This document shows positions 1-41,617 of a stretch of 41,617 nucleotides of DNA, piece after piece. Source of the DNA: Hyphomicrobiales bacterium. Its GTDB lineage: Bacteria; Pseudomonadota; Alphaproteobacteria; Rhizobiales; Aestuariivirgaceae. The stretch lies in the NCBI GenBank assembly GCA_025363755.1, contig JANYLQ010000010.1:1-41617 (forward strand), written 5' to 3'. A program made the position numbers and the translations under genes. Each line of letters starts with the position of its first letter. Position 1 is the first letter of the stretch. Under the pieces are notes generated by a model. The model was not told the DNA's origin. It searched no databases and worked only from the letters and a program-made list of their open reading frames with translations.

Positions 1-126
1 GTCAGTGCGCAAACCGTAATCGGAGAGGCAATGTATAATGCGCGTATGAAAGGGGACTTCGTGTCACGGCGCTTTCTCAAGGAGGTTTCCGGCGAGCTTG
101 TGCGACGAATGCTTGAGCGTGAATGA
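1..126 (+). CDS. C-terminal end of an unknown protein (partial)
   Basis: An open frame enters from the left edge and stops at TGA 124-126, giving the last 41 residues of a protein. The peptide is charged and probably helical (it ends SGELVRRMLERE). It has the composition of a real C-terminus but no motif I can assign. A hairpin follows at 177-195, and the next gene on this strand starts at 380, so it probably ends its own transcription unit. Confidence 0.5.
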   Translation, partial: VSAQTVIGEAMYNARMKGDFVSRRFLKEVSGELVRRMLERE

Positions 127-176
127 CGTCGCAAAAACAAAAGCGGCTAGATCAAAAAACTCGAACCCATGAATTC

Positions 177-195
177 TTCTGGCTTTTGGCCAGAA
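177..195. terminator. Possible weak terminator hairpin
   Basis: A perfect 7-bp stem (TTCTGGC / GCCAGAA) with a 5-nt loop lies about 50 nt after the stop of the gene at the left edge. There is no clear T-tract on either side, so termination is only a guess. The word TGGCCAGA recurs about 20 nt further on. The rest of 127-379 holds nothing I recognise. Confidence 0.3.
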
Positions 196-379
196 ACTTG
201 GTACAAACTGGCCAGAGCCAAAATAAATGCGGCGGCTAAGTTACTGATAAACCTAGGCTAGCCACATGGGGGAGGGACTCCCGTAGGGCGCACCAATTTT
301 CCTTTTGCATTTTATTTTGCCGGGCTAGTATCTCCCCATTGAGGCCTCCAAAGAGGGGCGCATTCGGGAAGAAACATAA

Positions 380-1717
380 ATGCAACTTCGCAAAGCGGCA
401 CATGAAGCCAAACATATCACCGCCACAGAGGCAGCGGCCCTCGTCAAATCTGGCATGTGGCTCGACTTTGGAACTTCGCTTGTTCAACCCAATGAGTTTG
501 ACCGCGCCTTGGCTGCTCGCATCACTGAACTTTCAGATGTAAAAATCCGCCACTGCCTCACCGTCAAACCCCACGCGTTTCTCGATGCCGATCCCGAACG
601 CAAGCATGTGTTGGGTTTGAGCCTGCATTTTTCAGGATATGACCGCAAGCAACATGATGCCGGCCGCTCGCAATATATCCCTGTGAACCTTGGCGAGATT
701 CCTGATTATTATCGCCGCTTCATTAAACCCGTAGATATCGTAATCTTCAAAACCGCGCCGATGGACGCAGATGGTTACTTCAATTTTGGCCCCGCCAATC
801 TTTGGCACCGCGCCATTGTTGAACGCGCCAAGATGGTGATCATCGAAGTAAACAAAAACAATGTTTACGTTCATGGACAAGGCACGGGCGTTCACATCAG
901 TGAAGTTGATTATATCATCGAGGGTGATGATAGCTTTCCAACAGTCTTGCCAAATCCGCCCGTCACAGATGTTGACCGTGCCGTGGCCAAACTCATCGCC
1001 GCCGAAATCGAAGACGGCGCATGTTTGCAGATCGGCATTGGCGGCATGCCCAACGCCGTATGCACAACACTTCTCGATAGCAATGTGAAGGACTTAGGGG
1101 TTCACACCGAAATGATGACAGACGGCATCGCCGAACTGATCAAAGGCGGTCGCGTCACCAACGCATGCAAAAAATTAAACCCCGGAAAAACCATATATTC
1201 ATTTTCGTTGGGATCAGCGGAGCTCTATAAGTTGCTCGACCACAACAAAGATATTCTGGCATATCCGGTTGAATACACCAACTCGCCGCACCTCATCATG
1301 CAGAACGATAAAGTGGTTTCAATCAACAGCACCACGCAGATTGATTTTCATGGCCAAGCGGCATCTGAATCTGATGGCAATCGTCATGTCACCGGCACAG
1401 GCGGGCAGGCGCAGTTCGTGCGTGGTGCATACGCTTCAAAGGGTGGCAAATCATTCATCTGCCTGCCGTCAACCTATGACAAGAAAGGCGAACGCCGCAG
1501 CCGCATTGTGATGAACTTAACAACGGGCAATATCGTCACCACAACACGAGCCGATATTATGTATGTTGTAACTGAATTTGGCATCGTTAATCTGAAAGGC
1601 AAATCGGTGCCTGAGCGTGCGCAAGCACTGATTAGCATTGCCCACCCTGATTTCCGTGAAGATTTGCAGCGCCAAGCTTATGACAACAAATTCATACCAA
1701 GAGGATTCACATTCTGA
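380..1717 (+). CDS. Acetyl-CoA hydrolase/transferase family CoA-transferase
   Basis: A 445-residue protein of the family containing butyryl-CoA:acetate and 4-hydroxybutyrate CoA-transferases, which move CoA between carboxylic acids through a glutamyl-CoA thioester. Visible family marks are the oxyanion loop GIGGMPNAV (residues about 219-227), VHTEMMTDG with the probable catalytic Glu244, GTGGQAQFVRGA, and the C-terminal YVVTEFGIVNLKGKS and ALISIAHPDFR. Length fits the family. The ATG at 380 has a GGGAAGAA ribosome site 6 nt upstream. Its stop overlaps the start of the SDR gene by one base (TGATG), so the two are coupled. Substrate cannot be told from sequence; butyrate- or hydroxybutyrate-like acids are the default guess. 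Confidence 0.9.
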   Translation: MQLRKAAHEAKHITATEAAALVKSGMWLDFGTSLVQPNEFDRALAARITELSDVKIRHCLTVKPHAFLDADPERKHVLGLSLHFSGYDRKQHDAGRSQYIPVNLGEIPDYYRRFIKPVDIVIFKTAPMDADGYFNFGPANLWHRAIVERAKMVIIEVNKNNVYVHGQGTGVHISEVDYIIEGDDSFPTVLPNPPVTDVDRAVAKLIAAEIEDGACLQIGIGGMPNAVCTTLLDSNVKDLGVHTEMMTDGIAELIKGGRVTNACKKLNPGKTIYSFSLGSAELYKLLDHNKDILAYPVEYTNSPHLIMQNDKVVSINSTTQIDFHGQAASESDGNRHVTGTGGQAQFVRGAYASKGGKSFICLPSTYDKKGERRSRIVMNLTTGNIVTTTRADIMYVVTEFGIVNLKGKSVPERAQALISIAHPDFREDLQRQAYDNKFIPRGFTF

Positions 1718-2463
1718 TGTTTGATGATTTGAAAAATAAAGTTGTCGTCATCACAGGTGGTGTCACAGGAATTGGCGGCGCAGCATCGCTAGGCTTTGCC
1801 AAAGTAGGTTCCAAAGTATTCGCTCAATATCTGGGTGGTGGCGAAGAACTCAAAGCCATTGAAGCCGCTGGCATCACCACATTGAAACTTGATCTCACCG
1901 CACGAGATGCACCGCAAGTCTTGATTGACACTGCGATGAAAAAGTTTGGCCGCATTGATGTGCTCGTCAATAATGCTGGAAGCCTTGTGGCCCGCACAAA
2001 TCTCGATGCGCTCACCGATGACTTCATTGATAAAGTGTTTGATCTTAATTGCCGCCAACTGGTTCATTGCTGCCGCCTTGCCGCAGACATTATGAAAAAG
2101 CAAAACAGTGGTAACATCATTAACGTCACCTCTATCGCTGCGCGCAGTGGCGGCAGCGCTGGCGCCAGTGTTTATGCTGGTGCTAAGGGTTTTGTTTCCG
2201 CCTTTACCAAAACCATCGCGCGCGAACTCGCAGACCACAACATCCGTGTCAATTGCGTCTCGCCCGGAACGATCCACACATCATTCCACGACCGTTTCTC
2301 AACCGCAGAAAAACGTGCAGCTACCGCAAAAACCATTCCCATGCAGCGCTTGGGTTTGGCTGATGATTGCACAGGCTCATTCTTGTACCTCGCCAGCGAT
2401 CAAGCATCGTCATACGTCACAGGTCAGATGATTGAAGTTAACGGTGGCCAATTAATGCCATGA
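1717..2463 (+). CDS. Short-chain dehydrogenase/reductase (SDR)
   Basis: A 248-residue classical SDR, an NAD(P)-dependent oxidoreductase of the FabG type. The Rossmann motif is TGGVTGIG (13-20), then NNAG (85-88), Asn111, the catalytic Ser139 in NVTSIAA, and Tyr153/Lys157 in YAGAKG. The end of the chain has SSYVTGQMIEVNGG, usual for FabG-like members. It sits between the CoA-transferase and a cupin gene with 1- and 4-base overlaps, so the three are almost certainly made from one mRNA. The context suggests reduction or oxidation of a hydroxy/oxo acid handled as a CoA ester, which is inference. Confidence 0.92.
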   Translation: MFDDLKNKVVVITGGVTGIGGAASLGFAKVGSKVFAQYLGGGEELKAIEAAGITTLKLDLTARDAPQVLIDTAMKKFGRIDVLVNNAGSLVARTNLDALTDDFIDKVFDLNCRQLVHCCRLAADIMKKQNSGNIINVTSIAARSGGSAGASVYAGAKGFVSAFTKTIARELADHNIRVNCVSPGTIHTSFHDRFSTAEKRAATAKTIPMQRLGLADDCTGSFLYLASDQASSYVTGQMIEVNGGQLMP

Positions 2464-2837
2464 ACTTTGTGACCCGGATGCGCAATAAAAGCCCCGATGC
2501 CCTCGCACCCGATGGATCGGAAGTTCGCGTACTTGCTAGCACCATGCGCGGATCAATGGCTGAATTTCTTTTGCCTCCGGGCAAAATCTCTTTAGCCGTC
2601 GCCCACCATACCGTCGAAGAAGTTTGGTGCTTCACAGCGGGCCAAGGTCAACTCTGGCGCAAAAACGAAAAGGCCGAAGAGATTGTCGAAATCCACCCCG
2701 GCCTCTCAATTTCAATTCCAACCCAAACTCACTTCCAATTCCGAAATGACGGCACCGAAAACTTGGTTGCCATCGGAACCACCATGCCCCCCTGGTCAGG
2801 ACCAGAAGAGGCGTTCCAAGTTGAAGGGATTTGGTAG
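2460..2837 (+). CDS. Small single-domain cupin protein
   Basis: A 125-residue protein that is nearly all cupin barrel. The first cupin motif is seen around AHHTVEEVWCFTAGQGQLW (about 48-66) and the second around HPGLSISIPTQTHFQFRN. Two His residues and a Glu in the first motif and a His in the second could bind a metal. Its ATG overlaps the SDR stop (ATGA). Such proteins act as sugar/acid isomerases, dioxygenases or binding proteins. The precise role is not readable; the operon suggests a part in the same pathway as the CoA-transferase and SDR. Confidence 0.85.
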   Translation: MNFVTRMRNKSPDALAPDGSEVRVLASTMRGSMAEFLLPPGKISLAVAHHTVEEVWCFTAGQGQLWRKNEKAEEIVEIHPGLSISIPTQTHFQFRNDGTENLVAIGTTMPPWSGPEEAFQVEGIW

Positions 2838-2931
2838 TACTATTTGTTTGAATGCCAAGTGTCATTTAGCTGTCATCCAAAATTAATATCAAAACAGCGT
2901 CATATCCGTGATTTTGAAAAGGACGCTAAAC

Positions 2932-3642
2932 ATGAACACGATTTCTCGCCGCTTTGCTATTGCTCTATTGGCTGGCTCAATGATCCTCAGCGCCACGCCA
3001 AGTTTCGCTGAAGATGCTAAACCCTTCGTCACCGATTCCGATGTTGCCTTGATCGATCTCATTCCAATGCCACCAGCCAAAGACAGCGCAACAACTGTGG
3101 CAGAAATTGCTGCTTATCACGCGATGGAAGCCACCCGCACTGAAGAGCAAGCCAAATTCGCCATTGCCGATGATGATGAAACAGTATTCCGGTTTTTGGA
3201 CGGCATGGGTATGAAGCTTGATCCTGCAAACGTGCCAATGACCACGAAGTTTTTTGAACGCGTGGCCGCCACCGAAGGTGCAACAGTCGATCCTGCAAAG
3301 AAGTTTTTCGCTCGCCCGCGTCCACCCTTGGTTGATCCAACCATAAAGCCCCTGATTAAACTATCGTCTTCGGGTTCCTATCCATCAGGCCATGCCACTC
3401 TGGGCATGTTGCTTGGCATTACATTATCAAAAATGATCCCTGAAAAGAAAGACGCGTTCATGGCCCGTGCTGTTCAATATGGCCAAAGCCGCTTTGTGGT
3501 CGGCGTGCATTATGCAAGCGATTTAGAAGCTTCCAAGATGGCAGGATCTGCTGTTGGTAATGCGATGCTGCATAATTCAGAATTTTTAAAAGAAATGGAA
3601 GCTGCCAAAGTTGAACTTCGCGCTGCGATGGGCATTTCATAA
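2932..3642 (+). CDS. Secreted class A (PAP2-type) acid phosphatase
   Basis: A 236-residue periplasmic phosphatase of the vanadium-haloperoxidase/PAP2 fold. Residues 1-26 form a signal peptide (double Arg, hydrophobic stretch, SFA cleavage site). All three phosphatase motifs are present: K-X6-RP (Lys123 to Arg130-Pro131), PSGH (151-154) and SR-X3-G-X-H-X3-D (Ser187, Arg188, Gly191, His193, Asp197). Proteins of this class release phosphate from many organic esters. A GTG at 2908 is also open, but ATG 2932 is preferred because AAAAGGA lies at 2917-2923 and the signal peptide begins there. It stands alone and ends at a hairpin shared with glyoxalase I. Confidence 0.92.
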   Translation: MNTISRRFAIALLAGSMILSATPSFAEDAKPFVTDSDVALIDLIPMPPAKDSATTVAEIAAYHAMEATRTEEQAKFAIADDDETVFRFLDGMGMKLDPANVPMTTKFFERVAATEGATVDPAKKFFARPRPPLVDPTIKPLIKLSSSGSYPSGHATLGMLLGITLSKMIPEKKDAFMARAVQYGQSRFVVGVHYASDLEASKMAGSAVGNAMLHNSEFLKEMEAAKVELRAAMGIS

Positions 3643-3651
3643 AATAATAAG

Positions 3652-3676
3652 GGCCGCAAGATTTTATCTTGCGGCC
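3652..3676. terminator. Bidirectional terminator hairpin
   Basis: An 11-bp perfect stem (GGCCGCAAGAT / ATCTTGCGGCC) with a TTT loop lies between the convergent phosphatase and glyoxalase genes. T-rich sequence follows on the plus side (TTTTAACTTTT), and the minus-strand transcript runs into CTTATTATTTT, so it could stop transcription from both sides. Confidence 0.8.
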
Positions 3677-3728
3677 TAAAGCGTTTTAACTTTTCATCGA
3701 AAAGTCAAAAGTCAGTTGGATCTTAATC

Positions 3729-4151
3729 TCACCAGCTGCCAATATTCGGCATCGAAGCCCAAGGTTCTTGCACTGGCAAATATCCATCATCCTTCTGCAG
3801 CACTTCAATCGAAATCCCGTCAGGTGTTTTAATGAATGCCATGCGGCCTTCGCGCGGTGGGCGGTTGATCACCACACCATGCTTCATCAACATCTCGCAA
3901 TATTCATAGATGTTATCGACTTGATAAGCGAGGTGACCAAAGTTGCGGCCTCCTGTGTATATTTCAGGATCCCAATTGTACGTTAGTTCAACTGGCGTAT
4001 CGGGGCTTTCGGGGCAAGCCACAAACACCAAAGTGAAACGACCTTTCTCGCTCACATTGCGGCGCTGCTCCACAAAGCCAAGCACTCTCGTGAAAAAGTC
4101 GAGGGATTTATCAAGATCCGAAACCCGGATCATGGTGTGCAAATATTTCAT
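3729..4151 (-). CDS. gloA: Lactoylglutathione lyase (glyoxalase I)
   Basis: A 140-residue protein with the compact bacterial glyoxalase I layout. It converts the methylglyoxal-glutathione hemithioacetal to S-lactoylglutathione in the cytoplasm. Family marks are YLHTMIRVSDLDKS, ELTYNW, FGHLAYQVDNIY and IKTPDGISIEVLQ. The four metal ligands fit His5, Glu55, His73 and Glu116. A ribosome site (AAAGGAAATGAA) precedes the ATG. It is a single gene convergent with the phosphatase. Other VOC-fold enzymes are less likely given all four ligands and the ELTYNW motif. Confidence 0.93.
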   Translation of the reverse strand: MKYLHTMIRVSDLDKSLDFFTRVLGFVEQRRNVSEKGRFTLVFVACPESPDTPVELTYNWDPEIYTGGRNFGHLAYQVDNIYEYCEMLMKHGVVINRPPREGRMAFIKTPDGISIEVLQKDDGYLPVQEPWASMPNIGSW

Positions 4152-4485
4152 TTCATTTCCTTTTAAACGAAGAATTCAAATCTCTTATACGAATCAGTGT
4201 TTGGCAAATTGCGAAGCTAAAATGTTGTGAGCCCTGCTAAAAATCAATATGAACTGACAGTTTTTCGAGTTCTCAGAAGCATCAACGCAAATCTACGTTG
4301 CGTTGCACAAAAGAACAAGTACATGAATCAAAATGAGTTTTGAATTTACGCTTGTGTAAAGACTGTGGCTCAGTTGCATTATCAACAACAATTCATAGAG
4401 ATTGCCACATTAGAGTCTGTACAAATCGTTAAGATTTGCGCACATTACTTGTGGTTGGCGAGGAGGCCCTTGTCACGCTGGGGTT
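4152..4485. other. Divergent intergenic region, gloA / cold-shock gene
   Basis: A 334-bp gap without a gene I can support. It holds two small inverted repeats: TTTAC-6-GTAAA at 4345-4360, and CAAATC-5-GATTTG at 4422-4438, about 50 nt before the cold-shock start. The latter could be a leader hairpin in the cold-shock mRNA. A strong AGGAGG at 4461-4466 lies unusually far from the ATG at 4486. I cannot point to a convincing sigma-70 promoter. Confidence 0.5.
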
Positions 4486-5091
4486 ATGGGTTGGGTTAGT
4501 ACAATGGCGGCGAACGAAATCATGCCAGCTGAAGCGGTGCAACAAGCACCACACAGTGGCGAGAATGAACACGGTATAAAAATTATTCGTGTTGATGGCC
4601 TAGTCAAGTGGTTTGACGTGGGCAGGGGGTACGGCTTCGTAATTCCTGATAATGGCTTGCCTGATATTTTGATTCATTTAAGTTGTTTGAAGCGAGATGG
4701 CTTTGACGCGCCGCTTGAAGGCACGCGCGTGGCTTGTGAAGTCGTCGCGCGCCAGAAGGGTTATCAATGCTTGCGTGTTTTGGCAGTTGATCATTCAACC
4801 GCAATTCATCCTGTTGAACGTCCTGCTCGCACGCATAATCCGGTGGTAGCCACTCAGAACTGGGTACGCGCCAAAGTAAAGTGGTTTAATCGTACGCGAG
4901 GTTTTGGGTTTGTGAGCGAAGGCGAAGGGCAAGGTGACATTTTTGTGCACATGGAAATTTTGCGCAAGACTGCCATTGCTGAGTTGATCCCCGAAACTTG
5001 GATCTATGTTCGTTACGGCGATAGCAACCGCGGAAAAATGGCCGCTGAAGTTCGCTTGAGTTTGGACAACGGAATCCCGCTAAGCAACTAG
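4486..5091 (+). CDS. Double cold-shock-domain protein
   Basis: A 201-residue protein with two cold-shock domains that bind single-stranded RNA/DNA. CSD1 (about 38-105) has [13 protein letters not shown] and ILIHLS as RNP1- and RNP2-like motifs. CSD2 (about 125-193) has [13 protein letters not shown] and IFVHMEIL. A short linker joins them, and the N-terminal 35 residues are low-complexity. The two-domain form of about 200 residues is typical of alphaproteobacteria. ATG 4486 is the first start in this frame but sits 19 nt from the best Shine-Dalgarno; ATG 4504 is the alternative. The DUF192 gene follows 36 bp later in the same direction. Confidence 0.92.
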
Positions 5092-5127
5092 TCTCATTTT
5101 TGTCTTAATCTGTGGGTGTGTGGGCGT

Positions 5128-5598
5128 ATGGTGAAGGTTCGGTATCTCATTGTCGCATTTGCGCTTCTGATAATGAACGTCCATTGCAGCGTTTGGGCGC
5201 AAGAACCACCACGAATTGAACCCATCACTATTTCGACCGCAACGGCCTCAACCATGCTTTCAGCAGAAATTGCTGATAATGAAGAATTGCGCCAACGTGG
5301 CCTGATGTTCCGCCATATCTTGCCACCTGATCAAGCCATGCTGTTTGATTTCGAAGTCCCGCGCCCGGCCGCCATGTGGATGAAGAATACCTACATGTCG
5401 CTCGATATGTTGTTTGTGCGTGAAGATGGCACGATCGCAGCTTTGGCCGAAAATACAGTGCCCAAATCACTTGACACAATAAGTGTTCAAGAACCGGTGC
5501 GTGGCGTAATCGAACTTGCAGCTGGAACCGTCAAAAGGCTTTCAATTCATAAGAATGACAAGGTTTTTCACCGTATTTTCAAAACCAAAGAAGAATAG
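5128..5598 (+). CDS. Secreted DUF192 family protein
   Basis: A 156-residue protein with an N-terminal signal peptide (hydrophobic run from about residue 6, ending near VWAQ) followed by one DUF192 domain. Family marks are ELRQRGLMFR, MLFDFEVPRPAAMWMKNT and SLDMLFVREDG. The role of DUF192 is not established. ATG 5128 is chosen over GTG 5116 because the signal peptide starts there. It follows the cold-shock gene closely and tRNA-Pro lies 71 bp downstream, so it is probably co-transcribed with the cold-shock gene. Confidence 0.88.
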   Translation: MVKVRYLIVAFALLIMNVHCSVWAQEPPRIEPITISTATASTMLSAEIADNEELRQRGLMFRHILPPDQAMLFDFEVPRPAAMWMKNTYMSLDMLFVREDGTIAALAENTVPKSLDTISVQEPVRGVIELAAGTVKRLSIHKNDKVFHRIFKTKEE

Positions 5599-5669
5599 TT
5601 GCGTTCTTGGGTTTTTGTGATTAAGCAGCACTTCGCAACGGGCATATTGTTCGCTGCAAATAGAAATGT

Positions 5670-5746
5670 CGGGGCGTAGCGCAGTCTGGTAGCGCACCTG
5701 CCTTGGGCGCAGGGGGTCGCGAGTTCGAATCCCGCCGCCCCGACCA
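5670..5746 (+). tRNA. tRNA-Pro (TGG)
   Basis: A 77-nt cloverleaf with acceptor CGGGGCG / CGCCCCG, anticodon stem CCTGC / GCAGG around loop CTTGGGC (anticodon TGG), T-loop GTTCGAATC and an encoded CCA at 5744-5746. Confidence 0.97.
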
Positions 5747-5774
5747 TTTCTAAAACGCGCATTTGGAGCCAGCC

Positions 5775-6077
5775 ATGCCAGCACGCATTTTTAAACCCGC
5801 CCGCAATGCCATGCAGTCTGGCAAAGGCAAATCCCAAGATTGGACGCTCGAATTTGTACGCGAGGGAGCACCTACGGCAGACCCTTTGATGGGCTGGACT
5901 TCGGGCGACACGTCAACCCAAGTGCGGTTGACTTTCGCGACCCAAGCCGAAGCCGAAGATTACGCCAAGCGCAATAGTATAGCTTACACAGTGACACCCG
6001 TTGCCCCCGTGCGCATCAACAAGAAAGCCTATTCGGATAATTTCAAATACGGCCGCACCACACTCTGGACGCACTAA
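5775..6077 (+). CDS. NDUFS4-like NADH dehydrogenase accessory subunit
   Basis: A 100-residue protein matching the ETC complex I conserved region (NDUFS4 / 18-kDa subunit). Marks are ARIFKPARNAMQSG, WTLEF, PLMGWTSGDT, VRLTFATQAEAEDYAKRN and the C-terminal FKYGRTTLWTH. In mitochondria and alphaproteobacteria this subunit sits on the peripheral arm of complex I and helps stability; here that is by family. ATG 5775 has GGAG 6 nt upstream; an earlier TTG at 5763 is less likely. It lies 28 nt after tRNA-Pro and 26 nt before tRNA-Arg, far from any nuo genes in this window. Confidence 0.92.
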   Translation: MPARIFKPARNAMQSGKGKSQDWTLEFVREGAPTADPLMGWTSGDTSTQVRLTFATQAEAEDYAKRNSIAYTVTPVAPVRINKKAYSDNFKYGRTTLWTH

Positions 6078-6103
6078 CCAAAGAGTGCGAAAACTAAACA
6101 GTC

Positions 6104-6180
6104 GACTCCGTAGCTCAGCTGGATAGAGCAACGGTTTTCTAAACCGTCGGTCACAGGTTCGAATCCTGTCGGGGTCGCCA
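6104..6180 (+). tRNA. tRNA-Arg (TCT)
   Basis: A 77-nt cloverleaf. The acceptor GACTCCG pairs with CGGGGTC (one G-T pair), the anticodon stem ACGGT / ACCGT holds loop TTTCTAA (anticodon TCT), the T-loop is GTTCGAATC, and CCA is encoded at 6178-6180. No integrase or repeated tRNA end is seen, so it is not marked as an integration site here. Confidence 0.97.
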
Positions 6181-6198
6181 ATTCTTGAAAGCCTTCAT

Positions 6199-6411
6199 AT
6201 GACTGTAAAAGACTCAAACGGTGCCGAACTCAAAGACGGCGATAACGTAACCCTCGTCAAGGACTTGAAGGTCAAAGGTGCCAACACCACACTGAAGCGT
6301 GGCACCATGATCAAAGGCATCCGTCTCACCGACGATGAAAACGAAATCGATTGCCGCCACGAAAAAATAAAAGGCCTCGTGCTCAGAACAGAGTTTGTTA
6401 AAAAGGCCTAA
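6199..6411 (+). CDS. PhnA/YjdM C-terminal-domain protein
   Basis: A 70-residue protein equal to the C-terminal domain of the PhnA/YjdM family (VKDSNGAELKDGDNV, VKDLKVKGANTTLKRGT, EFVKKA). The N-terminal zinc ribbon of full-length YjdM is absent, which is common for short family members. PhnA was named for alkylphosphonate use, but that role is not secure. The start is 18 nt after tRNA-Arg with only a weak GAAAG ribosome site. Its TAA overlaps the stop of creA on the other strand by four bases. Confidence 0.85.
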   Translation: MTVKDSNGAELKDGDNVTLVKDLKVKGANTTLKRGTMIKGIRLTDDENEIDCRHEKIKGLVLRTEFVKKA

Positions 6412-6917
6412 GGATTCAAGAACTCCGCGCAATTGGGAGCAGGGCTATTGCCCCAGGGCATGATTGGAACTGTAGAGGTCGAGTTCTGTGGCGAACCGTC
6501 GACGAGCTTATCAGTGTAGCTCAAATAGACCAGAACATTGCGTTTCGGGTCACATCCTCGCACGATGTGCATGGTCTTGAAAAACAACGAACGGCGTTGT
6601 TCATAAATGGCTTCGCCTTGGTCAAACTTTGCGCCAATCGTCACTGGCCCCACTTGCCTACATGCAAGCGAAGTTTCCGAACGCTGTTCAGCAAACCCCG
6701 CCCAGCCGCTCCAGCCACCTTGTTCTGGAACAGTGAAATAACAAGCAACTCCAGTGATTTGCGGGTCATCGATCACGTAAGTTGCGAGCTTGGCATCTGG
6801 CGACAACAGATGGAAAACCGTGTTCTTCTTGAAAATCAATTCGGGGTCATCCTGCGCTAAAACAGCACCCGAAAACCCGAACAACACCAACAACAAAATA
6901 CTCAAGGACTTTAACAT
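6408..6917 (-). CDS. creA: CreA family secreted protein
   Basis: A 169-residue protein resembling E. coli CreA along its length. It has a signal peptide (about 1-21, ending VLAQ), then VFHLLSPDAKLATYVIDDP, ITGVACYF, SLACRQVGP, SLFFKTMHIVRGCDPKRN, YLSYTDKLVDGSPQN and VPIMPWG. CreA function is unknown; it is periplasmic. A GGAG ribosome site lies 9 nt before the ATG. Two features differ from E. coli CreA: extra Cys residues and a C-terminal extension after MPWG. Convergent with the PhnA-like gene, sharing the bases CTAA as both stops. Confidence 0.92.
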   Translation of the reverse strand: MLKSLSILLLVLFGFSGAVLAQDDPELIFKKNTVFHLLSPDAKLATYVIDDPQITGVACYFTVPEQGGWSGWAGFAEQRSETSLACRQVGPVTIGAKFDQGEAIYEQRRSLFFKTMHIVRGCDPKRNVLVYLSYTDKLVDGSPQNSTSTVPIMPWGNSPAPNCAEFLNP

Positions 6918-6972
6918 ATCCGCATCTCCAAAAACCGATCCAGCACCTTAAGTAGGAATTATATCTGGAACT

Positions 6973-8151
6973 TCAAGACTTATTTTGTAATCGGTTAAAG
7001 CCTTGTTTTAAATCAGCAATCAAATCATCAGGGCTTTCCAGCCCAATATGAAAGCGCAGGCATGGCCCTTCAGCGGTCCAATTGGTGGCTGTGCGATGCG
7101 GCTTAAACGGTACCACCAAACTCTCAAAACCGCCCCAGCTATAACCCATACCAAAAAGCTCTAACCCATCCAGCAACTTAGCTACCGCTTCTTCAGACAC
7201 TGGTTTAAGAATAACCGAGAAAAGCCCAGAAGCGCCTTTGAAGTCGCGCTTCCACATTTCGTGCCCGGGCGCATTCGAAAGGGCAGGGTATAAAACCGTA
7301 TCGACCGCACTTTGCCCGCGCAGCCAATCGGCCACAACCAAAGCATTTTTCTGGTGTCGCTCCAGTCGCACATCGAGCGTACGAAGCCCGCGCAAAGCCA
7401 TATTCATATCGTCTGGACCGGCAAACAGGCCGAGCGCTTCATAGGCCGCCTTGAACTGCGGCCAAGCCGCTTCATTGCAGACAACGGAACCCATCATAAC
7501 ATCCGAATGGCCCGCTATATACTTGGTCACAGCTTGCACGGAAACATCGCAACCATGCTCAAAGGCTTTGAAGTAATGTCCGCCAGTCCAAGTATTATCA
7601 ATAATGGCTACTGCCCCATGCGCATGAGCGACGGCCACAATGGCCGGAACATCCTGCACCTCCATGGTTTGCGAGCCAGGGCTTTCGAGATAGATGACTT
7701 TTGTATTCGGGCGCACCAGCGCGGCTATGCCCTTGCCAATCAGTGGGTCATAGAAAGTTGTTTCAATTCCCAGCTTCGTCAACATCGTATCAATCAAACT
7801 TCGGGTCGGCCAATAAACCGTATCGACCATTAACAGGTGATCGCCTGATTTTAAAAACGAAAGGAGTGCTGTCGAAATCGCTGACATGCCTGAAGGCGTA
7901 ACCTTGCACATATGCCCGCCCTCAAGCGTGGCAATGGCTGTTTCCAGCGCGCGCGAGGTCGGCGTGCCAAAGCGGCCATATGAATATTCCAAATGATGAC
8001 GATCATTCAACGTGGCGACATCGGGAAAAAGGAACGTCGAGGCGTGATAGACGCCCGGATTCACCATGCCATGCTCGGCATATTCGCGGCCCACATGGCA
8101 TAATCTTGTGGCAGGTTTCAACTTTGCTAAATTTTTGATTTTTTTGCTCAT
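6973..8151 (-). CDS. metC: Cystathionine beta-lyase (Cys/Met PLP enzyme)
   Basis: A 392-residue PLP enzyme of the Cys/Met metabolism family, which cleaves cystathionine to homocysteine, pyruvate and ammonia. Marks are the phosphate-binding YGR (58-60), Asp185 in AIIDNTW, and the PLP Lys210 in SVQAVTKYIAGHSDVMMGS. The motif GMGYSWGGFESL near the C-terminus is usual for MetC rather than gamma-synthases. The frame stays open to 8220, but ATG 8151 fits the family length and leaves a normal promoter gap. It is divergent from the DEAD-box helicase gene. Confidence 0.92.
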   Translation of the reverse strand: MSKKIKNLAKLKPATRLCHVGREYAEHGMVNPGVYHASTFLFPDVATLNDRHHLEYSYGRFGTPTSRALETAIATLEGGHMCKVTPSGMSAISTALLSFLKSGDHLLMVDTVYWPTRSLIDTMLTKLGIETTFYDPLIGKGIAALVRPNTKVIYLESPGSQTMEVQDVPAIVAVAHAHGAVAIIDNTWTGGHYFKAFEHGCDVSVQAVTKYIAGHSDVMMGSVVCNEAAWPQFKAAYEALGLFAGPDDMNMALRGLRTLDVRLERHQKNALVVADWLRGQSAVDTVLYPALSNAPGHEMWKRDFKGASGLFSVILKPVSEEAVAKLLDGLELFGMGYSWGGFESLVVPFKPHRTATNWTAEGPCLRFHIGLESPDDLIADLKQGFNRLQNKS

Positions 8152-8254
8152 GAATTTCTTATAGCAGCCTAACTCCACTTGGCCATGGTGTTTGCGCACA
8201 AACTCGTTTAAGGGCCGCAATTCATTCCCTCATTTTGAAAAGTTAATTGATCTC

Positions 8255-10348
8255 GTGGCATTTCCGCAAACTTCACTCCCTATCACACGCGCCCTCGTAG
8301 AGCGCAAATATGACGAACCAACCGCTGTGCAATTGGCTGTTCTCGAAGAAAATGCAGTTGGCCGCGACATGGTCGTGTCTGCCCAAACCGGCTCTGGCAA
8401 AACTGTGGCCTACGGTTTGGCAATCGCCCCAACACTGATGGGTGAATTGATGCAGTTTGATTACGAGTCAGATCCGCAAGCATTGATCGTCGCCCCAACC
8501 CGCGAACTGGCACTTCAAGTCGAACGCGAACTTGCTTGGCTTTATCAATACACAGGCGCCCGCATCATCGCCTGTGTGGGTGGCATGGATCCCTCGCGCG
8601 AACGCCGCAGATTAGACCAAGGCGCACATATCGTTGTTGGAACACCCGGCCGCTTGCGCGACCATCTCGAACGCGGCGCATTGAAGATCGGCGATCTCAA
8701 AGCTGTGGTACTCGATGAAGCCGACGAAATGTTGGATTTGGGTTTTCGCGAAGACTTAGAATTCATCCTCGAAGCTACACCAAAAGAACGTCGCACATTA
8801 ATGTTCTCGGCCACCATGCCAAAATCCATTGCGATGATGGCCAAGAAATATCAGCGCGATGCCCTGCGCATCGAAGCCAAGGGCTCCGAACGCGCCCATG
8901 CCGATATCGAATACCGCGCCATGCGTGTTGCGCCCAATGAGGTTGAACATGCAGTCGTCAACGTGCTGCGCCTCATTGAAGCGCCAAGTGCCATCGTGTT
9001 CTGCAACACCCGCGAACACGTGCGCCATCTTCATGCCACGCTATCAGAGCGCGGCTTTGCCGTTGTGAACTTGTCTGGCGAACTCAGCCAATCAGAACGC
9101 AATTCCGCCCTTCAAGCGCTGCGTGATGGCAGAGCGCGCGTGTGCGTAGCAACCGACGTTGCAGCGCGTGGTATCGATTTACCAAACCTCACCCTCGTCA
9201 TCCACGCTGATTTGCCCAATGATGCCGAAACGCTGCAACATCGCTCAGGCCGCACCGGCCGGGCAGGGCGCAAGGGCGTGAGCGTTTTGCTGGTTCCCCT
9301 CTCGCGCCGCCGTAAGGCTGATATGATGTTGCAGACTGCAAGGGTAACACCTGCATGGACGGGCGTTCCGCAGGCCGATGAAATTCGCAAGCTTGATCAA
9401 CAGCGCATGTTGCAAGACCCCATCATCACCCAAGCAGCATCCGAAGAAGAACTCGATTTGGCCAAGAATGTTCTGGCCATGAAAACCCCAGAAGAAATCG
9501 CCGCAGCTCTCGTGCGCATCTACCGCGCCCGCTTGCCAGCTGCTGAAGATGTGTTTGATCCAGGCCCAGCCCGCAATGAGTTTAGAGAGCCTGCACCATC
9601 GCGCCGCGAGCGTGACCGTGGCGACACTGGCCCGCGCAATTTCACCTGGTTTAAACTCGACATCGGCCGCAAAGACAATGCCGATCCAAAATGGCTGCTG
9701 CCCATGATTTGCCGCCGCGGCAAAGTGACAAAGCCAGATATTGGCTCAATCAAAATCACCGACAGCGAAACCCGTTTCGAAATCTCCAACGAAGCCGCCG
9801 AACGCTTCGCCGCCGCCATGTTGATTGCCGAGCCAGACGATCCAGCAATCTCCTTGCTTGATCCATCAGCACCCGTTCCAAGATCAGATATTCCCCGCCC
9901 GAAGAAAGTCTATGAAGGCAAAAAAGAATTCAGCGCGAAAAAGCCTTACGAGGGCAAGAAATCATTCGGCGATAAGAAACCCTACGAGGCCAAAAAGAAA
10001 TTCGAAGGCGGCGGCGGCTCCTATGAAGACCGCCCACCCCACGCTGCTGGTGATAAACCAAAGTTTGACCGTGGCCCCAAAGATGGCTTCAAGAAAGACT
10101 TCAAACCAAAATTCGGCGGCGAAGCCAAACGCGAATACAAGCCGAAGTTTGATGGCGAACCAAAACGCGAATACAAACCCCGCGTCGAGGCCGAACCCGC
10201 ACGCGAGTTCACGCCGCGCCTAGAAAGCGACGCCCCAAAATATCCAGTGGCCCGCCCGAAGTTCAAGAAGACACCCGCAGCAGCCAACGTTGGCGGCGAT
10301 GTGCCATTCTTCAAATCCAAGAAGTCTGCCTGGAAGGGTAAGAAGTAA
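8255..10348 (+). CDS. DEAD-box RNA helicase with DbpA-like domain and basic tail
   Basis: About 697 residues. Helicase motifs, numbered from GTG 8255, are AQTGSGKT (43-50), PTRELALQ, GTPGRLRDHL, DEAD (154-157), SATMP, VATDVAARGIDLPN and HRSGRTGRAGRKG. A DbpA-type RNA-binding domain follows (FTWFKLDIGRKDNADPKWLL to ISNEAAERFAAAM), then a low-complexity Lys/Tyr/Glu/Pro tail with KKPYEGKKSF-like and REYKPKF-like repeats. The role is RNA unwinding, probably in ribosome assembly or cold adaptation. The frame is open from TTG 8192; GTG 8255 (MAFPQTSLPITRAL) is chosen because family members start just before the Q-motif, but neither start has a strong ribosome site. Confidence 0.9.
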   Translation: MAFPQTSLPITRALVERKYDEPTAVQLAVLEENAVGRDMVVSAQTGSGKTVAYGLAIAPTLMGELMQFDYESDPQALIVAPTRELALQVERELAWLYQYTGARIIACVGGMDPSRERRRLDQGAHIVVGTPGRLRDHLERGALKIGDLKAVVLDEADEMLDLGFREDLEFILEATPKERRTLMFSATMPKSIAMMAKKYQRDALRIEAKGSERAHADIEYRAMRVAPNEVEHAVVNVLRLIEAPSAIVFCNTREHVRHLHATLSERGFAVVNLSGELSQSERNSALQALRDGRARVCVATDVAARGIDLPNLTLVIHADLPNDAETLQHRSGRTGRAGRKGVSVLLVPLSRRRKADMMLQTARVTPAWTGVPQADEIRKLDQQRMLQDPIITQAASEEELDLAKNVLAMKTPEEIAAALVRIYRARLPAAEDVFDPGPARNEFREPAPSRRERDRGDTGPRNFTWFKLDIGRKDNADPKWLLPMICRRGKVTKPDIGSIKITDSETRFEISNEAAERFAAAMLIAEPDDPAISLLDPSAPVPRSDIPRPKKVYEGKKEFSAKKPYEGKKSFGDKKPYEAKKKFEGGGGSYEDRPPHAAGDKPKFDRGPKDGFKKDFKPKFGGEAKREYKPKFDGEPKREYKPRVEAEPAREFTPRLESDAPKYPVARPKFKKTPAAANVGGDVPFFKSKKSAWKGKK

Positions 10349-10354
10349 CCAACA

Positions 10355-10594
10355 ATGTCCGATAGCTCATCAGTCGGAAAATTGATCTTACTCGTACTGC
10401 ACAAAGGCAGCATCGGTGCCGCTGCGTTGATGCTGTTGTTCATCGGTATCAACCTTTGGCAACACATCACCCCCGACCACCAGTTGGTGATCGAAGGCAA
10501 CGACCGCAGTTTTCTCGGCGTTATGGTGGTGCTTTTACTTTTCGCACTTTATCTTGTCTGGTCGATTGGCAAAGAACTCAAAAAGGGGTCTTGA
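10355..10594 (+). CDS. Small two-helix membrane protein
   Basis: A 79-residue protein with two predicted membrane helices (about 17-35 and 52-69), joined by a polar loop and ending in a basic KELKKGS. I do not recognise the family. It starts 6 nt after the helicase stop and ends 51 nt before gatB, all on one strand, so it is likely part of the same transcript. The helix pattern and tight spacing support a real gene. Confidence 0.7.
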   Translation: MSDSSSVGKLILLVLHKGSIGAAALMLLFIGINLWQHITPDHQLVIEGNDRSFLGVMVVLLLFALYLVWSIGKELKKGS

Positions 10595-10645
10595 AACCCT
10601 TTCGCTAAGCCATTACGACAGCGCCAAATCAGGGACCACGAAACC

Positions 10646-12142
10646 ATGGGTAGTTTAGCTGAATCGGCATTGCGCGTTGCCGACAAGAAAGATTGGATCA
10701 AGGGCGCCACCGGTGATTGGGAAATCATCATTGGTTTGGAAGTCCATGCCCAGATTTCGTCCAAGGCAAAGCTGTTCTCTGGCGCGTCGGCCGAATATGG
10801 TGGCGACCAGAATGATCACGTGAGCTTTGTTGATGCCGCCATGCCCGGCATGTTGCCGGTGATCAATGAATTCTGTGTCGAGCAAGCCGTGCGCACGGGG
10901 CTTGGCCTCAAAGCGCAAATCAATGAAGTGTCGGTCTTTGACCGCAAGAATTATTTCTATCCATATTTGCCGCAGGGCTACCAAATCTCGCAGTTCAAAC
11001 AACCCATCGTGGGCGAGGGCGTGGTGTCGATTGATCTTGACGCTGAGACTTCGATTGACGTTGGCATCGAGCGCTTGCACTTGGAGCAGGACGCCGGAAA
11101 ATCGCTGCACGATCAACATCCGAATATGAGCTATGTTGATCTCAACCGTTCGGGCTGCGCGCTCATGGAAATCGTGTCACGTGCTGATATGCGCTCTGCC
11201 GATGAAGCCAAAGCTTACGTCACCAAGCTGCGCCAGATCATGCGTTATCTTGGCACCTGTGATGGCAACATGGAGCAGGGCTCGATGCGAGCGGATGTGA
11301 ATGTGTCAGTGCGCAAGCCTGGTGGTGAATTTGGCACACGCTGCGAAATCAAAAACGTAAACTCTATCCGCTTCATCGGCCAGGCGATTGACTATGAAGC
11401 TCGCCGCCAGATTGGCGTTCTGGAAGATGGCGGCACCATCGATCAAGAGACCCGCCTCTATGACGCCAAGAAGGGCGAGACGCGTTCTATGCGCTCTAAG
11501 GAAGAAGCGCATGACTATCGCTATTTCCCCGATCCAGATTTGCTGCCCCTGAAGCTCGATCCCGCAATGATCAGTTCGGTCAAAGCCAGTTTACCTGAAT
11601 TGCCGGATGATAAAAAGGCCCGTTTTATGAGCAGCTATAATCTGTCGGCCTATGATGCGGCTGTATTGATGCAGGAACAACCCTCGGCCGATTTCTTCGA
11701 AACCGTGGCCAAGGGCCGGGACGGCAAGATTGCCGCCAACTGGGTAATCAATGAATTCTTTGGCCGCTTGAATAAGGAGGGGAAATCCATTGATACCTCG
11801 CCAGTATCAGCCGCGCAGATTGGCGGCATCGTTGATTTGATTTCAGCCGGAACCATCTCAGGCAAAATTGCCAAAGACTTATTCGAAATCGTCTGGACCG
11901 AAGGCGGTAACCCCGCAGAAATCGTGCAGGCGCGTGGCATGATCCAGGTTACGGATATGGGCGCAATTGAAAAAGCCGTCGACGAGATCATTGCCGCAAA
12001 TCCAGACAAAGTTGAGGCCGTGAAAGTCAAAGCGTCCATGCTCGGCTGGTTCGTAGGGCAGGTGATGAAAACCACGGGTGGCAAGGCCAACCCGCAGTCG
12101 GTCAACGATCTACTGCGGAAAAAGCTCAATATTAACCAATAG
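10646..12142 (+). CDS. gatB: Asp/Glu-tRNA amidotransferase subunit B
   Basis: A 498-residue GatB, the tRNA-binding subunit of GatCAB. The complex turns misacylated Glu-tRNA(Gln) and Asp-tRNA(Asn) into the amide forms. Marks are [75 protein letters not shown] and a C-terminal GatB/YqeY helical domain ending [10 protein letters not shown]. Length fits the family. gatA and gatC are not next to it in this window; the amidase at 16297 is not GatA. Confidence 0.97.
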
Positions 12143-12239
12143 TTGCAATAATTTATTAACCATTTCCAAAACCGAATCACTTGCGCTATAGTCCGTGTGC
12201 TGATTATCAGTACACAAACGATTATAGGAGAGTGCTCCC

Positions 12240-13022
12240 ATGGCCAAGAAAGCCGCGCGGGCAAAAGTGAAGGCTATGCCATTGAAAAAATCTGCACCAA
12301 AAGTGCAGGCTAAAAAAACTATAGCCAAGAAACCAGCAGCGAAAAAACCTGCCGCCAAAGCGCCAGCGTTAAGGGGGCCAACGCCTGCTGAAAAGCAACG
12401 TTTCACACTTTATGGTTTTGCGACGTCAGGACCCACCTATACCGCGGCCTTGATGCTGTCACTGTGCAAGCACCCATTTTCTTATATCCACGTGAACTTG
12501 CGCGAAGGCGCGCATAAGCAGCCTGATTATTTGGTGAAGAACCGCTTTGCCCAGGTGCCAGCTCTGCGCGATGGTCAGTTGATGGCCGTGCAATCTGCCG
12601 CAATTCTCATTCACCTTTCGGAGGTTCTCGGCAAGTTTGAAGGAAAATCACCTGTCGAAAAACAACGCGTCACCGAATGGCTGTTCTGGGCTTGGGATAA
12701 ATTAGCGATCCCCGTATTCCGTTTGCGGGCAAGGGCGCGCGGCACAAGGCAGTTTGCTGACGAAGTGCGCGTCATGTATGATACAGAAGCCCGCGCTGCT
12801 GTTTCCGTACTCGAACAAGAACTGACCAAAAGCGAATGGATAGGCGCCAAGAAAACCTCAATAGCCGACATAGCCATTTATGGGGTGTTGCGTTATGCGC
12901 AGGAAGGTGGCGTCGACATTATGCATTATCCGCATGTTGTCGCGTGGAAGAAGAGGTTTGAAGAGTTGCCAGGTTTTGCTACACCAGAGCAACTTCTGCC
13001 GATGGAGAGCAGACTCACTTAA
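12240..13022 (+). CDS. Glutathione S-transferase with histone-H1-like N-terminal tail
   Basis: 260 residues. Residues 1-45 are almost only Lys, Ala and Pro (KKPAAKKPAAKAPA), like bacterial histone-H1-like tails. From about 53 a GST follows: thioredoxin-like N-domain with RFTLYGFATSGPTY and FAQVPALRDG, and VQSAAILIHLSEVLG for the glutathione gamma-glutamyl site. The helical C-domain has SIADIAIYGVLRYA. GSTs conjugate or reduce substrates with glutathione. A GGAG ribosome site precedes the ATG at normal spacing, so the tail is truly translated. The tail may bind nucleic acid or membranes; that is inference. Stands alone between gatB and the EEP gene. Confidence 0.88.
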   Translation: MAKKAARAKVKAMPLKKSAPKVQAKKTIAKKPAAKKPAAKAPALRGPTPAEKQRFTLYGFATSGPTYTAALMLSLCKHPFSYIHVNLREGAHKQPDYLVKNRFAQVPALRDGQLMAVQSAAILIHLSEVLGKFEGKSPVEKQRVTEWLFWAWDKLAIPVFRLRARARGTRQFADEVRVMYDTEARAAVSVLEQELTKSEWIGAKKTSIADIAIYGVLRYAQEGGVDIMHYPHVVAWKKRFEELPGFATPEQLLPMESRLT

Positions 13023-13040
13023 GTAGGGTTAGGATTGCGC

Positions 13041-14045
13041 GTGACGTCTCATATTTTCCCCAGCCCCGCGAACCAAAATAAATCACCCGAAGTAGAAAAG
13101 CGCAAGCGCCACAGACATCGTGATTGGAGCGGAGCAACCGTTGGTGCCATCTTTGGCTTTGCAGGTCTGTTTTGTGCAAGGCTGGGCCATATTTGGATTG
13201 GTTTTGATATTTTTGCGCAGTTCTGGATGCAGTTTTTCTTTATTGCGTTGGCTTGCGGTTTGGGTTTGGCATCGCCCAAATATAAATCATTAGTTGCGAT
13301 TGTGTTGTTGGCACTGATGGTGGCCGGATACAGCGCTTGGCCGCATTATGTTTCGAGTGGTGCTGCGCCCGCTCTGAAACCACTTCAGGCAAATGAGAAA
13401 GCCCTAAAAGTCGCCAGCTTCAATTCTTATGCAGGAAACACAACGCCCGCTGCAATTGCCCGCGAGGTTTTGCGGCTTGATCCTGATCTGATGGTTTTGG
13501 TGGAATTTGATAAATCTAAAGCTCAAGCCCTTGATGTCCTGCGCCAGAAATATCCGTATCAGGAAACATGTTGGCAATTGAGTGATTGCGATTTTGCTAT
13601 TTTATCCAAAACGCCGATAACTGATGTTGTCGCAAAAGATGATTGGGCTGGCCCCCGCTTCATGAGTGTTAAGATGGCGCCTGAGTTTGGCAACGTCACA
13701 ATTATTGGGTTGCATACCAGCCGCTTTCCGCATCAGCGTTCGCAGCTCAAACAAATTCTGGTATTTATCAAATATATGGAAGGCATCACGGGCCGTGTTG
13801 TGTTGATGGGAGATTTTAATGCAACGCCATTTTCGCGTATCACGCAGACATTGTCCGATGGTTTGAGCTTCGAGCGCTTAACTTATATGCCCACATGGTC
13901 AGCCACTTATGGCTTTCCGCAATTGGCCATCGACCACATATTTGTAAGCCCCGGCATTCGAGCGCTCAGTCAAGAACATATCGGCGAATATGCAGGCTCA
14001 GATCATTTCCCGATTACCATGACGCTTGGCATTCCAACGAAATAA
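13041..14045 (+). CDS. Membrane-anchored endonuclease/exonuclease/phosphatase family protein
   Basis: About 334 residues. A basic N-terminus is followed by about three membrane helices (within residues 30-110). The rest is an EEP-fold catalytic domain facing the periplasm or cytoplasm. Catalytic marks are KVASFNSYAGN, LVEFD, GLHTSRFPHQRSQL, MGDFNATPFS and IDHIFVS with GSDHFPI. EEP enzymes cleave phosphodiesters in nucleic acids or lipids; the target here is unknown. GTG 13041 has AGGA 6 nt upstream; the TTG at 13035 abuts that site and is less likely. It starts 18 nt after the GST gene, so co-transcription is likely. Confidence 0.88.
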   Translation: MTSHIFPSPANQNKSPEVEKRKRHRHRDWSGATVGAIFGFAGLFCARLGHIWIGFDIFAQFWMQFFFIALACGLGLASPKYKSLVAIVLLALMVAGYSAWPHYVSSGAAPALKPLQANEKALKVASFNSYAGNTTPAAIAREVLRLDPDLMVLVEFDKSKAQALDVLRQKYPYQETCWQLSDCDFAILSKTPITDVVAKDDWAGPRFMSVKMAPEFGNVTIIGLHTSRFPHQRSQLKQILVFIKYMEGITGRVVLMGDFNATPFSRITQTLSDGLSFERLTYMPTWSATYGFPQLAIDHIFVSPGIRALSQEHIGEYAGSDHFPITMTLGIPTK

Positions 14046-14110
14046 TAGACCTAGCTTTTCATGGCGTGGTGAACAGGACATGAAGAATTCAACGTAAATT
14101 TGCGCTTAAT

Positions 14111-14166
14111 TTTACGCAAGTCATTGATTGGAATCATCAATTCCAATCTGGTTATCGCTGCGTAAA
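14111..14166. repeat. Nested inverted repeat upstream of the Sel1 gene
   Basis: An outer 8-bp inverted repeat (TTTACGCA 14111-14118 / TGCGTAAA 14159-14166) encloses a perfect 9-bp hairpin (GATTGGAAT 14126-14134 / ATTCCAATC 14140-14148, 5-nt loop). It lies in the 237-bp gap between the EEP gene and the Sel1 gene. It could be an operator, a cruciform or an RNA structure; I see no clear promoter to place it. Confidence 0.55.
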
Positions 14167-14282
14167 TTGACCGTTCAATCCTTCTTAAGCCTATCGTTTA
14201 ACGCGGCGTTGAAAGCCTTCCGCCAAATTCACATCCAACGAGTTGCACGAACGGCAACCAAAAAACAGGATGGGATAATAAA

Positions 14283-14534
14283 ATGAACACGATTGAAAAC
14301 AACTTTGATGCCATCAGCAACAATGCCGATGCAATTTTTGAATTGGGCATGAAATATTGTTTGGGGCGCGATGTGGCGCAAAGCAACATTGAAGCTCACA
14401 AATGGTTTAACATCGCTGCGGTCAAAGGCAATGAAGCGGCCAAACTTTATCGCTGCGAAGTCGCGCGCGAAATGACAACAAGCGAAGTGGTCGAAGCTCA
14501 ACGTCAAGCCCGCGCCATGTTGACATTACACTAA
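14283..14534 (+). CDS. Small Sel1-repeat protein
   Basis: An 83-residue protein with one to two Sel1-like helical units (AIFELGMKYCLGRDVAQSNIE, then AHKWFNIAAVKGNEAA). No signal peptide is seen, so it is probably cytoplasmic. Sel1 repeats are protein-binding scaffolds. Short single-unit forms like this recur in Hyphomicrobiales, with unknown role. The start follows an AGGATGGGA stretch. The gene stands alone and ends at a hairpin. Confidence 0.8.
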   Translation: MNTIENNFDAISNNADAIFELGMKYCLGRDVAQSNIEAHKWFNIAAVKGNEAAKLYRCEVAREMTTSEVVEAQRQARAMLTLH

Positions 14535-14560
14535 ACATAAAGCGTCAAACAAAACAAAGT

Positions 14561-14584
14561 CCGCAAATGGAAACATCCATGCGG
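14561..14584. terminator. Probable terminator hairpin
   Basis: A bulged stem (CCGC-AA-ATGGA / TCCAT-GCGG, loop AACA) lies 27 nt after the Sel1 stop and just before the convergent small secreted gene. Only a short T-run (TAATTTG) follows on the plus side, and the minus transcript runs into ACTTTGTTTTGTTTG, so it may serve both genes. Confidence 0.55.
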
Positions 14585-14607
14585 GCTAATTTGCTATGGG
14601 GCAGGGA

Positions 14608-14886
14608 TCAATAATCAACTGATTCAGTGCTGGACGAATCCGAGTTCTGCAGAAACCGGCGCAAATGGCTGAAGTTTTTTTGATCTTCCAAATGCTTGCG
14701 GTAAAGTTCAGTTTCGTAAATATCGGTTTGAGTTGTCAGCGTTTGCGCATCACTCCCGAGTGCCGGAATTGTGCTTACACCTGTGGAATAGCCAGTGCCC
14801 AGTGGAATGAAGTTCTCATAGGCCATTGCTGGCAAACACGTGGCACACAAAACCGCACCAACAAATAAAACTGACTGAAAACGCAT
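14608..14886 (-). CDS. Small secreted protein of unknown family
   Basis: 92 residues with a clear signal peptide (MRFQSVLFVGAVLC, cleavage near AMA-YENF), leaving a mature part of about 70 residues rich in Ser/Thr and charged near its end (ETELYRKHLEDQKNF). I do not recognise it. The frame is open to 14940, but ATG 14886 has GAGGTGGG just upstream and starts the signal peptide. Confidence 0.65.
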   Translation of the reverse strand: MRFQSVLFVGAVLCATCLPAMAYENFIPLGTGYSTGVSTIPALGSDAQTLTTQTDIYETELYRKHLEDQKNFSHLRRFLQNSDSSSTESVDY

Positions 14887-15029
14887 AGCCCACCTCATAA
14901 TTCGAACCGCCAATAAAGCATAATTCCGCCAAACACACAAAGATTCAGTTAACTAAACGCAAAAACCATTTTTTAAGCATTCCAGCGCTTGCGTACCGAA
15001 CCAAATCAAGGCAAAAGCCCGCCTAGTGC

Positions 15030-15121
15030 GGAAACGTGGCCGAGTGGCTGAAGGCAACGGTTTGCTAAATCGTCATACGTCGTAAGGCGTATCGAGGGTT
15101 CGAATCCCTCCGTTTCCGCCA
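15030..15121 (+). tRNA. tRNA-Ser (GCT)
   Basis: A 92-nt class II tRNA with a long variable arm. Acceptor GGAAACG / CGTTTCC, anticodon loop TTGCTAA (anticodon GCT), variable arm around CATACGTCGTAAGGCGTATC, T-loop GTTCGAATC and encoded CCA. Confidence 0.96.
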
Positions 15122-15219
15122 ATTGTTTCTTCCATGATCTATCCAGAGCGCTAATCCGTTAGATTGGCATGCGCAAGATTATCATGATTTCAGCCTTCCT
15201 ATGAACAGCGGTATTTTCC

Positions 15220-15717
15220 ATGTCAGCAAATGCTCAAACTCTCTATGATTTCTCGTTGCAAGGCATGGATGGCAAGCCAATGCCGCTGAACCAGTACAAG
15301 GGCAAAGTCGTGCTTCTGGTCAATACGGCTTCGGAATGTGGTTTCACACCACAATATGAAGGGTTAGAGAAGCTTTGGGAGTCTTACAAAGACAAAGGCC
15401 TCGTTATTGTTGGTGTACCTTCTAATGATTTTGGTGGCCAAGAGCCTGGTAAGGCCGCCGAGATCGCCACGTTTTGCAAAGTGAACTACGGCGTAACTTT
15501 TCCGCTTTCAGATAAGACGATTGTGTCGGGGCAGGGCGAAGCCGAAGTGTATAAATGGGCAGCGACCAAAGCCGGGATGCTTGGCACCCCAAAATGGAAT
15601 TTTCATAAATATCTATTTTCCAAATCGGGAGAGTTTATCGATTGGTTTTCGACGCCAACGGAACCGATGAGCGCAAAAATTACAGCTGCCATCGAAACCG
15701 AACTCGCAAAAAAATAA
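15220..15717 (+). CDS. Glutathione peroxidase-family thiol peroxidase
   Basis: 165 residues with the GPx thioredoxin fold. The peroxidatic Cys40 lies in NTASECGFTPQYEGLE. Gln74 in NDFGGQEP and Trp126-Asn127 in KWNFHKYL complete the catalytic tetrad. Cys86 (FCKVNYGVTFP) is at the place of the resolving Cys of thioredoxin-dependent GPx enzymes, so thioredoxin rather than glutathione may be the reductant. It reduces hydrogen or lipid peroxides in the cytoplasm. Single gene, ending at a strong hairpin directly after the stop. Confidence 0.95.
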   Translation: MSANAQTLYDFSLQGMDGKPMPLNQYKGKVVLLVNTASECGFTPQYEGLEKLWESYKDKGLVIVGVPSNDFGGQEPGKAAEIATFCKVNYGVTFPLSDKTIVSGQGEAEVYKWAATKAGMLGTPKWNFHKYLFSKSGEFIDWFSTPTEPMSAKITAAIETELAKK

Positions 15718-15744
15718 CCCCGGCGAGGGTAAGCGCCGGGGTTT
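15718..15744 (+). terminator. Rho-independent terminator of the peroxidase gene
   Basis: A GC-rich 8-bp stem (CCCCGGCG 15718-15725 / CGCCGGGG 15734-15741) with an 8-nt loop begins right after the TAA and is followed by TTT. The T-run is short. Confidence 0.8.
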
Positions 15745-15809
15745 CAAGTTAGCCAATGGAGACTTGCAGGGGACCATTTGGCTTGGGGTGAAAAATTCTA
15801 GGTAATTTA

Positions 15810-15885
15810 GGAACCGGAGCTTACATGCGCTGATCTTTTTTGCGGGGGCGGGTAAAAAGACCAGTTTGTGTTATGCCCCGGTTCC
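15810..15885. repeat. Nested inverted repeat, possible structured RNA
   Basis: An outer perfect 8-bp repeat (GGAACCGG 15810-15817 / CCGGTTCC 15878-15885) encloses an inner 11-bp arm pair with one mismatch (CTGATCTTTTT 15830-15840 / AAAAAGACCAG 15854-15864) around a G-rich loop. A smaller palindrome, CTCG-TC-CGAG, follows at 15893-15902. It lies between the peroxidase terminator and the end of the minus-strand gene at 15930, with no coding sequence I can support. Confidence 0.55.
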
Positions 15886-15929
15886 AAAGAGCCTCGTCCG
15901 AGAGGGGTATCTGAGGACAAAGCTTATTT

Positions 15930-16136
15930 TTACGAATTCGATGGCGTGTCTGAACAATCCTCTTTTGCGCATTGCTCAAGAACCAGTGGGCCAACAACTG
16001 TTGCCTCGTCTGATTTATAAAAAATGCTAACATTCTTTGATATGCCAGCTGTGTAAGTTTTGGCTGGCGCAACATTCGCAATCGCGGTTACTGCTGTGCC
16101 TAAAACTGTCAGAACGAAAACTGTGTAGCGGATCAT
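15930..16136 (-). CDS. Small secreted protein of unknown family
   Basis: 68 residues: a signal peptide (MIRYTVFVLTVLGTAVTAIA) and a short mature part with two Cys near the end (EQCAKEDCSD), which could pair. I do not recognise it. ATG 16136 has AAGGG 8 nt upstream; the GTG at 16145 is too close to that site. Single gene, divergent from the amidase. Confidence 0.6.
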   Translation of the reverse strand: MIRYTVFVLTVLGTAVTAIANVAPAKTYTAGISKNVSIFYKSDEATVVGPLVLEQCAKEDCSDTPSNS

Positions 16137-16296
16137 TTTGGTCACCCTTGAATTTCACTGTTGAGGAGAGAATAGCGAAGCAAGTTGGAACCTAGTCTGA
16201 ATGCGCCGTTCATCTGCCGTACAGATTGGAAACACTTTGACAGGTGATTATGTTCCCGTTTTCACTTAAACTTGTCTGAAATAGGGGATTGTTGTG

Positions 16297-17703
16297 ATGT
16301 CGAATGATTTGAACTGGATGTCAGCCACAAAGTTGGCCAAACTTTACGCCAAAGGCAAAGCTTCACCAGTTGAGGTCGCCAAAGCTTCATTTGCGCAAAT
16401 GGCCAAACATGAATCAACCATCAACGCGATGAGCCTAATTGATGAGAAAATAACATTAAAACAAGCACGTAGCAGTGAACGTCGTTGGCGCAAAGGTGAA
16501 GAATTTGGTCCATTAGACGGTGTTCCGGCGCTGATCAAAGATATTTTGTTGACCATTGGCCAGCCGAATTTGCGCGGCTCCAAAACCGTTGATCCCAATC
16601 AAAGCTGGCTGGAAGATGCGCCAAGTGTGGCAAGGTTAAGAGAGGCGGGCTGTGTTTTTGTCGGACGCACAACTACCCCGGAGTTTGGCTGGAAGGGCGT
16701 GACCGACTCACCCCTCACTGGAATCACCCGCAATCCTTGGAACCCTAAGCTTACACCCGGCGGCTCGTCAGGTGGTTCTTCTGCGGCATTGGCGGCGGGC
16801 TATGCGCCCTTGGCACTCGGCACAGACGGAGGTGGCAGTATTCGCATCCCGGCATCGTTTACGGGCACTTTTGGTTTGAAGCCGAGCTTTGGCCGTGTGC
16901 CCGCCTATCCGCTATCACCTTTTGGCACAGTGGCCCACATTGGGCCGATGACCCGCAATGTGGCTGATGCAGCATTGATGATGAATGAGATCAGCAAGCC
17001 GGATTCTCGCGATTGGCATTCTCTGCCTTACAACGAGGTGGATTTTACGGCCAAACTTGAGAAGGGCATAAAAGGCATGACCTTCGCTTTCTCAGCCACA
17101 TTGGGTTATGTTAACGTCGACCCGGAAGTGGCCAAACACGTCAAAGCTGCCGCTAAGGTCTTGCGCAGCCTAGGTGCCAACGTCGTTCACGTTGATCCAG
17201 GCTTCTCGGATCCCGCAGAAATATTCCGCACCCTGTGGTGGGCGGGTGCGCGAGCAGCACTTGGCGGATTATCACCCGAAAAACTCGTGTTACTAGAGCC
17301 TGCGCTGGCCGATGTCGTGGAGCAATCGCGCAGCATTACTGTTGAACAAATCCAACAAGCAACGATGCAACGCGCAGCCTTGGGTGCCAAGATGCGCCAG
17401 TTCATGGAAAAATATGATGCGCTGATATTGCCAACAATGCCGGGCGTGGCATTCGAAGCCGGAAAACTCCAACCAGCCGACCCTGACAACCGTGGCAAAT
17501 GGGTAAACTGGACACCCTTCACATACCCCTTCAACCTGACCCAACAGCCTGCAGCCTCTGTGCTTTGCGGTTTTACGAAATCAGGCTTGCCGATTGGTCT
17601 GCAAATCGTAGGGCGCATGTTTGATGATGCGCGGGTATTGCGAATTGCCAAGGCATTTGAAAGCGCCACAGAATATTCGGAGTTAAAACCAAATGGCTTT
17701 TAA
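16297..17703 (+). CDS. Amidase-signature family hydrolase
   Basis: 468 residues of the amidase signature family, which hydrolyses amide bonds in the cytoplasm. The Ser-cisSer-Lys triad is visible: Lys81 in PALIKDILL, Ser158 in GGSSGGSSAA and Ser181 in GTDGGGSIRIPAS. It is not GatA: the GatA-specific motifs are absent and the flanking genes are catabolic. Aryl-acylamidase- or indoleacetamide-hydrolase-like enzymes are the nearest guess. ATG 16297 has AGGGGAT upstream; a GTG lies one codon earlier. An esterase gene follows after 46 bp and a dehydrogenase after that, on the same strand. Confidence 0.9.
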   Translation: MSNDLNWMSATKLAKLYAKGKASPVEVAKASFAQMAKHESTINAMSLIDEKITLKQARSSERRWRKGEEFGPLDGVPALIKDILLTIGQPNLRGSKTVDPNQSWLEDAPSVARLREAGCVFVGRTTTPEFGWKGVTDSPLTGITRNPWNPKLTPGGSSGGSSAALAAGYAPLALGTDGGGSIRIPASFTGTFGLKPSFGRVPAYPLSPFGTVAHIGPMTRNVADAALMMNEISKPDSRDWHSLPYNEVDFTAKLEKGIKGMTFAFSATLGYVNVDPEVAKHVKAAAKVLRSLGANVVHVDPGFSDPAEIFRTLWWAGARAALGGLSPEKLVLLEPALADVVEQSRSITVEQIQQATMQRAALGAKMRQFMEKYDALILPTMPGVAFEAGKLQPADPDNRGKWVNWTPFTYPFNLTQQPAASVLCGFTKSGLPIGLQIVGRMFDDARVLRIAKAFESATEYSELKPNGF

Positions 17704-17749
17704 GTTGTGCTAAGTAAATCGACAAAAGCCAAATGGAATTAGAAAATCG

Positions 17750-18874
17750 ATGAACAACAGCATAATAAATGGCACTCACGATTCACGTTTCCAAAATGTC
17801 AAACACGCTTTCGCAAGTTGTTTTGAAGACGGTTTGGAACATGGGGCTGCCGTTGCGTTGACCGTCGGTGGAAATCTCGTCGTTGATCTATGGGGAGGCC
17901 ACGCTGATAGGGCCAAAACCCGCGAATGGAAACGTGATACAATTGCCAATGTCTGGTCTTGCACTAAGGGCATCGTGGCCGCCGCAGTGGCTATGGCAGT
18001 TGAACAAGGCAAACTGGATTACGACAAACCCATTGCCGATGTTTGGCCAGAGTTCGCCGCAAACGGCAAAGAGCAAATAACGCTCAATCATATCATGTCG
18101 CATACATCCGGATTGAACGGTCTGAATGTGCCCATGACTGCCGACGATCTTTATGCGTGGTCGCCTTACGTGAATGCATTAGCCGCCATGAAACCAAATT
18201 GGCAACCAGGCAAAGACTGCGCTTATCATGCCCTCACCTATGGTCACTTAGCGAGCGAACCACTGTGCCGTGTCACGGGGCAGTCGATTGGTCAGTTTGT
18301 AACTGAAAGCATTGCCAAACCACTCGGCACCGAATTTTTTGTTGGCGTTCCACAAACGGAAGACCACCGTGCAGCTGAAATGATCGACGGAGCAGGGGCC
18401 TCCGATTGGGTGCAACAAGTATTGAATAGTCCCTATCCACAATCATGCATGAACCCCACACCTGTTGCGACCGCGCCAAATACCCGCCAATGGCGCGCCG
18501 CTCAAATTCCCGGTGGCAATGGACACTGCGATGCCCGCGCTCTAGCGACCATCTATGGTGATATTGCCAGCAAGAACTCTAAACTTATGAATAGTCAAAC
18601 GCGCGCCGAGGCGGTTCGTCCTCGCTTTCGCGGATTGGATACGAGCTTCAATCTGCCAACAGCATTTGGTGCCGGATTCCGGATTGAGGATGAAATGTAT
18701 GGCAAACTTGCCTCAAATCTAACATTCGGCCATAGCGGTTGGGGCGGCTCCACGGCTTTCGGCGACCCAGACGCGGGCATTGGTTTTGCCTTTGTAACTT
18801 GCAACATGCTGGGCTTTGCTGAGGGCGATCCACGCAGGCGAAGACTGATCGACGCTGTCTATGATGCGCTTTAA
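17750..18874 (+). CDS. Serine hydrolase of the beta-lactamase/family VIII esterase type
   Basis: 374 residues with the penicillin-binding fold. The S-X-X-K motif is Ser70-Cys-Thr-Lys73 in NVWSCTKG. The Tyr motif is probably Tyr159 (CAYHALTYG), and the third motif is around FGHSGWGGS. No signal peptide is present, so it is cytoplasmic, which points to an EstB-like family VIII esterase or peptidase rather than a periplasmic beta-lactamase. The substrate is unknown. It lies between the amidase (46 bp) and the zinc dehydrogenase (16 bp) and is probably in one operon with them. Confidence 0.88.
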   Translation: MNNSIINGTHDSRFQNVKHAFASCFEDGLEHGAAVALTVGGNLVVDLWGGHADRAKTREWKRDTIANVWSCTKGIVAAAVAMAVEQGKLDYDKPIADVWPEFAANGKEQITLNHIMSHTSGLNGLNVPMTADDLYAWSPYVNALAAMKPNWQPGKDCAYHALTYGHLASEPLCRVTGQSIGQFVTESIAKPLGTEFFVGVPQTEDHRAAEMIDGAGASDWVQQVLNSPYPQSCMNPTPVATAPNTRQWRAAQIPGGNGHCDARALATIYGDIASKNSKLMNSQTRAEAVRPRFRGLDTSFNLPTAFGAGFRIEDEMYGKLASNLTFGHSGWGGSTAFGDPDAGIGFAFVTCNMLGFAEGDPRRRRLIDAVYDAL

Positions 18875-18890
18875 TGATTGGTAAAATCTC

Positions 18891-19910
18891 ATGAGCGATA
18901 ATCTGGTTCTCATTTGCAAAGTTGATAATCTCGTCACACTCGAGACGAGGCCACTACCACCATTGCGTGATGGCGAAATTTTGGTGCAGCTACGTGCATG
19001 CGGAATTTGTGGAACTGATACTGCAAAAGTCTATGATCCCTATTTTGTAAAACCAGTACAACTGGGCCATGAGCTGGTTGCAACAGTAGTCGAAAGTAAA
19101 ACAGAACAATTCAAAATTGCCGATCGCGTCGCCATCGCACACCATGCGCCAGACTATTACTCCCATTACACAAGGCGCGGTTCAGCGCCGATGGACCCAC
19201 TGTTCAAACGCAGCAACATAGATCCGGCGGGTTTTGCGGAGTTTATCCGCGTGCCAGAATTGCTTGTGAAAAATACAGTCGTAAAAATCCCCCTTCACGT
19301 TCCAGATGAGCGCGCGGTTTTTATGGAACCGCTTGCCTGTTGCCTGCGCGCACTCGACCGTGTCAACTTGTTAGAAGGTGACACGGCATTAATTGTGGGC
19401 GCAGGCGCAGTCGGAATTTTGTTTTTACCGCTGCTGCGCGATCTAAAAGTAAAGTCTTTGGTGCTCGACATGCGCGAAGAACGCTTAATCTTAGCCAATG
19501 CATGGGGCGCGGCCGAAAGCTGCATCGCCGACAAGATCGATGCCACTGAATTTGCTAAACGTAATACAGAAGGGCGCGGTGTTGATATTGTTATATTGAG
19601 CGTTTTTACAAAACTTACAATTGCTACAGCCATGCAGACAGTGCGCGATGGCGGCACGATTCTCATTTTTGGGAGTAAACCTGAAAATGAAATTGCCATT
19701 GATTGGTGGGAAGTATGGCGGCGGGAACTTAACTTGATCACCAGTTATTCTGCAACACCCGATCTTATGCACCGCGCGATGGGTTTGCTCGCACGCGAAG
19801 ACTACGCGCTAGAGACTTTGATCAGCCATCAAGTTCCGCTGCAAGATGCTCAGCAAGCTTTTGATCTGGTGCGCGAAGGCAAGGCCAGCAAAGCTATCAT
19901 AACGCTGTGA
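18891..19910 (+). CDS. Medium-chain zinc dehydrogenase lacking the structural zinc site
   Basis: 339 residues of the zinc-dependent alcohol/sorbitol dehydrogenase family. The catalytic zinc ligands are Cys40 (CGICGTD), His60-Glu61 (GHE) and Glu146 (MEPLAC). The NAD site is VGAGAVG, and NIDPAGFAEFIRVPE is typical. The lobe that normally carries four zinc cysteines reads AHHAPDYYSHYTRRGSAP, with no Cys. The catalytic site is intact, so it is probably an active enzyme with a changed lobe. It starts 16 bp after the esterase gene. It ends 3 bp from the stop of the convergent surface protein. Confidence 0.9.
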   Translation: MSDNLVLICKVDNLVTLETRPLPPLRDGEILVQLRACGICGTDTAKVYDPYFVKPVQLGHELVATVVESKTEQFKIADRVAIAHHAPDYYSHYTRRGSAPMDPLFKRSNIDPAGFAEFIRVPELLVKNTVVKIPLHVPDERAVFMEPLACCLRALDRVNLLEGDTALIVGAGAVGILFLPLLRDLKVKSLVLDMREERLILANAWGAAESCIADKIDATEFAKRNTEGRGVDIVILSVFTKLTIATAMQTVRDGGTILIFGSKPENEIAIDWWEVWRRELNLITSYSATPDLMHRAMGLLAREDYALETLISHQVPLQDAQQAFDLVREGKASKAIITL

Positions 19911-19913
19911 CAT

Positions 19914-22259
19914 TCAGCCATTGTCAAATTCTGCCTGAGTAACCAGATGCGCCCATGTGAATGTGACTGTGGCGCCTGGTGCCAGCGTCGACCAAATGCC
20001 GTCATTCGCTGTTGCGTCCGGCGAAGCCGCAGCTCCCAATGGTCCGGCGGTGGTCAGCGTTTCAGATGTCACACCACCTGGGCCCAGCCCAACCAAAACT
20101 GCGGGCGTGCCATGAAGATCGGCAACGCTGACATTCGTGAGAGGTGTATTGCCAATGTTTGAAACAGCATATGTATAGGTTACCAACTCGTTGAGATCAG
20201 CTTTGCCTGCCGTGCCGCCGCCATTGTCAGTCAACACAAACGACTTCGTAATTTTAAGACTGGGCGTTGCGTTAATTGTCGTTGTGGCGTTGGATGCTGG
20301 CGATGTGATCGTAGTCGCACCATTTTTGCCTGTAGCAGTCGCTGTGTTGGTGACACCATTGGTAATGCCAACTCCATTTTTGACATCGGTCGCCGAAAGT
20401 GTGTAGGTCGCCGTAAAATTTTGTGTGGCACCAGCAGCGAGGCTTGCAACAGACGCGGGCGTAAATGCACTGAGGGCATTGGTACCCGCGATGCCGTTAA
20501 ATTTTGGCCCTGCGTCGATGGGTGCAACAACTGTAAGAGTGATGCTGCCAACGTTTTTAACAGCATAAGTGAAAGTGATTGTATCGTTTGCATCTGTCAA
20601 TGCTGGGTTTGTTCCTGCCGCAATCGTGGGCGTGGCAGCGGTCTTGACGACAGTAAGCCCAGCCACAGTTAAAATTGATGTACTGGCCGTTGCGTTGGAG
20701 GAGCTGACAGCACCTGCTGGAGAAGTGGCCGTGGCTTTTGCAGTGTTGGTCACTCCATTGGTGATTCCCGCACCATTGGCCACATCTGTCGCCGATAGTG
20801 TATAAGTTGCTGTGTACACTCTGTTCGCACCAGCAGCTATACTGGCCGATGCCGGAGTAAATGCACTAAGTGTGCCAGTGCCGTTGACGCCATTGAATTT
20901 TGGGCCTGCATCCACCGGAGCCACAACGGTGAGCGCAACGTTACCTGTGTTTGTGACCGTGTAGGTATAAGTGATGGTATCGTTGGCGTCAGTTAATGTT
21001 GCACTGGCACCTGCAGCTACGGTCGGAGCACTCGCAGCCTTGGTAACACTTAAGGTCGCCATATTGATCACCGTGACAGCGGTGTTTGAATTATCAACGC
21101 CGTCATTGATGAGAACCGTAATCTGTTTTGCTGGCCCCGCCGGATTAGGTGCTGTGCTGGCGTAAGTCACGGCGTCTATAGCGTTTTGATAATCAACAAG
21201 AGTGCCAACGCCGGATAGGGTTATAACCCCGGTCCCTGAATTATAAGCCGAAGCTGTAATACCAGCTGGCAGTGCGCCAGCAGCCAATACATCTGTCGCC
21301 AATGGGCTAACCAAGGTGATCGTGGCCGAAGAAATGGTCGTGCCGTCATCAGATACCTTGATGTCAGCGGCTGCAATGGCAACAGGCGCTGCCCCCTCCA
21401 CCCAAGTCGTCGTATAGCCAGTGCCTGCAAGTGCCACTGAAAGATCGAGAGCAGGGGGATTATTGAGGATTGATGATGTCGAAACAAAAGCAATAGAGTC
21501 GTAAGCCGCATCCCCAACATCCGCGATGCGAATAGTGATTGTGTAAGTTGTACCTGGAACGACGTTGAACGCGTTAATGAATACAGTCGTCGCACCATCC
21601 ATCTTAATGTCGGGAATGAGCGGAGTGGCCGTGGTGTTGTCGCGGTAGTAACCGGAGTTGGTACCATTATTGACAGTATTGATATCTGTGCCAGTCGCCG
21701 TGCCGGGAACGGTGGCGAAATTGAAATTGGTGTAGGCACCACCGCTAATAGTCATCGAAAAATTATCGGTGAAAGTGGTGTTTACATACTCATTGTATTC
21801 TTCTGAAGCAAAAACCGAAGCAATCGACATGCGGTTGACACCGGGCTTTGGAATAAATGAAAATGTAAAAGTAGCAACGTCGAATTCGCTTGCTGGCGCA
21901 TTGGAAACGCCAGAGCCTGCCGACGATAAATTGCCCGCAGGAATTGGCGAACCAGGGACATTGTTGATGTTACCAGTGCCAAGTACGATGCCGCTCGTTA
22001 TACCAAGCGCAGAGCCTGTGGTTGTGAATGTTCCAGAAATGTTGGTCGAAGCACCAGCACCCAGCACCGGTGTGCCAGTTAATGTCACCCCAGGATTTCC
22101 AGCAGCAATTGCGTTCGACAGAGTAGTTACGTTGGTCGTGGTCGTAATTGTAACCGTTGCCTGAGCATAAGTCGTAAAACTCAGAACAGTGAGAATCATC
22201 GCAGCAATCGTAGCTAACAGTCTACGCAGGTAGATTTTTGCTCTGGCGATTAGATTCAA
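19914..22259 (-). CDS. Choice-of-anchor-L / DUF11-repeat surface protein, probably cut short
   Basis: 781 residues. A signal peptide (about 1-34, ending YAQA) is followed by a choice-of-anchor-L domain (about 38-262, with VFASEEYNEYVNTTFTDNF). Next is a cadherin-like module (about 268-400). Then come two full DUF11-type repeats (401-531 and 532-665, each with TDANDTIT and AGPKFNG) and a third (666-781) that stops right after VTQAEFDNG. In the first two repeats the matching point continues into GITNGVTNTA. No sorting signal or anchor is seen. The protein is Thr/Ala/Ser-rich, acidic-poor and low in Cys, as secreted adhesin-like proteins are. Only a weak ribosome site is visible. Confidence 0.85.
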   Translation of the reverse strand: MNLIARAKIYLRRLLATIAAMILTVLSFTTYAQATVTITTTTNVTTLSNAIAAGNPGVTLTGTPVLGAGASTNISGTFTTTGSALGITSGIVLGTGNINNVPGSPIPAGNLSSAGSGVSNAPASEFDVATFTFSFIPKPGVNRMSIASVFASEEYNEYVNTTFTDNFSMTISGGAYTNFNFATVPGTATGTDINTVNNGTNSGYYRDNTTATPLIPDIKMDGATTVFINAFNVVPGTTYTITIRIADVGDAAYDSIAFVSTSSILNNPPALDLSVALAGTGYTTTWVEGAAPVAIAAADIKVSDDGTTISSATITLVSPLATDVLAAGALPAGITASAYNSGTGVITLSGVGTLVDYQNAIDAVTYASTAPNPAGPAKQITVLINDGVDNSNTAVTVINMATLSVTKAASAPTVAAGASATLTDANDTITYTYTVTNTGNVALTVVAPVDAGPKFNGVNGTGTLSAFTPASASIAAGANRVYTATYTLSATDVANGAGITNGVTNTAKATATSPAGAVSSSNATASTSILTVAGLTVVKTAATPTIAAGTNPALTDANDTITFTYAVKNVGSITLTVVAPIDAGPKFNGIAGTNALSAFTPASVASLAAGATQNFTATYTLSATDVKNGVGITNGVTNTATATGKNGATTITSPASNATTTINATPSLKITKSFVLTDNGGGTAGKADLNELVTYTYAVSNIGNTPLTNVSVADLHGTPAVLVGLGPGGVTSETLTTAGPLGAAASPDATANDGIWSTLAPGATVTFTWAHLVTQAEFDNG

Positions 22260-22447
22260 TTTCGTAATTCTTATTTGTGGTTCTTTTTTGGGTTAAGGCA
22301 CACCCAGTATCCAATAAAACGCTATGGTTAATCAGCCCTTAAGTTGGTAAATTGGAGGATAACTCTTGGTTTTCATGAGATGCCAAATCCAGCGGTCGGA
22401 CCGACAGATGTGTTTTAATCAAGACAAACAACTTAGAGCTAAATGCC

Positions 22448-23191
22448 CTAATTTTGAGCGTTCCGCAAAAAAACGACATAGCCTGTAAAGTTAAGATTGC
22501 TTGCCAGACGAGGCGGCTCTTGCCATTCGCCGCCCTGCAAAAGTCCGATGCGAAACGGTATTTTTAATTGATCCAGCCGTGCGAGATACCGTGCATAGCC
22601 GGGGATGACATGGTTGCCCTGATAGATTTGTAAAACCAACTCATCGACCACGCCTGCCAACGCGTCAAGCCCCGCAGGATCGCCATTGGCGCTCCAATCC
22701 AAAAGGCCTGTCACACTCAACTTAAATTCTTTCGGTAATTTCCCGCGTAACTTTAAGAGAAAGAGAGCATATCGATTAAGGTGTTTGGTGCCAGCATCAA
22801 AATCGATTTGTAAGCCGATTAAATTATTACCTTCGGCTTTCCAGCTTTGTACGTGCCTTAGAACATCGGTAAAAATCGCCTCGTTCCAGTCAAGTGTCTG
22901 CGCCCGGTAAACAATCCAAACGTCTGGCCCAATAATATGGGGCATGGCACTGCGCTGTGATATGATTTGTGGTTTACCCTTGTCCGATACCTCACCCGCT
23001 AAAAGATAAATTTCTTTTGCGTGCGATAGTGCGCGTTGCGGCTGAACCCCCGCCCATAGCCAAAAATTACGGTAATCGTCAGTGTGAGTGATTTCAGCTT
23101 GGACATTCGAACCCAAGCCACACAACAACAAAGCAATTCGTAAAAACCTACCAATAATAGCGAAGTTGTTTGGCATAGGACGTGTCGCCAT
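22448..23191 (-). CDS. Secreted DUF3142 family protein
   Basis: About 247 residues with a signal peptide (hydrophobic RIALLLCGLGSNVQA). The mature part resembles DUF3142: WLWAGVQPQRAL, DVWIVYRAQTLDW, GNNLIGLQIDFDAGTKHLNRY, LSVTGLLDW, DELVLQIYQG and PFRIGLLQGGEW. The pattern suggests a TIM-barrel fold like that of glycoside hydrolases, but activity is unknown. ATG 23191 has AAGG 6 nt upstream; 23176 is the alternative. The start lies inside the end of the 687-residue gene (44-bp overlap), so the two are coupled. Confidence 0.8.
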   Translation of the reverse strand: MATRPMPNNFAIIGRFLRIALLLCGLGSNVQAEITHTDDYRNFWLWAGVQPQRALSHAKEIYLLAGEVSDKGKPQIISQRSAMPHIIGPDVWIVYRAQTLDWNEAIFTDVLRHVQSWKAEGNNLIGLQIDFDAGTKHLNRYALFLLKLRGKLPKEFKLSVTGLLDWSANGDPAGLDALAGVVDELVLQIYQGNHVIPGYARYLARLDQLKIPFRIGLLQGGEWQEPPRLASNLNFTGYVVFLRNAQN

Positions 23192-25211
23192 ATTTTGCCT
23201 TGAGTTCGTCATACCATTTCTTGCGTTGACTTTCCGCAACTTCCGTTCCGCCGCAATCATTAGTATGCGCAGGCTCATAGCACCTCACAGCGCGGTCGAG
23301 TGCAAAGGCTCTTTCTTCGCGTGTAGCTTTGGCGTTCCTCATAATTTCAGTATAAATATCTTGGCGGAAGATCGGCTTGCCCGAAAACAATGTGCCTGTG
23401 CCGCCAAGTTCATCTTTCGCAACAGCTGGAAGCGAGAAATCGCCCTGCGCACGGATGAATTCAGCCAGACAAAGTCTGCCCCTCACATTCATTTCATCGC
23501 CATTCAATAGTTTCGCCACTTCAATAAGGTTTGGGCAGACGTATCCATCCTTGTTACCTTCCCATCTGAACGATTGAAACCGATCTTCAGGATTGCCATC
23601 TGCATCCTGCACAGGTTTTGAAGGTAGCATTTTAATGTCGTCGAGAAATCCTTTGAAGTGCCCTTGCGTCAAGTCACGCGCATAGAGGCGAAAAAGTGCA
23701 GTCTCCCTTTCGTCTTTAGTCACGTTGGCAGCGACGGTTTGCTGCCGCAACAAAATGGGGCCAGCGATGTAATCGAGAACATATTTGCGAAGCAGTGGTT
23801 CTTGAATAAGCGAGTCAGGTGCAAACACCGCGGAGATATTTTTGGCCCGCTCATCAATCAACACCAACGCCAATTCCAATGTGCCCCGTTGAAAAGCTTG
23901 GGTAGCTTTTGGAAATAGATTGACGAGTGCCGCACGCGCAGACTTATCGCCTATGGCATCAAGAGCCGAAGTTCTCAAGAGTTGACCGCTAAATTCGAGA
24001 TAGCCCAACGCATCACCTGTTGCCGCTTTTTCCGGCAATAGCTGCAAAACAGTTTTCGCGTCTCTATCGACAAACCAGGCGCGCGCCGCGAGCAGATAGT
24101 TATAAATATCTTCATGACCCACAAAGCGCGAATGCTGGGCTTCAATCATTTCGGCTTTCATACCGGGTAAAGCTTTGTCGTCAGAGTCCGTTTGCTGGCG
24201 CATCATGCGCAAATCCTCCGTCGCCAACAACAACACATCAGCGGAATTGTTTTGATCTGCATTGATAGGTAATTTGATATCGATCTCATTGACCAATGCA
24301 AATCCTGATTCATCAACCGTGCTTCGCGCCACCGCTTCGGAATAGGCAGCCGCTAGTTTTTGAGAATCCCCAGAAATCCAATAAGCGCGGCGTACCAAGC
24401 CCGTCGCAGAGGCGGCATAGGTGCCCTTTGGGTAGTCTTTCAAGTAACTTGTCAAACCATCAAGTGCAGCAGTGACCATCTCGCGTGACACACCCTCTTT
24501 CTGCAAGGTGCCATATTGGTCAAAGGCCAAGGCTTGTGCTGCCAAAAGGGAAACCCGCCCTTGCATATACCGCGCGGCCTCGCGCACCCATGGCTGAGTG
24601 GCGTTAAAAAGTGCGGCAAAGCCAGTTGGGTCATTGTGGGTGACAAAATAAAATCGCCTTACCGCATAAATGTATTCCGCAAATTCCTTCGCTGCTTGAG
24701 ATTGAACGGCAATCGCAGCGTCACCACCTCCAGCGGTCGAGCATTTTAAAGCCTTGCGGGCATCACTTAAAATTGTCTTCTCAGCGTCTGACAGGCTTTT
24801 CTCGGAAGCAACGGCTGCCAGAAAACCAGCACTTCCGTTTGCGTCGCTCACACAGATTGTGCCTTCACCAGATTCGCTAACAGAAGAAATAATTTCTGCC
24901 TTCGGGCCAAGATCAATTGAACTCCAAAATGTTGGCCAATCACTTGGCCAATAATTGGAAATGTTAGAATAGGCTTCAGTAGAAGGCTTTAACATTTTGA
25001 GTTTTTGTGCGCGGGCATCAGCAAGCAGGTAAATCAGATTGATGCGTGTGTCATTGCCAGGCGAAACCACGCCCATGCTGTCGCAATTTGTAAAAGCACC
25101 ATAGTAAATTTTCATAGTCTGACCGCAGCCGCCACCATCCGAACTGGCCCGGACAGGGCTTACAAAACTAACGGTAGCAAGTGCTACGAGAAGCCAAACC
25201 AGTTTATGCAT
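23148..25211 (-). CDS. Large secreted helical protein of unknown family
   Basis: About 687 residues: a signal peptide (about 1-23, MHKLVWLLVALAT to VRAS) and a long, mostly helical mature part with TPR-like character (for example AKEFAEYIYAVRRFYF and YMQGRVSLLAAQALAFDQYG). Eight or more Cys are clustered at the two ends (GGGCG, NCDSMG near the start; RCYEPAHTNDCGG near the end), fitting disulfides in the periplasm or outside. I do not recognise the family. ATG 25211 has AGGATCG upstream. It overlaps the DUF3142 gene downstream, so the two products probably act together. Confidence 0.75.
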   Translation of the reverse strand: MHKLVWLLVALATVSFVSPVRASSDGGGCGQTMKIYYGAFTNCDSMGVVSPGNDTRINLIYLLADARAQKLKMLKPSTEAYSNISNYWPSDWPTFWSSIDLGPKAEIISSVSESGEGTICVSDANGSAGFLAAVASEKSLSDAEKTILSDARKALKCSTAGGGDAAIAVQSQAAKEFAEYIYAVRRFYFVTHNDPTGFAALFNATQPWVREAARYMQGRVSLLAAQALAFDQYGTLQKEGVSREMVTAALDGLTSYLKDYPKGTYAASATGLVRRAYWISGDSQKLAAAYSEAVARSTVDESGFALVNEIDIKLPINADQNNSADVLLLATEDLRMMRQQTDSDDKALPGMKAEMIEAQHSRFVGHEDIYNYLLAARAWFVDRDAKTVLQLLPEKAATGDALGYLEFSGQLLRTSALDAIGDKSARAALVNLFPKATQAFQRGTLELALVLIDERAKNISAVFAPDSLIQEPLLRKYVLDYIAGPILLRQQTVAANVTKDERETALFRLYARDLTQGHFKGFLDDIKMLPSKPVQDADGNPEDRFQSFRWEGNKDGYVCPNLIEVAKLLNGDEMNVRGRLCLAEFIRAQGDFSLPAVAKDELGGTGTLFSGKPIFRQDIYTEIMRNAKATREERAFALDRAVRCYEPAHTNDCGGTEVAESQRKKWYDELKAKYGDTSYAKQLRYYW

Positions 25212-25310
25212 CGTGTCGATCCTGAATGTATGATCGCAACATGATACTAAGTTTGCTGCATTTGTCACCATGCCTTCTCCTATTCTAGAGAAAAGCATTC
25301 CTTGCAGTCC

Positions 25311-25339
25311 AAAAATTAAAGGCGGGGTTACCCCCGCCT
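25311..25339 (-). terminator. Rho-independent terminator of the beta-propeller gene
   Basis: The minus-strand transcript forms an 8-bp stem (AGGCGGGG / CCCCGCCT) with a 4-nt loop, then runs into TTTAATTTTT. It lies 8 nt after the stop of the gene ending at 25348. Confidence 0.85.
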
Positions 25340-25347
25340 GAATTCGA

Positions 25348-26241
25348 TCACTTTAAATCTGCATTATCGATATGATAAGCGCTGACAGCATCTTCCAACA
25401 TATGTGGCACGATAGCTTCATGGCCATTGTCCATCACATCAAGATCGGCACTGCCGGGTTTCAGTGGCATAAGCACTTTGAATGAGCCATCTTTTTTAAC
25501 GTCAATCAGGCCGCCCTTGACCCAATCGGTGACCAGATAGCCACCATGATAATCGCGTTCCAACCCGTCGATGTTGCCAACAGCACGACCATCGCCCAGA
25601 TTTTTCATTTCTTTGGTTTTGAGATTAACCGTGAAAAGATTGCCTAGTGAATCTGTGCTGCCATCATCATGCATGCCACGTCCCCAACCAGCGACAAGCA
25701 ACTTGTCACCTCGGATCACGCGCAGACCATTAATGTGAAGATTATCTGGTGTATTATACCAGATTTCCATCTTGCCATTGCTCATCTTCCAGATTGTGGA
25801 TTTGGCGATATCCGAAACATATACATTGCCTTCAGTATCAACGGCCGTGTCGTTCAAAAACACAGCACCCTTGGCATCATATTTTTGTGTCACCTTACCA
25901 GTGGCTGTGTCGATCTCGACCAGTTGATCAATATCTGAAACCCACATTTTTGTGCCCTGCATCACGATGCCCTTTGGAGCATTAAGACCTTCAATCCATT
26001 TTTGCGTAATCATTTTCCCGTCGCGGGACACTTTTGCGATAAAACCATTTCCGTCCTTATCGAGTGGCGCACCACCGATGTTGGATACATAAAACACGCC
26101 ATGCGCCAAATCGAAATCTACACTCTCAGGGTGCGAAAACCCGGTAAGAGACCACATTTCCTTCACTTCGGCCTGAGCCACAGAACCCACAGCACCTAGC
26201 ATCAAAGCCGCCGCCAAAGCTTTTAACAAAACTGAATTCAT
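25348..26241 (-). CDS. Secreted SMP-30/NHL-type beta-propeller protein
   Basis: About 297 residues with a signal peptide (MNSVLLKALAAALMLGAVG to AQA) and a six-bladed beta-propeller pattern. Repeated blade words are DLAHGVFYVSNIGG, GTKMWVSDIDQLVEID, DTEGNVYVSDIAKSTIW and YHGGYLVTDWVKGG. It is like gluconolactonase/SMP-30-like loop proteins of the periplasm. A metal site is plausible but I cannot assign a reaction. ATG 26241 has AGGGG 9 nt upstream and starts the signal peptide; the frame is open to 26268. Single gene with its own terminator. Confidence 0.82.
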   Translation of the reverse strand: MNSVLLKALAAALMLGAVGSVAQAEVKEMWSLTGFSHPESVDFDLAHGVFYVSNIGGAPLDKDGNGFIAKVSRDGKMITQKWIEGLNAPKGIVMQGTKMWVSDIDQLVEIDTATGKVTQKYDAKGAVFLNDTAVDTEGNVYVSDIAKSTIWKMSNGKMEIWYNTPDNLHINGLRVIRGDKLLVAGWGRGMHDDGSTDSLGNLFTVNLKTKEMKNLGDGRAVGNIDGLERDYHGGYLVTDWVKGGLIDVKKDGSFKVLMPLKPGSADLDVMDNGHEAIVPHMLEDAVSAYHIDNADLK

Positions 26242-26509
26242 CTCAACTAACCCCTGTTTGATTTTCATTTTGAAACATACAAAAAAGATGATGCAAGACC
26301 TCGGCCTTTATTCAACCAATCAATAGTTGAGCTGTGGCAACTTGAACGCTTGGGTTTCCAATTTTACCACACATTAGTAACCTCCTGTTTCCATTGAACT
26401 GCATACGTTCACAAACACCACACGGCAATTAACCAACAAATAACTGATTCCGGTCAATGCCTAGGATGCGCAAATGGCGTGCGCAGGGGCGTTGAGTTGG
26501 GGTTGAATA

Positions 26510-27970
26510 ATGAAAATCGGTAATATTTTGGTGGCCAAGGGACTGGCCACTGCAGCGGATATAAATAGGGCCGCTGAACATCAGCTTGCAAATGGTGGCC
26601 GCCTTGGTGATAGCATTGTAGCACTCGGAATTCTGACCCACGAACAAATCGAAAAAGTTCTCAAAGAAGGGCCCCAAGCCCCGACCACCATTTCAGACAC
26701 TGGTGTTGATCCGGCATCGCTGCTCGAACTTGCCATCAAAGGCATGTATTCGGAAAACCTTGAAACAAACTCGCAAATTGCCGAGGCCCTTAAACTCTCC
26801 AGCAATATTGTTAACTTGCTGTTGATGGATGCCAAGGAGCGGAAATTTGTAGAAGCGCTCGCGACATCTTCCATTGGTGGTTCGCTTGCTGAACAACGTT
26901 TGACCCTAACGCGCGCCGGGCGCGACTGGGCTGCAGATGCGATGAAGCGCTGCCAATATTTTGGGCCAGCACCTGTGTCGCTCAAGGATTATCAAGAACG
27001 CATTGAAAACCAGCGCGTTTCAAATGAGCATGTAACCCGCCAACAATTGGACGAAGCCTTTTCCGGATTGGTGATGAATGATCGGTTCATTAGCAGGCTT
27101 GGCCCAGCGGTTAATTCCGGCAATGCGATTCTGATTTATGGCCCTGCTGGCAACGGCAAAACCACGGTCGCCGAGATTGTCGGTAAAATTTTCCAAAATG
27201 TTATTTACGTTCCACACTGCGTTGATATCGATGGTGAGATCATGAAGGTGTATGATCCAACCGTGCATCAAAAAGTGGCCGAAGCGCCCGAGCCAACAAA
27301 TGGGACAGGTTTGCGCCGCGCTCGCGCCGACCTGCGTTGGGTTGCCTGCTACCGTCCGATGGTGATTACCGGCGGCGAATTGACAATCGAAATGTTGGAT
27401 TTGAAATATAACACCGTCGCGAAATTCTATGAAGCGCCGCTTCATATCAAGGCATTAAATGGCACGTTCCTCATCGACGACTTTGGTCGCCAACGCGCCA
27501 AACCAGAAGATATCTTGAACCGTTGGATTGTGCCTCTGAACAGCAAGGTCGACTATCTCACACTTCATACCGGAAAAAGCGTCCGCATCCCATTCGATGA
27601 GATTGTTATTTTCTCAACCAATCTGCATCCCGATGATCTGATGGACCCGGCTTTCCAGCGCCGCATCGCCTATAAACTAGAAACCTTGGAACCTGCTCAG
27701 GATATATATAGAAAAGTGTTCGAAAGTATGGCGCGCAAGGCGGGCCTAGTGTTGACTGAAGCCACCTTTAATCAAGTGATATTGGCGATCAGATCAAACA
27801 ACGCGCCATTGGCATACTTCCAACCCAAATTCATCGTCGATCAGGTCTTGGCATCGTGCAAGTTCGAAGCAACACGACCTGAATTTACCTATGACAATGT
27901 GTTGGACGCGTTGACAAACTTGTTTGTGAAAAAGGCGAGCGACAATATGTTTGGGGTGAAGCGGAGTTAG
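26510..27970 (+). CDS. MshEN-winged-helix-AAA ATPase
   Basis: 486 residues in three parts. Residues 1-55 form a GspE/MshE N-terminal-like domain (GNILVAKGLATAADINRA, LGDSIVALGILTHEQIEKVL). Residues about 68-155 look like a winged helix (LAIKGMY, IAEALKLSSNIVNLLL, LTRAGRDWAADAMKRCQYFG). The rest is an AAA ATPase: Walker A GPAGNGKTT (211-219), Walker B FLIDDFG (320-326), sensor Asn371 in FSTNLHPDDL, and FQRRIAYKLE with candidate Arg finger. MshEN domains can bind cyclic-di-GMP in secretion ATPases. There are no pilus or secretion genes nearby, so the role is unknown. Confidence 0.82.
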   Translation: MKIGNILVAKGLATAADINRAAEHQLANGGRLGDSIVALGILTHEQIEKVLKEGPQAPTTISDTGVDPASLLELAIKGMYSENLETNSQIAEALKLSSNIVNLLLMDAKERKFVEALATSSIGGSLAEQRLTLTRAGRDWAADAMKRCQYFGPAPVSLKDYQERIENQRVSNEHVTRQQLDEAFSGLVMNDRFISRLGPAVNSGNAILIYGPAGNGKTTVAEIVGKIFQNVIYVPHCVDIDGEIMKVYDPTVHQKVAEAPEPTNGTGLRRARADLRWVACYRPMVITGGELTIEMLDLKYNTVAKFYEAPLHIKALNGTFLIDDFGRQRAKPEDILNRWIVPLNSKVDYLTLHTGKSVRIPFDEIVIFSTNLHPDDLMDPAFQRRIAYKLETLEPAQDIYRKVFESMARKAGLVLTEATFNQVILAIRSNNAPLAYFQPKFIVDQVLASCKFEATRPEFTYDNVLDALTNLFVKKASDNMFGVKRS

Positions 27971-28110
27971 CGCGAGCAGGGCTTTCTAACCCCAGAATGT
28001 GTATTTTACATTTTATCAATGACCCGGAATACCGATTACCCAAAACCTCGCCATACGCGAATACTTACTATATATCGCGGCAGAGTTTGTCGTTATTACC
28101 ACCTAACGTC

Positions 28111-29097
28111 TCACCAGCGGTGATGAACGTGGGGCTTAATATCCTCATCATAGATTGCATGGAGGGCTGACATCGTATCTTCTGAAATAGCCGCGCACGA
28201 GCTAGCTTGAGCATTCATCCGCGATTGCTCAATTGTTTTGGCACCCGGAATGGCCACCGTAATGCCATCGAACATCAAAATCCAACGCAGCGCAAATTGC
28301 GCCATGGTTTGGTTGTGCCCCACCAGAGGCCTTATTCGCTCGACTGCAGCCAAGGCCACATCATAGGGAACACCTGAAAATGTTTCGCCCATATCGAAGG
28401 CTTCGCCATTGCGGTTGAACTTGCGGTGATCCGTGTCTTCGAATTTTGTGTCAGCCCTCATTTTTCCGGTGAGCAATCCACTCGCCATTGGAACGCGGGC
28501 AATGACAGCAACATTTTTGTGCTTGGCCTCTTGCAGGAAAGCTTCAGCCACGCGCTGGCGGAAGATATTGAAAATAATTTGAACGCTGACCACACCGGGA
28601 TAAGTGATGGCTTTCAGCGCTTCATCAATACGCTCCACGCTCACGCCATAATCGCGTAGTTTGCCCTCGGCTTTGAGTGTATCGAGAATATCAAACACCC
28701 GCGAAGTTTGATATAGCGCGGTGGGTGGACAATGAAGTTGGACTAAATCCAATGTATCCATCTGAAGATTTGTTCTGCTACGGTCGATCCAACTTCTCAA
28801 ATTGGCTTCCGTATAGCCTTCCGGTATTTGCTTGGGCAGACGGCGGCCAGCCTTGGTGGCGATAAAGGGGGCAGGGCCACTGCGCTCTTTTACAACGCCC
28901 GCAATCAATCGTTCAGAATGCCCATCGCCATAGACATCTGCGGTATCAATGAAATTGACCCCGCTATCAAGGCTGGCGTGCAGGGCGGCAATGGATTGCG
29001 TGTCGTCAACTTCGCCCCAGCTTGCACCAATGGCCCAGGCACCAAAGCCAATCTCGCTCACGGATTTGCCGGTTCGTCCAAATTTTCTCAAGTTCAT
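28111..29097 (-). CDS. Aldo/keto reductase
   Basis: 328 residues with the AKR barrel. The catalytic tetrad fits Asp51, Tyr56 (FIDTADVYG), Lys82 (ATKAG) and His122 (LVQLHCP). The C-terminal half has the NADPH-binding IPGAKTIEQSRMN. It reduces aldehydes or ketones in the cytoplasm; the substrate is unknown, and it resembles YajO/YdhF-type general stress reductases. GGGAAA lies before the ATG. Single gene divergent from tRNA-Lys. Confidence 0.92.
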   Translation of the reverse strand: MNLRKFGRTGKSVSEIGFGAWAIGASWGEVDDTQSIAALHASLDSGVNFIDTADVYGDGHSERLIAGVVKERSGPAPFIATKAGRRLPKQIPEGYTEANLRSWIDRSRTNLQMDTLDLVQLHCPPTALYQTSRVFDILDTLKAEGKLRDYGVSVERIDEALKAITYPGVVSVQIIFNIFRQRVAEAFLQEAKHKNVAVIARVPMASGLLTGKMRADTKFEDTDHRKFNRNGEAFDMGETFSGVPYDVALAAVERIRPLVGHNQTMAQFALRWILMFDGITVAIPGAKTIEQSRMNAQASSCAAISEDTMSALHAIYDEDIKPHVHHRW

Positions 29098-29298
29098 TTA
29101 TTTCCCACTCATCATAGTTTCAGAACTATCATGGGTTTCCTGTTCAATAGCAATGGCAAGCAGCGAAAGGTTTCGACGTCCTTTCTACAATTAACTAAAT
29201 CGCACCCCCAAATATCCCCGCTTGCAAACCCCATATTTCCTGCCTATACCGCGCCTCATTGGCCTCGTCGTTTGCGGGGCCTTCGCTCTAAATGGAGC

Positions 29299-29374
29299 GG
29301 GCGATTAGCTCAGTTGGTAGAGCAGATGACTCTTAATCATCGGGTCGCAGGTTCGAATCCTGCATCGCCCACCA
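29299..29374 (+). tRNA. tRNA-Lys (CTT)
   Basis: A 76-nt cloverleaf: acceptor GGGCGAT / ATCGCCC, anticodon stem GATGA / TCATC around loop CTCTTAA (anticodon CTT), T-loop GTTCGAATC and encoded CCA at 29372-29374. Confidence 0.97.
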
Positions 29375-29399
29375 TTCCCTGCAAAGCTAAGGCTTTGAA

Positions 29400-29450
29400 T
29401 TTCTCAAATGCCGTCCTAGATTGGGTGCAGATTTGAGGAGCGGCATTTGA
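29400..29450 (+). promoter_or_regulatory. Candidate RNA thermometer/translational switch before cbpA
   Basis: The leader can form two mutually exclusive helices with one left arm. In one, TCAAATGCCG (29404-29413) pairs perfectly over 10 bp with CGGCATTTGA (29441-29450), burying the TTG start codon. In the other, 29400-29409 (TTTCTCAAAT) pairs with 29431-29440 (ATTTGAGGAG) over 10 positions with three G-U pairs, burying the GAGGAG ribosome site. Either fold would limit translation of the chaperone gene until melted. Regulation by temperature is inferred from the gene product and from the leader structure. Confidence 0.55.
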
Positions 29451-30358
29451 AATCACCTTATGAAATTTTAGGCGTGGCCAAAACGGCCAGTGCCGATGAT
29501 ATCAGGAAGGCCTATCGTGCCTTAGCAAAAAAGCTTCATCCCGATTTGAACCCCGGCGATAAAAAGGCAGAGGAGCGCTTTAAAGAAATTGCCGGCGCCA
29601 ATGATTTTTTGTCAGATAACACTAAACGCGCGAAATTTGATGCTGGCGAAATTGATGCTGCTGGCACTGAAACGCAGGCCTCGCGTGAGCGGCAGTATTA
29701 CCGTGATCATGCCCAAACCCAGCAGCAGCCACGAGGCAATCCTTACGCCAATCAATCAGCCTACGAAGATTTTGCCAGCGAGGATGATCTGTTTGCTCAA
29801 ATCTTTCGCAGACAAGCCGAACAAACCCGAAATGCCAAGGGCGCTGATGTTCAGTACAGGATGACGGTCGAATTCCTCGAAGCTGTAGCAGGCGCATCCA
29901 AGCGCATAACTATGCCAAGTGGCGCAACACTCAATGTGAATATTCCAGCCGGTATTCAAGAAGGCCAAACCTTGCGCCTCAAAGGTAAAGGCCAGCCATC
30001 AACCGGATCGGGTGGGGCAGGCGACGCGCTGGTGACAATCTCAGTTTCTCCGCATAAATTTTTCACCCGCGTCGGCGATGATATTTTCTTGGAACTGCCC
30101 GTGACGATCAAAGAAGCCATCATGGGTGGCGCGGTTAAAGTTCCAACAGCTTCCGGCAGTGTGATGTTGAACATTCCCAAAAACTCAAATGCCGGATCAA
30201 CACTTCGTCTAAAAGGCAAAGGCGTTGCAGGCAAAGGTGATCAATTCATCAAACTCAAAATCATATTGCCAACCAAGCCAGACCCCGCCCTCGATGAATT
30301 TCTGTCGAAATGGAATCCAGACCCATCCTATGATCCGCGCAAGGAGATGCAGCCATGA
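29447..30358 (+). CDS. cbpA: CbpA-type DnaJ co-chaperone
   Basis: 303 residues of a DnaJ without zinc-finger domain, so CbpA-like. The J-domain has the HPD motif at 31-33 ([17 protein letters not shown]). A Gln/Arg-rich linker (about 72-110) is followed by the substrate-binding C-terminal domains ([59 protein letters not shown]). It stimulates DnaK-type chaperones. The start is TTG 29447 with a strong GAGGAG 6 nt upstream; no ATG fits the family length. The last four bases overlap cbpM (ATGA). Confidence 0.95.
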
Positions 30359-30627
30359 TTATCGCCAAAACTGAATTTTTAGTTCGCAGCAAGCTCGATC
30401 CGCAAACTTTGGAAATATGGGTGTCGGAGCAATGGTTGATCCCACAAGAAGACGCCTTCACCGAAGCTGACCTCGCCCGCGCCCAATTGATCCAAGACCT
30501 CAAGCACCAGATGGGCGTGAACGACGAAGGCGTGGGCGTGGTGCTGCATCTTGTTGATCAGCTTCATGGTGTTCGCCATGCGATGGCGGCTCTGCTTGAA
30601 TCCGCGCGCAATAAAAACAACAATTAG
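30355..30627 (+). CDS. cbpM: Chaperone modulator CbpM
   Basis: 90 residues with the MerR-like helical fold of CbpM ([54 protein letters not shown]). CbpM binds the J-domain of CbpA and inhibits it. The start overlaps the cbpA stop by four bases, giving coupled translation and matched amounts. It is a standard cbpA-cbpM pair. Confidence 0.93.
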
Positions 30628-30638
30628 AGAGAAACTTC

Positions 30639-31643
30639 ATGACCGCCAATAATCCCCACTGGGTCTATAACCAAACCATAAAGATGTTCGCGGCTGATGC
30701 ATCCCCACCTTTCGAGGATGATAGCGAGCTCACGCGCCATTGGGGCAAGGTTTATGGGATCGATAATGATGTGGGCACCATCCGCTCTATTCTGGTGCAC
30801 AGGCCGGGGCCTGAGATGAGCATCGTCGACGCGAAAAAGCGCATTGCTGAAATCGGCTCCTATGGTGATTTGGAGAAGGGTTGGTATTTCCAATCGGACA
30901 CGCCGCCTGATATTCCAAAAATGCAAAGCCAGCATGATGCGATGGTGCGCGCTTTGGAGAGCGAGGGCATTGAAGTGCATCATGTTGAAGGCGTTGATAA
31001 CACGCGGCTCAAATCGTGCTACACGCGCGATCCGCTGATCATGGTCAAAGGCGGCGCCATTGTTTGCCGCATGGGCGCGCGCATTCGCCGTGGTGAAGAA
31101 CTGGCGATCACCCGCACGCTGGCCAAAATCGGTGTGCCTATTCTGCGCACCATTTCAGGCACGGGCGTGATGGAAGGCGGCAGCTTTGCGTGGATCAACA
31201 GTAAAACCTGCGCCATTGGGGTAGGGGTGCGCGTCAACCGCGAAGGGGCAGAGCAGGTGGGCGAAGTTTTAAAGCGCCAAGGTGTGGAGCTTTTGATCGT
31301 TGAGCTTCCTGGCTATGATATTCACCTCGATGTGTCATTCCTGATGATCGATAAGGATTTGGCCTTGGTCAATCCATTCGGCCTACCATATTCCTTCATG
31401 GAAGATTTGAAATCGCGCGGTGTGCGCTTAATCGAGATCAGCCCCGCTGATGATTCATGGATCAACAATTCACTGGCCATCGCACCCGGCAAATTGCTGA
31501 TGCCAGAAGGTGCCACAAACGAAACGCTTGACCGTCTGGCCAAGCATCACGTGTCGTGGATCACCGTGCCCTTTGCCGCCATGCATAAAAACGGCGGTGG
31601 CATTCATTGTTCAACAACGCCGCTCAGACGGGATCAGGTTTAA
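30639..31643 (+). CDS. Arginine deiminase-fold hydrolase (DDAH/amidinotransferase-like)
   Basis: 334 residues of the guanidino-group-modifying fold. The triad is seen as Cys324 ([11 protein letters not shown]), His229 with Asp231 ([10 protein letters not shown]) and Glu179 ([10 protein letters not shown]); Asp131 lies in CYTRDPLIM. It probably hydrolyses or transfers a guanidine group from an arginine derivative; dimethylarginine hydrolase, arginine deiminase or amidinotransferase cannot be told apart by eye. It starts 11 nt after cbpM with GAGAG upstream, so it may share the cbpA transcript. Its TAA overlaps the ilvD stop (TTAA). Confidence 0.85.
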
Positions 31644-33484
31644 GGAACGAAACGCACGGCTCCCTTGGCCGCCGAAGTGGCAAACGCCGCATAAGCGCGA
31701 AGCGCTTGTGTGACTTTACGTGGGCGCGATTTCATCGGTGTCCACGCATGTTTACCTCTGGCCAATTGCATGGCGCGGCGCTTTTCGAGTTCGACTTCAG
31801 TGACAGCCAAGTTGATCGTGCGGTTTGGAATATCGATCTCGATTGTGTCTCCGGTTTGGACGAGCGCAATCAATCCGCCTTCTTCCGCTTCAGGCGAAAC
31901 ATGGCCAATGCTCAACCCCGATGTGCCGCCAGAGAATCTGCCATCTGTGATGAGCGCGCAAGCTTTGCCGAGGCCTTTAGATTTGATGTAGCTGGTAGGA
32001 TATAACATCTCCTGCATGCCCGGCCCGCCGCGTGGGCCTTCATAACGAATGACCACAACATCGCCAGCTTTCACTTCGCCATTCAAAATTCCCGCCACTG
32101 CAGTGTCTTGGCTTTCAAACACAACTGCAGGGCCTGTGAATTTCAAGATGGACTCGTCCACGCCAGCGGTTTTAACGATGCAGCCATCCAAAGCGATGTT
32201 GCCTTTGAGAACGGCAAGTCCTCCATCTTTCGAAAAGGCGTGTTCAACGGAACGGATCGCACCTTTTTCGCGGTCGATATCGAGATCGTCCCAACGGCGC
32301 GATTGGCTGAATGCAGTCTGCGATGGCACGCCGCCTGGTGCTGCCAAGAAAAAGTCGCGCACTGTTTTAGAATTGCTGCGCGTCACATCCCAATGATTGA
32401 TCGCAGCACCGAGTGTGGCCGAATGCACGGTTGGCAAATCAGTATGGATCAACCCACCTTTTTCAAGCTCGCCCAAGATCGACATGATTCCGCCAGCACG
32501 GTGCACGTCTTCCATGTGCACATCTGATTTCGCCGGGGCTACTTTACAGATGCAGGGAACACCGCGTGAAAGTCTATCAATATCATCCATCGTAAACGGA
32601 ATACCACCCTCGTGGGCCGCGGCCAGAATATGAAGCACAGTGTTTGTCGAACCGCCCATTGCGATGTCCAGCGTCATCGCATTTTCAAACGCCTTGAATG
32701 ACGCCACATTACGCGGCAGCACACTTTCATCATTATGTTCATAGTAGCGCTTAGCGATATCCACGATGAGATGACCCGCCTCAAGGAACAGGCGCTTTCG
32801 GTCGGAATGCGTGGCCAAAGTTGAGCCATTGCCGGGCAGGGAGAGACCAAGTGCCTCGGTTAAACAATTCATTGAATTAGCAGTGAACATGCCAGAGCAC
32901 GAACCACAGGTGGGGCAGGCGGAGCGTTCGATGGTGTCAACTTCCGCGTCAGAATATTTATCATCAGCAGCAGCCACCATAGCATCCACCAAGTCCAATG
33001 CTTTGACTTTGCCGGAAGGGGCCAAATATTTGCCAGCTTCCATCGGCCCACCAGAAACAAACACGGATGGAATATTCAAACGCATCGACGCCATCAACAT
33101 GCCGGGTGTAATCTTATCGCAATTGGAAATGCATACCATGGCGTCTGCACAATGTGCGTTGACCATATACTCAACTGAGTCCGCGATGATCTCGCGCGAG
33201 GGCAGGGAATAGAGCATTCCGTCATGGCCCATGGCAATGCCATCATCCACAGCAATGGTGTTGAACTCCTTGGCCACACCACCTGCCGCCTCAATCTCGC
33301 GCGCCACCAATTGGCCAAGGTCTTTCAAATGCACATGGCCCGGCACAAATTGCGTGAAGCTGTTAACCACCGCAATAATCGGCTTGCCAAAATCTCCATC
33401 CTTCATGCCCGTAGCGCGCCACAGGCCGCGAGCGCCCGCCATGTTGCGGCCATGGGTTGTGGTTCTGGAACGATAAACGGGCAT
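31640..33484 (-). CDS. ilvD: Dihydroxy-acid dehydratase
   Basis: A 614-residue IlvD, which dehydrates 2,3-dihydroxy acids in valine, leucine and isoleucine synthesis. Marks are [26 protein letters not shown] (Cys122), [18 protein letters not shown] (Cys196) and the C-terminal [19 protein letters not shown]. It follows the E. coli-type pattern with Gly at position 49, where [2Fe-2S] enzymes carry a Cys, so a [4Fe-4S] cluster is likely. A clear AGGA lies 9 nt before the ATG. Single gene, convergent with the deiminase-fold gene with stops overlapping by four bases. Confidence 0.97.
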
Positions 33485-33620
33485 TGCTCAAATCCTTGAA
33501 ATCTAATGTGGGGCAGCTTTTAGCTGGTCGTACGCCCAAGCGAAAGATTAAATCCGACATAGCTCCCTTGAAATCAGAGTGCGACTTCCCATTTCTTGTG
33601 GACACTTAATGGAGGGCAGT

Positions 33621-34091
33621 ATGACTTACACAGCTGATAGTTCGGCCGAAACATTAAACCGCGATAGTCGCGGTTGCTATGGCCGCATGAATAAAAAGCC
33701 GTGGTCGATTTATGAAATCGGCGCAGTGCTTGGTGGGTTTGCGTTGTTCTGGCCCGTTGGCCTTGTTGCGTTGTTTATGAAAATGAAAAAAGGCGAAATC
33801 TGGAAAGGTGCAAGCGAAATGGAAGCTCCATGGTCTAATTGGCAGAAAACATCTGATACTGTGACAAATTTTGCAGGCAAATGGCAGCGCCCAAATTCCA
33901 GCTATCACACCGGAAATGCGGCTTTCGATGAATACCGCAAAACCAAAATGGAAGAACTCGAAGCTATGCGCCGCAAGCTTGACGACGAGCGCAAGGCGTT
34001 TGATGAGTTCCTGAGCAAACTGCGCCACGCCAAAGACCGTGAGGACTTCGAACGCTTCATGGCCGACAAGAACGCGCCGACGAACGCCTGA
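33621..34091 (+). CDS. DUF2852 membrane protein
   Basis: 156 residues of DUF2852, known mainly from alphaproteobacteria. One or two membrane segments lie near 35-55 (EIGAVLGGFALFWPVGLVALF). The C-terminal half has a coiled coil (EYRKTKMEELEAMRRKLDDE, KAFDEFLSKLRHAKDREDFE). The role is unknown. ATG 33621 has GGAGG 5 nt upstream; the frame is open to 33579. Single gene. Confidence 0.85.
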   Translation: MTYTADSSAETLNRDSRGCYGRMNKKPWSIYEIGAVLGGFALFWPVGLVALFMKMKKGEIWKGASEMEAPWSNWQKTSDTVTNFAGKWQRPNSSYHTGNAAFDEYRKTKMEELEAMRRKLDDERKAFDEFLSKLRHAKDREDFERFMADKNAPTNA

Positions 34092-34109
34092 GTTGAACTA
34101 ATTATCGCG

Positions 34110-34162
34110 CTCCCCCAACTCGTTGGGGGAGCTGTCCGAAGGACTGAGGGGGCCGGTGGCCC
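34110..34162. repeat. REP-like triple hairpin element
   Basis: Three hairpins in a row: CTCCCCCAA-CTCG-TTGGGGGAG (34110-34131), GTCC-GAA-GGAC (34134-34144) and GGGCC-GGT-GGCCC (34150-34162). This C-rich palindrome followed by GGGGG resembles dispersed intergenic repeats of alphaproteobacteria. Only one copy is in this window, so its repeat status is inferred. It sits 18 nt after the DUF2852 stop and may also stop transcription. Confidence 0.6.
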
Positions 34163-34237
34163 ATCCTTTCCATTATTGTAGTTATTCCTTACATTTCAGC
34201 AATATATGATTTTTATGCCTAAACACATAAATATTCC

Positions 34238-34266
34238 TTGACACCGTACGATGATCCTGCTAGATT
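34238..34266 (+). promoter_or_regulatory. Sigma-70-type promoter before the HigA-like gene
   Basis: A perfect -35 box TTGACA (34238-34243), a 17-bp spacer, and a -10 box TAGATT (34261-34266, four of six consensus). Transcription would start near 34273, only about ten bases before the ATG of the small upstream ORF. Confidence 0.6.
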
Positions 34267-34282
34267 TCCCTACACTCCACAC

Positions 34283-34366
34283 ATGGGTCAAAAAATCCAA
34301 ACCACCATTCGACAAGTCTTGCAAGCTCAAGAAGACGACGTTGGGGGAGGTCACAACTTGCTATGA
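34283..34366 (+). CDS. 27-codon upstream ORF overlapping the HigA-like gene
   Basis: A short ORF (MGQKIQTTIRQVLQAQ then acidic, ending GGGHNLL) begins about 10 nt downstream of the promoter's expected start point and has its TGA overlapping the HigA-like ATG (ATGA). It could be a leader peptide for translational coupling or the last trace of a lost partner gene. It has no Shine-Dalgarno. No family is recognised. Confidence 0.35.
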   Translation: MGQKIQTTIRQVLQAQEDDVGGGHNLL

Positions 34367-34677
34367 ACTATGGATATACTGAACTATCGCTAGGAGAAAA
34401 CATAACAGCGGAGTTAGGCATCCGCAGGAAAGCTCCACCCGATGTGTGCGGCTTTGTGCAACACGAGATTTTGGCTCATCTGGAACTCACTGTAACTGAT
34501 GTTGCCATAGCTCTCGGCATAACCCGCCCAGCTCTATCAGGCCTGCTCAATGAATACGTGGACCCATCGCCCGAAATGGTACTGCCCATCGAAATGACCT
34601 TCGGCGATTCATTTGATCTCACTCATGCTCGCCATCTTTACGACGACCGGTACCACGTGAAAATAATTCAGGCTTGA
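34363..34677 (+). CDS. HigA-like XRE-family regulator (antitoxin-like, orphan)
   Basis: 104 residues. Residues about 30-90 match the HigA/VapI antitoxin helix-turn-helix: HEILAHLELTVTDVAIALGI, TRPALSGLLN, SPEMVLPIEMTFG. The usual start of the fold (HPGEIL) is changed to QHEIL, and the N-terminal 28 residues are unusual. A HigB toxin normally lies just upstream; none is seen here. GGGGGAGG lies 12 nt before the ATG. The 3' end overlaps the convergent membrane protein by 59 bp. Confidence 0.75.
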   Translation: MNYGYTELSLGENITAELGIRRKAPPDVCGFVQHEILAHLELTVTDVAIALGITRPALSGLLNEYVDPSPEMVLPIEMTFGDSFDLTHARHLYDDRYHVKIIQA

Positions 34678-34927
34678 GCGAAGCAGCCGTCCAAGTCCCA
34701 ACGGTAATCGCTGCCGCTGCAATTAAAATGGTGTGTCCAATTATGCTGTAAGTGAGAAAGGTGTAGCTGCCGATCGAGAGTGAAAAACTAACCGCCCACA
34801 TCACACCCAACATCTGCAACACGTAATGCCTTATAGCAACATCTTGAATATTTCGAAGCGGGCTCACGCGGTGATTGAATACGTAGTTCCAAACATAAAC
34901 AATCCCATTGCGTAAAGTGCTGAGCAT
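34619..34927 (-). CDS. Small membrane protein of unknown family
   Basis: 102 residues with two predicted membrane helices (about 36-58 and 62-80) after an N-terminal amphipathic part (MLSTLRNGIVYVWNYVFNHR) and a basic, charged tail (LFSRGTGRRKDGEHE). ATG 34927 has AAAGG 8 nt upstream; the frame is open to 35002. I do not recognise it, but helix pattern and ribosome site support a gene. It is convergent with, and overlaps, the HigA-like gene. Confidence 0.65.
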   Translation of the reverse strand: MLSTLRNGIVYVWNYVFNHRVSPLRNIQDVAIRHYVLQMLGVMWAVSFSLSIGSYTFLTYSIIGHTILIAAAAITVGTWTAASLKPELFSRGTGRRKDGEHE

Positions 34928-35087
34928 AAATTTCGACCTTTCAATATCACTTTGAACTCTACGGCTAAGCAGATGAACAAGATTGCATTTGAATTCGGCC
35001 AAATTGTCTCATCTAACCCATCCGTTTCCGCTGCGATGGAAGGGTCGCTTTTCTTCTACCATTGAGGAAACGGGAGAAGACATCACT

Positions 35088-36257
35088 TCACATTTGGCTT
35101 TCAATCAACCGCTCAGCCAAGCCTGCCATGCGTTCTGCTTCAACATTGGCGAAGGCGAACCTTAAGTAATTCTCCTGACCGGGACCAAACATGGAGCCGG
35201 GGAGGCAGAGGAGGTCGTTCTCTTTGGCTAGGCGCATGGCGACTGACTTGGAGGTTTCGCCATCAAACGGATGCTTCACATAAGCGAAATAGGCTCCGCT
35301 GCCGACCAGTTCATATTTCAGTTCTGGTGTTTTAAAACTAGCGCGCATCGCATCAAGCCTGCCGCGCATGACAGCTTTCTTTTCCGCCTTCCAATCATCA
35401 AGCGCTGTCAATCCAAACAACACAGCACGTTGCGAAATTTGGGGTGGGCAGACCGTCATGGTGTCGAGGACTTTGGCGACTTGATGCAGCACGTCTTTGC
35501 CCGCGATGATCGCACCAAGCCTATAACCCGCGAGCGCATAAATTTTGGAAAAACTATAGAGTTGGATCAAAGTGTTTTGCCATCCATCACGCGCCAATAG
35601 ATTATGGGGCGGGGCGGGATCAGGACGGAAATCTTTGTAAGTTTCGTCGAGGATCAACGCAATGCCAGCGCTCTGTGCTACATTATAAAACTGATTTAAG
35701 ATCTCACTGGGATAAATGGCACCTGTTGGATTATTAGGCGAGCACAAGACAATGGCCCGCGTCCGACTGTCGATCAGTGGTGTTGCGAGTTCTGGCGACG
35801 GATGAGAAACGCCTTCCGAAAATGCGGGGATGGCGCGAATTTCAATGCCCATCATCGTCAACCACATTTGATGATTGAAATAATAAGGCACCGGAATGAT
35901 CACATTATCGCCAGCCTTGGCCACCGACATGATGGCCGCGGCAAAGGCCTGATTGCAGCCTGTAGTGATCGCCACTTCGTTGGCATCAATGTGAGCATCA
36001 TAATCAGCACTGATGTGCGCCGCATAAGCTGCGCGCAGCGGCATGATGCCAAATATATCGGTGTATCCCCCCGTTCCGGGCGCATGCGCCAACCGCGCAA
36101 TTTCATCCTGCAAGATTTCAGCCGGCGGATAGCTGGGCACGGCTTGGCACATGTTCAGAAGTTCGCGGTTTCCAGGCTCTGTCTTCACCCAACTCATCGC
36201 CTCGGCAATGGGTGGAAATTCAACGCGCGTGACCAAATCTGAAACTTCAAAACTCAT
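35088..36257 (-). CDS. Class I/II PLP aminotransferase
   Basis: 389 residues of the aspartate-aminotransferase fold. The PLP Lys238 lies in YSFSKIYALAGYRLG. Asp204 (LILDETY), Asn175 (SPNNPTGA) and Arg246 complete the cofactor site. The substrate-specific residues do not tell me the amino acid; it resembles AspC/AruH-like enzymes. The frame is open to 36455, but ATG 36257 has AGGAG upstream and gives the family length. Divergent from the Card1-like nuclease with only 41 bp between starts. Confidence 0.9.
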   Translation of the reverse strand: MSFEVSDLVTRVEFPPIAEAMSWVKTEPGNRELLNMCQAVPSYPPAEILQDEIARLAHAPGTGGYTDIFGIMPLRAAYAAHISADYDAHIDANEVAITTGCNQAFAAAIMSVAKAGDNVIIPVPYYFNHQMWLTMMGIEIRAIPAFSEGVSHPSPELATPLIDSRTRAIVLCSPNNPTGAIYPSEILNQFYNVAQSAGIALILDETYKDFRPDPAPPHNLLARDGWQNTLIQLYSFSKIYALAGYRLGAIIAGKDVLHQVAKVLDTMTVCPPQISQRAVLFGLTALDDWKAEKKAVMRGRLDAMRASFKTPELKYELVGSGAYFAYVKHPFDGETSKSVAMRLAKENDLLCLPGSMFGPGQENYLRFAFANVEAERMAGLAERLIESQM

Positions 36258-36278
36258 AAATGAACTCCTTGGAATGTT

Positions 36279-36300
36279 ACAATCTTTAGGGCAAGATTGT
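36279..36300. promoter_or_regulatory. Inverted repeat in the divergent promoter gap
   Basis: A perfect 8-bp inverted repeat (ACAATCTT 36279-36286 / AAGATTGT 36293-36300) with a 6-nt centre. It fills the gap between the aminotransferase and nuclease starts, touches the GTG start of the nuclease and contains its AGGG ribosome site in the centre. It could be an operator or an RNA hairpin over that site. Confidence 0.55.
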
Positions 36301-37066
36301 GCGCATGAACAGCGTGACAATTGAAACAATTTTAAAAGAGCGCGGTGCGTGGTTGAAAGCAACCCATGGTGACCCGAAAGTGGCGGAAGCAAACGCGCCT
36401 CTGTCGCGAATGATTGCGGATAATTATACACTGTTTGAAACAGTGCGAGATGCAATCTTCAGAGCGACGGAGGAGTATGTTCACCGCGTTCCCATCTTGC
36501 CACATGCGTTAAACAGCGCGGGTTTAGCGTTGCTCGAACAGATGGAAAAATATGCCATGGTCATTCGCGAACCTGGCGGCAATGCAATATGTGAAACCAA
36601 AAGCAAACGTTATCTTTCAGGCGGATGGTTAGAAGAACTGGCTTGGTTGGCGGCTATGGAAGCTGGTGCTGACGAAGCGATTTTTGGCCAGGTCATCGGA
36701 TGGAAAGTTAAAGAATTTTCAGGTGAGAACGAAATCGATCTGATCATTCGCGAGGGTGACAGATTGGGCTTTGTGTCGTGCAAGGCGCTGCGTTCGGAAC
36801 TTGATATACACGACCGCAAACATCGCAACCGGTTGATGGATGCTGTGCATGAGGCGGATAATTTATGTGACCATTTCGGCAGGCCGGGTGAAAAAGTTGC
36901 TGTGCTTGTCACGACTGATCTTTTTGATGAAGTGAAAGCCGCACCGCGCTATAATGCGCTGATGGGGAAAGCAGCTGTGCTCGATGTTGAAATAATTCCG
37001 CTTGAGGGCATCAGTTGGGAAAAACTAGTTGCAGCAGTGCAAACATTATTTAATGTTGTGAAATGA
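36299..37066 (+). CDS. Card1/DUF1887-type nuclease without CARF domain
   Basis: 255 residues. The C-terminal half matches the PD-(D/E)XK nuclease of Card1/Can2: YLSGGWLEELAWLA (Glu112-Glu113), NEID (Asp147) and FVSCKA (Lys162). A winged-helix-like part (about 70-103, LNSAGLALLEQMEKYAMVIRE) precedes it, as in Card1. The CARF sensor domain of full Card1 (about 150 residues) is missing; only about 65 residues lie before the winged helix. The third catalytic acid is Ser160. GTG 36299 has AGGG 7 nt upstream; ATG 36305 is the alternative. The stop overlaps the quinone oxidoreductase start (ATGA), so the two are coupled. Confidence 0.75.
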   Translation: MRMNSVTIETILKERGAWLKATHGDPKVAEANAPLSRMIADNYTLFETVRDAIFRATEEYVHRVPILPHALNSAGLALLEQMEKYAMVIREPGGNAICETKSKRYLSGGWLEELAWLAAMEAGADEAIFGQVIGWKVKEFSGENEIDLIIREGDRLGFVSCKALRSELDIHDRKHRNRLMDAVHEADNLCDHFGRPGEKVAVLVTTDLFDEVKAAPRYNALMGKAAVLDVEIIPLEGISWEKLVAAVQTLFNVVK

Positions 37067-38037
37067 TGAAAAAGATTTTGTTTTCAAAAGCTGGCGGGCC
37101 CGAAGTTCTTGAATATGTTGATGCGGAACTGCCGCCGCCCGCCGCAGGTGAAGTGCGCCTCCGCCACACGGCTATTGGTCTCAACTATGTCGACACTTAT
37201 TATCGCAGTGGACTTTATCCTTCACCCATGCCCAGTGGTTTGGGAAATGAAGCTGCTGGTGTGATTGAAGAACTGGGGCAGGGGGTTAAAGGCTTCAAAG
37301 TGGGCGACCGCGTTGCTTATGGTTCGGGGCCGCTTGGTTCTTATGCGCAGGCGCGAAATTTTCCTGCGAACCGATTGGTGAAACTACCAAAATCCATCAG
37401 TGATGAAACTGCGGCAGCCATGATGTTAAAAGGCATGACCGTGCGCTATCTGCTGCGCGCCACATACAAAGTGAAGCGCGGCCAATTTATTTTGATGCAT
37501 GCGGCTGCAGGTGGTGTTGGCCTCATCATGTCGCAATGGGCAAAGGCACTCGGTGTCAAAGTGATTGGCACGGCGGGCTCAGCAGAGAAAATGGAATTGG
37601 CGTTAGCCCATGGCTGCACGCATGTGATCAACAACCGCACTGAAGATGTGGCTGCGCGTGTGCGCGAGATTACCAAGGGCAAAGGTGTTCCGGTTGTCTA
37701 TGACAGCGTGGGGCAGGCGACGTTGCAAGCCTCTCTCGACAGCTTGTCGGTGCGCGGGCTGCTCGTGAGCTTCGGCAATGCTTCGGGGCCGATTAAGGAT
37801 TTTCAATTGGGGCAATTGGCGGCCAAGGGCTCACTCTATGTCACAAGGCCAACGCTTTATTCTTACATCATCACAGATGAAGAATTTAAAGAAACCGCTG
37901 ATGATCTGATCAACATAGTGAAATCGGGCAAAGTGAAAATAGCTATCAATCAGCGCTATGCTTTGGCTGACGTGGCACAAGCACACCGCGATCTCGAAAG
38001 TGGGAAGACAACGGGATCGACGATTATAGCGCCTTAA
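37063..38037 (+). CDS. Quinone oxidoreductase (NADPH:quinone reductase family)
   Basis: 324 residues of the zinc-free MDR family like E. coli QorA. Marks are AIGLNYVDTYYRSGLYP, LGNEAAGVIEELG, the NADPH motif AAAGGVG (about 148-154) and VYDSVGQATL. It reduces quinones or enones with NADPH. The ATG overlaps the nuclease stop, and a second ATG follows directly at 37066. It shares TTAA as overlapping stops with the convergent protease. Confidence 0.93.
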   Translation: MMKKILFSKAGGPEVLEYVDAELPPPAAGEVRLRHTAIGLNYVDTYYRSGLYPSPMPSGLGNEAAGVIEELGQGVKGFKVGDRVAYGSGPLGSYAQARNFPANRLVKLPKSISDETAAAMMLKGMTVRYLLRATYKVKRGQFILMHAAAGGVGLIMSQWAKALGVKVIGTAGSAEKMELALAHGCTHVINNRTEDVAARVREITKGKGVPVVYDSVGQATLQASLDSLSVRGLLVSFGNASGPIKDFQLGQLAAKGSLYVTRPTLYSYIITDEEFKETADDLINIVKSGKVKIAINQRYALADVAQAHRDLESGKTTGSTIIAP

Positions 38038-38879
38038 CCGCACGCATCCATATTCTTGGCGGCCAGCGCGTTCCAATCCGAGCTACAGGTGGTGGTGGAA
38101 CAGAGGAAATTGGCCAGTGATGTTGCAGGAATTGCATGCGCCAAATTGATTGATTGGCCAGAAGAATCAGAAAGCGTGCTGACCACCATGCCAACCAGAT
38201 GGCCTTGGGAATCAAACACCGGGCCGCCAGATTCGCCACGCTGCGTGCCCATATGCAAAACCATCGCATCGGGATAACCAAACTTGCCATAAGCAACAGC
38301 ACGGCCAAAATGCTTGGCTTCAAGCGATCCAACGCGCGCCGTATCACCCGAACCATGGGGCTTGCCTAAAGTATAAACCAAATCACCCTTGGCCAGACAA
38401 CCAGGTGTGGAAGGCACCGCCGCACGACCATTAAACCCACGCAGCTTTATGACGGCCATATCATTGGTTGGATTAATGCCGACGACGACGCCAGAATACA
38501 CCCTGCCATTGGCGGCCCGGGCTGAAATCTCATTGCCCTTAGCCACGGCCACATGCGCCGCAGTCATAACGATGCCATCTTCACTGACCACAAAACCACT
38601 TCCAGAAGTGATGGCGGCCTTGTGGCTGTCTGCCTTCGTGAAGCCGTCAGGATTATTCGATTCAGAAACCGTGAGCGTCACATAAGTTGGCCCAGTGCTG
38701 GGCAAAAGATGCGCCACTGATGCAGCAGCTTCCTGGCCTGCAGCGCCCGCAGGCTCGGCCTGTTGATCAACCGAAATCGCCCGGCTTTCGACACCAACCT
38801 GATCAGCAGCGCAGGCTGCCAAGCCCAAAAGCGCAACAGACACCAAACAATTACGGACAATGTTCACGAGATAATGCAC
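38034..38879 (-). CDS. Trypsin-like serine protease lipoprotein
   Basis: 281 residues. The N-terminus ends in a lipobox (LGLAAC, Cys23), so it is a lipid-anchored envelope protein. The chymotrypsin-fold triad is His109 (MTAAHVA), Asp140 (NPTNDMAVIKL) and Ser217 (GESGGPVFD). It probably cleaves or senses proteins at the envelope. There is no PDZ domain, unlike DegP. The start is GTG; GTG 38867 is an alternative and the ribosome site is weak. Confidence 0.88.
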   Translation of the reverse strand: MHYLVNIVRNCLVSVALLGLAACAADQVGVESRAISVDQQAEPAGAAGQEAAASVAHLLPSTGPTYVTLTVSESNNPDGFTKADSHKAAITSGSGFVVSEDGIVMTAAHVAVAKGNEISARAANGRVYSGVVVGINPTNDMAVIKLRGFNGRAAVPSTPGCLAKGDLVYTLGKPHGSGDTARVGSLEAKHFGRAVAYGKFGYPDAMVLHMGTQRGESGGPVFDSQGHLVGMVVSTLSDSSGQSINLAHAIPATSLANFLCSTTTCSSDWNALAAKNMDACG

Positions 38880-38948
38880 CCAGTCAAATCAGATAAAAGC
38901 AATACGCGAAGAGTTAGGCACGAACAAGGCTCAAGATGCGCCCAAACG

Positions 38949-38976
38949 AAAAAACGGCCCGCCGAAGCGAGCCGTT
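38949..38976 (-). terminator. Rho-independent terminator of the porin gene
   Basis: On the minus strand a hairpin (AACGGC / GCCGTT with an inner CGC / GCG pairing) is followed by TTTTTT. It lies 22 nt after the porin stop. Confidence 0.88.
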
Positions 38977-38998
38977 CTGTGTAAAATATTCGCTTAAA

Positions 38999-40240
38999 TT
39001 AGAAGCGGAATACAGTTACGAGGTCAGCTGAGAATGAAGAATCGCGATCTACGCTGTTCTTAATCCATTCGCCTTCAAGACCAATCGTCAACTGGCTTAC
39101 TGGCTCGTAATAAAGACCAGCAAGTGCTGCATCTTGATCGTTGCCAGCAACTGTTGCAGAGTAGCGATCCTTGTGAGTATGGCCATAGGCCAATTCCACG
39201 TGTGCTTGATCGCTAACATTGAGGCTGCCCAAAATGCTTGCTTTCCAATAGTTGTCATTCACGAATTGGCCAGAGCCGATGCCTGCGTTAGCAGAAATGC
39301 TGCCAACGTCGCCAAGCTTGAAGCCAGCACCAACACCAACAACGTAGCTTGCTTCAGGAGCGCCCAGACCGCCATAGTTTGGCTCATAAGCGCCATTCAA
39401 AGCAGCGTTGAACATATCACCGCTGTAAGCAATCTTAGCAGCAATAGCCAAAGCGTTATTGTTTGTTACACCAAGGGTGGAATGACCATCTTCAATTGCT
39501 ACAGCAACTGACATTGGACCTGACGCATAGGTCAAGCGCATTTGAGCAACGTCACCGTTGATCGCAGTGCCTTGAGCAGCATTGTCTGTGTAGTAGCAAG
39601 AGCAAGCGCCATCATAACCATAACCAATGGCTGAAAGCGAACCGTTGAAACCACCAGCCAAAGTCAGGTCTGGAGTCATTTTCCACCAGCCCCAAGCATT
39701 CGAGATCACAGCGCCAGCGTTGCCGCCGTTGAAAGCGCCAGTGCCTTCCCAATTGCCACGAACCGACATCTGGGCGCCAACTTCACCAACAGCGGTGTCA
39801 GTTTTGCCAACAACGTTGATTTGACCGCGAGCTTTTACGTCAAAGAAAACGTTGTCGCTTGGAACAGAGTTCACTGTCGGGTTGTTAGCAGCGAGCACAG
39901 CATCAGCGCCATCTGTGTAAACCTAAGCAGCGCGAACGAAGCCCGACCACTGGACCACAGTTGATGCAGGAGCATCAGCTGTTGGCAAAATTGCGATTGT
40001 TGTCACGTCATGACCAACGCTGCCTACGCCTGGCACATCGATAGCTGGTTGCGAGCTAACAGTTACGAGCTGGAAGCCAGCTGGAACTGAAGTTTGAGCT
40101 TCGTTAGCAGCAACTTTGGCAGACAGAGCAGCGATCTCAGCTTTGAGAGCAGCAATGTCAGAAGCTGTGCTAGCTTGAGCGCTAACCGAAACTGCAGCAA
40201 ATGCCACTGTTCCAAGAAGTGCGAATTTAATTGTATTCAT
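38999..40240 (-). pseudogene. Outer-membrane porin gene interrupted by an in-frame TAG
   Basis: A 412-residue porin if the TAG is read through. From ATG 40240 (GGGAG upstream) it has a signal peptide (MNTIKFALLG to SAQA), a short coiled coil (IAALKAEIAALSAKVAAN) and the start of a beta-barrel. The reading frame meets TAG at 39923-39925, after WSGFVRAA, then continues in the same frame with VYTDGADAV and a normal barrel to the C-terminal Phe (TVFRF). There is no frameshift, so one base change in a sense codon explains it. Sequencing error, a fresh mutation or suppression are possible. Porins form diffusion channels in the outer membrane. Confidence 0.85.
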
Positions 40241-40399
40241 ATTGTATTCTCCCAAGTTATTGGAGTTTAAATTAGCCCCCCGGTCCCCTGCAAATGAGTG
40301 GCGGGCAATGCACGAGTCGCCGTGCACACAAATGCTTTCTCGTCGCTTCCGTCATTAAGGTCAACGCATAAGGCGGCTAACAATTAAGTTTTTACCCAT

Positions 40400-40419
40400 C
40401 TGTGGCAACAGGGCCACAG
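40400..40419. repeat. Inverted repeat, possible operator
   Basis: A perfect 7-bp inverted repeat (CTGTGGC / GCCACAG) with a 6-nt centre AACAGG. No T-run follows, so an operator is more likely than a terminator. Confidence 0.45.
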
Positions 40420-40526
40420 TTCTGTTGATGAATAGTTCTATTTGTTTCGAACACATTAAGAAAAACCCCCATCCACAAGGCATAAAATCATCTAGCCAAT
40501 CAATCTTGAGATGTGATAACAATTGA

Positions 40527-40572
40527 TTAACAGCACGTCTTATAGGCGCAATTGCGGGTCATTTGCTGTTAA
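40527..40572. repeat. Long-spaced 9-bp inverted repeat before the BON-Ig gene
   Basis: TTAACAGCA (40527-40535) and TGCTGTTAA (40564-40572) are perfect mirror arms 28 nt apart, the second ending 17 nt before the ATG. The arms could be a pair of regulator sites or a leader hairpin. Confidence 0.5.
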
Positions 40573-40589
40573 ACGGGGAACACTAAACG

Positions 40590-41617
40590 ATGTATCAATG
40601 GCAACCTTTCAAGTGGATTCAGCTGATGGCTGTGGGGGCAGGGCTGCCGTTTTTGGCTGCTGGTGTTCTGCAAACCAATTCACTCGTACAAGATGTATCA
40701 AGCCGTGCGATGGCCGCCGCTGGTGGCCCAAAAGTTGAATTTGACGGCCGCGATGCGTTCTTATCAGGCGAGGTTGCCAGCCAAGAAGCACTCGATGCCG
40801 CCAAGAAAAACGTAGAAGCAACTTATGGTGTGCGCCTTGTTGATGTTTCAAATCTTAAAATTGTAGCGCCTCCGCCGCCACCCGCACCGGTTACATTGGT
40901 GGCGCCGACCGTGGAATCGATCACCACAGCCGAAACCCAGCCCATGATAAAGGGCACATGGCCCGAAGGCGCCGCAAAAACCCTAGACGTTACCGCTGCA
41001 GGCAAAACTTACACATTAGGCAAAGACCCCGAGCTTACTTCTGCCGACGGAAACTGGATGTTGATGTTGTCAGCTCCTTTGGCAGTGGGTTCATATGACG
41101 TTACCGCAAATGTAACCGATGGCGGCAAAGCCACAGCAGCAGCCGCTGCTCCGGCAAAAATCGTTATTGAAGCTCCAAAAGCTGCTGAGGCCGTGCCAGT
41201 ACCAGCAAAACCGGCTGTTATTTTGGCCGCACCAACAGTTACGGCGATCGTAACAAACAACAATCAACCGACAATAACCGGAACATATCCAACTGAAGCT
41301 GCAAAGCTGATAGTCGATGTGGGGCCGACGGCTTATGTTCTCGGCAGTTCACCTGAACTCACAGCAAACCAAGGCAACTGGACCTTAAAGCTCGCCGCCG
41401 CGTTGCCAGACGGTGAAATTAATGTCATCGCTAAAGTTGAAGATGCGGACGGTAAATCTTCCACCGCATCGACTCCGGCACCAATTGTAATCGACACGAA
41501 AGCCCCCGAACCACCTGCTGTTACGGTTGTGCCAGCGGGTTCAGTTTGGCCTTATGCCATAACCGGCAAATGGGACGAGATGCCCGGTAATACGCTTGCT
41601 ATCGATTTGAACAACAA
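40590..41617 (+). CDS. BON-like and Ig-like repeat envelope protein (partial)
   Basis: About 342 residues are seen; the frame is open to the window edge. A single N-terminal membrane segment (about 9-28) is followed by a BON-like domain (about 46-95, VEFDGRDAFLSGEVASQEAL) and a Pro-rich linker (APPPPPAP). Then come Ig-like repeats with the pattern PTV...QPxIxGTxP...GNWxLxLxA. Two full repeats and the start of a third are visible. Proteins of this layout usually end in an OmpA peptidoglycan-binding domain, which would be outside the window. A GGGGAA stretch lies about 10 nt before the ATG. Confidence 0.8.
   Translation, partial: MYQWQPFKWIQLMAVGAGLPFLAAGVLQTNSLVQDVSSRAMAAAGGPKVEFDGRDAFLSGEVASQEALDAAKKNVEATYGVRLVDVSNLKIVAPPPPPAPVTLVAPTVESITTAETQPMIKGTWPEGAAKTLDVTAAGKTYTLGKDPELTSADGNWMLMLSAPLAVGSYDVTANVTDGGKATAAAAAPAKIVIEAPKAAEAVPVPAKPAVILAAPTVTAIVTNNNQPTITGTYPTEAAKLIVDVGPTAYVLGSSPELTANQGNWTLKLAAALPDGEINVIAKVEDADGKSSTASTPAPIVIDTKAPEPPAVTVVPAGSVWPYAITGKWDEMPGNTLAIDLNN

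Follow-up and report, generated by a model that had tools for sequence, protein, structure and literature searches.

A conserved Card1/Can2-type nuclease without a CARF sensor in Hyphomicrobiales, with a candidate relocated catalytic acid

The locus

The 41,617-nucleotide stretch of Hyphomicrobiales DNA analysed here (the window) carries on its forward strand an open reading frame that an earlier note, made from the sequence alone, had described as a Card1/Can2-type nuclease lacking the CARF sensor, overlapping a quinone oxidoreductase gene and divergent from an aminotransferase gene. That arrangement is borne out by the coordinates collected in Table 1. The frame encodes 255 amino acids from GTG 36299, with AGGG seven bases upstream, or 253 from ATG 36305. 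The close orthologs L017, L018 and L020 all start at the Met that is residue 3 here, which makes ATG 36305 plausible and perhaps the true start. On the other side, the mechanical aminotransferase frame (36455-35088, reverse strand) overlaps the nuclease start; with ATG 36254 as its likely start, about 45 bases lie between the two genes. Upstream of the aminotransferase gene, positions 34363-34677 encode a small HTH-type protein, with an HTH_3 match just below cut-off and no cluster member in the other loci compared.

Table 1. Features of the nuclease gene and its immediate neighbours
Feature	Position	Strand	Basis
CARF-less Card1/Can2-type (DUF1887) nuclease gene	36299..37066	+	Profile matches, alignment, hhalign
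Putative linker and helical/winged-helix-like subdomain that follows CARF in DUF1887, residues 6-100	36314..36598	+	Alignment, hhalign
GGWLEE, residues 108-113	36620..36637	+	Each residue in 40/40 distinct full-length sequences
NEID, residues 144-147	36728..36739	+	N144, E145, D147 in 40/40
SCK, residues 160-162	36776..36784	+	S160, K162 in 40/40; C161 in 39/40
Basic loop, residues 166-179	36794..36835	+	Alignment
Glu185, in the helix following the SCK strand; candidate for a relocated catalytic carboxylate	36851..36853	+	40/40
NADPH:quinone reductase-like gene, positional neighbour	37063..38037	+	ATG 37063 overlaps nuclease stop
Class I/II aminotransferase gene, divergent neighbour	35088..36254	-	Likely ATG 36254

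Domain structure

The gene is genuine and represents a conserved variant, without CARF, of a nuclease family already known. Its product matches PF09002 (Card1_endonuc) over residues 101-173 at 28.4 bits, above the curated cut-off of 26.4, in agreement with the original assignment to DUF1887, and all 19 members of family set A1 match the same model at E<=1. The PADLOC profile CARF4--CARF_PDDEXK (PDLC01880) aligns with residues 5-199 at E 6.6e-13, on profile positions 136-321 of 364, and a PDB search with the family profile returned Card1, VC1899 and Can2 (6wxw, 1xmx and 7bdv) at E 0.002-0.006. From homology to these three structures the nuclease domain is expected to adopt the PD-(D/E)XK fold. 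UPF0102, a different family, gives weak matches in 7 of the 19 members, the best at E 0.0033. The motifs on which the gene was first recognised, GGWLEE, NEID and SCK, all fall within the aligned chain at the residues given in Table 1.

Several lines of evidence place the start of this protein just beyond the sensor domain of its relatives. CARF_Card1 (PF23400) has no match in the window protein at E<=1, and the CARF part of the PADLOC profile is likewise left unmatched. Alignment by hhalign against CARF-bearing DUF1887 relatives puts residues 6-238 on positions 144-370 of 387 (98.6%, E 1e-15), so that the chain starts where CARF ends, and near the N-terminus TIExILKxRGAWLK lines up with (I/L)xxFLxxxG, a motif found right after CARF. 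In Can2, according to the excerpt of PMC7969007 consulted, CARF occupies residues 3-151 and the nuclease domain residues 166-366; given these borders and the start of the alignments, the gene encodes the post-CARF part. The relatives that were read have the same short form. The claim that the sensor is absent was originally argued from the roughly 65 residues preceding a winged helix. That region is not a short unrelated stretch: residues 6-100 align to the linker and helical subdomain that come after CARF in DUF1887 proteins.

Distribution and inheritance

The CARF-less family comprises 40 distinct full-length sequences, the window's included, all from the window's order, Hyphomicrobiales. 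They were drawn from 66 loci among which many genomes are repeated; 23 loci came from a search of genome contigs. Two loci read by six-frame search (L010 and L011) stand outside the alignment tables and trees, and four carrier matches from the window's own taxonomic family, two of them partial, lie outside the loci read. Known carriers number 43 genomes, 34 from the own family and nine from other families of the order, and the carrier MAGs are labelled Hyphomicrobiales, Alphaproteobacteria, Proteobacteria, Anderseniella or Thermopetrobacter. Counting the window's own genome each time, carriers make up 15 of the 297 genomes in the order sample and 34 of 69 in the own family (two as partial matches); a class sample, thinly spread and with few close relatives, gave 1 of 385, the own genome only.

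No match was found in 35 of the other 68 own-family genomes, some of which are incomplete assemblies. Such a distribution marks the gene as dispensable, and a core repair role is therefore unlikely. Where the gene is present it is under purifying selection, with dN/dS values of 0.047, 0.077 and 0.125 in three pairs whose dS, at about 1, is near saturation; in two more pairs dS was saturated. Searches of plasmids, phages and viral contigs returned no relative of the window nuclease, and a mobile origin was set aside on that result. Plasmid and viral-contig searches made with L095 and with L101, a CARF-bearing relative discussed below, gained nothing.

Gene neighbourhood

Neighbourhoods were surveyed at 35 loci, 26 from the own family, two of which end too soon, and nine from other families. 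At 19 of the 24 resolvable own-family loci an oxidoreductase gene lies no more than 202 bases downstream in the same orientation, mostly overlapping; five lack it there. Outside the family the oxidoreductase gene is found at none of the nine loci, and a weak aminotransferase match at one. Seventeen of the 35 own-family non-carriers were taken and 16 could be scored; in 14 of these the aminotransferase and oxidoreductase genes are adjacent without the nuclease, the former divergent and 43-234 bases upstream of the latter. With such a locus standing in non-carriers, the nuclease gene would have been either cleanly lost from it or placed into it. Conservation of the nuclease-oxidoreductase pair, a point to which the earlier note had attached some weight, thus holds through most of the own family but not beyond it, and the pairing is further loosened by the non-carriers; the oxidoreductase is a neighbour rather than a demonstrated partner.

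A second element of the neighbourhood reaches across families. A PCMT gene lies one to four genes downstream at three own-family loci (L035-L037) and at five of the nine loci from other families (L045, L046, L047, L049 and L050). At six of the eight its neighbour is a TolC-type gene (Pfam was run on the L035 copies only). This common neighbourhood is suggestive of an old shared position for the nuclease gene, followed by repeated loss.

The predicted active site

Residues E112, E113, N144, E145, D147, S160, K162 and E185 are invariant in all 40 sequences. By alignment, E145 and D147 are predicted metal ligands, the counterparts of Can2 E276 and D278 (PMC7969007). In the SCK motif a Ser replaces the Glu of the ECK seen in canonical members, and the catalytic Lys162 is retained. 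The basic loop that follows is longer in most members than in CARF-bearing relatives and is a possible nucleic-acid contact.

Canonical members read ECK and then mostly YK on the next helix, and the Lys of that helix was confirmed in VC1899, Can2 and Card1. The corresponding column was counted in 42 rows with NExD and ExK motifs, drawn from PF09002 matches among which some Vibrio sequences are nearly identical and a few frames are stray or partial; five rows that lacked the motifs, or had no residue at this point, were set aside. The column holds Lys in 36, Arg in 3, Gln, Val and Asn in 1 each, and Glu in none. For these matches a search of the class yielded the 78 genomes already given by the order. 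(One row of the PF09002 set reads W where E is expected.) Glu occupies the column in all four SCK-type proteins that bear CARF (L101, L150, L151 and L152). Within the CARF-less family, the most diverged ortholog, L016, has altered residues at H184, D187, N188 and D191 and keeps E185.

Ser160 runs through the whole family and always comes together with Glu185, and so it looks like the trace of a relocated rather than a lost acid. The pairing probably reflects a relocated catalytic carboxylate of the PD-xxK-E type. In Cfr10I, NgoMIV and others the acid of ExK has moved while the Lys stayed, an arrangement described as 'PD-XXK-E' (PMC551604), and the CCGG family follows the pattern PDX21-53KX12-13E (PMC4652773). 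The resemblance to Cfr10I, NgoMIV and the BsaWI family is an active-site analogy only: the proposed order of catalytic residues is the same, the acid coming later in the chain than the strand that bears the Lys (PMC551604, PMC4652773), but the spacing from Lys to Glu differs, being X22 in the window protein (K162 to E185) and X12-13 in the CCGG restriction family. It is X11 in L101. In the window protein the longer basic loop sits between K162 and E185.

Since the pattern fits a relocated carboxylate, the window nuclease is probably catalytically active. The initial reading, that the changed acidic residue leaves activity open, was right about the change, which is to Ser in all 40 sequences, but the invariant Glu185 may compensate for it. 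Active-site decay at Ser160 is for the same reasons, its family-wide occurrence and its association with E185, not the explanation of first choice.

CARF-bearing relatives and the origin of the Ser/Glu pair

The SCK form is not confined to proteins without a sensor. One CARF nuclease of this type, L101 (identical with L149), was joined by three more, L150, L151 and L152, through a search with the PADLOC profile. All four keep the CARF region, as judged by full-length PADLOC matches; of the three scanned with PF23400, L150 and L152 score above cut-off and L101 below it. The window protein has in common with them the SCK motif and the Glu in the 185 column, and only they have CARF. The L152 gene (L168, 9326-10471) lies among Cas10/Cmr2 and RAMP genes and a gene for a protein with RT and Cas1 domains, and that of L150 (L166, 2663-3811) adjoins a Cas6 gene and is about 9 kb from a RAMP gene. 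Ser with Glu thus occurs in what look like CRISPR effectors of type III loci. In these two proteins PF09002 is below cut-off or absent, so that profile scans can miss them.

Can2 and Card1, CARF nucleases of type III CRISPR systems (7bdv and 6wxw) defined by a DNase/RNase activity that cA4 switches, have the homologous nuclease domain, the linker and the helical subdomain in common with the window protein, along with the motifs GGWFE, NExD and CK. In contrast to them, the window protein has no CARF, reads SCK for ECK and Glu185 for Lys, and has a longer basic loop; the window holds no type III locus, and the Csm1 model finds no match in the protein's own genome. VC1899, an orphan CARF-DUF1887 protein of Vibrio (1xmx), resembles the window protein in being a DUF1887 nuclease outside type III CRISPR, but retains CARF, ECK and the helix Lys, and the excerpt of PMC7969007 consulted reports only weak RNase activity in vitro. 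In the parts of the sources consulted, a census defines Can1-2 as CARF-nuclease effectors (PMC11229360), and PF09002 is placed among the CARF families, with some VC1899-family genes outside CRISPR (PMC4012209). No description of a CARF-less family or of the SCK and Glu combination was found in the literature searched, though either may have been noticed before.

Other departures from the usual architecture were met along the way. In G755 the L101 gene is followed directly by one for a 1203-amino-acid TPR-repeat protein (L165, 9297-14110; these two proteins were the ones scanned), which is possibly a partner other than CRISPR. The L104 protein (928-1878, G795) scores above cut-off for Card1_endonuc, has a weak N-terminal zinc-ribbon below cut-off and no CARF match, making it a possible second CARF-less form of DUF1887; L129, L131 and L133, seen as segments only, have similar catalytic segments. 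Finally, a 932-amino-acid open frame in G798 (L148/L102) matches the CARF-nuclease profile with a degenerate motif, ACP against ECK.

Left out of the trees were L119, Vibrio sequences that nearly duplicate one another, frames that were degenerate or stray, and sequences shorter than 130 residues (66-row tree) or 120 residues (58-row tree); L109 was read in part. The larger tree, of 66 nuclease-domain rows, unites the 33 that lack CARF in one clade (97/76 among all rows) and places three SCK-type CARF rows next to it (99/92); L152 was too short for inclusion. A 58-row tree, from which the two diagnostic columns and long-branch rows were removed, recovers 32 CARF-less rows as a clade at 100/99, and groups them with the four SCK-type CARF rows by a split of only 89/30, at a point where long branches meet. 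A single origin of the Ser/Glu pair has support at 99/92 with the two columns but lacks it (89/30) once they and the long-branch rows are taken out; the pair may have arisen once or twice. If the origin is shared, the swap is a single event and not a replicated correlation.

Trigger and function

The absence of a CRISPR array, asserted previously for the window, stands up: no 16-mer is repeated there three times at CRISPR-like spacing. At the scale of the whole genome, searched with the Cas10 (Csm1) and SMODS cyclase models, there is no match to either. Among the 32 of the 43 known carriers that were run, the Csm1 model exceeds its cut-off in two (G726 and G729) and is weakly matched in three more, and SMODS is matched in 2 of 14 carriers (G119 and G223). 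That something else than cyclic oligoadenylate triggers this protein, one of the two possibilities first raised for it, follows most naturally; the oxidoreductase pairing noted alongside has been weakened.

The reading we favour, with moderate confidence, is that the window protein is a vertically inherited, chromosomal PD-(D/E)XK nuclease of Hyphomicrobiales, a member of the Card1/Can2 family that lacks CARF and is independent of cyclic oligoadenylate. Catalysis would be carried by E145 and D147 together with K162, and the acid that is normally a Glu at position 160 would be supplied by Glu185 from the helix that follows, giving the order D...xxK...E of Cfr10I and NgoMIV. Lacking CARF, the enzyme would not be gated by cyclic oligoadenylate, and the helical subdomain and basic loop may position nucleic acid directly. 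Its activity could be low, gated by structure or controlled through expression, and its role might lie in ordinary nucleic-acid metabolism, repair for example, rather than in CRISPR effector function. The evolutionary counterpart of this account, that an acid-relocated nuclease of CRISPR-effector type shed the sensor for cyclic oligoadenylate and passed into vertical inheritance on the Hyphomicrobiales chromosome, independent of CRISPR and with a different trigger and job, is more tentative, and we hold it as a working proposal.

Divergent placement beside a gene is typical of regulators. The aminotransferase gene stands in just this relation to the nuclease gene, and with the canonical ExK Glu missing the protein could be a dead nuclease, kept for DNA binding or structure through its helical/winged subdomain, perhaps as a regulator at the aminotransferase promoter. 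We consider this unlikely. The remaining catalytic positions, K162 included, are kept in 40 of 40 sequences, which would be unusual for a dead enzyme, and the possible compensating Glu185 is equally invariant. A local regulatory role, moreover, does not travel with the gene, because the neighbours differ in other families, as the counts of zero oxidoreductase genes and one weak aminotransferase match in nine loci attest.

Somewhat less probable again is a defence nuclease of the abortive-infection kind that arose from type III CRISPR effectors, or alongside them, and answers to a new trigger. Two of the four SCK-type CARF-bearing relatives do lie in type III loci, and the patchy presence of the gene in the own family (34 of 69 genomes) resembles that of defence genes. 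Against this, the locus is much alike across own-family relatives, the PCMT neighbourhood is partly common to own-family and other-family loci, the plasmid, phage and viral-contig searches were empty, and the Csm1 model is below cut-off in 30 of the 32 carriers. Functional coupling to the quinone oxidoreductase, as a redox-linked nuclease or through a redox-sensed trigger, draws on the close downstream gene at 19 of 24 own-family loci and is very improbable given the intact aminotransferase-oxidoreductase locus of 14 of 16 non-carriers and the count of 0 of 9 outside the family.

Implications

Work on nucleases with CARF domains treats them as switches that a second messenger of CRISPR throws. 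If a conserved family has the blade without the switch, it would show how such an effector is tamed, or put to use outside CRISPR, and as a natural sensor-free version it would help to explore what restrains the nuclease domain or turns it on. The Ser/Glu swap further predicts a relocated catalytic acid in part of DUF1887, proteins of type III loci included; if so, a scan for ExK only would call active effectors dead.
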